Origin: Cavia porcellus
Lineage: Eukaryota > Chordata > Mammalia > Rodentia > Caviidae
Reading direction: 5' to 3'
NCBI RefSeq assembly: GCF_034190915.1
Contig: NW_026947496.1
Coordinates: forward strand, 57,608,501-57,672,500
Length of the DNA stretch: 64,000 nt
Within the stretch, counting starts at the first letter, position 1. Each line of letters opens with the position of its first letter. Shown piece after piece: positions 1-64,000 of the stretch. The notes below the pieces were generated by a model. That model did not search any database. It was not told where the DNA came from and saw nothing but the letters and a program-made list of their open reading frames with translations. The position numbers and the translations under genes were made by a program.

Positions 1-2375
1 TTAATACAAGAATTTTCAGAAGATTGGTGGAAATGTACCTCCAAGAAGGAAATTCTGAACATTTACACAGTGCTAGCATTTTCATGCTAAACATATAATT
101 TTCTGTCTAAATTTGACAATATAGTGCACTAAAATACACAACTAACTCCCATAAAAGCAAAATTGATACATGAAATGTTAGCTATATTACTATGATTTCT
201 GAGTGATGTTCCATGCCTTTATAAATGTCTTTCTTCTTTGATTTACCCATCAATGGTTTTGAATTCTCACAAAAAAGGAATTTTTAAAGCTTAAGCAACT
301 TGGGCATTTGCTTTTAAATTAACATAACCCAGTCGTTACCATTCTCACCACTGAAAGGCCATAAAATAATTTTAATACGTGACCAGCTAAAATGAAGATG
401 GTTTTATTATTCATGAATACTCTAATATGAATGAAACCTGTATTTCTCCATTATATTAAATCATAGTACAACATAAAACTGTCAGACTAGATTGTAGGTA
501 CATAGTCCCTATGGAGTTTCCTTAAGTTTTTCTATGGGATTTTTTTTTTCCTGTAATACCTATGCATTCATTTTTTGGCTCATTTCTTTCTTCTGGTATT
601 TTAAATCATTGTTTCAGTGAATTTTTGATCTTGGGCTAGATGTCACGAACTCATGCTGTCTCAGAAATAACATTTTCTACAATAATATCAAAATGGAGTA
701 GAAGTTAAAAGGCTAAATTGATAAACTTTAGAATTAGAAAGGGTTTTGGGGATTGAAGCCAGTACCCTGTCTCCCTAGACATTTTGCTACAACTTTTGGT
801 CACAGAAGAGAAGAAAACTTTCTCTTCCAGCACTCAGGGAACCTGACACCTGAAGACATTCTAGGAATTTTGGTAGTTACAGGCACTGGCCTGCATAAAA
901 CATAAAATAGCACAGTGTTTTCTTTTTGCATATATAATCTGAAACATACTTTCTGATTCTTGGCTTCCTTATTTGCATAGTGAGGATTACTGCACTGCAT
1001 TCACACAGACATTGTGAAGAGTATAGAATGTTATTCATGAGCAGTGCTTACTGTGATGCCTATAAATGATAATCATTATCATTTTTGTAGGTACTGGGCT
1101 CTGAAGCCCACATCTCTCCTTTCTCTGCAGAACCTCCAATTTGAGAATTATGGACTAAAATTCTAGGTGAATTCTCAAGAAGAATTATTACCGTTTCAGT
1201 ACTTATGGATGACCACATTAGTTTAAGGAATATAGTGGTTGTTTGTGGCCTGGGTTTATAATTCATCTTTTTAAAAAAGTTGTGCTTGTATTAATATGTG
1301 TTTGCAGTGCATATTAATTACCTTCACTGTGGGAAATTGGTACTTGTACACAATACATCTTAATTCTTTTTATGCCCCCCATCTCTTTTGGTCCCTTTCC
1401 CATTTGCAGAAGATCTTGTTTCTTTTTATTTATCTTTTATTTGCTATTTGACTTATGTATACTTTGGGTTTCTCATATATGAAAATCCATGTGATATTTA
1501 AGCTTGTGTATCTGAGTTATTTTGCTCAAAATTATGGTCTCAATATAGTTATTTAGGGCAAGAGTCCCTTCTACAACATTCCAAGAGGAGCACTTGCTCT
1601 AATTCTCATTATTTAAACATGATAAAATAAAGCTAATAAAATGTGAAATGTGTTGTTCTATCTTCTTAGCTTGATAGTATATCAGTATAATGACTGAGAA
1701 TGCTCAGTTCAAATTTTAAGTGTTCCTTGAATTCCATAGAATATTCTTGGATCTTACACTGAAACATGGTGGTACAGGACGAACCCAAACATGGCCTGAA
1801 CCATGTCCTCTTTTTTTCTCTGTGCTTCAGCTTCTTCCCTGTACCGTGAAAAGCATTACATGTGTACAAGGACCCTTCTACATGCACTGATTTTGGAATA
1901 GTGCCCTTAATCACTCTGGGCACCAAGGAACACGCTATGAGCTCTGCCATCCCGCAGAGGACACCCCTAAATATGCCTTAGATTTGTATCAGGGGTCCAA
2001 ATGCCAAGATCATATTCTAAAATAGGGCATGTAAACTATAAATAGGTATAGTTTTTTTTTTTAATATAGTAAATTATTCATCCTGTAAAAAAGAGTGACT
2101 GGATCGGAAACAGAAACGGACCCTTATGGACTCAGGTAAGATTTACTTCTATCTGACTGTAAAGAATGTTTTTGCACCTGATTGCCATCAAACCCAAGGT
2201 TGACATCAACTTGCCTCTCTTTAGGAAAACTCAGAATTCTGAAGTGAAGGTTTATCGTATAAATTGGAAGAGAGCCCAAAGAACTTTGCTTGTGACTAGG
2301 ACACCAAAATTTGAATTTGACTATTTTACTCATACTTAAGATTTTTATAGCTGCATTAATAATAAAATGAGGTCA
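1..2375. other. unassigned AT-rich sequence
   Basis: I see no recognisable gene, RNA gene or repeat in this stretch. Open frames are short (under 100 codons), lie on both strands and show no family motif, as expected by chance in AT-rich DNA. Short T-tracts occur near 541-550 and 2050-2062. Very old decayed repeats cannot be excluded. Confidence 0.5.
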
Positions 2376-2376
2376 T

Positions 2377-2790
2377 ATATTAGTTTTCTGTTGCTGCAAA
2401 TCAGTTATCTCAAACACTAGCATTTTAAAACAATAAGGATATATAAACTGAGATTCTGGAGCCCAAAGATCAGGGAAGAGTTTAGCTGGATAGTTGTAGC
2501 TCTGCATCTTTCATGAAGTTATTGCGCAGAGGTCAGCTGGGACCATAGTATCTTGAAGACTTGATTGGGGCTAGAAAGTTCACTTACAAAGTGGCTGACA
2601 CCTATAATTATTATGGCCACCTGTCTGGGTTTTTATTGGCTGTTGCAAGGAGTTCTCACTACCTTGGCATTCTGTATGTTAGCTTTCTCATGACATGCCA
2701 CCAGATTTCCCCATAGTAAGTGACGCCAGAGAGAAGTGAGAATTTCTTTTGTGATGCAACCTTGGAATTCACAACTTATCTAACACATCC
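2377..2790 (-). mobile_element. old MaLR (MLT1-type) LTR fragment, antisense
   Basis: The left edge reads ttagttttctgttgctgc, followed by a stretch resembling the reverse complement of the MLT1 LTR 3' end. A cagaggtcagctgggacc-type motif, a gcttgattgggg-type segment and a late aagtgacgcc segment follow in the usual order. The copy is strongly diverged and its outer borders are uncertain. This is a solitary LTR relic of an ERVL-MaLR element with no internal coding sequence. A different MLT subfamily, or a similar old LTR, is possible. Confidence 0.45.
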
Positions 2791-2865
2791 TCAAAGTGGA
2801 GGAATTAGGCTCCAGTATTTGAAGAATATCAATTTTTACCATACTTTAAAACAATTTTAGGGGTG

Positions 2866-2925
2866 TGTTCAAGGTCCTGGGTTTGATCCTCAGCAATGAA
2901 AAATAAGAAATAAATAAACCAAAAC
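2866..2925 (+). mobile_element. ID-type SINE fragment
   Basis: The stretch contains aaggtcctgggtttgatcct followed by cagcaatg and an A-rich tail. That is the B-box end of a tRNA-derived ID SINE. The A-box half is missing or too diverged to see. Confidence 0.5.
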
Positions 2926-3269
2926 TAGAGTATATGTTTGAAAGTAAATACTTATGAAAAGTAAAGTACTGTAAATATATTTATAGGTGTTAAAATTCTG
3001 GGATTAATATTACTAGGGAAGAACAAGTATTTGATAGACATTAAAAGATTAGCTAAAAATCACATAGGTAGACCTAGAATGCCTGAGGATTTTGTCTGAT
3101 TTCAAATATCTTGATTTCTTCACTATGACATAATATTATAGTGACAAATATCTACAGAGAAAGAACATTTGAATGCACAATATTACCTTAACATAATTCC
3201 ATAGTGTAAAGTATGGCTTTCAGTTTTAATTAACTGAAAGGTTATCAAAGATGAACCTTGAGGATAGTT
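2926..3269. other. unassigned sequence
   Basis: No gene or repeat is recognised here. It lies just left of the T-rich border that I take as the 3' end of the ancient antisense L1. Confidence 0.4.
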
Positions 3270-3465
3270 TTTTCCATTTTTTTAAAAGTGAGATAATTGT
3301 ACATTCTCATGTAGTTTGAAGAAATAATACAGGCTTTTTTTTTTGGACTCCTCATTTCATTTCATAAAGCTAAGAGTCTAATGTCACAAACAAGGTCCTG
3401 GAATGCATCAGTTTACTGATCTTATTCAGATTTTCCAGTTTTAAACATTTATGTGAGTTGCTATG

Positions 3466-3477
3466 AATAAATTTCTC
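3466..3477. repeat. left target-site duplication of the truncated HAL1-like copy
   Basis: The 12-mer aataaatttctc recurs exactly at 4411-4422, flanking the element. Its first bases could partly overlap the A-rich tail, so the secure core is aaatttctc. Confidence 0.75.
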
Positions 3478-4410
3478 TTAACACAAATGATGCTTAAATT
3501 GTTCGGTTCTGACCTGCGTTGTTTTGTTACAATGTCCATTTTATCTCAATTTCCCCCCCTTTTTAAAATTAATCTATTTTCTCTCATTTTTTTAATTAAG
3601 GGAATACTAAATTAAAAATAGCGGGACATATTATAGTAACTTTTTTGTTTTCCTATTAACCTGATTTGAAGCCCAGTATTGCTCTCCCCATCTTGTTCTG
3701 TCTGATTATTCTATATTCTATTTTGTTTGATAGTATCAAGTTTGAGGGTATAGGCAACCACTTTGAAGGCAATAAGATATACTATGATGCCCATTATGGA
3801 CTGACTACTATCTTTTTTTGAGGTTCTATAAGGTCTTCGGTGTAGGTTTTACTGGTCTTGTTCTGTACTGTTTTGATCAATTCAATAGACATAGGCAATG
3901 ATGATATAGGCAACTCAATTTAAAAATAGCAAGAGGCACAATGGTAACCACTTTTGATCACCTGGTATTCTATTTTTGTATCATGTACTATGCCCACCCT
4001 TCTGTTTGACTGTTTTGTTTAGTCACATTTGGTTTTATTCTCTTCAAAAAAAGTAATAAGAACTGTGGGAGTAATAAAACCTGAAAAATGTAATTGTTAT
4101 TGTAAAAAAGAGAGGAAAGGAAGGTGGACTAAGGGATATAACCGCAGGTATGTTTGAGTGTGTAGGATGGAAAACCATATTACTGAGCTTTTTTTGATCA
4201 TTGAACGGAACTGTCTCCAATTTCACTGTATGAATGTCCACTTTATATGCTTTAATTTTATAATTTGTACAACTGTTTCTAGGAAGACAATATGTAACCT
4301 ATTAACTAGTGATTTCTCACTGTATATTTTTTTCTTGAAATTCTGTATTACTTGTACCTTTTACTGCTTTGTTTTTTTGTCCTTTCTTTTTTCTCTTTAA
4401 ATAAAAAAAT
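3478..4410 (+). mobile_element. 5'-truncated HAL1-like element (3' UTR only)
   Basis: From about 3491 to 4410 this aligns collinearly with 6950-7857, the 3' UTR of the neighbouring full copy. Shared segments include a gacctgc...tttgtt block, ttaattaaggga, tcaccatcttgtt-type and gtaataagaactgtgggag blocks, and a terminal taaataaa. It has no ORF1 and no ORF2. The ends are set by the 12-bp direct repeat. This is typical of reverse transcription that stopped early after target-primed insertion. It sits in the 3' UTR of the ancient antisense L1. Confidence 0.85.
4400..4405 (+). terminator. polyadenylation signal AATAAA of the truncated copy
   Basis: AATAAA lies right before the A-rich end of the element, at the same relative place as in the full copy (7842-7847). 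Confidence 0.7.
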
Positions 4411-4422
4411 AATAAATTTCTC
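4411..4422. repeat. right target-site duplication of the truncated HAL1-like copy
   Basis: This is an exact match to 3466-3477 (aataaatttctc). Confidence 0.75.
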
Positions 4423-4484
4423 ACCTTTACAAATTAATATATTCATCACAATAGTCAAGTTGTTAAGGGATCTGACATTATAAG

Positions 4485-4496
4485 AATCCTGCCTTA
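4485..4496. repeat. left target-site duplication of the full HAL1-like element
   Basis: The 12-mer aatcctgcctta is repeated exactly at 7858-7869. Removing the element and one copy restores a readable stretch of the ancient L1 3' UTR. Confidence 0.9.
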
Positions 4497-5380
4497 GGAG
4501 TTTGCTGTTTGCAGCTGCCATGAGAGGCAGCCCAGCCGTGCCCGCCTGCCTGGGAGCCAACTGAGTGTGGACTGAAACCTCCAAAAACTGCTATTGACTT
4601 CCGGGAGAACATGGCAGACAAATAACAGCAGTCACAGAGGCTCTCTGAGATTACCAGCTTAGAATCCAGGAGTGATGCTGTGTGAGGAGTCCTAAGCGAG
4701 GGGAGATGTACCCTGCCGACCCAGGAATGAACTAAGCTGAGAGACACCAACTGGAAATGCAATCCTGATGCTATAACAGGAACAGATAAAATCTCAGCAC
4801 AGAAGCTGGATCCCGCACCATTGGAAGCTGCAATTTGAATTTCCTGCTGCCGCTGCTGCGTTCCAATCGGCATGGCAGGGAGAGAGACACGTGAAAGTTC
4901 TGAGAACGGGAATCGGCAAACCAAACGGCGTTGAGAGCAAGACTAGCAGGGAGCTCTGTATCGATCTGCAGTGAGTGAGAGAAGTGGGGACCCTTCCATA
5001 GACTAGGAGGCTCTAACAGAGGACATTCTGGGACAGGCAGACTAGCCAGAACAGGGCCCTGCAGTAACTTTAGTTGCATATTCCCCTCTCAAGTGGGATT
5101 GGTGGGGAGTGCTTGGCCTGGTGACGCCACGGACTAAGATCCAGTAGGCTAGCCCAAATCAGGTCCCTGTCCTGGCAGTGCACCCTAGCAGTGAAGCCTT
5201 CGGTAGATTGACCTGGAGGGACCGGCCCAGGTCTGTGTTTCCCTAGTACACTGCAGTGGGCGAGAACACCTAGCTGGCAGATTCAAACAAACTGTAACAG
5301 ACAAAAGAGAAAAAAAAAAAAAAACCCAAAAAACAAAACAAAAAAAACAAACAAACTTTGGGCCTCCTACATACGTTTGA
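4497..5380 (+). promoter_or_regulatory. 5' UTR / presumed internal promoter of the HAL1-like element
   Basis: This roughly 880-bp leader between the target-site duplication and the ORF1 start is clearly richer in G+C than its surroundings. It ends in an A-rich run (about 5310-5355) before the first ATG. L1-type elements carry their pol II promoter in this position, so promoter function is inferred from place and composition. It does not resemble the 5' UTR of the antisense L1 at 18851-19279. Confidence 0.6.
4515..4590 (+). other. MaLR-LTR-like segment at the extreme 5' end of the HAL1-like element
   Basis: The segment reads gcagctgccatgagag, then tgggagccaac, then tggactgaaacctcc. That motif order is characteristic of the 3' part of MaLR-type LTRs. 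Bases 4567-4590 match 29676-29699, inside a MaLR-like LTR in this window, at 22 of 24 positions. It begins within about 20 bp of the target-site duplication and stops before the usual polyadenylation region. It could be a captured LTR promoter fragment or chance similarity. Confidence 0.45.
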
Positions 5381-6457
5381 ATGGAAGGAACAAAAAGTAT
5401 GGGAAGAGGGAGCAACAGTAAAGGGTCCTCAGTCCCCAATCCTGAGAACACTGATCCAGGAAAGGTAAATGCAAAAGAGAATGAAGACAGAAAACATGAA
5501 ATATTGGACACGGCACCAATAGACAAAGCGGTATCTCCGGAGCCTCATAGATGAGTTCAAAAATGAAGTATTTAATGAAATAAAGCAAGAAATATGTAGA
5601 ATAGTTAGGGAAATGCTAAGCACCACCCAAGAAAAACAGATGGTGGAATGGAAGAACAGAAAAAAAGGGGAGAATTGTTTGATGGAGAAAATAGAGAAAA
5701 CATAGAATATGTGAAGCAGGTTCAAAGAGATTACCAGGAAACTAAAAACTCTATTGAAAGCTGGCATAACAGCTTGAAAGAAACTAAGGATAGATTATCA
5801 GAACTGGAGGACAGATTTGTAAGTTGGGAGCATGAAATGAAAAACTTCTTAAAAATAACAAGAAAACAAGCAGCAATAATACAAAGGCTAGAAGATGATA
5901 AGAGGATCTATAACTTAAGAATTAAGAACATAAAAGAAGAAGTAGGGACACAAACAAATGAATTACAAAAGCTATTCACAGAAATAATCCAGGAGAATTT
6001 CCCTAATTTAGCAAAAGGTAAAGATACTCAGATATATGAGGCATATAGGTCCCCAGCCAATTACAACCCAAACAGAGCTATACCCAGGCATATAATAATC
6101 AAAATTCCAGAAATCCAATATAAGAACAGAATATTAAAAGCCGTCAGAGACAAGAAACAGATTACTTACAAGGGAACACCCATCAGAATTACAGCAGACT
6201 TCTCGGCACAAACCATCAAACCACGAAGAGCATAGGGGGAAATAATTCAAGCTTTGAAAGATAATAACCTCCAGTCAAGATTGATGTATCCTGCACAACT
6301 GTTGCTAGAAATTGATGGAAAAACAAGGTGCTTCCAGGATAAAGAGGAACTAGGGGAATTTGCAACCACCAATTCAACTCTATAGAGATTACTGCAGGAT
6401 ATTCCAAAAATGAAAAATACCAAGATTCCAGAAACAGTGGCAGAGAGACTACAATGA
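5381..6457 (+). pseudogene. L1-type ORF1 (ORF1p-like RNA-binding protein), broken
   Basis: ORF1p is a trimeric nucleic-acid chaperone that coats L1-type RNA in the cytoplasm. The start at 5381 gives a Ser/Asn-rich N-terminus (MEGTKSMGRGSNSKG). That frame ends at TGA 5552-5554. The reading continues one frame over from about 5535 to 5690 with coiled-coil sequence, then returns to the first frame from 5648 on. The coiled coil includes ESWHNSLKETKDRLSELEDR. The RRM-like domain contains RIKNIKEE and FPNLAKGKD, and the C-terminal domain contains RHIIIKIPE and PIRITADFSAQT. In-frame TAGs at 6233-6235 and 6383-6385 precede the natural end at TGA 6455-6457. The total of about 359 codons fits the normal ORF1p size. 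Two compensating frameshifts and two stops make it inactive as read. Confidence 0.88.
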
Positions 6458-6599
6458 ATGGAGCAGAAAGCAAAATGAAGAAGACAACCTGACAACTAAT
6501 GACAGAAAAAGAGCTCAATAGAAATGAGGCAGAGAAGGCTGGATGGTAGGAACAGCCATTTTGGAGAAAACAAGACAAACAATAATAACAAGACAAACA

Positions 6600-7500
6600 A
6601 ACAATAATAGGTAGTGCTGATTTAATATCCTCTTGTTTTGAAGTACCATCAAACTTTTGTTCTTCTGTCTCCATCGGTTTTAACCTGTTGTATCTTATTG
6701 GATTTTATTACATGTGATAATATAAACAAAAACTTTTATAGACAAGGAGATTATACAGAAACCATTGTTCATTTTCTGTTAGTTGATTCTAAATACCCTG
6801 TAATACTGTCATTCTCTTGAACGGTTTTACATTATCTTGATATGTTTGATGCTACAGTATACGAAGTTATACCCAAAGATTTTAAGGAAAGAGACACTAT
6901 GGTAACTACTTTTATGTCGAGATTATCTTGTGGTGAATCACTATTTTGCTTAAATGGCTATGTTTTGACCTGCACTGCTTTGTTGTTATGCCCTCTTTTT
7001 TATCTCAATCTCCTTTTTATTATCTACTTTTTCATTTTTATCCTTTTAATTAAGGGAAAAATAAATTAAAAAATAGCAGGATATATTATAGTAACCCATA
7101 TTGATTTCCTATTAACTTGGTTTGAAACCCTCTATTGCTCTCACCATCTTGTTTTGACTGATTTTCCTCTATTCTGTTCTGCTTGATAGTACCAAGTTCG
7201 AAAGTATAGGCAAAACTGTGAAGACAATCAGATTCATTATGATACCCATTCTGATTGACTATTATCTTCTTTTGAAGTCCTGTAATGTCTCCAATGTTTT
7301 GGTTTTATTGGTCTTGTTCTTTACCCTTTTTTTCAATTTTATTATAACTGATGATACAGGCAATTCTTTTTAAGATAGCAAGAGACATTATGGTAACCAT
7401 TGTTGATCACTGTATATTTTGTTTTTACATTATGTATTATGTCCATCCTTTTGATTTGACTGACTCTGTCCTGTTATGTCACATTTGGTTTTACTTTCTT
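6600..7500 (+). repeat. diverged tandem array (about 145-190 bp units) in the HAL1-like 3' UTR
   Basis: A recurring core of the type attat-ggtaacc-att-ttgat appears near 6606, 6751, 6897, 7086, 7237 and 7388. The spacings are about 145, 146, 189, 151 and 151 bp. Sequence after each core is also related, with T-rich stretches and a gattgactattatctt-like piece. The same core occurs in the 3' UTR of the antisense L1 at 14418-15060. Unit borders are read by eye. Confidence 0.7.
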
Positions 7501-7857
7501 CAAAAAAAAAAAAAAAAAGTAATAAGAACTGTGGGAGAAATAAAACCCAAAATGTGTAATTGTCATTGTACAAAAGAAAGGAAAAGAAAGTGCTCTAAAG
7601 GTTTTAACTGCATATATATTTAAGTGTGTAATATAGATAAACCATATTACTGAGTTTTGTTGGATCATTGAACAAAACTGTTTGCAGTCTCACTGTTTGA
7701 AAGTCCCCTCTATCTGCTTTAATTTTGTAACTTGAACAACTATTTCTAAGATGACAATATGTAATTAACTGGTGATTTCCTAATGTTTATTTTTTCTGAA
7801 ATTCTGTATAATTTGTACCCTTTTTCTGGTTTTTCTCCTTAAATAAAATTAAAAAAA
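7501..7857 (+). other. 3' extension of the HAL1-like element beyond an internal A-tract
   Basis: An A-run at 7502-7518 stands where the related L1 3' UTR ends in its poly(A). About 340 bp of non-array sequence follow, from gtaataagaactgtgggag onward, with their own AATAAA. The truncated copy has the same tail but a shorter A-run of about 7 at 4046-4052. The tail therefore belongs to the family. It looks like read-through sequence that became fixed. Confidence 0.6.
7842..7847 (+). terminator. polyadenylation signal AATAAA of the full HAL1-like element
   Basis: AATAAA lies just before the terminal A-run and the right target-site duplication. Confidence 0.8.
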
Positions 7858-7869
7858 AATCCTGCCTTA
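7858..7869. repeat. right target-site duplication of the full HAL1-like element
   Basis: This is an exact match to 4485-4496 (aatcctgcctta), directly after the A-tail. Confidence 0.9.
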
Positions 7870-8334
7870 TCTCTTTTATAATCACACACTATTTTAGTGC
7901 CTTCTGTAGCTCCATTCTTTTAAGTCCAGGTAACTAGTAGCCATGTCCTGTTTCTAAAATTTTGTCTTTTGTAAAACTTGTATAAGTGAAATCACATAAT
8001 GCATAAATTTTTGCAATGTTTCCTTATTCAGCATGATTCTTTGAGGAATCTCCCAAGTTGTTTCTATTTGTTACAGGGCATTATTAAATGATGTAAGTTC
8101 TGTAGTTTTTTAACCACTAACTATTGTTGAGCATGTGGGTTAGTATCAGTTTTTGAATATTATGATAAAGCTTCTAAAATTCATCCTACATTTTTGTGTG
8201 AACATAAACTTTCATTTTTCTAGGATAAGTGTGCAGGAATATAACTGATAGATTATATGATAGTTGCACATTTAAATATTTAAAAATTGTCAAGTTTCCA
8301 AGTAATGTCACTCATGTGTATAAACAGTCAACCT

Positions 8335-8690
8335 CATAAAAGCTGAGAGAAGAAGAGAGGTTATTGAAGCCTGGAAAGAACAGGACACGCAAAGGATGGG
8401 GGAAGGTTGATTAACTGGTGCTTGTTACAGGTAGAAGTAAGTGCTGCTGTCCTGCTGCATGGTAGAATGGTTACACAGAGCAATAATGTGCTGTGTATTT
8501 CAGAAAAATCTACAGGAAACGATTTTAAATATTTTCAACTCATTGAAATGATAAATGTTTATGAAGACAGAGATGGACATTCTGAGTTGAACATTATATC
8601 ATGTATATCTGCATTGAAACATCACATGATATTCCATAAATATGTTCAGTAAAAGAAGGGAACAGAAAAAGAAAGCCCAGCCATGCTATT
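8335..8690 (+). mobile_element. L1 3'-end fragment nested in the ancient antisense L1
   Basis: Sense-strand L1 3' UTR signatures occur in order: catggtagaatggttacac, gattttaaatattttcaac, gataaatgtttatgaag, acatcacatgatattccata and aaatatgttcag. Ancient L1 sequence of the opposite strand lies on both sides. Exact borders and the duplication are blurred by divergence. It carries no coding sequence. Confidence 0.65.
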
Positions 8691-9059
8691 TTTCAGAGCA
8701 TCTGTAGCATTTCACTTCTCCAGAAACAATATACCAATTTTCATCACATCCTGAACCATATTCGACGCTGTCTGTATGCCTTGTTTTAGTTACCGAGATA
8801 GATACATAGTGAGATCTCATCATTTTAACTTAAATTTCTCTAGTGGCTAATAAGTTTGAAGAAATTTTCATGTGCTCAGCTTTTTTTTTTTTTTTTTTCA
8901 ATTTGTATATATCCTCTTTCATTTCAACTCCCTTTGTCCATTTGGGGTTATATTTATATTGTACTGCAAATTTTGAGCTTTTTAAATATAATCAAGATAT
9001 TAGAACTTTGCCACACATGTGGTTTGTAAATACTGATCGTGCTTTATAGCTTTACTTTA

Positions 9060-9150
9060 TTTATTTATTTATTGGGTACCAGGGATAGAACTCACAATCT
9101 TGCTTTTGTCAGGCAAGCGCTTATGCTGCTGAGCTAAATCCCTGGCCCTG
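9060..9150 (-). mobile_element. ID-type SINE, antisense, with target-site duplication
   Basis: The minus strand reads a tRNA-derived A box (gggatttagctcagcagc) and a B-box end (gattgtgagttctatc), followed by a TTTA-type tail seen as TTTATTTATTTATT at the left edge. The flanks tagctttacttta (9047-9059) and tagctttatttta (9151-9163) differ at one of 13 positions. It interrupts the ancient L1 ORF2. Pol III-type SINE, dependent on L1 for movement. Confidence 0.88.
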
Positions 9151-9255
9151 TAGCTTTATTTTAATGCTCAGGTGAACTTTTACAAAGTAATTTTTATCAT
9201 TTTGATGAGATAAAATTTTCCTTTTAGGGATAATGATTCAGCATTTTGGGCACTC

Positions 9256-9259
9256 AATC
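9256..9259. repeat. 4-bp target duplication AATC, left of the solitary LTR
   Basis: AATC is repeated at 9703-9706. The ancient L1 sequence reads on across the pair once the LTR is lifted out. Confidence 0.75.
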
Positions 9260-9702
9260 TGAAGCTGTAGAAGAAAAATGAGAGAGATAAGGAGACAAAC
9301 CAGGAGGCCTTTAATGGCAAGCTTCACCGGGCAGGCATAAGGAGGCTCTCCAGAAAGAGCAAAGAAGCGGAACTACTTGCATCAGTTTTAGCTGGGGGAG
9401 AAGTTTGGGAGGTGGACAAAATGACATTGACAGCTGATTTAGAGGAGTATCTGTGTAAACCTGGAGACAGATGTACCCAGAGCTGGAGGTGGAGGCTTGG
9501 GTGGTTGTGGAATCTTGGGGTTGGAAAGGGCTCAGCACACTTGCATAAAGGGAGTGGGAGGTTTATCCCTGGATTGATAAGGGGGATGTAGAAGTTACTT
9601 ACTCTTGGAAAGATAAGTGACATCTCTGGGTCATACCCAGTTGGGAGGATGTAGTTAAACCCCAGGTTAGCAGGATCTACCAGATAACAATTGTAGTTGT
9701 CA
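9260..9702 (-). mobile_element. solitary ERV LTR (ERV1-like), antisense
   Basis: This 443-bp insertion starts TG and ends CA, flanked by the 4-bp repeat AATC. On the minus strand an ATTAAA polyadenylation signal (plus-strand 9311-9316) is followed by about 50 bp of U5-like sequence. That fits an LTR with a short R-U5. A 4-bp duplication is typical of gammaretrovirus-like (ERV1) integrases. No internal viral sequence is present, so it is a solo LTR left by recombination. The open frames on the minus strand (longest 99 codons) show no viral protein motif. Confidence 0.72.
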
Positions 9703-9706
9703 AATC
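9703..9706. repeat. 4-bp target duplication AATC, right of the solitary LTR
   Basis: This is the partner of 9256-9259. Confidence 0.75.
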
Positions 9707-11450
9707 TAAGACCTATTTGCTTAAACCCTGATCCTAAAATGTTTATTTCTAAAAGTTTTCAGGTTTTATTTTACAGTTAGGTCTATGGATCGTTTTGCTT
9801 TCATTTTTTTATAAAGTGTGAGGTTAAGTAAAAAGTCAATTTTTGCCTACATTGTCCCAGTGCTCTGAAAACATTTGTTGAAAGAGATAAACTTTCTCTG
9901 CTAGAATCATTTGGTGTTTTGTACAAAGTAAGCCTAGTATATTTTTGTAGGAGCTTCTATGAAGCAATTTTCTCTGCCAACATTACACTACCTTTATTAC
10001 TGTACTGATGCAGTAAATCTTAATATATATAAAAATTTCTCTCACAATATTATTTATCTAGATGGATTAAGTTATTCTGAGACTCATGACTTTAGACACA
10101 TAACCATGTGAATTTTAGCTTTTCTGTGACAATAAGAACTTTCCTAAAATTATGATAAAAATTAAATTAATAGACCCATGAGAACAAATTGACATCTTTA
10201 TTATGTTGAGACTACCAATCCATAAACACAGGATGACTAGTTGCATATTTAAATATCTTTCAACTTCTCTGTCTTCCATAAGCATTTTATACTTTTAATT
10301 GTACAGACATATGTTTTCTAAGAATATCCCTAATTATTTTATTTGTTCGAAGTGTATATCATTTTGAACAAATGAAACATTTATATAATGGAATTATGTT
10401 CTTAATTTTAGTTTTTGCATGTTAATATCAGTATATTGTGATTGATGATGAAATAAAATGAAAATGATTTTGGTTCATTTTTTGTATAATGTGACTGCTG
10501 AATTCATTTACACTGTTATGTGACTTTTTTGTAGTTTACTTAAGATTATTATGTCTTTTAAAAATAGATTTATTTCTACTTTAATAATCTGTATGTTTTC
10601 ATTTCTTTTCCTTTCCTTATTGTTCTGGCCAGGACATCCAGCAGTGTCTGAATAGTAAGTGTTCAGAACAGACTTCTCTCCCTTGTGGATTACTATCGGT
10701 GAATGTCAGTCAACCTTTCTCACATTTAAGCATAATGTTTCATACAGCCTTTTGTAGATGCTTTTATCAAGCTAAAGAAAATTTCTAGTCCTATGTTTCT
10801 GAAACTTTTTAAAAATTGTGAATGAGTGTTGAATTTGATCAAATCTTATTTTGTGGGAATTTACTTGGGAATATAGTACTATATTCTTCAGCTTTTTGGT
10901 ATGGTATGTTTCACTGATTGACTGATTTAAGGTTGATCACCCTTGATCACACTATATAATTTCTTTTATGTATTGTTGAATTTATTTAGGTAATACTTTG
11001 TGCAGAATTTTGAAGTGTAAGTTCAATGGAGATATTAATTTGAAATTTTTTATTGATTATGGCTTTTGTCTTTTTTTGATATAAGGATTATGGTAGTTTC
11101 AATTAGCTGGTAAGTACTTTGTAGTATTCTCTGAAAAAATTATATAAAGTTCATATGGATTATTTAAATACTTGGTAGAATTCTCCAAAAGGGAAATCTG
11201 CACCTGGGTCTTACTAGGAAGCTCTTAAGTGATAAGTTCAATTTTTCCTAAGGTGTAGATATACTCACAAAGGTTCTGTCATCTTAGTTGAGTTTTGGTA
11301 ATTTGCAGTTTTTGAGAAATTGATTCATTTCTTCTATGTTAAGAAAACCAACAACACAGTAACATCAGTACTATCCTAGGGATACATTTATACATGACTG
11401 CTTGCTCTGTAGTGATATTATTTATTTCACATTTAATATTAATGATTTAT

Positions 11451-11584
11451 TTATTTATTATTTATTTTGAGACAGTCTTGCTGTGTAGTACAGGCTGAAC
11501 TTGAGCTCACTTAGGTAACCTAGGCTGGCCTCTAACTCAGCAATTCTCCTGCCACAGCTTCCTGAGTACTGCGGTTACAGTCAC
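11451..11584 (-). mobile_element. B1 SINE, antisense
   Basis: On the plus strand this reads tttgagacagtcttgctgtg, caggctgaacttgagctcac, taggctggcctctaactca and tcctgagtactgcggttaca. That is the reverse complement of a 7SL-derived B1. The hexamer aatgat flanks both ends (11441-11446 and 11585-11590). It is inserted in the ancient L1. Confidence 0.88.
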
Positions 11585-12351
11585 AATGATCTGCTTCTTT
11601 ATTTTAAAAAATTACTATATATTTCTCTTCAATTTTATGAAGTGTTTTTGAAGAACATTTTACCTTCCTGCTGTTGTTTTCATTTGCAGTTCTAAAACCT
11701 GTGATGCACTTATTATTATAATTCCCTTTCCATCTGCTTTACATATACATTGATCTATGCTGTCACATTTCCTAGGTAGGGATCTAGCTGATTGACTTGA
11801 AATTAATATATTTTCAATATTAGTACTTAATGCTACAGATTTCCCTCTAAATCCTTCTTTAACTGTGTCCAAAAAAATGTGATATTCATGACAGGTAAGT
11901 CATTTATCGTTTTAGATAATGTTTTTTGATATCAAATGATGTTACAATTTTTCAGTTTTCAATATAATGTACAAAATCCATGCAGAAAAGAATAATCAAT
12001 TACAAGTACCTATAATGCTCTGTTTTTGCTTCCTTCCTGATGCTGCAAAATTTTCTTCTTTTATTATTTTCTTTCTGAATAAAGAACTTTCCCTGGCCAA
12101 TCTTTAAAGATTGTCTGTCATCAACAGAGTCTCTTGGTTTTCCTTCCTGTATGATGCTATTTTTCTTCCTTCATTCCTGAATAATAGTTTCAAAAGATAT
12201 TCACTGTTCACTGTTCTTTCTTTGCTTTTAACACTAGCAAAATGTTGGGCCACCTCTTGTGATGAGAAACAACAAATGAAAATCTATTGTTTAATTTAAT
12301 TTCCTTTTTGGTATACATCATTATTCTCTGACTGCTTATTTGTTGATTTGT

Positions 12352-12508
12352 TTATTTTTTGTGGAGATTTGGAACAGGTTCTCACTATGTAGTTTAGGAT
12401 GGTTTTGCACTGGATATGTAGCTCAGACTGGCCTTGAACTCAGAGAGGTCCTCCCACCTCAGGGTCTTGAGTGCTGGGATTACAAGTGTGCACCACCATG
12501 CCTGGCCT
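12352..12508 (-). mobile_element. B1 SINE, antisense
   Basis: The plus-strand motifs ggttctcactatgtag, cagactggccttgaactcag, gagtgctgggattacaagtg and caccaccatgcctggcc show a fairly intact antisense B1. It is inserted into the ORF1 part of the ancient L1. It is less diverged than the B1 at 11451-11584. Confidence 0.9.
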
Positions 12509-12561
12509 CGGCCTCCTTTTTAGAATTTGTCATTTTTTCTTTTTAAGTTTAACTGCAGTAC

Positions 12562-12587
12562 ATTTTATTTTATTTTATTTTATTTAG
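12562..12587 (+). repeat. (TTTTA)n simple repeat
   Basis: About five repeats of tttta in the ancient L1 remnant. Confidence 0.85.
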
Positions 12588-12844
12588 TTTAATCTTGATT
12601 AGTGTTCACTCCTTTCTTAGGTCTGCAGCTTTCTTTCAACAAATTTAGCAAGTTTCAGCCCTTATTTCTTCAAACACTACTGAAATTATAATCTTTTTAT
12701 TTTTTCTTTTTGGTAATTCAAAGATATAAATATTGTTTTTATTTCTATAATATCACTGTGTTTTCCTCTAATTTTCTCCATTCCTCTCATAACTTAAGTT
12801 TCAGTATCTTTAATTTTTAAAAAATATAATCAATAAAGTATATT

Positions 12845-14380
12845 TTTTCCAGTGAGGCAGAAATTTAGGACTAAATATTACCTATATTATCTTATAAATG
12901 TTATTCACTCAATTAAGTAAAAAATATTTATGGTAAATAAAAAGAAAACGTGAAGTTGAAAAGGATAGTTGTGCATTTTTACCTTATAGGTATAATTCAT
13001 CAACCAGAAGTGATAACTTTTCTGTTTCCATCCAGAAGTGTACTTAGACTCATTTTTTTTCCTGAGTACACACAAATTTTTTTTTATAAATTTGGAATTT
13101 TATTTCATTGGTCATTTTAATGTTTGATTCTTAGTTTTCATCTCCAAAAACGCTATAGTAAGAGAATTTAACTGAGTTGTTTCTATTAATAAATGAAGAA
13201 TGTTGATAAACATGAGTTAATATTCACCCTCTCATGATTACAATGATCAAATTATTTATATTTCATAAATTCCTGTGACTTTGTTAGTAACTCTAAAATT
13301 GATAAATAATTAAGGCTAGTACACAAGGAAGTAAACCAATTAATAATATTATTTCCTAGACAAAAGAATAAATTAAATAGCCAACATCTCAGAGGAAAGC
13401 AGAGGAAATCCAGGTGTCCTGCTGTAATTCTTGTTGTAGAGATAAATAGGAATTAATGGTAATGCACTATGCTTTGGAACATTTGGCAGATGTGTATTTT
13501 CCTGTATTTTATTGCCTTTCATGTGATCCTGGTAGGAAACATAATTATTCAAGGACACACTATTCATCTGTATTTATAATACCTTGTTTTCCTATTTCTT
13601 TTCAGCCTTTTTTTATATTCAGTGCTTCTATTGAATATACTCAAGCATTTTAATGATAACAATGGGTTTGGTTATTAATACACAATATAGCTACCTAGAT
13701 ATTTATGACTCTGTTGTCAATAAATTTTTATGTTTACTACTTTGCTCCATAAGTGGAAAAAACAAGAAACCACTTAAGTTGATTTATTTTTAAAATCTTA
13801 TCACCTGGGTCAGAGTTTGAGTTAGGAATACAGAGCAGTACAATCTGCCAAAGTAAAACTTTACAGTTTACTTGCTATGCACTTGTATCACTTACATGAT
13901 TTGTTTTCTATGCATTTATAACTCCTGGAAATCATTCAGCCTCAGTTTCTCCAGTTATTTGTTCTAATATTCATCAAATGTTTATTCAATTTCCACTGTT
14001 TTCCAGGATTTATGTTAGTAGTCAGACGTAGAATAATTTCATACATATGCATATATGATAAAATGCATGCATTATATATATATATATGTGTGTATCAGAT
14101 ATTTTATATACACAAGCATGAAAATATGCATTTTAGTACACACACATGAACACAATCTTGTGAATTTAGCACAAGATTTTTGACTTCTATACTGACTTCT
14201 TACTCTGAATCTGCTTATAATTTTATAAAATCATCACAATGAAAGGTACGTTAAGAGAAGATAAGTAATACCCTTCTATTTTTCTCTGAAGTTTTATTAT
14301 GACATTTCTGATGAATCTGATGGTGATCTTTCTTAATGGCTGAAACCTCATATTTATAAGCAGTATAGTAGGTCTAAAAT
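12845..14380. other. unassigned AT-rich sequence
   Basis: No gene or element is recognised. The longest open frames (64-65 codons, on opposite strands and overlapping at 13373-13653) show no family motif. A TA/TG-rich run lies at 14041-14097. Confidence 0.45.
14041..14097 (+). repeat. TA/TG-rich low-complexity tract
   Basis: Alternating catatatgata-type sequence leads into a (TA)n run and a short (TG)n run. Confidence 0.75.
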
Positions 14381-14417
14381 GCTAGAATTTTTTTTCTTTT
14401 TTTAGAGCATAGGATTT

Positions 14418-15060
14418 CTTTTCTTTTTTAAAATTTTATTTTAAAGAGAATAAAACAAAAGAGGACAGAACAAAGCAGATCAAAACAGAACAATGTAAGC
14501 AACACAGAATTTCACAAGACAACCAGATATTAACAGTAGCTACCATCTCTTTCTTTGAAATACTTGAGCATACCTTCATATACAATAGTATCAACATAAC
14601 AAAATAGTATAAAACATTCATGAGAATGAAAGTATTAGAGGGCATTCAGGACTAACTAACAGAAAGTGAACAATGGCTACTATAATATCTCATTTTCCAT
14701 AAAAACTTGTTTATAACACATATTAAAACCCAATAAGACACAACATGATAGAACCAATGAAAATAGAAGAACAAAAGCATGATAGGACTTCAAAGCAAGA
14801 TGATATTAAATCAGCAATGGCTGCCATAATGTCTTTTTTTTCTTCAAAATATCTGTTCATACGATCACATATAATAAGATCAAACAAAACAGAATAAAAC
14901 CAGTCCAACTAGTGAGTGAAAATATTATAAGGCTTCAAAGCAACATAGTGTGGAATCATGATTACCATAAGATGTTATGTACTCTTACCATTTCTTACAC
15001 TAGGGAGACTATATGGCATTTATACATGTGAGTTTGATTTATTTCACTTATGAGTATGGT
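14418..15060 (-). repeat. L1 3' UTR with a tandem array of about 140-bp units
   Basis: On the plus strand, related cores with the pattern ggctaccataat-gtct lie near 14540, 14679, 14822 and 14961, a spacing of about 139-143 bp. Read on the minus strand, the core gacattatggcagccattg matches HAL1-like bases 7384-7402 at 17 of 19 positions. The minus strand of 14630-14690 also aligns with 6764-6822 (attgttcactttctgttagt-like). This links the two elements. Confidence 0.75.
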
Positions 15061-15100
15061 CTCAAGTTGCATCTATTTATTTATAAATATCTCAATATGA

Positions 15101-17717
15101 TCATTTTTTTATAACTGAGTAGTACTCCATTGTAATAAAATGCCACAACTTTTTGATCCATTCTTCAGTTGATGGGCACTTAGGTTGTTTCCAAGATCTG
15201 GCTATTACAAATTGTGCAGCTATAAACATGGGTGCACATATATTACTGTGGTATGATGTTTTCAGTTTTACTGGTAATACGCCTAGAAATGGAATAGCTG
15301 GGTTAAATGGGACTTCAAATCCCACCTTTTTGAGGAATGTGCAGACTGACCTCTACCAGTCTACACTCCCACAAACACTGCAGGAGACTTTCTTTTTACC
15401 TACAGCCTTTCCAGAATTTGTAATTGGTAGTTTTCTTGACCCTGGCCATTCTTTCTGGAGTGAGACGGAATCTCTATGTGGTTTAATTTGCATTTCTCTA
15501 ATTACTAATGATGATGAACATTTTTTGATGTATTTATTTGCTATTTTTATTTCTTCATCTGAGAACTATGGATTTATCTCAAATGCCCATTTTTGGATTG
15601 GGTCTTTGAAATTTGAGGGTCTGATTTTTAAAAATTTTTATATGATCTGGACAGGAGTCCTTTGTCTGAGGGACAGTTCACTAAGATTTTTTTCCAGTTT
15701 GTAGGTTTTCTTTTCACTATGCTGGAGATTTCTTTTTACATGCAGAAACTCCTTAGTAAGACGTGCTTCCAGTTATTGATTCTGGGAAGTATTTCCCGTG
15801 CAGTTTTATTCTTGTTCATGAATTATCTACCTACCCCTATGTCTTCAAGATTTTTGCCTAATTTGTCTTTCAACAGATTTAGTGTTTCTTTTTAATATTT
15901 AGATCTTTGATCCAGTCAGATTTTAGTTTAGTACTTGGGATAGGCATGGGTCTAGTTTTAGTTTTTGTGCATGAAGAGCCAGTTTTTCAAGCACAATTTA
16001 TTTAAGAGATTGTCATTCTTCCTGTGAACATGTTTGGCTCCTTTATCAAAGATAAGGTGGTTGAGTGTTTGTAGTTGGGATTGTATCTTCCAGTCTATTC
16101 CATTGCTCTTAAAATCTATTTTTCTTCCAGTACCATGTTGATTTTATTACAGTAGCATTGTAGTATAACTTCAAGTCAGAGATTGTGATGCCTCCTGCCT
16201 TGGCTTTGATGCTTAGTATTTCCTTTGCTATTCTAAGTCTCTTCTGGTTCCAGATGAATTTTAGGAGTGATTTCTCTAGATCTCTAAGGTATGTTGATGA
16301 TATTTTTATTGGGATTGCTTTGAATTTGTGTAACAGTTTTGGGGGAATGGCCGTTTTTACAATATTTATGCTTCCTATCCATGAAGAAGGGGTATTTTTC
16401 CATTTTCTGAGATACTTTTCAATTTTTTTTTTATAATTTTGACTGTATAGATCTTTTATTTCTTTTGTGAGATCAATTCCTAAATATTTAAATTTTTGGA
16501 TGCTATTGTGAAGGGTGTGGCTTCTGTTATTTCTCTCAGTGATTTTGTTGTTAGTGCATAGGAATGTTATTGATTTTTGAGTATTGACTTTGTATCCACC
16601 TACATTGTTGAATTTTTTTATTATATCTAGGAGTCTTTAAATGGAGTTTTGGAGTCTTCGATGTAGAATATCATGTCATCTGCAAATAATGATAATTTAA
16701 CTTCCTCTTTTTCTATTTTTACTCTTTTATTTCTCTCTTTTGTCTAATTGCTCTGGCTAGTATTTCCAGTACTATGTTGAATAGGAGCAGTGATAAGGAA
16801 CATCCATGTCTTGTGCCTGATTTAAGGTAAAGGCTTTCAGTAAATGAAAGGTATACCATTTAAGGTAATGGCATTGGCCATTTAATATGATGCTGTCTGT
16901 TGTTTGTTCATAGATGGCTTTTATCATATTGAGGTACAAACCACCTATTCCAATTCACTGTGAGGTTCTTATCATGAATGAGTTTTGGACCCTATCAAAA
17001 GTTTTTTTCTGCATATAAATGATCATGTGATTCTTACTTTTGGCTCTATTGATATGGTGGATTACATTTATTGATTTACACATGTTGGACCATCTCTGCA
17101 TTCCTGGATGAATCCCACGTGGTCATGGTGTATAATCTTCTTGATGATTTGCTGTATCCTGTTTGCCAATATTTTATTGAGGATTTGTGCATCTATGTCC
17201 ATTAAGGAGATTGACCTGTAGTCATCATTTTTAGTTGGATGTTTCCCAGCTTTTGGTACTAGAGTAATATTTGCTTCCAGGAATGACTTAGGAAGAATTG
17301 CTTACCTTTTGATTTCATTGAAGAGTTTGAGGAGTGTCAGCATTAAGTCTTGTTTGTATTTCTTTAGAATTCTGCAGTGAATCCGTCTGGGCCTGGGGTA
17401 AGGATTTAATTACATTTTCAATTTCACTAATAGAGATTGGTCTATTCAGAAGTTTTACCTCTTGTTGACCTAGCTTTGGTATTTCATATGTTTCTAGGAA
17501 TCTGTCCATTTCTTCTGTGTTATCAAATCTAAGAGAGTAGAGGTTTTTGCAATAGGTGTTGATGATCTTCTGTATTTTGACAGAGTCTTTAGTGATTTTC
17601 ATTCCTTATGGCATGACTTTAAGCTGTTTCATTCCTTTGTTTCTTGATCCATTCTGCCAGTCTGGTTCTTTTAATTGGTGCATTGGGACCATTTACATTA
17701 ATGGTTATAAGTGTCAT
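15101..17717 (-). pseudogene. L1 ORF2 (endonuclease/reverse transcriptase), decayed and deleted
   Basis: ORF2p nicks target DNA and reverse-transcribes the element RNA on site. The minus-strand start at 17717 reads MTLITINVNGPNAPIKRTRL, the first endonuclease strand. About 30 codons on, it jumps into the linker before the RT (NTEEMDRFLETYEIPKL). The RT then shows ISISEIENVIKSLP, an SPGPDGFTAEF-like block near 17370, a DHVGFIPGMQ-like block near 17090, and the catalytic FADD at 16675-16686. The Cys-rich/C-terminal region ends with FIAAQFVIARSWKQPKCPST and MEYYSVIKK. Several stops and frameshifts interrupt it. Most endonuclease catalytic residues are lost with the deletion. Confidence 0.87.
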
Positions 17718-17814
17718 GTATTGGTTTATTGTTGATGTCTTATTCTTCTGCTGTTGTATCTTTACCTTTACATTCTGTTAAATTTATGCCTTGCTTAGTG
17801 ATTTTTTCATATGT

Positions 17815-18850
17815 TTATCTAGAGTGTCTTTCAGTATTCTTTGTAGAATTGGTTTCATAATCATGAAGTTCTTCAGCTGTTTTCATCATGGAAGTATCTT
17901 ATTTCTCCACCATTTTGAAGGACAGTTTTGCAGGGTACATCAGTCTTGGTTGCAATTCATTTTCTTTTTGGATCTGAAATACTTCAATCCCCATTCTTCT
18001 TGACTTTATTGTTTGTATTGAGAAGTCTGCTGTGATTCTGATTGGCCTTCCTTTATAGGTGATCTGTCTTTTCTCTCTAACACTTTTTAATATTCTGTTT
18101 TTATGTTTCTGGGATGGTGATTATTATATGTCTGAGTGTAGTTTCATTTTGTTTATGGCTATTTGGAGTTTTGTAGGCTTCACTAATCCATATGTCAGTT
18201 TCCATTCCATGTTTGGGAAATTTTCATGTATTACTTCTGTAAATAGCCTCTTGATATCATTTGTGTTGTCCCCTTCTTTTTCTTTTACCCCTATTAATCT
18301 TACACTGTTTTTCTTTGCATCATCTTGCATCTGTTGAATTGTTATTTCCTGATTTCTTGTTATTTTTAAAAGAACTTTCCTTTCCTGTTCACTAGCTGCA
18401 ATCTTGTTTTCAAGGTCTGGAATTCTGTCTTCACTTTTTTGTGGTGATTTTTGCAACTTTTAATGGAATTTTTGAATTCCTGTATATCTCTTTGAATGTG
18501 CTTCATGTTTTCGTTTTTTTTTCCTATACTGCTCATTCAGGGATTCTATTTTTTTTGCATTTTTCCTCAAACTTTTTAGCTATGCTTTCTTTAGATGTGT
18601 TTACTTTTTATTTCCTTACTTTTGTCATTTCCTCTTTTACCTGGGTGATTATTTCTAATTTGCGTAGCTTTGTAGCAACCCAGAGTTGCTTCTTTATTTC
18701 AGTTGATATCATTTCAGGTCTATGGCTTATATTTTCTTCTATGTATATGGCTTTTAGACTTTCTTGGGACAGGCTGGAGGTTTGAGATTGGTCTTTCATC
18801 TTGTCATTTTCCTGTATTTCTGTCTTTCAAGTGATGTTCCAGAACTTCCC
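17815..18850 (-). pseudogene. L1 ORF1, decayed
   Basis: From the minus strand, an N-terminal Ser-rich part near 18830 is followed by coiled coil (18799-18608, with KKQLWVATKLRKLEIITQVK). Next comes the trimerisation/RRM region (18456-18124, with DRIPDLENKIAASEQERKVL and FTEVIHENFPN). The C-terminal domain near 18060-17900 contains an ITYKG-PIRITADFS block. Frameshifts split it into at least three frames. The C-terminal block closely parallels that of the HAL1-like ORF1 (6160-6300), supporting a common lineage. Confidence 0.83.
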
Positions 18851-19279
18851 CCCAGCATGTTGGATATCATGTCCTGCGCCGTTGGCTCCTGAATGAATGG
18901 AACCTGCATGAATGGAGGTCCTTCAGGACCTTCTGTGCTACTTCAGAAGGCTCCGAACCACTGGGGGTGGTGTCCCAAAGCTCTCTCTGAGCTAGTGCAG
19001 GTATGCTGGAACTCACCTCTGTGCAGTACCCTCACCTCATTGGATTGAGCAAAGGTCATTGGGCGTGGTCTAGTCAGGCCCTTGAAACCTCCCTAGTGTA
19101 GTCTAGTGTTTCAGGAAGCTGGGCAGGCACTTAGCTGCTGGGAGTGATGGTCTTAAACTCTCCCTGGGCTAGTGTCAGCACTCTGAGAATCACCTCCTAT
19201 GGCCTCAGCTCCCCAGATTGAAAGAAGTTTGCTCGAATGCCGAATTCTAAGAGACAGTGTCATTTGGAAAAAGACACTG
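18851..19279 (-). promoter_or_regulatory. 5' UTR of the antisense L1
   Basis: This stretch upstream (minus strand) of ORF1 is richer in G+C than the flanks and has no long frame. By position it would hold the L1 promoter. A 7-bp inverted repeat, cagtgtc / gacactg (19255-19261 and 19273-19279), sits at the presumed element tip next to gctagaa. The sequence is unrelated to the HAL1-like 5' UTR. Confidence 0.55.
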
Positions 19280-19286
19280 GCTAGAA

Positions 19287-20755
19287 AGGTGCTATTAAAA
19301 TGTGTACAGCCTTCAGTTGTTATCATTTAGCTTGAGATTACAGAAAATCTATGAAGACATGATATCTCTGTTTTTATCTTACATCCACCTGTCCACTTCA
19401 AAAAGCAACATCCCAATCCCTTACGAACTCTTTGTGTATAGTATTTAAATTGGAACTTATTCAGTTCTTTTGCTTTAATAGTAGCACACCTAGCCAATCA
19501 GATTACTTTATTTCTCTGGCCAGTCTTTTGTTGAGAAATGTGATCATAATTACAGAAACTCGCAAAACATAGTCATGAACTTCTGGCTGCAACCATTGAA
19601 AAATAAAGAAGCATTTTCTTTCTTTGGAATTTTAGATTAGTAGGGACAAGTGTAAAATATTTAGTGGCATCCCTGATTTGTTGAAATGTGTGTGCCAAGG
19701 GAAGAAGAAAACAGAGCTGACAAAGAATGAGGAAAAATCAGCAACTGATGATATCTTGTTTCAACCCATGATACAAGCAAATTCAGAAATTCTCACTTTT
19801 AAATTGTACATCTGTTAATTGCCATGGTAACAACTTCCATTAATGTGTCACTCCTCACACACTCACTGTTAAAGGGCCATGGAAGTTCATGCTTTTGGGT
19901 TTGGTGATATGTGAGACCTTCTTGTGTTTCACTGGTAGAGTATTTAGGTGTCCATTCACGTGCAGATGTGTATACAAATACACAAATGCCCATGCATGTG
20001 TATGTATAATGTCACAAAATAAATTTTAAGCATTGATACCTAACAAAAATGTGATCATTTGTTGATCTGACATAATCAGAACTCTTAGCAGTGTCACAGT
20101 AGCATCATGAGGTCATCGGGCACTAATTTTCCTTTTGCTTTCTGCTTCACTTACTTTATAGAGTAGGGCTTTTCCTCTCACTCATTTCATGTGTTCTGTA
20201 TCTATTGCTATCATACTTATGTTATAAGCAGGCAAATATGGGATGCAGCTCAATAAAAGCAAAAATACACATAAGAAAGAAAGTAAACCTTACAGAACCA
20301 AATGTGCCACTTTTAAAGAATCTGCACCACCCATAGAAATTCAAGGTGAGATAGATAATTGTGATACATATAATATTATAGTACATATGATAAGTATGAC
20401 ACATAGCTTAGATTTTGAAAATTCTATTTAAACACCTCCAACTACAATATCTTACAGTTTCAAAGTTGTGCAATTGCATTTGTGTAATACTTTTGGTTGT
20501 ATCTTGCTTGATTTATCTTAAAATCTACCTTGATATTTAAAAGAAATGTCTATTACTTTGCAATAAATCTCTGAAAGATATTTGTTTTTCAGAGAAAGAA
20601 ACAGAGCTGAACTCCATCATATCAAGATTAAGTTAATTTATCAACTAAAGCAAACACAGCAAGATTAAGTGCTGAGTTTCCTTTAGTATCATGGCAGCTA
20701 CAGAACCGAAGGCCACTCTGCCTTCACTTCCTTAGATAAAACTTTTTGGCGTAGC
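19287..20755. other. unassigned sequence
   Basis: No gene or repeat is confidently recognised. Short overlapping frames of 60-64 codons on both strands at 19799-20431 look random. Confidence 0.45.
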
Positions 20756-20759
20756 CTTT

Positions 20760-21240
20760 TGTCTTGTGCCCCACACACATTTTTTTCAGTGACTCTCTCC
20801 CCAAAGTCTTGCACAGTGTTTTCTGCTGTACTCGCTCTGCGTCCTCTCTGTGCTCAGCCACACTGGGCACCTCTATCCCTGGGGTTTGCCCACTTCAACC
20901 TACCTAGAAGAGCTTTTGAATTTACTGTTTGCTCTATTATTTTCTGCTATTTTGCCCCAAGCATCAGTGCTTCATGTCTTCATCTCCTCTCAGTGAATTT
21001 TTCCTGATTATGCTGTAGTAGATTACCCCTCCCTCTTTAACTTTCTTTCTCCATATATTTTCCCAATGGTAATTTCTCTAATTTATTATATCTTTTATGT
21101 ATTTAGTAGATATTCCTTTAGTAGGATGTTGGTTACATGAGAGCAGGCAGTATTGTCTGCTTTGGTCAGTTCCATGTTCAGAGGGTAGAAGAGTGCCAGT
21201 AGGTATTCTGCAAGTATTTTCTGGATAAAAGAATAAATTG
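20760..21240 (+). mobile_element. LINE L2 fragment
   Basis: The segment order fits the L2 3' region in sense: a cttcatctcctctcagtgaatttttcctga-type block, then tccatatattttccc, a tagtaggatgttggttac block and tgagagcaggcagtattgtc. It then ends with ggataaaagaataaat. The copy is ancient and heavily diverged. No usable reading frame remains. Confidence 0.7.
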
Positions 21241-21717
21241 CTACTATTTTTGTTAAATACTTTATTTGATGATGACTTTTTTCTCTATTGAATTGATAGA
21301 GTTTTCTCAATCTTCTTTATTTCTCCCGTGTCATGGAAATTTTTTGTTAATTTTAAAATAATTTGCATTTTTTCTTGCTGTAGTAGTAAAAAGAACATTA
21401 ATGTATAATTTGTATTATTATATAATAATAAGCAAATAGAAGTTACGTTTCATTGAGTGAGCACATCTTTGTTAGCACCCAGATTAAGAATCAGAATATT
21501 TCCTTACCCACAGAAATAATTATTCTCCATTTCTGGTTTCTTTTTGCACCTGAAAATTATACTGCCCCAAGTTCTAGCAGTATGGGGTAGTTTTACAAGT
21601 CCTTGAATTTTATGTAAACAGAATCTCTCAGCATGTGTCTGATCCCTTTTGTTTAACATAATGCTGTCAAGATCACTCCATGTTTGTTTCTGCATGTGTT
21701 ATTAGTTTATCTATCAT

Positions 21718-22176
21718 TGTTATAGTTTAGGTGTTAAATCACCACCACCAAAGGCCCACGTGTTATGTAAAAGCTCAACCTCCATTTTAGTGCTAGTAGA
21801 GCAAACGTTAAAAAGTAACACCGAGGGCCAGGGATTTAACTCAGCCGCACAAGTGCCTGCCCGACAAGTGTGAAGTCCTGAGTTCGATCCTTGGTACAAA
21901 CAAACAAACAAACAAAAAAAAAACCCACCTATTAGTGGGTCTTCAGTTACTGAGGTATCCCTGAGGAGATTTTGGGGCTCTAGCTTCTCCTGCTTCTCCT
22001 TTCATATTTCTTACTCACTTTTTTCTCCCACATATTACCTGCCATGAAGGCTGAATGCGAGGGGACCAGTTGACCATGGACTAAAATGTGCAAAATTGTG
22101 AGCCAAAGAAACCTTTTCTTTTTATAAGTTGATTGTGTCAGGTATTTCCTATAGCAACCAAAAGCTGGTAAAAACA
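21718..22176 (+). mobile_element. MaLR-type LTR interrupted by an ID SINE
   Basis: It starts tgttatagtttaggtg, typical of the MaLR 5' end. It continues with aaaggcccacgtgttatg and, after the ID, gaccatggactaaaatgtgc and attgtgagccaaag. It ends gctggtaaaaaca, giving TG...CA borders. It is solitary, with no internal region. The flanking 5-bp duplication is not visible, probably lost to mutation. Confidence 0.72.
21826..21930 (+). mobile_element. ID-type SINE inside the MaLR LTR
   Basis: gggccagggatttaactcag (A-box half) and gtcctgagttcgatccttgg (B-box half) are followed by a (CAAA)n/poly(A) tail. It is the best preserved ID in the window. Pol III-type promoter boxes are recognisable. Confidence 0.88.
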
Positions 22177-22484
22177 ATTTTCACTGATCTTTCATATTCT
22201 CTTATATAAATGTAAGACCATTTACTTGAGCTTTTTCCAGTTTTAGATAATGACACCGCTACTGTGAACATTATTATGTGAGTCTTCAATAAAAAGCATT
22301 TGTGAATTTCTGTGAGAGACATGTACCTAGACATGTCTAGGGCACAGAATAGTAGTCTTGTGCTTAGCATTAGCAGACATGGCCAAATGGTTTTCTCAAG
22401 TGATTATGTGCATTCACATTCACATTCCTAATTCATGAAAATTTTTGTATGCATACTTAATGGTGCATCCTCAGAAACATCATG

Positions 22485-22877
22485 TGTTAGTTAACTTTTG
22501 TTGTTGGCTTATGATTTCAGCTGTTGCAGCTCATTTTTACCTTGCTCCAAGGCAGAAACACTATGGTGGAAAGACATGGCAGAGAAAAGCTATTCAATCT
22601 GTGGCAGCCAGGAAGAAGGGAGGGAGGGGGAGGGGGAAAATATGGTGTTGGGGGGGGGGAGAGAAAGGGAAGGAGATAGAGAATAGGTTTTTTCAAGGTA
22701 TAGCCCAGCTGCCCACTTCCTCCAGTCAGGCACTGCCTCTAACAGCACATTTAACCATGAACTCATCAGTGTTAACCCATCAGAGAGGTTAGTGCCCTAA
22801 GATCCAGGCATCTTCTAAAAGCCCCACAACTGAACACACAAGCCTTTGTGGGAACACTTTTGACCCAAAACATAACA
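22485..22877 (-). mobile_element. MaLR-type LTR, antisense
   Basis: The plus strand begins tgttagttaacttttgttg (reverse complement of the LTR 3' end). It carries an agctgcccacttcctcc block, a ccatgaactcatcagtg block and atcttctaaaagccccac, and ends near acataaca. The 4-mer catg abuts both ends (22481-22484 and 22878-22881). It contains a polypurine expansion at 22608-22684. No internal viral sequence is present. Confidence 0.68.
22608..22684 (+). repeat. G/A-rich polypurine tract
   Basis: Runs of ggga and a nine-G run lie within the LTR. Overlapping open frames here are low-complexity artefacts. Confidence 0.8.
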
Positions 22878-23310
22878 CATGGTGATTATTATTTATCATC
22901 TCTATCATCATAAATTTATGCATGAATTTTTTCACTCTTTTTTAAAACAATGTTTTGTCTCCTAACATTTCTTTAACTTAGTGACAAAGCGAATTCTTTA
23001 GGATTTCTCTAAGGTCTGTGGGTGGCAAATTTTCTTGACTATTATATGTGAGAAGCCCTTAATTTTATTCCCTAATTGATGGTTTATCCTGGTATAGGAT
23101 TTAGATAGGCAGTTTCTTCTTCAGTACCTTAGTGATATAACTCCATTTGTTCCTATGATCTGATGCCATTAGTCATAATTTCATACATAATATATTCCCT
23201 TTGATAGCAATTACACTTATTCTGATCACTGATGTTTTGCAGTTTAAATAAGCAATTGCTAGGGTTTGATTTACTTTTATTTATCCTGCTGGGTGATGAA
23301 GTGCCAATAC

Positions 23311-23945
23311 CCTCTGGTTTATTTTTGCTAATTTAACAACTCTAACTACAAAAGCTTCCATTTCCTTTGTGTCCTAGGCGAAATTTCAGAAATCATTAGA
23401 CCATGTGTGCTCTTTAAACAATACTAGACTCTGAGAGTCATTAAAATCATTGGCCTGATTTCCATCATTTGCCCGCTTGGGAGGTTGGAAGTTGTGTGAC
23501 TGGCCCACTTTATGGATTAATACTCAGGGCAGAAACATTCTAAAATTTCTCTTGGCATTTTGGGTGGAATTACAGAAAAAGTAAGCTTTTAGCAAATGAT
23601 GGAGTGTGAATGTTTCTTAAGCAGCCATGGATATCCCTCACAAAGTACTAAGGCAGGTTTGATCTAAAAGTAAGCATTTGATGCATGAGCAGTGAAAAAT
23701 ATCTCCCTGGAATTAGAATTTTCTTTCTTGGAGAGCGAACTACAACCTTTAATTTTCTGGTAGATTAGAATATACAAGTGTGGTTGCCCTTAGAAAGACA
23801 GTCTGGAAAATAAAATAGCATAAGCATTAGGCTGTAAATTACTCTCTTTGTGGGTAGCAAATTCATGGAAAGATATTCAGCTAAAGAAGGAAGTGACTGG
23901 AGGCGTACTTAACAGTGGCAGAAAAATTTGGTTGGAAAAGTGGTT
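23311..23945. other. unassigned sequence
   Basis: I recognise no gene or repeat family in this stretch between the old L1 and the inverted LTR pair. Confidence 0.45.
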
Positions 23946-23949
23946 TGAA

Positions 23950-24264
23950 GTAAGGAAAAACTGAATTGTATTCCTGCAAAATTCACATGTAGAAGTTCTA
24001 ACCACCCAGTACCTCAGAATGTGACTGTATATGGAGATAGGCGTATAAAATGTTAGCATGGGCCCTAATTCAATGTGACCTCTGTTCTTATGAAAATAGT
24101 AAAGCAAGAAGGAAGCCGTCTGCAAGACACATCTGCAAGAGGGAAGAAGGAACCAAACCAGATGTCAAATTCACCTTGTGACCTTCCCAGATGGTGAGAA
24201 AATACATTTTAGTGTTAAAGCTACCAGGTCTATTGCACTTTGTAATGGTAAACTAATGTACAGA
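23950..24264 (+). mobile_element. MaLR (MST/MLT-type) LTR, sense
   Basis: The order of motifs is diagnostic: a tgtattcctgcaaaattcac start, a gttctaaccacccagtacc block, a gcctgtcatgag-like middle, gaagccgtctgcaaga, then a ggtgagaaaatac block and a tctattgcactttgtaatg terminus. It is a solitary LTR fragment. It abuts the next LTR with about 2 bp between them. Confidence 0.72.
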
Positions 24265-24266
24265 CT

Positions 24267-24606
24267 ATCTTATTACACTTTGTGCTGCTATAACAATAAC
24301 CCAGAAATAATGTACATTTGTTTCTCACTATTCTGAAAGTTGAGAAATCTAAGACGAGGGGGACAGCATCTAATGAGAGCCTTCTGCTATGTCACCCCAT
24401 TTGGAAAGATGGAGAGAGGAGGAGAAAACTCATTCTTTATCAGGAGCACAATCCTAAAATAATTTACCAATTCCCTAAATAGTGGCATTAATCTACAGAG
24501 AAGACAGAGCCCTACTGACCTGGTCAATTTTCAAAGGTCTTACTGTTACTTTGGAAAATATGTTTCCAACACATGAACTTTGGGGGACACATTCAAACCA
24601 TAGTAG
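24267..24606 (-). mobile_element. MaLR (MST/MLT-type) LTR, antisense, abutting the previous one
   Basis: The plus strand starts with the reverse complement of a MaLR 3' end (ctttgtgctgctataac). It continues with tttctcactattctgaaag and ends with acacatgaactttgggggac and acattcaaaccatag. With 23950-24264 it forms an inverted pair joined 3' end to 3' end. Confidence 0.72.
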
Positions 24607-24609
24607 AGA

Positions 24610-27600
24610 ATAGTTTCAAAATTTCTGGAATTGCAGAGCTCAAAGCAGGAAGAAATTATTTTCTAGGTAAAACCTAGCAAAATGGTAGCAGATTGGCCGC
24701 TAGGTACAAGGGAGAAGTACAAGCAGTCCTATGCTAAATATTCTTTAAAATTAAATTACAAAGCAAATTCCCACATATTGTTTGGTGGATAATTCTAGTA
24801 AATATGAGTGATCTGTAATAAAACACCATGTGGCTGTGCCAGTGTGTTATACATCTCAACAAATATGGAACCATGTTGATGCTTAGTCTTGCTTAAAAGC
24901 AAGAGTCATAAACACAAGTTTACATTTATGATACTAACTTCACTTCCCTTAAAGCGTACGCTATGCCAATGCCTGCAACCGAAAGCAAGTTGAGTAGCTT
25001 GACAAAGACCCAGGGTTGTTGCTACAGCTGCAGCTTGATAGTAGCATTGGGAAATTAAAACTTTTTAGCTTTCCCTAAGCTGTTTTCTTACAGATGGTTC
25101 TGGGAGTTGATTTTTGTATGTGTGTTGTATATGACGGTTGTTCTAGCCAAGAAAAAAAAGCTCACAGGACTATTTACTCTCTCATTCAATTTCCTAAGGC
25201 AAAAATCAAATTAAGATAAGAATATTAATAGGAAACTGCAGTCTCTTAAAAATATAGGTTTGCATAGAGGATTTTTAGTGACTTCTTTGGGGTTTACTTA
25301 CTTCATATACACTCTATAAATCATGCAGGCATTTATTACAATGGTGAAATGGAATTTGTAGAATCGCTTGTATTTACTCATAAGTTTGTAGTATACATTT
25401 TTTTGAAATATATAGACTGGTTTATAATGTGGTAAACATAAAAATGACATAAGGTATATAATTAAAGAAAACTTTCAAACACTATGATTTCTTCCATTGT
25501 AGATCTTTTTATTTTTGTGGAGGGATTGCCAGGCAGTAAAACACTATGCGTGCATACATTTTGCTTAGCTATGCTACTCAACTTCTCAGCTGAAAGTGTC
25601 TATTGCAAATATTGTCCTGCAGATGAAGAACATAGACTTTAGATTTCTAGTTTTCATTCCCTCACTTCATAAAAATCCATGTCAGGTTAGTAGGTTTGTA
25701 AATATTTACCCAGGGTAACAGTTCCAGACCAGACATTTTCTTCTGCACAGTGTTCTCTATTTAGGTATGGTTATTTAAGCAAAAATCTGCATGCAAGGAA
25801 AACATTAATGCATCAAGAATTGTTCAGTTAATATACATTACCAAAAACTTTAAAAAGAAATATTTTCACTTCAAAATTCTAAATGAGTTATTTTTGTTAC
25901 TCTACTATTCTAACGAATCTACTCTTATGCAATGATTTCAGCTTATTTTCAAATATCATTAGAGTTTTGCGTTTACATTTTCAAAGCAATATATGCAAAA
26001 TAGATAGGGAAAATAAGATTTTGAGATCTAGTTATTCATGAATTATTTTAAAAATCTATGAGGAAGGTGTTCAACAGCACAGACCAGCACTACGTTTTTG
26101 TCTGACTGTCATGGTTAGAAACAGGAAGTAGCTGCACGTTTTCTAGAATATTAGAAAATATAATATTTAGGAACATAATCTTGAATTGAACTTTGAAATC
26201 ACTAATTCATTTATAATGAAAAAAACTCTTATTCATATTATTTTTCACATATAGAATATAAAATTTAAATACATATGAGAGGCAGTGTTTACTTTTATTG
26301 GGTACCATGTTATTGTTCCTACTTTCCACAATGCTCTATTTTATTGTGTGAGTTTTCAAAGTGTGTGCAACTAAATCACTTCCTTATATATCTCTTTTAA
26401 ACAGTAATGTATTCTACTTTTTTATTAAGTAATCTTATTTCTCATTTCTTTTTTCTTGAATAATATTTAAAACACAGATTTGTGCTTCTAGAATTAAAAT
26501 ATAATTATAGTGTAATCGGTGACAACCCAGTCCACTTAATAATGGCCTTTTAGTTACTGAAATGTATTCTACAGCATGCATCAGATAATTACAATTATTA
26601 GGGACCATGAATGAAATGTATGCTGACTACTAATTCTTAGTGCACCCATATTAAATCACTAAAATCTGGCTCCAGAGGGCAAAGAGTGAAAAATCAATTA
26701 AAAATGTAATCTGTAAATGAGCAAAGAGAATATTCACTAGCAAGAAAAGCATTATCAAATGCATGTTAGCTGGGCAGATGAATTTCTGACTGGGGTTCCC
26801 AGAATTGTTTGAGGTATATCTTAAAAGTCACCTTTCAGGATACATTTAACCAGATTGTCCCCTGTCCCTGTTTAACAAAAGAGACTTAATGATACCTTCA
26901 TGCCACTTTCAAATTGAGGACTTTAAATACCTGCTCAACTGACTCCTTAATGCTAAACTCAGGCTACTTTGGTAGGAGCAAAATGTGGTTCAGTGTTTAG
27001 AAGTTTTCGAAAACTATTGGTGTGCTTTCACCAGAAAACTGAAGGTCCTAAATAGCTCTTAACAGGAAATTAGAAATCATTTCATATTCATGTAGGGGTA
27101 AGCCCTTCATAACAAACATTTCATATTGATCATTTGGAAGAGAATTTGATCTTGTATTGATTAAAATGATTAAAATTAAGAAAGAAGCAAACAGAGGAAT
27201 GTGATCTCCAAGTAATTATCACTTACCTATGTTGGTGTTCTTAATGGTGCCCAGTAAAGTATTCTATTTCTGCTTGGTCTCTGAAAGTATCTTAAAGACA
27301 AAGGAGTTATACAGATTCCTTTGTTGTTGGCAAAGGTGATATCAGAAAATGTATTAAATCTGCAGGCAGATGAGATTTGTAGTACAAAACTTTGAAACTG
27401 ACTTACCGTTAGTGCAGCCACAGGCCTTGACTTGTCATGGCCTTCACTTGTGAACTTGCAGAATAGCAAAGCAGAAAAGACAGTTTACTTCCCAAGGGAA
27501 TTCCTTCCTTGGACAAGGATGGGGTTCTCTGCATGTTTCCACAGGAAATTAAAATTACTCTCTGGGGCTAAATGCAAAGAAGGAAGAGAAGGCTGCTTCA

Positions 27601-27895
27601 TCCCATGCATGGAGCTCCCTCCACTTACAAGAAGAGAAATGAAGTAACTCACTGAATGATGGTTTCCACTGAAAATGTTTTGATATAGAAAGTAGGAGCA
27701 AATGCCAAACTGATGAGTTTATGCCTCAGAAAACACAGCTCCCAATGAATACTACAAAATGTATTATACACCATAATTTTTGAGAAAGTTCCAAGGTTAG
27801 CAGAAATATGGAGAGAATTGTTTCTTTGCAAAATAAGAATATAGCTATTTTCGCATGATTAGAAGAAAAATCATTATTTTATTATTCAGAATTTA
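24610..27895. other. 3.3-kb stretch with no recognised repeats or genes
   Basis: No L1, SINE, LTR or microsatellite is visible here, in contrast to the rest of the window. Open frames are short (71-80 codons at 27227-27647 on opposite strands) and lack family motifs. A single-exon gene is not supported. It may hold ancient unrecognised repeats or conserved non-coding sequence. Confidence 0.45.
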
Positions 27896-27899
27896 TAAA

Positions 27900-28325
27900 A
27901 TAAGGATTGTGCTCCGGCTTGTGTACAGATGTCCCGCTAAGCCTCCTGTGCTCATAGGTGGGGCTTTTGTGAGGGGTCTGAGTCATAGAAGTATGATACT
28001 GGTTTATGGGTATGATAACTGGATTAATCTACAGATCACTTTAGCACAGCCCTAGGTGATGGAATAACGAATGGGGGGAAACCCACTCTCAGTGTGAGAG
28101 GCACCAACCAATAGGCTTGTAGCTGGGATGGCATATAGAGGGAAAGAGAGAAGTGACTGTGTCCATACTGCGAACTCTTTCTCTTCTGCGCTGCCCTCTG
28201 CCAGCTGCCTTGTCTTGGAATGACTGAAACTTCCATAAACTGTGAGCTAAAATAAATGTTTCCCCCTTTAACTTGTGGTTGTCGAGTAATTTTGCCCCAG
28301 AAATGAGAGAGTAGTAGCTAAGACA
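27900..28325 (+). mobile_element. MaLR-like LTR, sense
   Basis: The recognisable pieces are ggtggggcttttgtgagggg, a tctctttctcttctgc block, gactgaaacttccataaac, then tgtgagctaaaataaatg (with AATAAA at 28252-28257). It ends with a gtagctaagaca-type terminus. This is the usual MaLR 3' organisation. The 5' border is uncertain. Confidence 0.62.
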
Positions 28326-28329
28326 GGTG

Positions 28330-29159
28330 GTATTCTGCACAGTGCTTGGAGTAACAATTTATCTTTACTCGACTATTATTCAGTTTGAGTCTGGAACAAT
28401 ATTTATTGCACATTGCAAAGGTAAATATTGTACATCTAGGAATCACATGAAAAATAAAAGCACATTTTAATGATGTATATTAGTAGTTTAACCTTCAAAT
28501 CTCTACATGAACTAGGCAGGGACATGAAGTGCAAGTTAAGAAAACAACAGTATGCGTATAATGAAAACTGACAACTGCTACTTAGCTCCATAGTAGGGAA
28601 GACCTTGAGAATGAGGAGGACTCTAGCATATTTGTGTTTAGTATAAATAGCTTAGCTATGATTAAGGTCTGCCTGATTTTCCTGATTTTTCAAATGAACC
28701 TGAAAACTTAGATTTTCAGTAATACCATCAAGTCTTTAAATCATTAAAAAATAAAAATGGCCCAGAAATGAGAGAAATCAAGAGAATGCTTTTAAAACAG
28801 GAGAAATTTGCTTTGGGTCAGGTGACACAGGTCTCCGCAAAGCTGCTGCAGCTCCTGGGTGGGGCTGCCACGGCATGGGCTGTGTGGACCAGGGTTTTAG
28901 AAGCACCCTGTTTTGAAAACTAGAACTGCCTATTCCTTTATGGGACAGATTTTGTGTTCTCCTGGCAGTCAATTGTTATGGCCAAGAACATTTGACCTGT
29001 GAAACAAGAATTATTTGCAATCTGACATTTTCCAGAAAAGTGTTGCCAGTTCTAAGAAAACAAAAGGAGTACTTAATACACAGTAGCCAACAAATGGGGA
29101 GTTTCCAAGGAAATCCTGTATATTCAATGACTTTAACATTTGTTGTTAATACATTCACG
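28330..29159. other. unassigned sequence
   Basis: Nothing is recognised here. A slightly G+C-richer patch at 28810-28880 gives a 64-codon minus frame with no known motif. Confidence 0.45.
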
Positions 29160-29275
29160 TAACATATATCAAGTATATGTGTGTGTATACATATATTATA
29201 TGTATATCATATATGCATATATATCATATATTTCTTATATGATTTCTAAATATATATATCATATATTTCTTAACC
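29160..29275 (+). repeat. TA-rich tract with an internal duplication
   Basis: Alternating TA/TG sequence. The block tatatcatatatttctta occurs twice, about 38 bp apart (near 29219 and 29257). Confidence 0.75.
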
Positions 29276-29354
29276 TCTGTCAAGGGCTAAGGTTATATAA
29301 CCAGGTCCCACCCTTCAAACACCTCATGAATTAGTTGTATGGTTGATACATTGA

Positions 29355-29468
29355 GTCAACTTTAGAAGTTTATAAATTTAACTAGGAGACTCTGCAGGGA
29401 GCCAGTATCTAAAGTTAACTTTAGAAGTTTATAAATTTAACTAGGAGACACAGCAGGGAGCCAGTAAA
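29355..29468 (+). repeat. tandem duplication, two copies of a 59-bp unit
   Basis: The unit around aactttagaagtttataaat and aggagac...cagggagccagta occurs at 29355-29413 and again at 29414-29468. Only a few mismatches separate the copies (for example tcaac/ttaac and tctgc/acagc). Confidence 0.88.
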
Positions 29469-29767
29469 CACCCTGAGAGAGTACAAGAAGCAAGCACAAT
29501 ATGTGTGATTGCTACAGCTACCCTGGGAGGAGGAGTGGTAGCCTGCCTACAATATAAGAGAAGAAAAGATTCTTGTACACTGAGCCCTTTTACTCTGATT
29601 GCTTTTGCTGTCTTTTGCCACCTTGAGATGTTCCCCAAGTATCTTGGAGCCCCACTGCCTTGGACCCAATTGATTATGGACTGAAACCTCCACAAACTGT
29701 GAGCTAAATAAACTTTTTCTTTCTTAATTTTGGGTGTTGAGTATTTTTTCCCAGCATTGAGAGAAAA
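29469..29767 (+). mobile_element. MaLR-like LTR, sense (3' part)
   Basis: The stretch contains tatggactgaaacctccac, aactgtgagctaaataaac (AATAAA), then a gttgagtattttttccc block and a gtaacaaagaca end. It matches the layout of 28200-28325. The 59-bp duplication forms its left edge, so its 5' part is unclear. Confidence 0.6.
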
Positions 29768-30350
29768 GTAACAAAGACAATTAGTGTGAGTATGGTTGAA
29801 AACTACTGAGTAAAATCAACGCTAGTTAGTCAAGTAGAAAAGAGTTAAAAGATATATCGCATATATGAGGAGAATGTTACATTTTGGAGCAAGAATAGGT
29901 GCATTAGATTTTTACCAAATAAACTAGACATCTTTGTCAGCTAATGGGATATGGATAATAAAGAACTAAGGAAACCTCTATTTTAAATTTCATTGTAAAT
30001 ATTTTCTAACTTTAGGTTCCATTAGCCTACCAAAAAACAAGTGTAGAAGTTTGAGCCAAATTTACATGTGATGAAACTACTAAAATGAATGGAAATTATA
30101 GAAAAATGTGTACTAGCTGTGAATTATATTGGATAGCAAGCAAGAAAATTTTTAAACAAATACATAAAATGGTATATAATTGCTCATTTGTCTCAGACAT
30201 GAATCTGAAAATCAGTGTTCAAAATTGGCACATTGTTTTTTGTTTTATGTGGTTTATAGGTTTTTGCCTCATGGTATCAATATGACTACTGTACACCCAT
30301 AACTCACAAATATGAAGGTCATGAGATCAGATGACATAGGGGAATATCTT

Positions 30351-30352
<2 letters not shown>
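29768..30352. other. unassigned sequence
   Basis: No gene or repeat is recognised. Confidence 0.45.
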
Positions 30353-30401
<49 letters not shown>

Positions 30402-30423
30402 TCTCTCTCCCCCCCTCTCTCTC
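30353..30423 (+). repeat. (CT)n microsatellite
   Basis: About 35 CT units with two short interruptions (ccct and cccccc) near the right end. Confidence 0.95.
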
Positions 30424-33400
30424 AAGCTTTTATTTGAAGTATAACACGCACTTCTATGTTTATCACTGCTCTGAAGGCTTTCTAGTGGGACAAGATACAG
30501 AGGAAGAAGACAGTGATGTTGATCCCCTTACCCAGGGAATGCCTTGATTATGTCTTAATTTTTACCAAAAATGGTTAAAAAGGATAACAAATAGTTTTAA
30601 AAATAAAAATAGAAATTATTACATAACAAAGATATAAAGAAGAAAAATAATTTTGAACAATTTTAGTGTTCATGCTTTAAACTACTTTCTCTTTTATGTT
30701 TAGATTCACAAAAATCGAACCTTTGTGTTAAAAATAACCACAGTATAAAGACAGTTATATGCTTTATAGGTGTTAGTCTTGAAACAATAGTGTACACCAT
30801 TGATTATCAGGTGTTTAGTGGGCTAGTCCATCAATTATGTAAATATGCTTTGTAATGTTTGCATAAGGGAAAAATTACTCAGTGACATATTTCTTAGAAC
30901 ATAACCCTGTCATTATGTGACATGACTGAACTATGATTCACTTTGTTTATTCTTATCACTCTTGGTGAGAGAATATTTGTATTTTTGCTTCTTAATAGGA
31001 ACATTAAAAAATAGTTTACCAAGTTAATACTTGAAAGTACAAGAGTCATATAAAAGATGGTAGAATCGTACTTGTTATCCAGTGAAAAATCGAAGAGGAA
31101 GAAAATTGGGAATCAGAGAAGAGATGTTAAATGTCCACAGGGCCAGAGGAGGATAGTTCTTCCATGACTACTTTAGACTTTAAACAAAGTTTAAGCATCA
31201 TTTCAGATTGCATAAAAGTCCGCTAGGAAGAGGAATTCAGTATCCATCTATTGAAATCATGTTGTACTCAAGGAACAAAGAGAAATCTACACCCTTATAA
31301 TCATTCAATATGGAAAACTTTCAGACAGTTGTTACTTACATTAGTGGTACCAGCATGAGTACAGCAAGGAATGAATTAATGACCCAGTATCCTAGGAAAC
31401 TTTTAAGTTACAGGAAACTTACTCTTCTTCTTATATATGTTTCTACTGTGGTAGAGAAGACACTTGGCTTTGTGTACATGGTCACAAAAGAAATGCCTAC
31501 AGTGGCTGGGCAGGTGACACATCATGTCAAACTGGACAAACATGCCCTCCCTGGCCACATCTTAGCAGACACTATGCAATTCAGGCATTTTTATAAAAAA
31601 TTTGGGTCTATGTCAAGATTTTTTTTTCTCCAAAATTTCTGCTTTTAAATATTTCAATTGTATCAAATAAATAAATGTGCTTTGTAGTGAAAGTAAACAA
31701 GACCAGCCAGATAATCCTATCCACATGTGAAATGAGGTCTCTAGTTTGTGAAATCAGTGAAAGAGAGCAGAGTGCCTATGATGAGTCTAGTATTATTTCA
31801 ACTCTAGATGAGCTATGTGATTTTCATACAGGCCTCTGACACTGTCTAATGCACCCTGATTTTCTGCATTGGCACATAAAATCTTTATTTACTTGAAATC
31901 TGAGGTCTTTCTTAGAACTTGAAGATAAAAACTGAAATGTCCAGTGTTTTAGGTTTAAATTCAGTGTTCTTTTTCAAGTTTTTAGCCCACATTTTAAGTA
32001 ATATTTTATAGAATCTATCAAGCTTCCTTTCAACATAGTGAGAAGATTTTTTTCTCAGTATTTTCAGGACAAAGGTGAAGGTGATATTTTTCAATTGTTT
32101 TGAACATGTTAATTTCATTTGAATAACAACCAGAAACATGCAAGTTGTTGGGTAAGTAGTCTACACTTTAATTCTTTAAAATTGACAATGTTGAAACTTG
32201 TAGTCAGAAAGAAGAGAAAAACAAAAGTAAATGTTAACATTTCACTATGCTATTTGGGAGGTTGACATGAATGTTCTGATATTAGCTTATATCTATTCAA
32301 AGGTATATATATATATATATATAAAATGGATAAATATAAATACAAATATAAGCATGTAACTTCCAAAATACATTGTGATTATTTAGCTTTTTTATATAAG
32401 AAACATTAAACTTATGACTGAAATTATGTACAAGCACATGATATATACAATTATATACACATATATGTTGGATCTAGTTATTTTTATTTTATTTGCACTG
32501 GTACATGTGTATTAGTATTCATTTTTATTGCCTGACTCATTAGACAAATGTAAGGTAATGTAAACATTTGAAAATACTACTTACTAAAGGATAGAATATA
32601 ATTGAATAAGTAATCAGAATTGCTTAAGCTCTGTAAAACATTATTTGGCACTTTCATGAAAAATCAAGGTAAATAACGTATATTAATATTTTAATTTAAC
32701 ATGCATTTAACAAATAATATTGGTCTTATTACATACTCAGAATAGTATTTTCATAAATATATCATTATTGTTTAAATGATAAGCAAAATTGAGGGAGAGG
32801 AAACAAATACACGTTGCTTAAAATATGAAGAACGGCGTTTGTTAAAAAAATACAGTCAGTGAGAAATAGCTAAAGTATGTTAGAGTTCTCTACATTGTCT
32901 AGACATCCAAAGCAGACAGGGTGAAGGGAAAAGTGATTGTGGATGGCAAATTAGATGTGAATTTGCAACCTGTGCTGCCAGTAAAAAACTTTCTGTGCTA
33001 TTTGGGGTTGAAAAGTTAACATGTCATGAACCAGGAGAAGTAATTGCCTCTCTCCATTTTTGAACAGACTGTACCTGGAATATCTTATTTGTTCCAGAAA
33101 AATCATAAAACTAAAACTGAAATCCTCAAAATTTAAACAATAGTAAACTGTAGGATGAAATGAAGTCTTGGGTGAAAATTAAAAGCTGGATAAATTAAAT
33201 GTGCATAAATAAATTAAGAAATTAGTAATATGCTCACTGTACCACAATGTTGGAACAAAGGAATAATTGACTAAAAAATCCTGATGAAAAAGTTTTCAGG
33301 AGCATCTGTGTCAATCAAAACCACTGATTTTAGAAAAACCACTGATGAGTTATATTGGGTGATGTAATATTTTCCTTTTGTAATGTATTTATTGATCTTT

Positions 33401-33824
33401 AATATAACTTAGTGAACTAAATGAACCAAAAAGATTATACCCTTTCAATACATTTATGGAGATAATTAAACGTGCCCTTTAGTTTGCTACACTGAAGTTT
33501 ATATCCTAAAATAATAGAATCACAGCTATTGAAATTTGAAGATATACATCTGCCTGGCATCTACGAACTCTCCCCCTCCTCACCTCCAGCTGCAGCAGCT
33601 TTATTGACCAGGGCCTGGAGCACCTCAAAATTTCTTGCCGTGTTTGTGCTGAAGCCTCAAGTTTGTAGACTGCAACCAGTAAATGACTGAGCACTAGGGG
33701 CGACTAAAGCCAACTTATCCTCAGGAAATAAAGAAGTGGCATGGCTGAGTTTGCATCAAGGGGTCACCAACTGTTTCTCCAAATCTTCTTGGAGATCTTA
33801 TACTATTGAGGATGCTCAGTGCAT
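30424..33824. other. 3.4-kb stretch with no recognised genes or repeats
   Basis: Apart from a (TA)n run at 32305-32322, nothing is recognised. The longest frame (31310-31648, plus, 112 codons) shows no domain, lacks a poly(A)-tailed pseudogene layout and lies in AT-rich sequence, so I do not call it a gene. A G+C-richer patch at 33550-33610 likewise shows no known protein. Confidence 0.42.
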
Positions 33825-33839
33825 CTCTTTCTTTCTTTT

Positions 33840-33870
<31 letters not shown>

Positions 33871-33885
33871 GTTTTTTTTTTCTTC
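33825..33885 (+). repeat. (TTTC)n microsatellite with T-run
   Basis: About ten TTTC units, then a T-run. The overlapping 87-codon frame is low-complexity only. Confidence 0.93.
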
Positions 33886-34465
33886 TTTAGTATGAGAATT
33901 TTGGTACAGATTTTCAACTTTCCCACTCTTTCGTTGCTCCTACCCTATTTTTTGTCTCAGATATTTTCCTTATTCTTTAAAAATTTAATTCTATTTTAAT
34001 ATCTGAACTAATAAAATCTGGACTAATAAAATTGAATTTCTTTTGATTCTTGAGTTGCGCTATCCAGACAGTTCAGAGAGTTAATAGCTAATCTTTCTGA
34101 AAATTAGCAATTTTATGTTGACACATGTATTTTTTTTAAAGTTTAGTGAGTTTAGATGAAGATATTCAACTGACTTCAGAATTACCTAGTGACAGAACAA
34201 TTTAAGAGAAAATAGAACAAGTACATAGCAGTACTAAGGAAGTAAAAAGATATGAAACATTGTCAGGAATTTGTTAAAGATAAAAATTAGATACAATGAA
34301 ATTGACAAGTTCTGAGGAAAACAATTCTAAGGTTATGAGAAGAAATAATACTTGACAATCTGAGCAGATTTAAAAGATGTTTGTAACATTGTGTTTTAAA
34401 AGAAGAAACAAAGATTCTGTAGCTAAAATTAATATGTATCTCACGTTACCTGTTTATATTTGAAT
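33886..34465. other. unassigned AT-rich sequence
   Basis: No gene or element is recognised. Confidence 0.45.
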
Positions 34466-34469
34466 GAAA

Positions 34470-35062
34470 TGAAATCGCTATACAGAAGAGAAAACTGTAC
34501 TTTAATGTTTATTGCAACACTTTCCACAAGAGTCAAGGCATAGGATCAACCTAAGAGTCTAAATTGGATGAATTAATAAAAATATGGTGTATAAGCACAA
34601 CAAAATGTTATTTGGCCATAGTTCCAGAAAGATGAAATGGTGCTAGCAAAATAAGTTAGGCATAAGAGGAAAAAGAAATCCTTTTTTTTTTTTTTTTTTT
34701 TTTTTTGATTTATTTGAAATCCAAGAGCCAGTCTCACAGATGCAGAGATTAGAACTGTGGCTACCAGCACTGGTTAGGCTGTGGCAGAAAAGCATGAGGA
34801 ATGTACAAAATGCACTTAGAAAAAACAGTTTGTAATGTTCCGCTGCACAACAGAGTGACTACAGTTGGTAATCATTAATTGCATATTTCAAAACAACTAG
34901 TAAAGAGGACTTTCAATGTTCCCAACACAAAGAAGTGATACATTTTTGAGATGATGAATATATCAATTACCTTGATGTGATCATTAAAAATTGATATCTA
35001 TTCAATATCAGTACCCATAAATTTGTGTAATTATTAGGTGTCATTCACAATAAATTAAAGTT
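34470..35062 (+). mobile_element. old L1 3' end (ORF2 C-terminus and 3' UTR)
   Basis: Sense L1 signatures run in order: a tattgcaacactttccacaa block, ataaaaatatggtgtataag, aaaatgttatttggcc, then the 3' UTR with ttcaatgttcccaacacaaa, a gatgatgaatatatcaatt block and acccataaatttgtg. A 25-T run at 34682-34706 interrupts it and looks like local slippage. The protein is fully decayed. Confidence 0.75.
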
Positions 35063-35072
35063 CTTTTTTTTT

Positions 35073-35080
35073 AAATCATG
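35073..35080. repeat. target-site duplication AAATCATG of the B1-ID dimer
   Basis: It is repeated exactly at 35317-35324. Confidence 0.7.
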
Positions 35081-35316
35081 CTATAGCTGGATGTGAGTGG
35101 TAGATGCCCATACTCTCAGTATTGTGAAAAACTGAGGCAGGAGGACCTCAAATCTGAACAAGTTTGGGTAACTTAATGACTTAGAAAGACCATATCTCAA
35201 AATAATAATTTTTAAAAATAGCTGGAGATAGGTCTTGGTGCCAAGACCCTAGTTTCAATCTTGAGTAGCACAAATTAAAGCCAAAACTAAAACAGAAATC
35301 CTAAAAGCAAAAATAA
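35081..35316 (+). mobile_element. B1-ID dimeric SINE
   Basis: The left monomer is B1 (gctggatgtgagtggtag, aactgaggcaggaggacctc, agaccatatctca). After an A-rich linker the right monomer is ID-like (agctggagataggtcttgg, accctagtttcaatcttgag). Exact 8-bp duplications (aaatcatg) flank the whole unit, so both halves moved together. Dimers of this kind mark certain non-murid rodents. Confidence 0.85.
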
Positions 35317-35662
35317 AAATCATGTGATGAGAATTGTGAAGATAACAATATGCTATGTATTAATCTTCTACTAGCCAGTTTTGAAATTGTTTTATTGTTA
35401 TCTTATTTTTTCTCCTTAAAATAAAAAAAGTATGTAAAACAAATTGTTACAACAAAAATCCAAAGATTAATCAAGGAGAACATGTCTTTAAAAGATTTAT
35501 ATTGAAAATATGAAGAGATCTTGTACCCCAATAGATAAATACCAACTAATAAAGATCCAAAAGGACAAAACTTATGATTTATCACTTTAAAGAATAAATA
35601 TAATTTTAATAAAGCATGTTAAAATGCTTAACTTCAATAAAAGCTAAGCACATAGAAATTAT

Positions 35663-35755
35663 GATAACTATTGGGTGCAGCACCTACCTGGGAAGCATGA
35701 GATCCTGAGTTCAATTCACATTACTAAACAAACAAACAAACAAACTAAAAAACCA
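35663..35755 (+). mobile_element. ID-type SINE
   Basis: ggtgcagcacctacctgg is followed by atcctgagttcaattcaca and an (AAAC)n/A-rich tail. The 5' end is shortened. Confidence 0.75.
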
Positions 35756-38700
35756 AATAAACAAAAAACTATGAGGTTAAGGCAATTCTCTAAGCTATTG
35801 TGAAAGCTACATACATATTTCAAATATTGGTTTTGGTATGGTTATTTACCAAATGTTTATCACAGTATTTCTGATAACATTAATACCCTCTCCAATAACC
35901 TGGATATATCTTAATAAGAGAATGAATCAATAGATTTTTCATATTAGAAAGAGTTATGGTTTTTTTTAAATAAATTAACCAAATCAAAATATAATAACTT
36001 GAATAAATAAACTTCAGAAGCCAATATTGAGTTTTTATAGTTATGAAATTATATGTGCAAGAAAAATTTAATGTCTGAACCGTTAAATACCAGAAACCAA
36101 AATGTTTAATAAATTTTAATCTATAACATAATAATGTAAAATGTCAACTACATTCATACCTACAGTTAGAAAGTTGTTACTTTTGGTGATTATATTCTTT
36201 GATGTTTTAATTTTATGTCCCATTTAGGGTTTTATTTTTAAAGAAAAGAAAAGGAGTCATGGCAAAGTTTTTTTTAAAATTCTATGTCATTGTCATGCGA
36301 TTGAACTATTTTATAATTTAGAAAAAAACCAGAAAGAAGTATTCACTACTTTCTAATAACACGCTTTTAAAATAAAATTTAGTGAAATATTAAAGTATCT
36401 TAAAATTAAAAATATTATGAGTATTGCTGTCTGAAAATTCTATATTTTTGGAATTTATGCTAATGATAATAGCTTAAAAAGTGTTCAATACATTTCTTTA
36501 CTCTTTTATAAGTGAATAAATTCATGATTTTTGAAGTATATTCAGAGAATACATAGTATTATATCTTGAAAATAGAAGACTTTTGAAGTAATTTACATAA
36601 ACATTTTGAAATAGTTTATGAGAATTTTTAAAGATTAAACAAAGATATTTTTCTTAATAACTTGTCTTAACACTGATAATGAGTACCTTTAATTTTAAGA
36701 TGTTAGCAAAGATCTTTAAGATGTTAGCAAAGAAATAGTGGTGAATTAATCTCAATTCTGAAAAATACAGAGGAGAATTATTGCATGCTTGATATTGTTT
36801 TTAAAACGAAAGTTCTTCTCTACATTTTAAAAATAATTATTAGGCAGATGGCTTGTTAACATATTTAAAACAAATTTAAGAATACATAAGCATAAATTTT
36901 GCTGAAAATTTGTTCCCAATCTTAAAAGAATATTTTGTTTAGGAGTAAAGTTAAAGAAATCTAAAAGGCTAACACAGATTAGAATCTTTGTTAGAAAATA
37001 AAACCAGTAGTAAGTGACTTTCCCAACTTTTGAATTTTGCTCTATTTTTCTTTATATGGGATATATTCATAAATTTTTAACATTTTAAATATTTGTATAT
37101 GAAATATGAGTATAGGTACTTTTGGGGCTAGTGTACTTCAATGTATCTAATTTGGAGTTTTATCTCCTTTGTAGCCTGAATCATTTTTTTTAGAAATAAG
37201 GTGTACATCCACGATGACTGTGAAGCCTTCACTATCTAGGACAAGAAAAAGAAGCCTATTGTACTCTGACAGTCAAAATAGTGGAGACTTTTAACTGCAT
37301 TTTTCTGTTTCCCTTGTATTTGAGACTGAAAACTTCTCAGACATGTTTTATTTATTTTTCCCAGCGAGATAATATTTGTGCAATTGTAGAGGTTTGTTTT
37401 ATCTTTTATGCAAGGTTCCCGCTCCTCCACACTGCCATATTTTGGGTTGGTCTAATCTGGCATTTTCCAAATAAACTTTTAATTACGACTTTGTCCTGTA
37501 GAAGTCTGTTTTCTCAATAGAAGGATTTAGCTCCCAATTTTTATAGTAGAATTTAGTAAATTGACCATCATCTTTTAGTTTACTCAATACTTGTGAAAAC
37601 CATGAAAGAATGCAGGTTCTTTCTCTTTAGAATAAACAGCCATGCATATTTCATGGCTGATATTTTCAACGTATTTTCCTTACTTCTTTTTGTACTTCCT
37701 TCATTATAGCAATTTCTTTCAAAAGAGGACATTCTTTTTCTTTCTTTCCTCTTTGAACATTGAAAACTTGTTTGGGACACAAAATAAATTTATTTATAAA
37801 TTTATTTGATAGTGTCTTATATGAATGTAATTTATGAAATAAGAATTTATTGAAAAGCCTTTGTGTAGAGGCTCATACCACACCATAAGAATACAGTGAG
37901 GCAGAGGAAACTACTTCTAATGAACAGAAGAGCTATGTTCTTTCTCCGTGTCATACTTGCACACAATAGTATGTAATTGATTATGAGTACAATTTTGGTT
38001 TATTGAAAACAGGAATTTTATTTTCTAATTAGCTGTTTTAAATATATTAAGCCTAGAAAAACTAGACTACGATATTTACCATATATACTACCATGGATTA
38101 GTATTTTCTACTTTCAAGTATGTATGCACATCACAAAACCTGTCTTTCCTCTGTTTTTCTGATCTGGTCTCAGCTGGAATGAAGAACTTCATATTTGTGC
38201 AAATCAATAATGAATTTTTAAGTTTCCTTTGCTTCACATTGATTTGGTTCTTGTATTATTCAATACAAATTTGTCTTCATTTTGCAGCGGTCCTTACAAT
38301 ATTTCAGTCCAAATCCACCTTATATTTACAGATTTTTCCACTATATTTTTTTTTATTTTCCTGATTTGCTTTTCTTTCTGAGAATTACATGTTTTGGAAA
38401 TAACATCTGTTAGATGCACAAACCACAATCACCAAATGTCCCATTCTACTTGTACTGTTTTTTCCTTAATCTTTAGGTGGGGATGTTGCCAAACTGTCAG
38501 ATTGCTTCCTTGTTTTCCTGTGATGTGGAAGCCAATTTTAAATATTCATCACTGAAAAAGCGGGATATCATGCAGTTCCTACCTACTATTAGTTGACAAG
38601 TAGTTACTGCTACTTCTATTCAGTTTCTCTCTTCTATTTTTTTTTTCTTATTAAAGTATTTGAAACTCTGGGAATCCTCAGTGTGGAATAAAGACAATTA

Positions 38701-39455
38701 GCATACTGCATGGAGAAACTGGTCTAAACCTGGCTTAACTGAGGCTGAGCAAAATGGCAGCTGAGTGAATTCTCTGGCAATGTGTTCTTCACAGACAACG
38801 AGGTTGAAATAATTTCACCAGAGTGATGAAATCAGGTGAGAGATCATGGTGGCTGCTTTCAGGATAACAAAACAAAACAAAACAAAAAATTACTGAAGAA
38901 GGCATGAAGGACAGTTGTTTCCCACATTCCTCCTCCAACTCCAAGTAGCAGAACTTTCAGAAAAGAGAAACGATTAAATCCAGGCCTTAGATGTGAAACT
39001 GAATACCAGATTGGCATAGTGCTAAGCAAAGCAAGCAACACCTACAACAAGGTGATACCTGAGGACTGGGCACTTCACTGTACTGACTGTAGTCACCTAA
39101 GGTCTCATGAGTCAAGGCAGGGAACAGGATCACCCTTTGGGGAGCGCAGCTTAAATCTGTCTTAGCCTCATTGAGAACCAGCTTCTGGAAAACAGTATAA
39201 TTCCATGCATAAACCAGGAGGCCCCAGTAGGTTGATCCTGGCCACATCTGACATTACTGTGTGCCAGGGAGCCCGACTTCAGTTTCTGGCATTTCCACCT
39301 TTGGAGTAGGCCTGGTGTCTACTTACTTGCCTCCCAATACTGTAGAGATCTTAGAGCAGCTGGGGAGAACGGAGAGATGTCCTACAGAGTTGGAGATAAT
39401 ACTTGAAAGCTATGCTTCTGGTTAGAAGTTGATATCCAAGTAATTTCTAAATCTC
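35756..39455. other. unassigned sequence
   Basis: No gene is recognised. A 22-bp tandem duplication of tttaagatgttagcaaaga lies at about 36695-36738, and an (AAAAC)n run lies at 38868-38887. The part from 38700 to 39460 is somewhat richer in G+C and may be an old LTR-like relic, but I cannot name it. Confidence 0.4.
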
Positions 39456-39462
39456 AATTCCA

Positions 39463-39672
39463 AGGTGACCATGGTGGCGCAAGCCTGTGCTCTCAGGATT
39501 CTGGGAGCCCGAGCAGGAGGATAACAAGTTGGATCCCAGTCTGAAGAATTTAGCCATTTAGGGAGACCCTGCCTTGAAATTAAAGAAAAAAATTAAAAAT
39601 GACTGCAGCTGTAGCTCAGTGTCAAGGCTGTAGGTTAGATTCCTAGTACTTCAAAATAAATACACAAAACAA
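39463..39672 (+). mobile_element. B1-ID dimeric SINE
   Basis: The B1 half is gaccatggtggcgcaagcct, tctgggagcccgagcagg and gggagaccctgccttg. After an A-rich linker, the ID half is gctgtagctcagtgtcaagg and gtaggttagattcctagtac. It ends in an A-rich tail. It has the same architecture as the unit at 35081-35316. Confidence 0.85.
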
Positions 39673-39849
39673 AATAAATGAAAATCAAAGACAAAGACAC
39701 AGAACACTCATAATTTAGGAATTAGCTATAAATATACAAGGACTGATCAAAGCATACAAGCATGTTTAAATAAAGACTAATTACAATAAAAGGCATATTG
39801 TTAATTCTAAAAATACTTGCCTTGTCAAATGTCAAACACTTGCCAATGT

Positions 39850-40300
39850 GAAACATATTGATCCCACTATATTTCCCACTTTATGAGACACTTTTGGAAG
39901 TTATCTTGCCTTAGTGTCTTTACAAAAAAGATGATAATAAAAACAAATGTGAATGCTACTTCCAAGTACCATCTAACTGGCAGATGGGGTGTAGAAACAT
40001 TATGGTGTGTTGTTACCTACCTTAATTACCTGATCTGGCACCTTGAGACTTCTGGCTTTTCCCCAAAGTCAAAAAGATCATGAAAGATATGCATTTTGAA
40101 ATAATTCAGGATATCAAATTAGCCAGGAGTACACAAGTAAGGACACAAAAAGAGCTTAGAGAACTGTTTCAGAAAGTGGCAAGGATGATACCATGAAGAT
40201 GTCCAAAGGAAGGTAAAGTATTTTATGAGGGATTAGTGACAATATGCCTTTTACATTAATCAAATTTTTAAATTCAAGCAATTACTATAATTGTTGATCA
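39850..40300 (+). mobile_element. Tc1/mariner-type DNA transposon relic, copy A
   Basis: Both ends align with copy B (47450-47890) on the same strand. The left parts share cactttatgag/acttttggaag-type sequence followed by tgtctttac. The right parts share a gtattttgaggga-like block and a cttttac block. Internal transposase sequence survives. Terminal inverted repeats are not recognisable, so the borders are approximate. Confidence 0.68.
40032..40256 (+). pseudogene. mariner-type transposase C-terminus, decayed
   Basis: In the frame of 40032 the sequence reads DLAP, a stop (TGA 40044-40046), then DFWLFPKVKKIMKDMHFE and onward to LRELFQKVARM. This is the conserved C-terminal block of mariner transposases, where the Asp after DLAP is the third catalytic acidic residue of the DDE/D triad (GAC 40047-40049). 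A second stop follows before VFYEGL. Only the last part of the catalytic core remains. Confidence 0.72.
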
Positions 40301-40339
40301 TAGTTTATACAAATGTTTGATATGCAAGTGAAGAAATGC

Positions 40340-41010
40340 TCAATTGTCAGACTATTACAATTCAAAACCATGAGATATCTCCTCATTCCAATATGAATGG
40401 CTGTTATCAAAAAGACTAAAATAATGAGTGCCAGTGAGAATGTGGATAGAGGGAATTTGCACACTGCTGGTGGGAATGTGAATTAGTATACCCATTATGG
40501 AAAGCAGTAGAAAAATTCTTCAAAAATAAAATAAACTTTTCTAGTGACTAAGTGGTCACATTGCTAGATACATGCCCAAAGAAAATTCAATTTGTATGTT
40601 TCTTTGTTCATTGTAACATTGTATAAACACAGTCTTTGGAAACTACCTAAGTGCCCATCAGCTGATGAACAGGTGAGAAGAGCAGTGCACAGAAAGGATG
40701 GAATTTTATTTGGCCATTTGGATGGTAGTGGAAATCATTATGTGAAGTGAAATATGCCAGTCACAGAAAGCCAAATGCCACATGACCTCACTAACATTTG
40801 GCATATAAGAAAATTATCCTCCTGGAATTTGAGACACTGATGATCACCAGAGGTCAAGGGCATCAGTTTTGAAGGAGAAACGGGGAAATACTGATTGAAG
40901 AGTTCTAAGTTACAGTTAGAAGAAAAGTTGTGTTGTGCTATTGGACACTAAGATGTCTACATAAGATTATGAAGTAAAATATATTTCAAATATGATAAAA
41001 AGGATTTTGA
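40340..41010 (+). mobile_element. old L1 3' end (ORF2 C-terminus and 3' UTR)
   Basis: The blocks ccatgagatatctcctcatt, gaatgtggatagaggg, cactgctggtgggaatgtga, cctaagtgcccatcagctga and atttggccatttggatgg follow the L1 ORF2 C-terminal order in sense. The 3' UTR part (gacctcactaacatttgg) comes next. All frames are broken. Confidence 0.82.
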
Positions 41011-42000
41011 ATGTTGTCATAAACATAAATACAGTATTTGAAAAGATCTGCATTTAAGTTGATCAAACATACGATATATAAATATATCTAAATCTTGCAT
41101 TTTATTCTACCTGTATAGATTTTATATTTTATACATCTATTAAAAATACATGTAATAGGAATAGTTAGGACATCCTGCTTCATCGGTAGTAGTGCAGCAG
41201 TATGACTGCATTTCCATGAGTTGTTTACCTGTTTTTCCCCTAGTTTTTCACAGCATAAATGTGCTACCATTTCATATTTACTCACAGAGTGGAGCAAGAT
41301 CAAGGAGATGGGACCTCCTAAGATTCTATTCCCCTTGGGTGTTTCTGCCCCCACAAAGGAGTGTTGCGGATTTTAAAGATATTGCTGCTGTTTTTCTCAA
41401 CTACTCTGCTTTAATTTTCCTCCCCTGCTGCTCTGAATATTGAACCATAATGAATGTTTTCTGGGCTCCCACTGTCCTCTCACCTACTCTCTGTCTCAAC
41501 AAAAAGGGAAAAGTTCTTTGAAGTCAATTTTGTTTTGTATTAAGTTCTACTCAAAATTTGTGCAATTGCATGTGGGCATCCAATGATATTTATAATTTTT
41601 TTCTTGAAAAGGTGTATGAAAAAGTGATCATTTAAAATTAGCTTTTGCTGAAATATTGCAGAAAAGCTCACTGATGCTGTGTTTGGTGTCTTGTTTATGT
41701 AAGTTAAAATATGCAAATATTTTGAAATATACAACTCTGTTTTGGTGACGAGGTGAATACAAATGAGCAGGAGGGATCTTTCTGGAGGTGAAGATAGTGC
41801 TTTACTATCTGAATGGGGTGTGGTGATTGCATGGATGTGTATATCTTATACAAATATTTGAAAAAGTCTTCAAATCGGGATGGAACATCTATAGTCTTAA
41901 GTGAGAATCTACAATAGACCAAGTTGTGTGTTCAAATTGTATTTTAATAAAAGAAAGTGTAGAGACTGACAGGATGCATTTCAATGCTAAATAAATAAAG
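41011..42000. other. unassigned sequence
   Basis: No gene or repeat is recognised in this stretch. Confidence 0.45.
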
Positions 42001-42009
42001 ATATATTTA

Positions 42010-42082
42010 ACATGTAGTAAGGTAGTACTTGCCTGACAAGTGCAAAACCCTGGGTTCTGTTTCTGGTACAAAAAAAAAAAAA
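42010..42082 (+). mobile_element. ID-type SINE fragment
   Basis: taaggtagtacttgcctgac, aagtgcaaaaccctgggttc and ctgtttctggtac are followed by a poly(A) run. The A-box start is missing. Confidence 0.72.
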
Positions 42083-42229
42083 AGTAGTTTAGTGGTTTTA
42101 AGGACATGATGATATTATTAGGTATATTAAGCTATTTTTAATACGTTTAAACTATGTGAATCACTATTAATCATGTGAACCACAACTAAATTTTCTCTAT
42201 AATTACATTATGTGTTCATCACTGGGTCT

Positions 42230-42582
42230 GGTGGGTATTTTAATTTGAATGTCCCTACCAAAATTCAACTCAAGATTTAATCCCAAAGGTAAAATATTAA
42301 AATAGGACTCTAAGAGGTGATTAGGTATCAAGGGTTAATGAATAGATTATCAGGTCATCGTAAGAGAGTCTTTATTATGCAAACTAGCTCTCTGGCATGT
42401 TTTTTGGTTTTGTCAAGTAATATCCATTGCCATATCATAACCCAGTAGGGACTGCAGCACCAAAGGGATATCTTTGGCACAGTGTTCTTGGATTTCCAGA
42501 ACTGTGAACTAAGATCTTTTCTTTGTGCATTACTCAATCTGCAGTAATCAGTTTTAGTAACAGAAAATGGACTGAGAATGGG
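42230..42582 (+). mobile_element. MaLR-type LTR, sense
   Basis: Signatures are ttgaatgtccctaccaaaat, ctctaagaggtgattaggta, a ttcttggatttccagaactg block and agtaacagaaaatggactga. This is the standard MaLR order. It is solitary, with borders uncertain by about 20 bp. Confidence 0.68.
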
Positions 42583-45500
42583 TGTATTTGATTGAGGGAG
42601 AATTCAACATCTTTGCTCAGATAAGATTCAGTTATCATTAAACTGTTTACCATATGAATTTCCAGTGAAATTTGCATCTTTCTTGTCTTCCTTGTGGTCT
42701 GGGAAGTTAATATTTATAATCCTGTGGGAATGTTATTGGAATGCTGGCAAATTAATTTTAATCTACAACCTTCAGTGCAACCTAGGGGAAGAATTAAAAC
42801 ACTAAGATATATTTACAGTTACGGACAGCTGAGAGGTCCTGAGTTTGGTCCAGACAAGGGTTCATAGAACAAAGGTCTCAACCAAGGGCCTAATACAGAT
42901 TGTATTAATTTGTGAAGAAGGGAGTGGCTACGAATTAGTGACTGTGAGAATGGCGGGAATTACAGGAGCATTGTGAGCAAGAGGCCTAAGGTACCTCTGC
43001 AATATGCAGTGAAGAGTATTCAGAAAGTTCACTCAGTGTAACACAACTGAGGTAGCAATCAATGTGGAGAAAGTGGTGCCTCAGCATTGATGTGTAAATC
43101 TTTTCTGTCCTGGGAAGTCATACCCTCTTATCTGGAGACTCTAACTTAGTTGACTATGTTGGAGTTATGTGGCTCTGCCATCCCTCTGGGCTCAACCATT
43201 TAGAGGGAGACACTGAGGCAAGAAAACAGGACTGTCACCTGGCTTCAAAAATTAAGCATCAGTACTTTAACTAGCCTTACTTATGTTGCTTAGCACCAGT
43301 TGAAGGGAAAAGAAAATAGCCTGCTCTGTACATACAAGTACATGGAAATAGGGTCATATTTAGCTAAAGTGGAATTAATTGCTCTCTATTCAAGGACAGT
43401 GATCCAGGTGGTCTTCTACAATTTGCATATTTTCCCTGAAAGTTTAGAATTCAGTGAAGAATAATTTATTCAAATTGAAGTAGAAGCAAGAGAGATCTGT
43501 GAGGGAAGAAAAAATTGAAGCAAGTCATTTTTCAATGTATTTCTTTAGCTCTTAAATAAAAGGAAAACATATAGTTGATATGCATTTGAAGGATTAGACA
43601 GATTTTAAAGATAAGACTTCTTTAACCTCAAGAAAGAGTAAAATTAGAACAAAAAGTCTACTTATGAAAGTATAAGTTTAAGTTTATAGGCATCAGAATA
43701 GTCTCAATAACATAAATTAATAAAATATGCAGAGTAAAAATAACTATCCATAAATATGTAATAAATTTATAATGAGTTGGTAGTATACTAACAATGCAAA
43801 TATATGTTTCAGGAGAAAGAATTGGAAATATTACTTCTTTAAATTATATATTATACTTACTTGGTGAAAATAAAATTTAGTTTAAAACTTTAAAAAAATG
43901 CATGTCTTCACAGAACTACCTTCTTGAGGATGGAGCAAAACAGTTTAATAAAGAGAATGCCTAAAACATATCCTCAGATATCATTTCCTCTCCTTGAACA
44001 GTTTGTATCAAACTACTTCCCTCCTTCCATTTTTAGCCCACAATCCTATCTTATTGAGCAGAGCTGTGCCTGGTCTGAAGCAAGTTAGCTACTTGCTTCT
44101 CTAGGGTTCAAGGTATTTCCACAATATTCCTGGAACTAATAAGGACCATGTGTCAGAAATGATAAAAAGAAGAACAAAAAGAAGGAAGACAATACACATT
44201 ATGGTAGTTCTTTACAGATAACACAGTATCAATGCCATATTTTTGTTACACATTTTTGAATGTGTTATAATTTAAGAGTAGCCTTCATTTTCAGAACTAA
44301 TAAAAAAAACGCTGATCAGTTGTCTACATCGTCTTGTCCTTGGTCCTTCAAATAATCATCGAGAGCAGACACATAATTCATTTTATTCTTTATTCATCAT
44401 TGTTATTAAAAGTCTCTTCTACTGCAGTTAGATTTCTTTTGTTCATCTCTTTCTGGGCCATGTGCTTATCTCTATCTTTGGTCTCTTTTACAGATCTCCA
44501 TTACCAGTTTTCTCCACTCTATTGACTGGAAAAAAATTCTTTTAGTGACTGGTATTTACTTGCTGCTCCCACATATAGTAAAAGAAAGGATGAAGAAAGG
44601 AAATGGTGCTTACATTTTAAAAGTTTCGAGACTCCATTATTATTGTTTAATTATATTCATATGTGTGTTAATGGTGGCAAAATTATATAAAAAACAGAAA
44701 AAAGTATATTCTAAATGAATACCTTTTAATAATGTTGGAAGCATTTGCAACTGTGGTTAGTTAGATCTAATGTAGACATAGAAGGTTTTTCTAGTCTCTT
44801 CTTTGATAGGACACTGATTTAGAAATTTCCCTTCCTGTACCTAAATTAATAACATCATTGCTCTCATGGCCTCTAAAATTTGATCTAGCAAATGTATTTT
44901 CATATCCTTTAAATTCATTTGAATACAATTGTGTTATTCTAGAAATCATGTAAGAAATAAACTTGTTAGTATCCTGTTTTCTTAAAAAGTGGGATATTGA
45001 TTTAATGCTAAGTAAACTGTTAAAGTAAAAGTTAGATCTTATTTTCTTCTTAGAAACATCTATAGGCCATTATGTATTTCTCATCTTTCATTCAGATGAA
45101 ATGAATCTCAATTTTATTTTGAATGAAGTTGATTTACACACACAATGACATACTTAACACTTTTTAATGATTAGAAATTCTGTGCTGAAATACATAACAT
45201 TATGTATGTCCCAAATTCTATAGCTTTGATAACCTGCTAATTTTGTGAAACATATGGTCATAAAATAACAATGTGAAAACTTGGTTATTACTCTAAAATT
45301 ATTTTTTCTTTCATATTTTTTCTGCCTTAAGTGCTAATATGAACAGATAATCATTGAGGTTATTAAAACTTCACAAAGAGCTAGAAGAAGGGTGACATTT
45401 TTATTTCACCTTTCCAGTTCTGCTAATCTGACAACTGTATTTGTTCATGAGCGTGTTATTCTAGGTTTTTGTTTTCTTTCTCTTTGTAGAGATAGCTGTG

Positions 45501-47096
45501 GGTGAAAGAATATCTATTTAGAATGCAAACTCCTAGAGCCTGTCATTTAAACTAACTTTTCATAGTTCTAACGATGCAAAAATTTTAAGGTAGCTGAATG
45601 CTTTTTAATAATAGAAAGATGAGTTAAAACGTAGAAAATAAACAACCCTTATTTCCCTTTGGATGCATGAGGTAAAGAGAAAATAACTCATCAGTAACAG
45701 TAAACCTCATATTTTATACTAATTCCTTAAGATTGAATTCCTGTGTATCCTGGAGTGAATCACAGGAAGCAAAGTAAAACAGTGCCTTTAAAATCTGTTG
45801 CCTCTCTTCATACTATTGTATTTTCTCAGTCCTGTATTCTAACGGACTTCCAAATGTGAATCTAGACTTTGAAGACTGATGTTTCAGTTGAAAATCTCAT
45901 TAGCTCCGTGAATCCATGCCCAGGAATATATGTATAGACACATGACACTAAACTGCAAACAGAACTATTGTGCCAGAGGCTTAGCCACCCAAAACTCGGT
46001 GGGTGATGATGCTTTATAACCAAAACCTTCCTTCCTTTCTTCCTTTTCAAATTCCTTCCTCCTTTCTATTCTTTGATTCTTTGTTGTCTTCTGTAAAGCC
46101 AACTCAGTCTTTGAACTTTGGGAGGTGGTACTCAATCATTTGTTCTATTTAGCTGATCACATAATTTTCTTGGGTAATGCATATATTTCCACTGTTGGCC
46201 ACATGATTTATGTAAGAATAATAATCATGTGGCTCAAATTATATAAATGACTATTTGGAGGATTTGTAGAGACTTTTGGGAAATGACTTTTGTAATGTTT
46301 TGAGGTGTTAGTACAATTAAAATATGTTTGAATATGCTTCCAATGACCAGGTAGCATCTAAACTAAGAAAAGAAACAGGACAAAGCCAAGAAAGGCAAAG
46401 ACAGAAAGGGAGGCAGATTGTCATGATTTGAGTCTCTAAACAGACAGTACTTTGAAAGGGATATCACTTAAAGCTTTTCATTAATAGGCACCAAGACTTC
46501 CTTGTGCATAAGCCAATTTAATTTGGATTTCTGTCACTTACAAATAAGAGTTCTGATCAAGAAGTTCAGCTACTAGTCAAGAAATGTGATTTTACACTAG
46601 GAATCAGTAAAAATCAGTGGATTTCCTTTCCGAGTAAAATGTAATGCATTTCTAATTGGAAAGGAAATACCTAAATAGAGGATAGCCTTTGACTCTTAAA
46701 GCTTGAAGGAGAATATGAAGTTAAATACATATTAATGGATTTATACAGCCATATTTAAAATCATTAATCTTCTGATTTCAGAATCTATTTGAAGAACTAA
46801 AAATGAAAAATGAGGCTCATTTCATGGCTTCCTGACTGTACTATTTTTCATTTAAAATATGAATATGGTGATTAAATTTTATCTATCTATTTAAAATACA
46901 TAAAAATGTCCATAAGTCAGTGGGAGTTGAAATTGATATCATGGATCCCTTTAAAAAATCAAATGATCAGCTTCAAACCATGTTTTTATTCCTTGTATAT
47001 CATAGGAAAATGTATCTGGAAGAGGAATGCATAGCCATCTTAAACTGTTCAGTCCTAGACATCAAAGTTGGGACCATGATTGACCAGGATCAAATA
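42583..47096. other. 4.5-kb stretch without recognised genes or repeats
   Basis: Nothing is identified with confidence. Frames are all under 65 codons. Parts near 43040-43260 are slightly richer in G+C but show no known motif. Confidence 0.4.
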
Positions 47097-47108
47097 CAGT
47101 ATGATCAT
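47097..47108. repeat. target-site duplication of the B1 at 47111
   Basis: cagtatgatcat matches cagcatgatcat at 47311-47322 in 11 of 12 positions. Confidence 0.8.
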
Positions 47109-47110
47109 CC

Positions 47111-47310
47111 AGGTGTGGTGGCACACACCTGTAATCCCAGAATGCAGGTGGTTGAGGTAGGATGATTATTATGAGTTCAAGACCAGCTTGGGCTACAAAT
47201 CGAGTTCAGTGCCAAACTGAACTGCACATCAAAGGCCCTGTCTTTAAAAGACAAAAAAAAAAAAAAAAAAATAATGCAAAACAAAACAAAACAAAACAAA
47301 ACAAAAAACC
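47111..47310 (+). mobile_element. B1 SINE with AAAAC-rich tail
   Basis: ggtgtggtggcacacacctg, taatcccagaatgcagg, agttcaagaccagcttgggc and aaaggccctgtcttt mark a sense B1 with box A/B-like promoter sequence. A poly(A) run and an (AAAAC)n tail follow. 12-bp target duplications flank it. Confidence 0.93.
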
Positions 47311-47449
47311 CAGCATGATCATGGGCACCAAAGAAAGGAAATCATAATTACAAAATGCAATCAAAATACACAGTAAATGTTTAAAGTTTTTTAAAAAGAT
47401 GTTATTATGGTAAAAGACACATTGCTATTAATTCCTCTTAAAATAGTTC

Positions 47450-47890
47450 CTCTCACTGTGAACGTATAAGCCCCATAAGTTTTGCCACTTTCTGAAGCAC
47501 TTTTGGAAACTCTCCTTCCAGAATGTCTTTAGTTGTTCTGGCATGGTTGCCTTCATGTCCTGACTTCATTCAAAATGTTTGCCTTTCGTTGTCATTTTGA
47601 ATTTCAGAAGGAGCCGGAAGTCACGTGGTGCCAGATGCAGGGAGTAAGCCCGATGGAGACATGCGGTAATGCTTTTAGGAGGCTGCCTTGCTGGATGGTC
47701 CTCAGCAGCAGCACTCACCGTATTCTTTTTTTACACCACATAATAGACTTCTAGCACTGTTTCCAAAAGTAGGGTGGATAAGTACCCTCAGAGGAGGGAG
47801 TATTTTGAGGGAGATGAATGGTGGTATGTCTTTTACTCTAAATACTTTAAAATTCAAACATTCATCATAGAATTTTTTATCATATCTTAT
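47450..47890 (+). mobile_element. Tc1/mariner-type DNA transposon relic, copy B
   Basis: It shares both ends and orientation with copy A (39850-40300). In between it has a different internal portion (ttgtcattttgaatttcag, gagccggaagtcacgtgg), so each copy kept a different part of the parent. The DLAP-type transposase block is absent here. Short overlapping frames of 60-112 codons on both strands are not genes. Confidence 0.58.
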
Positions 47891-48024
47891 ATATTTCAAC
47901 TGGAAAGTAAAGATGAAGATGTAAGATGACAGATATTTTAGGTAGAAGACCCTCAATGGTAAAGAGGAAAATAATGAACCAGAAACAGTATCTACTGAGG
48001 ATAGAATCATAAAATTTATTTCAG

Positions 48025-48185
48025 GCGAACCTGGATTCAATGTCTAGATTTTTTATTTATTAAATTGAATGTTTATGAGTTCTGCAAATTGGTGAGTACT
48101 TCTAAGCCTCAGTTTCATCTGTAAAATAGAGATAATTGAAACTACTTCATAAAGTATGAAGGTTAATTGAACTAGTGCCAACTTC
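48025..48185 (+). mobile_element. MIR SINE, sense
   Basis: gaacctggattcaatgtc, then ttctaagcctcagtttcat and ctgtaaaatagagataattg give the ancient tRNA-derived MIR core and 3' part. Confidence 0.7.
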
Positions 48186-49715
48186 CATGTTCTAACTTTT
48201 AGAACTGTCATACGTGAACTTTTAGTTTAGACAGTGAAATGATACACGGAAAGTGCTTATTTAAATCCGTCATGGAATGTTTCCACTCAACACGGAAGAA
48301 TCACTCTTTTTATGATAGTAAGTTCTATAATCATTATAATAAAACCAATCAATTAGTTACTGGCTGAAGAAATAATTCATTTATAACCAGTCCAAATCTG
48401 GTTGGCATAATACCATATTAAGGTATTGTGCTCCCTGCATATTTAGAAGTAATGTATTAAATTTCTTTCACATATTTGGAACCAGAGAAATAGTATATGA
48501 ACCAAACCGTGATGTTTGATATTTATAATGATATTTTAAGCATGTTTTTGTATTAAAAATCTGAATATGCTTCCTTCTATGTTACATGTAATGTGAATTT
48601 CACCTATAATTGCTTTGCATGATAATACTTTTTTCTGAATATTATTCTGATCTTTCCCATGTTTTAAGATTCTTCCTTAAGCCTTGTCATGGCAATATAG
48701 AATAATTAAATAAAAGTTAGATTCATGGGAGAGAAGTTGTATTAGACGGAATGTTTAGAAGATGATTTTCTTTGAAATTATTAAAATATGCTACTTTACA
48801 GTTTACTCAAATTAACTCTTAGATAGATTTAAATTAGCAGTTCTAGTTTCAGAGGGTTCTAGTACAATACTTTAAAGCCAAACATGATCATTAAGATCAG
48901 CTACTATATTTCAACCCAAAAAAAGGGGCAAGTAAAATATTTCAGCAGAAGTGAGACTTCTAAAACAAAGTGTAATATTTTGAACTTCAAAGAAATTTAA
49001 AAGAAGCAACTAAGTCAATGTCTTTGTTTGCCAAAGTTGAGTTAAATTAGGCTCTTTAATATGTAAGAGTTGACTCTTTGGTGAAGTCTGCAGACATACA
49101 TTAAATTAGGATCATATTTTGATACTGAGTCAAAATTGTAGAAAAATTATACAAATGTTTTCTTTTGCATTCTAAAATCTGTTATTATTTGCATTTGAAC
49201 TTTAATTTACAAATATTTCTTCTTCTTGGTTTTAGAAATGTATTTTACATGATATAGTAAACTAGTTTATATTAAATAAAGTTTCAGTTAGGTTACCATG
49301 TTTTAAAATTATATGTAAGATTTTACAAATGTAATGTTCTTAAGGCGTAATAGTATAGTTATTCAAACTAGAAGTATAGATGTGAATGGATACCCTACAG
49401 ATATTTCGCCCTGTTTTATCCTTAACACTTTTCACATGCTGTCTAATGTTGTAACAGATAGTCCCCATGTTGCAGGTTGTGATGTTTTTAAAAGAAAATA
49501 TTGTCTCAAACACTGGAGACATTATAGTCTTTCATTTGTTCTTCACTATTTTTATGGCAAGAAAATGAGCAAAATAAATCTGCTGGGCACTTTGAATAGT
49601 AGTCAAAACATAATATCAGTTTAGAAAGAATCTTTCTAAATAAAATGTCCTGGAAGCTTAGAGAGATGCTGGTGATTTATTTGATTTACAGGAATTTTTG
49701 TGTGTCAGCACTACC
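48186..49715. other. unassigned AT-rich sequence
   Basis: No gene or repeat is recognised; frames up to 96 codons (49334-49624) have no motif. Confidence 0.45.
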
Positions 49716-49719
49716 AATC

Positions 49720-49860
49720 CTTCTTCACCACTTTATTTTCTCCACAGCATTGAGAAACAGTTTTAGATTTTCTCTTGATGGTGGAATGCAAGCATCTGAA
49801 AGCAGATGTTTTGTCTGTTTTATTCCACATTGTATCTTCAGTGTCTGAAACATGTAATTC
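49720..49860 (+). mobile_element. LINE L2 3' fragment
   Basis: ggtggaatgcaagcatctga, gcagatgttttgtctgtttt, then attgtatcttcagtgtctga follow the L2 3' end order. Confidence 0.55.
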
Positions 49861-51045
49861 TAGACCCTTTACAATGTGCTATGTATCAAAATTTGTAGTA
49901 TACATAGAACACTGACAACAGAGAAACCTGTTTCAAAAATCACATATTGTGTTATTACAATTTTAAGAGAAGTCCACACTAGGCAAATCTACAGGCACAG
50001 AAAGTAGATTAGTGCTTTCCTGAGGCTAGAAACGGAAGTGGGATAATGGATACATTTCTTTGTTTCTTGGAGTAATGATGTTTAAGATTATGTATAGTGA
50101 CAGCTTCACAGCTATATAAATATACTAAAATCCAAAGAAATATGTATGAAATGATAAATGATATTGATTTGTATGTCAATAAAGCAACTGCTTTTAAAAA
50201 ATGCTTAAAATATATTGTTAAAAATCACCGAACAACACTAAAAAATAAAAAGCAAATAATTATCAGTTGATTACTTTGCAAGTATTCCTACTTCCAATAA
50301 AAGGGTTTTTGTGATATTGCTCTGAATGCTTAATCATGCTATTAGAAAGTGATATTGTCATAAAGTTCTCTTTATTTTAGAAAGCACATTTATATATAAA
50401 GAATGACATTTTTGCATTTGGAAAATCAGCAACGTGTGTCATGAATCATTCTCATTATTTTGAAAAATACATTTGAAATTTGTATTCATGCTCTAATTCA
50501 CAAGTTAAGAAAAATATATAGTCCTGTTGTTTCTGGCCTGAATTAATGAGGTTCAAAGCTATGTAAATGACATTGAATTTCTGACCTAGTTATACTAAGT
50601 CCATCTTAAATAGGCTTCTTAATATATTCAGTCCAGCGTGATCAAGTCTTCTGTCAGTGTGTTTAGGAGTTGAGATTTATGTGCTAAGGACACATAGGGT
50701 ACATCTGATGGATATGCAGATGTACACTAAGTATTTATAAAGTTTGCAGTGCAATAATTTCCATACTTAGAAAAGATGATGAAATAAAAACTGTCTTTAA
50801 AGGTGTTGAAATGGTAGGACTGATAGGAGAAACACACGCACACAACCACACACATATCCTCCAAATAAATTCATAGGTCTACTAACACATACAAAGCATA
50901 AGAATATCAAAGCCAAATAGTAGTGATTTTAAAGACATGATATGATTAGTATCAGATAAAATATGTTTGAAATGAATTTTAATATAATTAAACTTATATC
51001 ATTTGATTGACACCTAATTTTATCTCTGAATATAATATGTATACG
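49861..51045. other. unassigned sequence
   Basis: No gene or element is recognised. A short CA-rich run lies at 50832-50856. Confidence 0.45.
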
Positions 51046-51049
51046 TTTA

Positions 51050-51260
51050 TTGGTGATTGTGATGAACTCTGTGACTTGAATGTCTCCACAGAAACTCAGC
51101 TTGACATTTAATCCTTTACATGTGGCATAATGTATGAGACCAACTGATGTTCTTATAGACACACACGCGCACACACACACACACGCACACACACACACAC
51201 ACACACACACCATTCAGAAACAGTAAAAAAGAGTGAGATCTGCTCTCTCTGAGGGAATCA
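51050..51260 (+). mobile_element. MaLR-like LTR fragment with expanded CA repeat
   Basis: gacttgaatgtctccacaga, cagcttgacatttaatcctt and a tgtggcataatg block resemble the 5' half of a MaLR LTR. A (CA)n array lies inside. The 3' half is not recognisable. Confidence 0.42.
51159..51211 (+). repeat. (CA)n microsatellite
   Basis: About 26 CA units with a few CG interruptions; the minus frame over it is low-complexity. Confidence 0.95.
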
Positions 51261-51794
51261 AGGACATGTAACTTGTGTTAAATTGTTGTAGTTTTGAAGA
51301 TGTTTATGTAAAACTAAAATAATAATAACGGTTGAGTGTATGTTGAGGGTGGAATGAAATTCTTGATTATTAGTGAAATCATTGTAATTCTAGTGCATTG
51401 GAACATAGAGTGATGTATTTAGGTAATAATTTCTATGATGATATGGGTAAAATTCGCAGAGGTGATTAGTCAGGGCTGCAAATCCATAAGATAACTATAA
51501 TGTTAAATTAGGTTTCTAAATTTTTGATTCAAGATGACAGTGATCACGTGAAGTGCAGGTTGAGTAGAGAAGCAAACAGAGGACAAATGGAATGATAAGA
51601 CTGAGGGGTAATGCAGGTGGACAGGTATTGGGACTCATCTTCCTTATGCCCTGTGACAGAATACGTGCTGTATATTGGCAGTGTGTTTGCATTTCAAGCA
51701 CTTCAACTTTCCTGCCTATTGAACTGGATACGGTAAGGACTATTAATCAAGCCTGGTAGAGAGTTGAAGCCTGCATTGACTGTAATGATACTCA

Positions 51795-51880
51795 TAGCCA
51801 TACGTACTCATGGCAGAATCAGGGTTCATTCAAACCCAAGATGATCTGACCTCAAAACCTATCCTCTGTAGAAAATCCGT
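51795..51880 (-). mobile_element. MIR SINE fragment, antisense
   Basis: catggcagaatcagggttca, ttcaaacccaagatgatctg and acctcaaaacctatcct match the reverse complement of the MIR 5' half. Confidence 0.55.
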
Positions 51881-52027
51881 GGTTTCTCCTTGTAGCACAT
51901 ATTTCCATAAACATACAAAAGTCACCTAAGTAAGTTCAAGTGAATTAAATTAATGTTGATTTTAATTTAATCCCAACCAATTTCTGTCTTTTATACCCAT
52001 AGCTCAATATTTCATTTACCTTTTAAT

Positions 52028-52140
52028 TTTCACATTTTTTTGATACTGGCAATTAAACTCAGGACCTTGTGTTTGACAGGCAGGCATTCTATATATTAGG
52101 CACTTTGCTAAATGATAAGCTGAGCTATATCACTGGCTCA
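52028..52140 (-). mobile_element. ID-type SINE, antisense, carrying a 36-bp foreign insert
   Basis: The plus strand reads gatactggcaattaaactca, ggaccttgtgtttgacaggc, then after the insert tgagctatatcactggct, the reverse complement of an ID. Where other IDs here have only about a dozen bases between the caggca and tgagct blocks, this copy has 36 bases (52085-52120). Those bases are identical to 52765-52800 in an L2 fragment. Confidence 0.82.
52085..52120. repeat. 36-bp exact direct repeat, copy in the ID
   Basis: It starts cattctatatattagg and ends ctaaatgataagc. It is identical to 52765-52800; the flanking bases differ on both sides (g/t left, t/a right). Confidence 0.95.
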
Positions 52141-52384
52141 CATTTTCATTTTTAGGAATGTTTAGTTATCCTTGCTGAAATTTTTGAGGTGTTATACAAA
52201 TAAACCCAATGAAAGATTCTTCTTTGGAATTCAGAATATATAATCCCTTGGTAGTACATATTCCATAAATGAAAAATGAGGTTGTGTTATTTAAGATTAT
52301 TCCTTGAAAACTTTTTTGAGAGTATTGGTATGGTGGGAAAAGAGCAAAAACCTAGCAGACACACCAAGAATAGTAACAGCTGCT

Positions 52385-52520
52385 GAACACTAATTTATAT
52401 TTCTATAGTAACATCAAACACACTAACTTTGAGAAGGTAGTAAAATTGTCATTTTACATGTGAGAAAAATAAAATTTGAAAGGTACTCCAAAGTTTCAGC
52501 AGCACACAGAAGAACCACAT
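52385..52520 (-). mobile_element. MIR SINE, antisense
   Basis: gtcattttacatgtgagaaa, a gaaaggtactccaaag block and cagcagcacacag match the reverse complement of the MIR core and 3' part. Confidence 0.62.
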
Positions 52521-52734
52521 ATCAACCAAAAAATCAATTATAAATATTATATAAATGACACATAAACTTTTCTTCATTAAACAACAGAGATTGAGAGAGT
52601 ATTCCTTCAGCTAGTAGAATCTATGTTATTATACAAAGTTAATATACAAATTAAACAGAATTTTCTAAGCTCCTTTAGATCAGAAAAGTCCCAAATAGTG
52701 TGCCCTAATAGGGTGAATTTGTGAATTGACCTTC

Positions 52735-52930
52735 CATTATTCATATAACAGTATGGAATAAGATCATTCTATATATTAGGCACTTTGCTAAATGATAAGC
52801 ATGAATGAAAGAACAATACTGATAAAATCTGCAAACTTAAGGCACTTGCTCTCATGCAGGAGAGATTAAATAAGTAATAGTTTATATTATAATGTTTGGA
52901 AAAATAGAAGTGGAAAGATGTCAAATGACA
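52735..52930 (-). mobile_element. LINE L2 3' fragment, antisense, source of the 36-bp repeat
   Basis: ctatatattaggcactttgc (reverse L2 terminus), gaacaatactgataaaatct, cacttgctctcatgcaggag and attaaataagtaa follow antisense L2 order. The 36-bp repeat fits this context naturally, so this is the likely donor. Confidence 0.65.
52765..52800. repeat. 36-bp exact direct repeat, copy in the L2
   Basis: This is the identical partner of 52085-52120, offset 680 bp. Confidence 0.95.
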
Positions 52931-52965
52931 GAGCACTGAAAGACTTTTAAAAGGCAGTAATGAAG

Positions 52966-53125
52966 CTGAGGGTGGTGATGCACCTATGTTATCTGGCTAT
53001 GTCGCATGCTGAGGCAGGAAGACTGTAAATTCTTACCCAAATGGGGAGATGGCTCAGTGGTAGTGTGGCTAGTATGCATGAGGGTTATATCCCCAGTAAC
53101 AAGCGCACGCACACACACACACTCA
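52966..53125 (+). mobile_element. B1-ID dimeric SINE (shortened B1 half)
   Basis: gctgagggtggtgatgcacc and catgctgaggcaggaagact form the B1 part. The sequence then passes directly to an ID part (tggggagatggctcagtggt, gtatgcatgagggttatat). It ends in a short (CA)n tail. Confidence 0.75.
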
Positions 53126-56046
53126 CATAAACAGTCATATAAGTTGAAACTCAACATCTTGTCATAAGAAATCTTGTGTCAAGTGTTTAAACTAATTGAA
53201 CCTTGATCAAACTTTGGCACTTCGTTTATTTATATGTTAATGTTTACCAGTAACTTGGAACTATTATCTTTTTTAGTAATATCATGTCAGATGAAAGTTT
53301 CCATGGTTATATAAATACCCCTAGGAATTGAAGGAATTTGACACTTGAAATTATTTTCTAATTAGCATAGTTTATTACTTTTAACTATAACTCTTCTATG
53401 CTTAATGCATTTAACAGGACTGAGATTGACGGAAGATAGTTATTCATGACAAACTTGAATATCATCACTGTTAATATCACATAAAGCATATTTAATTCTA
53501 GTGAGATTGAAATGAACAGAGTTCTAGAAGGTGCTTTTTTTGTTAAGACAATAGAAGGACCCTCTGAAACTTACCACAAGTTTATTCAATTAGTATAATC
53601 ATTTCTATACTAATTAGAAAAACTATAGGAACAACATCTCATTTTTCCTTGAGGCACATCTAGAAAGGGTTCTATCATTTCCTCTTAAGCTTCCTTTAAA
53701 ATTTCATCTTAGAGAACTTGGTGAACAACAGAGTACTGGGTAGTTTTACATACATGTAGTTATATTAAGAAAGCTCAGAAACATATCAGATGAAATTGTT
53801 AGAATATTCAAATAGGTTCCTGATTTGTATAGCCTATTAAAGATGCTACAAGAGTCCCTTAGATTCATTTACATAAGCTTCTAAATTCTTAGAGGTGGAG
53901 AAATTGAACATAATCTATAAATTAAGAGATGAAACTCAGGTTGTGTGTATGACAGGAACTGGGGACAAGAGAGAAAGGGAACTGAGCCCATGTTTTTGGG
54001 TGTACACACCCAGTTTCACTCCATCATGCTATATTTCCCATGATCACAAAGTGATGTCTAGTTTTGTATAGGAAATGAAACATCGAGTGTCCCCAAGAGT
54101 TTGTACCCCCTGAATACTCTACTCCCTATGTACAATTTGTATTTGATCCTACATGAGGGTGTTGTGGCTGGAAAAACTACAGCAAGAAATCATTTTTTTT
54201 ATTATAAGTCCTGCAATTTTAGAACATTTTAACCACATGCTCTTAATAACTTTGTTAGAAATAACAGCAAAATAAAACACATGCAGTTCAAAAACAAAGG
54301 CAGTATCTATGTTTTATGTATGCTTCAAAACACGCAAATTTAAATCTCTATTACACTTACCTGAAAGATGATTTACAGCAAATTAATCTTAGTGATTTGT
54401 ATGTAAATATGATCATATGCCTAGAAAATGCTTCTGCTATCAGAAAAATGGAGGCTTCTCAAAATTTACATTTTTGATTTAATTTAATGTCTTAAAATTA
54501 CTTACAATGTTGTATTTGTCTCAGAATTTTCTGTATACTATGTAATAAAATTTAGCATATGCATGTTAAGACACATGTACGAAGATAAAAACTAAGGCCA
54601 TTTCTATTCTATAGGGTGTACAGTCAGTGTATGGCAAAGTCAATACGGTAATAATAGAGGCAAACTATTCAAAGTATTGTGCTGTTAGAAATACCTGAAT
54701 ATTTCCAAAAAGCAAAAAGAAGAGCGAAAAAATAAGAGGAAGAAATAGAAGAATGCTATTTTTGTTGAATTATTAAAGGATACTTGCATTTAAAATTGGG
54801 GGTTATCCCATTTCTCCAAATAAGGCAGGGCCTATTTAGCGATAAAATCAGTACAAAGATAGAGTTGTCATAACTTCATGTAAGCCTTGCAGCTTTCCTC
54901 TTTTTAAATGGTTTAGAGAAAAACCAAATTACTAAAATTCCTCACAGTAGTAATGATTAACAAACTCCTTAAGAAAAATTGTAGTAGAACTGCTACCACT
55001 TGTTCATGGTGATGTTTAGGGATTAGGAAAGTTTTTTTTTTTTTTTTAATAGACAGTGAAAAATATGTAAACTTGTCTTCAAAATGTCTCCATGACATTG
55101 TGTTATTAAAATTATATTGTTAGACACATATTTGATATGTAATGTGTCAAATTTTTTTCTATTGCAATGTTTATATTTTAAATATATTTATATAACAATA
55201 AATATTTACATTGTAGGATTTTTTTGCAAAGTTAATGCTTTTCATTTTATAACATGTCTTGGTGACATTTTCCCTGAAATGAAGGTGATTTTATATACTT
55301 GTACTTTGTGTATTAGTTTCTTGAAAATTATTATGAAACATTTCAAAATATTAGTAATTGTAACTATGTTCTTATTTCCTTTAAGGTTATTTAAGTACAA
55401 GAGTTATGTAATAAATCAAGGATACCTGGATAGAGAATAATAAACAATTCAATCTATATTTTAATTTCTGCAGAATAATTTAATATTTTATACTATATGC
55501 TTAAATGCATTTTAATAATCACACTGTCAGCATGATTTCATAAGATTAGAAATGTTTATGTTTAGATTCAATAAATTCTAATATGAAATTTACAGTTTAG
55601 TAGAATTTGTAATGTAGCAGAAAAACTATCTTTTTAAAAGCATACTTGTCTTAAAAGAGAGCAAAACATAGACTCAGGATAAAAATAAATTGCACAAAAC
55701 CTATGTTAATCTAATATTTGAAGCATAAAGGTCTTCAAAAGGAAAAATTCCGTTCAATATGAAATTCACCAGGAGAAACATAATTGTACAGGATGTTGGC
55801 TTAGCACTGATTTCATTTTTAAAATTTATCAAGTTATCTAATGGTAGATTTGTAAGAACTAAATATTGTCTGACAAGTATCCTTACCATGCTGTTACTAA
55901 TAATGGTAGGTTAATAATAAAACTCCGGATCTGTAATTCAAAGGAATTGACTGGTATTAATTTTGAAGACTGCTCCTAAAATATAATTATCTCATTATGC
56001 AGACCAGATTATACATAATAGCAAATTGATGATGTGTATGCATGTT
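53126..56046. other. 2.9-kb unassigned AT-rich stretch
   Basis: No gene or repeat is recognised. The 107-codon plus frame at 55117-55440 is AT-driven and has no motif; a 17-T run lies near 55031. Confidence 0.42.
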
Positions 56047-56051
56047 TGTGT

Positions 56052-56093
<42 letters not shown>

Positions 56094-56102
56094 GTGTGTG
56101 TG
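56047..56102 (+). repeat. (GT)n microsatellite
   Basis: About 25 GT units with one gttg break near the right end. Confidence 0.95.
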
Positions 56103-57125
56103 GCTAATGTCCACCCAGAATCTGCTTATCCTTCTTTTTCTTGATTTATTTTTTGAGAAAGATTTGTCTGCCATACTTAGTCCAAGTGGTTTTGAATAGT
56201 TGAGGTGAATTTAAATCTATACTGACTCTTAAATTCCTAGGGTACAACAAATATACTACTTTTGAGCAATCAGCACATTCAGTTTCATGAAACATTTGGA
56301 TTATGTAACATATTGATGTGCATAAAAATCAATTTTTCCTGTAAAGGGGCACAAATCATAAAGTATTTAAAGCATTTTCAGTATAATAAGGTCTTTTAAG
56401 TGTGGATATTGTGTTTTACTTTTCATTTTAGGGACTGACATGTCGGTCTGTTTTCTGATTAAAGAGATTTATTTAAAAATATATTAAGTTGTCACCTTTT
56501 ATAGCCTCCACCCACGAGTTTCTGTTCAGCTTCTTGTGACTACTCAAAATGCACTGTAGCACTTGCACATACCTGCATGTGTACATTTGAAGGCAGCTAT
56601 CATTTGCATGAACGTCTCAATTATTTCTTTGTATCAGCCACATTAAATAATTTTGAAATGTTTTGTAAGTTCAGAGTATTTTTCTCTACTATATTTTATT
56701 CATACCACCAAAGCAGTTATTATTTGATATACATGGATATACTTGCTGAGTACACTTTATTAGAGTGTTCCCTTTTCTTCAATACAATGATAATACTTTT
56801 AATATCAGTAATATATTGACAAATTGTCATACTTTGTTTAGAGCTGAGGGCTTTTCTAGGGTAAGGAACTTTTCATTTTACATCTAGGAAAATCTGGACA
56901 AATTGTTTCATTTTGCCTGGAATTTAGGCATTCTGAGACAGAGGATCTTTAATGCAAAAGCCAGTCAGTGTCCCTAAATAGTAGCTATCATTTATTGATT
57001 GATCATTTGGAGGCATATATGGGGCTACATGCTTTACGTGTGTGATCTTTGTCTTCTTCCTTAGTTGTAGAAGTCAGAGAATCAAAGACAGCAAATTGTT
57101 TGCCACCACTAACTTTCCAAAGTTA
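56103..57125. other. unassigned sequence
   Basis: No gene or repeat is recognised. Confidence 0.45.
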
Positions 57126-57129
57126 ACAG

Positions 57130-57540
57130 TGCCAGATTGGCTGGGATGTGAGTGTACAAAAGAGGGTTGTCTTGTCCAGGCTTCCTTGATTCTAGATGTG
57201 ACCATGTGACAGTGAGTCACAAACAAATTAAAGTAGGCACTGCATGTACTGCTTCTGGGCCAAAGTTTTTAGAAATGAGTATCACTACTTCATGTTTTCT
57301 CTCTCTTTCCAGTGACTGCATGATGAGTCGTGAATGTTCATGGAGCCACAGGACGGAAGGAGTCTTAGATAGAGGAGTTGCCAAAGGTAGGAAAGATGAT
57401 GCCCACACGATCTCCTTTTACATGAGAGAGGAACTTTTGCTGCATTCTAGTGAAGAAACATTGAAGTTTCTTTTTTACAGATGCTTGCATCTTATTGATG
57501 AATTTGAAGAGTTTTGCATTGCATTATTGCAGACCAGATT
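57130..57540 (+). mobile_element. possible very old LTR (MaLR/MLT-like)
   Basis: gatgtgaccatgtgacagtg, then cactacttcatgttttctct, an atgttcatggagccacagg block and aagatgatgcccacacg resemble the sense order of old MLT-type LTRs. A 167-codon plus frame (57152-57655) spans it. Its translation has no recognisable domain and simply follows the repeat, so I do not call a gene. Confidence 0.35.
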
Positions 57541-59675
57541 AGATTATGGATCTGAGTCCACTCAGAAAAGTAGTAAGGGCATATATAAAGTCAGTAAATC
57601 TATGCTTTCTCTAAACCACTGCAATTGTTCTTATAAAATGAAAGTGATTAGCTAATTAATCCTCAGTGACTCAGACCAGTTATGACTGGAATCAGCAGAT
57701 TTCTTTACTTATGGGACAGACTAATTCTTAAAAGAAATCCCTAAGCTTTTCATGGGTACAACAGAAATTATTAAGAAAACAGTAGATAGTGAATTATAAA
57801 AATAACCAAGGGGCTCAAATAATATAAAGAACTAAGAATATCTATACATGAATATCAGATATCTAACGACATACAATTGTTTAATTTGATACCAATAATA
57901 GCATGAGTATAGCTAAAATCAATTTTATTCCTGTTTACCTAATTAATTTGGAAAGACAAAATTGGTAATAAAATTGAATTTAGAAGTTATTTTTAAAACC
58001 TCAGAGAATTATTGTGCTACCACAGTGGAAAAATTTTTGTTACGTGTTTTCTTCTGACTGTGAAATTTGAATGTTGAAATCTACTATAGATGAGTACGGT
58101 TTTTTATCTTAATAGGTGTAGAGATTTGTAGCCATATTTTCATTGAATCTGAATCAGATATTTTCAAACTATATTACATGAAAAGCAAAGATGATGATGA
58201 TAGATAATAAGAACTTAGGAACTACTCATGCATTGTTTGTCATTGTTCTGAAGGATAGGTATTTCAAAATCTCATAGGTGCAGATGTGTAAACCATATTT
58301 GTTCAATAGAAGTTTGCTCCTTGGATATGCACATGGGTGATATTAGAACTTAGTTGTATCTAGTTTACAAAGTCATTTTTCTCACTAAGCAAAGATATAT
58401 CAAAGAAAAGTATTATTAGACTTCTATATTTAGGCATATTAATTTCTAGCCCATGATCGAGTGATATTTTTTGTTCTGAGTATGTGTTAGCTGTTAGAGA
58501 TCCTTATCTTGATATTTTCCTTACTATCTGAAAACAATCGTGAAATACTATAGTGTCCATTCACTTTGTTCAGATGTCTATCAGTGTATTATCAATCTTT
58601 GGTTAACTGATAGAGATGAAAGTAGTGATCATAGCCCGATTTGTCTCATTCGAACAATCTGTTCTCTTCTAATAATTGTGTTATAAGGCCTTACAGTTGA
58701 TATCATAAATATAAAGTCACAAGCATGGACCAAGTTTTTAAACTGTGATGGTAGGATTGCCATGAGGCTTGCTGCTTCCACATGGCAAATCATAGACAAA
58801 AGCAAGCAACTTTTCTTTCTGTTTTTTCATTTATTTTAAGCATCTAATCTTTTATTTCTTCCATGATTTAATAACTATTTTTTACAAAAAGTTGTGTTGG
58901 ATTTATGTTTCTTTTGTTTATATAGTGGAAGTTTTTATTATTCAGTTAAAACATAACAAATTATACATTGGTTTTAATTATTAATGAAGTATATAATGTT
59001 TTAAATTTGATTCTTATCGCTCTCTTTGGGATTGTAATTTTGTTTGGTTTTGTAAACACTATGCACATATAATATTTTATATTCAATAGTATTTTGTGTG
59101 CTTAAAACTACAAAATCATGTGGTTTTTTAAATGAAAAATATTGAGTAGCCAGTTGTATTGCAGGGGCAGGCAGAAAGGGAATTATTATTTTAAACAATG
59201 AGTTTAAGTTAATCACAAGATTTTCTGGTAAGCTATGTTGAAAATCAGAAGGAGCATCATTTCCACGTTTAATAAAAAAATTAGTCAGACCTACTTTAAA
59301 TTTGTGATATTTTCAGTTAATTTACAGAAATCCCACCTGACTGAAAGTCTAAACAGAGATAAGATATGAAATATGATACAAATTGATAATTACAAGAGGA
59401 GGTTTCCCGGAAGTTTTTTATAAGTTGATCAAGACTGAACATGGGAATACAGTATGGCGTGAATCCCTTATGAGTTGCAGATGTTAGAAGTTAAAATCCA
59501 AACTTTTCTTGCAAATTCTTCCTTCACAAAACCAACCAGGCTTCCATACAAAAGACTCAGAAGAGCCTATTGAAATGTGATTGTGGTTTAGACCTAAGCA
59601 AAGACAGGATGAGTTGCCTTCTCAAGCACATACGAAGTTTGACAAAGATGGGTCAGATGTGGACCACTAGGCAAA
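57541..59675. other. 2.1-kb unassigned AT-rich stretch
   Basis: No gene or repeat is recognised. Confidence 0.43.
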
Positions 59676-59679
59676 TTAC

Positions 59680-59800
59680 AAGAAATTCAGAAGAATATAA
59701 TATTACCTAACATGTTCTTAACCCTAACCCATAATGGAATGAAATTAGAAATTGATGAGAGAAAGAAATTTTAAAAATGTACAACTGTAGAATTTTAAAC
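59680..59800 (+). mobile_element. small L1 ORF2 fragment
   Basis: cccataatggaatgaaatta, gaaattgatgagagaaag and an aaaatgtacaactgtag stretch resemble the end of the L1 endonuclease region in sense. It is short and isolated. Confidence 0.42.
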
Positions 59801-59989
59801 AGACTGTAGCTGTGGTTCTGTATTCCAGGAAAAAACTGTTGGAATACAACACTGAAAAATAAATATACTTGGAGAATGAAAAATGCTAGGATGGTGATCT
59901 ACAGCAAAATTCATCTTCTGTGAGACCTGGAATTCAGTCCTTGGAAAATAACAACTTGGTGAAGAAATGCATAAGATCACTGGAAATTG

Positions 59990-61040
59990 GGAAACAACTG
60001 AGAAAAAAAATTAGAAGCTATAGAGAAGTGGAAAGTTGTAGCAAAGATGGAAACAATCTGGACTGTCTCCTTAGCTCCCAAGTCTGGTAGGGGAACTTGT
60101 TCCCCAGAATCAAGGCAAGTTTCCAAGGCTGAGAGATCCAAGGAGAAACAAGGACAGCACACATGGCCATTGCAAACTCTAAAGACACTGTGAGAATCTG
60201 CTCTGAGGGGATGGCATCCTTCCACCCACATGACAGACAGCAAAGAAGAATCCAAGTCTACAGTCTATCATATTTCCAGCGAACACCTAATCAGATGCCA
60301 TTTTGGAAAAGAACTGATTATTTACTTCTGGGACTCAGAACAATGTAAAAACTTTAAGGCTCTGAGTGTTACCCTCTCACAGTGAGTGGATGGGAGATAG
60401 CCATGGGACACAGCCACAAAGGGAGAGCAAGGTAAGAAGATCCTCTGAGAAGTTTATACTTAGGGGGGAAGACTATGGACCCTGCCCCCCACAGGAAGAA
60501 GTCAGGCCTGGGTTGAGCTGTGTTCAGAAAGGGCTGAATCTGACAGTGTCTGCCAGTATTAAGTACCCTGCTCCTTGCCCTTCTGCCTACTTTCATCATA
60601 GTTCTGAGCTGGCTGCCGTGGCTCCAATCCACTAATGTGAGTGCAGATACTGTCACAACCCGAGTAAACAGGGAGGTCTCTGGAAGGGGTTGCACTTCAC
60701 AAACCCATTTCTTTTTGGACTCCAAAACCACAGATCCTAGAAGGAAACTACTGATTCAAAAATACAGAAAAAATATTTTCTATTTTTGGATTTTTTTTCT
60801 TGTTTCCCTTTTTCTTTCAAATCTTTTCTATTTTTATTCTCCTACCATATTATTTCATTTATTCTCTTCTTTAATTTCATTTTCTATTTCTTTTTGGGCT
60901 TTTTAATCACCTTTATCAAATTCTATAAAAAGTCTTTTTTCTTCTGAATAGGATTTTTTGTCTCATTTTCAAAAACGAGAAGATAATGCTTTCGTAGGAA
61001 TTATTCAGTATTTTTTAGTTAAAACTCTCAATAGGAATTG
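59990..61040 (+). mobile_element. candidate 5' region of the old sense L1
   Basis: A G+C-richer stretch (60040-60720) is followed by a pyrimidine-rich run (60770-60990). It lies directly upstream of the L1 endonuclease start at 61045. Old mammalian L1M 5' regions can have this layout, but I recognise no specific motif. Frames of 89-120 codons on both strands are not conserved in appearance. It could also be an unrelated repeat. Confidence 0.32.
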
Positions 61041-61312
61041 TCTCAGTTTCCAAAACAAAACATTTATATTGGTAGACTGGATCAAGAAAAAGAAACCAAT
61101 GATATACAGGATATAAGAAATGCATTTAGTGCCAAAAGAAGTACTCAAAGGAAGAGGAATAATATTCTGCATGACAAGAATCTGGAAAAAGCAAGTGCAG
61201 GTATCCTAGTTGCATACAAAGTAGTTTGTAAACCAAAATTGCTTAGAAATGAAGAAGCTCACATATTTGTTAAAGGAAAATTACATGAGGAAGACAACAA
61301 TAATAAACTTTT

Positions 61313-61392
61313 GTGATAGCATAATGTCTGTCCTATAAGCACAAAGTCCTAAATTCAATTTCCAATATGCACAAACAAATAAACAAACAAAT
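61313..61392 (+). mobile_element. ID-type SINE nested in the old L1
   Basis: gtgatagcataatgtctgtc, aagtcctaaattcaatttcc and an (AAAC)n/A-rich tail interrupt the L1 endonuclease region just before aatatgcacca. Confidence 0.68.
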
Positions 61393-62409
61393 ATGCACCA
61401 AACACCAGCAAAACCAGCTTCATAAAAAAATGTCCCAGGACATAAAAATCATATACATAATGATACAATTAAAATCAGGGATCTCGATACCCTGTGGTCA
61501 CATAGAAAGAACAACTGGACAAAAAAAATGAACATGAATTATCAGAGGTGAACTAAACCTTTAAACAAATGGACCTAATAGATAACTATAGTTTTCTACT
61601 TAACAACAGACTACACAATCTTCTGAGCAGTACATAGGAATTTCTCCAAATGGGACCACATGTTAGCCCATAAAGCATGCTTAAGTAAATGCAAAAGGTT
61701 TGAAATTATCTTTTACAAATTATTAGATCATACTTCAATGAAACTAGAAATCCAAGTTAAAAAAAACAGCAATTTTGTAATCACATAGAAAATAAACAAT
61801 ATCCCCTTAAATAATCAGGGAGTCACAGAAGAAATCAATCAGCAATGGGAGAGTTCTTAGAAACAAATGATGATGCCAGTATACCTTATCAGAATCTGTG
61901 GAACATAAGGAAAGCTGTTCTGTGAGTGAAATTTATAGCAAATCACTACATCAGAAATACAAATTGAGTCCGAATAAATAACATAATGATGCACCACCAG
62001 GTCCTAGAAAAATAAGAACAATCCAAATTCGAAGCTGGTAAAAGGTAGGACATTATAAAGATCAGAGCAGAAAATATGAAATTGAGACTAAAAAATAATA
62101 CAAGAGTCAATGACTAGAAGAGTTGGGTTTTTCTTGAAAGAATAAACAGAAGACCCAAATCACTGGAATCAGTAATGAACAAGGTAACAGGTTCTGCCAA
62201 AATTCAGAAAATTTTTAATAACATCTTTGAGAATTTGTTTTCTAATAAAATGGAAAATTCAGAAGAGATGAGTGGATTTTCAGATAAAATGAAGTATAAA
62301 ACATGAACCAAGAAGACCTAAAAACACTGAGTAACTCAACGATTGGGAATGAGATTAAAGAATAGGAATATACCAATTTTATTAAAGAATAAAAAATAGC
62401 AATTAAGGA

Positions 62410-62965
62410 AAGTCTTCCATTTGACCCAGCCATTTCCCTTATCAGCAATGTCCTAAAAGTGCTAAAGATATCATATTACAATGGCACTTACCTGCCCATG
62501 TTTATAGCACATAATTCACAATTGCTAAATCTTGGAAGTAGCCTATATGTCCATCCACAAATGAATGGATTAACAAATTGTTGTATTTAGATGAAGTGGA
62601 GTACTACTGTATCATAATAAGGATAATCTTGAATTATTAGAAGGAAAAATGATGCATATTGAGGCCATAATTTTAAATGAAATAAATCAGGCAAGTTTAA
62701 ATATCACATGATTTAATTTATGTAGAAATCCACAAAATTTAAAGAGCAAAAATAAAGCTTAGGTAATGGAAAATAGCAATATAGATCTTTTACATATGGC
62801 AAATGGACCAAGAGATAGAGGTTAGTGGAGGGGAGAGAAGAGGATGAAAATAATAAGATGTACTGTTTACATATGCCAATGTCCCATGGCATGTGAATAT
62901 TATGTAGTACAAACATTTAGTAATTAAAAATTTTAAGTACAAAATTTTAAAAGTAAAATTAAAAG
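62410..62965 (+). mobile_element. L1 3' end nested in the old L1
   Basis: ccatttgacccagccatttc, gtttatagcacataattcac, a cctatatgtccatccac block, aatgaatggattaacaaat and gaagtggagtactactg give the ORF2 C-terminus. The 3' UTR (ttagtggaggggagagaaga) ends in an A-rich run. Sequence typical of mid-ORF2 lies downstream of it, so the C-terminus is out of order and must belong to a second, inserted copy. Confidence 0.7.
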
Positions 62966-64000
62966 AAATGTGCTTCAGGAGACAGGGTAAATTTATACCT
63001 GCCTCTAATTAGAAATGAAAGAAAAGAAGAATGATTAAAAGAGCACCAAACTATTAAATAACATATATATTACCCATACTGTAAAACCACAAATCAGTAA
63101 TGAATGAAACAAATCAACAAGGCCTGAACAGATGTAGAATCATATTGTTCATGAATGATAAGACTCAATATCTTTAAGATATCATTACTCTCAATTAATT
63201 CAATACAATTCCAATAAAAATGTCGATAAGTATTTTGCTTCTTTTGGATAGGCATTTACAAACTGGTCCAATAAAAATATAAAAAGACTATGGTGATGAA
63301 ATACTGTAATCCTGAAATTTATGTGAGTCATAGAAGTCATGTTCTTTTTTTTTTTTCAATTATAATGTTAAGTAGGAATATTTTTACTCTAATTGAGGTT
63401 TTTAGATCTTCAATCTTAATGTATAACAGTTGATTTCAGAATTTAATAAAGCCACAAAATTCATGAATATGTGGCATTGCTTAAAGAACAGACATAAATC
63501 AATAGTAAAGAATAGAGATCCCTGAAATAAATTCACAGACATGGAGGAATATGATTTTTGACAAAGGTACAATTAAATGTAATAGAAAAAAGCATGTTTT
63601 ATCAAAAATATTAAATCCACTAAAATTTGAATTGAATATATCTCATATCAGACAATGTTAATTTTAGAATCATTTACTCATATCTAGGATATTGTGTTAA
63701 AAGTAAAAGATTTGATATAGCTTAATTTCAAATAGGAAAAATATTTATGAAAATTGAGAATCTAGGAAAAAGCAAACCTGAATGAATTTATTTATAGTAA
63801 ATTAAAATATTAAGAGGCTTTACTACAGAAGTATCTAAAATCTTAAATCGGTATTACTTACAAAGTTCCACAAACATGTGTATAGAAAATGAGACTTTGC
63901 ATGGTATGCTTTATTGTACAGGAATATAGAACAAGTCTTTTGGAAACATTCAGGTAGAAGTCGTAGTAGTTGGTGGATAGGTTTGCACTTTCCCTAACTC

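Follow-up and report, generated by a model that had tools for sequence, protein, structure and literature searches.

A guinea-pig half-L1 (HAL1) copy that begins with a MaLR-like LTR piece ending at a splice donor, and six further LTR–HAL1 chimeras

The closest described systems are SVA elements, L1/mRNA chimeras and the LTR-driven transcripts of the mouse oocyte. SVA_F1 carries exon 1 of MAST2, and the chimpanzee pt_SVA_D6 carries exon 1 of STK40 (PMC12593883, PMC6139936). Both are non-autonomous and L1-dependent, and in both a first exon was trapped by splicing and carried to new sites, as would also be the case for the HAL1 copy described below. SVA_F1 is interpreted as going back to one splicing event and numbers at least 84 copies, pt_SVA_D6 numbers 94 copies, and ERV sequence is enriched about threefold in SVA 5' transductions (14 loci; PMC12593883). 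L1/first-exon fusions at splice donors are also known: in the L1/mRNA chimeras of PMC13174262, gene first exons end at donors just upstream of a near full-length L1, as the LTR piece does upstream of HAL1, and the main text of that paper mentions neither HAL1 nor guinea pig. MaLR LTRs in mouse oocytes provide both a start site and a splice donor and act as a portable first exon (PMC13408016, PMC9733328). As for the host, the guinea-pig HAL1 families HAL1-1E/1G/1H_Cpo and HAL1-3D_Cpo are named beside guinea-pig L1 families in PMC3183009, and guinea-pig HAL1 families are discussed in PMC3627910. In the literature examined, exon trapping has so far been described for SVA and L1, and an earlier report of an LTR–LINE case may exist.

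The segment 4497–7857 of the window (the whole 64,000-nucleotide stretch of guinea-pig DNA analysed here) is a dead copy of a guinea-pig HAL1 family that encodes ORF1p only. This family is already known in print. The key paper on guinea-pig HAL1 families is reportedly that of Bao and Jurka from 2010. The window copy is similar to the published families in host, ORF1-only structure and high copy number; it differs from them in carrying a foreign 5' exon. The sequence-only reading had described a complete ORF1-only retrotransposon with its own 5' UTR and with a second family member nearby. The insertion is real, as the exact 12-mer AATCCTGCCTTA immediately flanks it on both sides, and the neighbour is an older 5'-truncated relative, itself flanked by the 12-mer AATAAATTTCTC at 3466–3477 and 4411–4422. 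Completeness with an own 5' UTR holds only in part, since the first 99 bp are foreign: the family 5' UTR begins at 4596, and positions 4497–4595 are LTR sequence plus a short spacer. The ORF1 is broken. Rfam and ARAGORN searches of the window returned nothing. The features are listed in Table 1.

Table 1. Features of the HAL1 copy and of related elements in the window
Feature	Position	Strand	Basis
Older 5'-truncated HAL1, 3' UTR only	3478–4410	+	76.6% identity to 6947–7832
Left target-site duplication AATCCTGCCTTA	4485–4496	+	Exact 12-mer, second occurrence at 7858–7869
MaLR-like LTR piece without the LTR U3, read as first exon	4497–4589	+	LTR positions 172–264 of L064
Spacer GCTATT, taken to be source-HAL1 flanking sequence from the splice acceptor to the first base of that HAL1	4590–4595	+	Not HAL1
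True HAL1 5' end and 5' UTR, starting with GACTTCCGGGAGAACATGGCAGAC	4596–5380	+	Other copies begin here, with adjacent target-site duplications
HAL1 ORF1, broken	5381–6457	+	tblastn of Cavia protein P0001, translation, Pfam PF02994
ORF1-to-3' UTR linker, where L1 would carry ORF2	6458–6577	+	Continuous in 38/39 fetched and 19/20 sampled copies
3' UTR containing repeats of ~145 bp, diverged from one another and homologous to the window L1's 3' UTR	6578–7849	+	Sequence comparison
A-tail	7850–7857	+	Read from sequence
Right target-site duplication AATCCTGCCTTA	7858–7869	+	Exact 12-mer
Related L1: ORF1, ORF2 remains, 3' UTR	14430–18800	−	ORF1 (18772–17803) 63.5%, 3' UTR match, tblastn of P0005/P0007
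Old stretch of LTR, same type as 4497–4589	29604–29699	+	Local alignment score 40.2; highest score among 200 block shuffles 29.0

The true 5' end of the family was determined from other copies. There are 2,476 exact matches to the HAL1 start motif in the guinea-pig genome and none to the reversed control, and 32 of 39 other HAL1 copies begin, by alignment, within window positions 4583–4603. The best HAL1 matches are ~90% identical to the window copy (best 40 of 24,411 candidates scored). Among ordinary HAL1 copies, 22 of 33 have a shared flanking 9-mer or longer, versus 17 of 1,056 mismatched pairings. Two copies, L018 and L019, were considered as family members with a longer 5' end and rejected, since their target-site duplications (TSDs) abut HAL1.

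The foreign 99 bp of the window copy consist of 93 bp of a MaLR-like LTR followed by 6 bp that belong to neither the LTR nor HAL1. The LTR is provisionally called MaLR-like from its general features, its TG...CA ends and LTR pairing. The L064 LTR is 342 bp long with tg...ca ends, and six LTR pairs 1.82–1.86 kb apart are found among the best 40 LTR matches listed. The piece is 94–97% identical to the 39 other LTR matches listed (best 40 of 1,212 candidates), all of which end at window positions 4587–4591. It stops exactly at the 5' splice site of the LTR, ACT^GTAAGA: the LTR match ends at LTR position 264–265, and the donor lies at 264|265. Past the donor, the fetched LTRs L060–L065 read GTAAGAAATAAA in five cases out of six and ATAAGAAATAAA in the sixth, and of the six bases in the spacer GCTATT, two agree with the LTR beyond that point. 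Thus, at the level of genomic sequence, the window copy displays the mark of a trapped exon, i.e., a piece that ends at a splice donor and is followed by sequence foreign to the LTR.

Six more HAL1 copies start in the same LTR region and lack U3. A pattern search for the end of the LTR exon, 0–30 nt and the HAL1 start gave five genome matches in sense, including the window, and the control with the LTR end in antisense gave none. This count covers spacers of 0–30 nt. Since the pattern required LTR sequence as far as the donor, copies found only in this way reach the donor by design. In the DNA search, at least five rows besides that of the window span LTR and HAL1, one of them also being among the pattern matches; further rows starting at query positions 86–98 (e.g., C27:1074364, C6:76342206 and C4:106421878) were left out. 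The set examined comprised nine loci with LTR and HAL1 adjoining, including that of the window. Two of them, L093 and L097, are HAL1s sitting directly in an LTR; the post-donor sequence of L093 matches the LTR at 18 of 21 bases (0 of 500 shuffles). In the other seven, a TSD of 10–14 nt encloses the LTR part plus HAL1. The LTR part therefore lies inside the duplications in 7/7 chimeras; of 42 mismatched pairings among these copies, two reach 9 nt and none exceeds it.

The LTR part of the chimeras begins at projected LTR positions 139–201, within 158–178 in five of the seven. With the whole LTR as reference, the match ends at 264–265 in the window copy, L090, L091 and L096 and at 262 in L095, with a weak extension to 284 in L092 and to 279 in L098; the count of six junctions out of seven at the donor was obtained with an LTR reference ending at position 266. 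L092 and L098 are therefore less clear as splice junctions: their spacers match the LTR continuation at 10/21 and 11/20 bases, which is equalled by 25 and 59 of 500 shuffles, respectively. The post-donor sequence of the window copy, L090 and L095 is not LTR-like (equalled by 258, 80 and 444 of 500 shuffles), and L091 and L096 have 0–1 nt between the LTR part and HAL1. Chimeras with different spacers thus recur in the genome sequence. The L092 spacer contains a 12-mer with a second occurrence at the HAL1 3' end, still within the outer TSD, an arrangement that the TSD of a source element would leave.

We consider it probable that HAL1 RNAs begun in an LTR were repeatedly retrotransposed, some at least after splicing, and that the window copy arose from one such spliced RNA. 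Its parent RNA would have been initiated not at HAL1's own promoter but within a MaLR-like LTR situated 5' of a source HAL1. The 93-nt LTR first exon would then have been spliced from the built-in donor of the LTR to an acceptor lying just a few bases ahead of that HAL1, and the mature chimeric RNA would have been reverse-transcribed and inserted by target-primed reverse transcription with borrowed L1 machinery, presumably L1 ORF2p acting in trans. The product would be TSD–LTR exon–spacer–HAL1–A-tail–TSD. The six other copies would represent separate events, from RNAs begun in such an LTR and with LTR parts ending at or near the same donor. We infer both transcription from the LTR and splicing, the latter with cis favoured over trans, and not all seven copies need be spliced. 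If rodent MaLR LTRs are a guide, the setting may have been the germ line or the early embryo.

The source geometry expected for such an RNA is present in the genome: at C22:50.156 Mb, a HAL1 5' end is preceded at a distance of ~290 nt by a sense LTR with an intact GTAAGA donor, though the flank of this pair differs from that of the window copy. The source HAL1 for the window spacer was not found among the four fetched copies with an exact CTATT flank, none of which has G or AG before CTATT; 60 one-mismatch places were left out of this search. No second copy with the window junction was detected by an exact genome pattern search or among the matches listed in two DNA searches, and the window chimera seems not to have been amplified as a subfamily.

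Unspliced read-through, in which the source HAL1 had inserted in an LTR near the donor and an LTR-started RNA continued into it, is unlikely. HAL1s sitting directly in LTRs do exist (L093 and L097), the spacers of L092 and L098 are weakly LTR-like, and the 0–1 nt spacers of L091 and L096 also fit a source HAL1 inside the LTR A-run beside the donor. This A-run, just 5' of the donor, resembles an L1 endonuclease target. However, the window copy, L090 and L095 carry non-LTR spacers, the window junction was not met at another locus in the exact pattern search or among the listed matches, and several independent insertions at a nearly identical LTR base would be required.

Template switching, i.e., a jump of the reverse transcriptase from the 5' end of the HAL1 RNA to a separate LTR-initiated RNA, appears quite improbable. 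It is one proposed route to L1 chimeras (PMC13174262), and the variation of the spacers among copies agrees with it; repeated stops at the donor, however, are not expected of a jump to an independent RNA, and the repeat of the L092 spacer at the HAL1 3' end would be left unexplained. Spliced LTR-initiated RNA thus remains the preferred origin of the window copy.

The body of the element was compared with other copies as well. The Cavia relative P0001 aligned end to end over its 359 aa to 5381–6457 (tblastn), and Pfam Transposase_22 (PF02994, L1 ORF1 RRM) matches 5609–6235 (7.1e-23). ORF1 had been described as of normal length, which is correct for its extent, but it is broken: its translation is interrupted in frame by stops at 6233 and 6383, and the stretch at ~5550–5640 is out of frame, with six further stops read there. 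An open 359-aa ORF1 is present in 5 of 27 full HAL1 copies. In a selection test of ORF1 across HAL1 copies, N/S was 1.71 for shared versus 3.0 for singleton changes (p = 0.11); HAL1 divergence was taken from pairwise distances and a tree, without a consensus. A scan of the ORF1 fragment against genome-contig and viral-contig collections found no relatives.

Between ORF1 and the A-tail, only L1 3' UTR similarity was found and none to ORF2, the comparison set being the window's own L1 (without part of the endonuclease region) and the L1 next to L047. The junction of ORF1 with the 3' UTR without ORF2 is present in 38 of 39 other copies fetched as best-scoring and in 19 of 20 HAL1 copies picked regardless of the junction. 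The genome check suggested by the sequence-only reading therefore bears out an ORF1-only L1 family in place of a one-off. In the 20th sampled stretch, L083, no match in the expected orientation was found; an inverted HAL1 segment occupies it, and its own junction was not seen. The 39th copy, L047, continues beyond HAL1 into a different repeat and L1 ORF2. It was rejected as an autonomous parent: its junction occurs once (best 40 of 2,708 candidates), and L047 is therefore read as a rearrangement. The null explanation of the earlier reading, deletion of ORF2 from one individual L1, can be dismissed with near certainty, as the junction common to these copies refutes it; in its favour, the window does contain a relative that has ORF2 and a homologous 3' UTR.

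The 3' UTR that follows ORF1 was correctly read as ending in a polyadenylation signal and an A-tail; AATAAA occurs at 7060, 7539 and 7842. Its part 6578–6983 is 73.7% identical over 411 columns to 14857–14465 (minus strand) of the window L1, and by this similarity the HAL1 3' UTR is L1-derived. An early 3' end, apparent in many HAL1 matches, turned out to be an alignment break, with 16/16 of L020–L035 reaching query position 3338 or beyond. As a separate observation, the copy L043 terminates just past the inner AATAAA.

Unlike the SVA cases, the seven HAL1 copies have different spacers and none was seemingly amplified, a single LTR family supplied the exon, and HAL1 has coding capacity for ORF1p. 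The L1/mRNA chimeras differ from HAL1 in involving autonomous L1 and genic exons (PMC13174262). In the mouse oocyte, the partner of the MaLR LTR is a host gene or lncRNA, as described in PMC13408016 and PMC9733328, whereas in guinea pig it would be a re-inserted retrotransposon RNA. Exon trapping would thus be extended to a coding, ORF1-only LINE with an LTR as the donor of the exon, and to a recurrent rather than a single amplified event. More tentatively, guinea-pig MaLR-like LTRs may repeatedly have served HAL1 as portable promoter-plus-first-exon units, with part of its mobilisation running on spliced LTR-driven RNAs; the female germ line or the early embryo, in which such LTRs are active, would be the probable setting. 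We regard this wider reading as possible rather than established. Germ-line expression of retrotransposons is usually studied from the RNA of living tissue. An LTR first exon inside TSDs would be a permanent record of an LTR promoter that gave rise to an RNA which did enter the genome, and the availability in guinea pig of several such records, all for a single LINE and a single LTR family, makes the promoter and the cell type behind HAL1 mobilisation testable. If this is true, the seven copies are a fossil record of the promoter that mobilised a non-autonomous LINE, and perhaps also its autonomous L1 helper.

The HAL1 insertion is bounded by the exact target-site duplications that the sequence-only reading had reported (see table). 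It consists of an L1-type ORF1 (Pfam PF02994, 7.1e-23), a linker, an L1-like 3' UTR, and an A-tail. No ORF2 similarity was found against the ORF2 of the minus-strand L1 in the window, which itself is devoid of part of the endonuclease region, or against that of the L1 beside the fetched stretch L047. The 3' UTR of the window copy matches that of the window L1 at 73.7%. Diverged repeat units of about 145 bp can be noted in both 3' UTRs: four in the L1 (14430–15000, minus strand), counting the probe unit, and five scoring above the best of five shuffles in the HAL1 (6578–7857, plus strand), with two more in the shuffle range. The copy had been described as complete, with its own 5' UTR. A HAL1 start is indeed present; however, the first 99 bp are not HAL1. 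The ORF1 of this copy is not intact: two in-frame stops (6233 and 6383) interrupt it, and around 5550–5640 it runs out of frame. The second family member claimed nearby is an older, 5'-truncated HAL1 at 3478–4410; it ends about 75 bp before the left TSD and is flanked by a separate 12-mer duplication.

Features of the window copy and its flanks
Feature	Position	Description
Left TSD	4485–4496	exact 12-bp AATCCTGCCTTA
Whole insertion	4497–7857	
LTR part	4497–4589	
Spacer	4590–4595	GCTATT
Start of HAL1 proper	4596	motif GACTTCYGGGAGAACATGG
Right TSD	7858–7869	exact 12-bp AATCCTGCCTTA

In a search of the guinea-pig genome, the best 40 of 24,411 candidates were scored, the top ones being about 90% identical to the window copy. 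The 39 copies fetched besides the window copy are all best-scoring matches, and in 38 of them the ORF1-to-3' UTR junction is continuous, without ORF2. The exception is L047, where HAL1 passes into another repeat and then into L1 ORF2, a junction seen once among the matches listed; in L047/L048 (C20:60.02 Mb), it is the 5' half of HAL1 that is fused to these sequences. Because these copies were the best-scoring ones, a second sample of 20 places was picked among the first 100 exact 5' ends listed, all on contig C1 (exact 5'-end matches number 2,476 genome-wide). The junction is present in 19 of the 20, and an inverted HAL1 segment fills the remaining stretch. Both samples thus bear out the proposed ORF1-only family.

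For the 27 copies full in one alignment plus the window copy, pairwise distances outside CpG-prone columns average 0.047, and the terminal branch of the window copy is 0.039 versus a mean of 0.031. An open ORF1 of 359 aa is retained in five of the 27. The N/S ratio is 1.71 for shared and 3.0 for singleton ORF1 changes; the difference, though suggestive of former selection on the encoded protein, is not significant (Fisher p = 0.11). Two guinea-pig protein models labelled as ZNHIT3 and JAZF1 isoforms (P0001 and P0002) are HAL1 ORF1 proteins, and their names look wrong. The copy in L043 terminates just past the inner AATAAA (cf. window 7060), the counterpart of L1's own 3' end, and has a 17-nt TSD; this inner poly(A) signal was still functional there. 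At C1:41.14–41.42 Mb, 13 HAL1 5' ends lie on one strand, mostly spaced by about 21.3 kb, which is likely a tandem segmental duplication.

The alignment starts within 4583–4603 of the window, at the GACTTCYGGGAGAACATGG motif, in 32 of the 39 other copies; L019 starts at query position 70, L029 at 151, and five at 426 or later. Of the 39, 33 copies passed a filter on both ends, including a few with a truncated 5' end; their flanks share a 9-mer or longer in 22 cases, versus 17 of 1,056 mismatched pairings. Given these duplications, 4596 is the true start of the family. The duplication of the window copy lies 99 bp further upstream.

In 39 other LTR matches among those listed, the corresponding stretch is 94–97% identical to the LTR part, and the similarity always ends at 4587–4591. 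Six pairs of the listed LTR matches are 1.82–1.86 kb apart. We take these LTRs to be MaLR-like from their features. All six that were fetched start with TGTCATGG, and the one measured, L064, is 342 bp long with tg...ca ends. The similarity of the window copy stops where five of the six read ACT^GTAAGAAATAAA, the sixth reading ATAAG; ACT^GTAAGAAATAAA is a good 5' splice site adjoining the poly(A) signal of the LTR. There follows GCTATT, with two of six bases the same as in the LTR, and then HAL1.

A genome search for the LTR-exon end, 0–30 nt, and the HAL1 start revealed five places including the window, while the antisense LTR end in the same pattern gave none. A DNA search with 4497–4690 added at least five rows covering both parts beyond the window's own, one already known from the pattern search; the chimeras within reach of these searches are those with spacers of up to 30 nt or very similar to the window copy. 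Seven of the nine loci examined, the window's included, are built alike: between the two TSDs lie, in this order, an LTR part devoid of U3, a short spacer or none, HAL1, and an A-tail. Flanking strings of 10–14 nt are shared in all seven; mismatched pairings reach 9 nt in two of 42 cases and never more. The projected LTR starts (positions on L064) are 172, 176, 158, 178, 158, 139, and 201. In the other two loci, L093 and L097, HAL1 lies directly in an LTR whose upstream sequence is still present. The spacers differ in every copy, which indicates separate events rather than a single amplified chimera. The flanks of one chimera (L096, C26:26072200, and L100) resemble, by eye, the HAL1 5' UTR, so that this chimera seems to be inserted inside another HAL1.

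The donor lies at LTR position 264|265. When the complete LTR serves as reference, four copies (window, L090, L091, and L096) match it up to 264–265 and L095 up to 262; in L092 and L098, weak similarity persists as far as 284 and 279, respectively. With the reference cut at 266, the latter two also end at the donor, but this cut leaves little room to extend beyond it; the spacers were therefore compared one by one with the LTR continuation. Those of the window copy, L090, and L095 are not LTR-like (258, 80, and 444 of 500 shuffles as good). The spacers of L092 and L098 are weakly LTR-like, matching at 10 of 21 bases (25/500) and 11 of 20 (59/500), and could be read either way; the directly inserted L093 is plainly LTR (18 of 21, 0/500). 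A 12-mer within the L092 spacer has a second copy at the 3' end of HAL1, still within the outer TSD, which is the pattern that a duplication belonging to the source element would leave. With spacers of 0 and 1 nt, L091 and L096 would fit splicing; they also fit direct insertion of the source HAL1 into the A-run of the LTR, adjoining the donor.

Judging from these sequences, reinsertion of an LTR-started, spliced HAL1 RNA is the most likely origin, at least of the window copy. Transcription would begin in the MaLR-like LTR and continue through a downstream HAL1; in the window copy at least, splicing would have joined the LTR donor to an acceptor lying just 5' of HAL1, and the chimeric RNA would then take the normal L1 insertion route. 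We infer both the splicing and a germ-line setting. The layout that a source locus should have does exist at C22:50.156 Mb (L103, C22:50155800–50156320): a HAL1 5' end, preceded at about 9 nt by AG, has a sense LTR with an intact GTAAGA donor about 290 nt upstream; the flank differs from the spacer of the window copy. Four candidates for the source of the window copy have the right five flanking bases, and none of the four has the needed AG or G.

The proposed mechanism is consistent with passages on mouse MaLR LTRs, which in oocytes supply a start site as well as a splice donor (PMC13408016, PMC9733328), and with those on first-exon trapping by SVA, at MAST2 and STK40 (PMC12593883, PMC6139936), and by L1 (PMC13174262). 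The guinea-pig HAL1 family itself is already described: a table in PMC3183009 gives HAL1-1H_Cpo, HAL1-3D_Cpo, HAL1-1G_Cpo, and HAL1-1E_Cpo beside L1-1C_Cpo and L1-1D_Cpo, and a passage of PMC3627910, citing Bao and Jurka 2010, has ORF1p coding capacity retained for about 29 to 44 Myr. What deserves closer attention is the probable LTR exon trapped at the 5' end, together with its recurrence.
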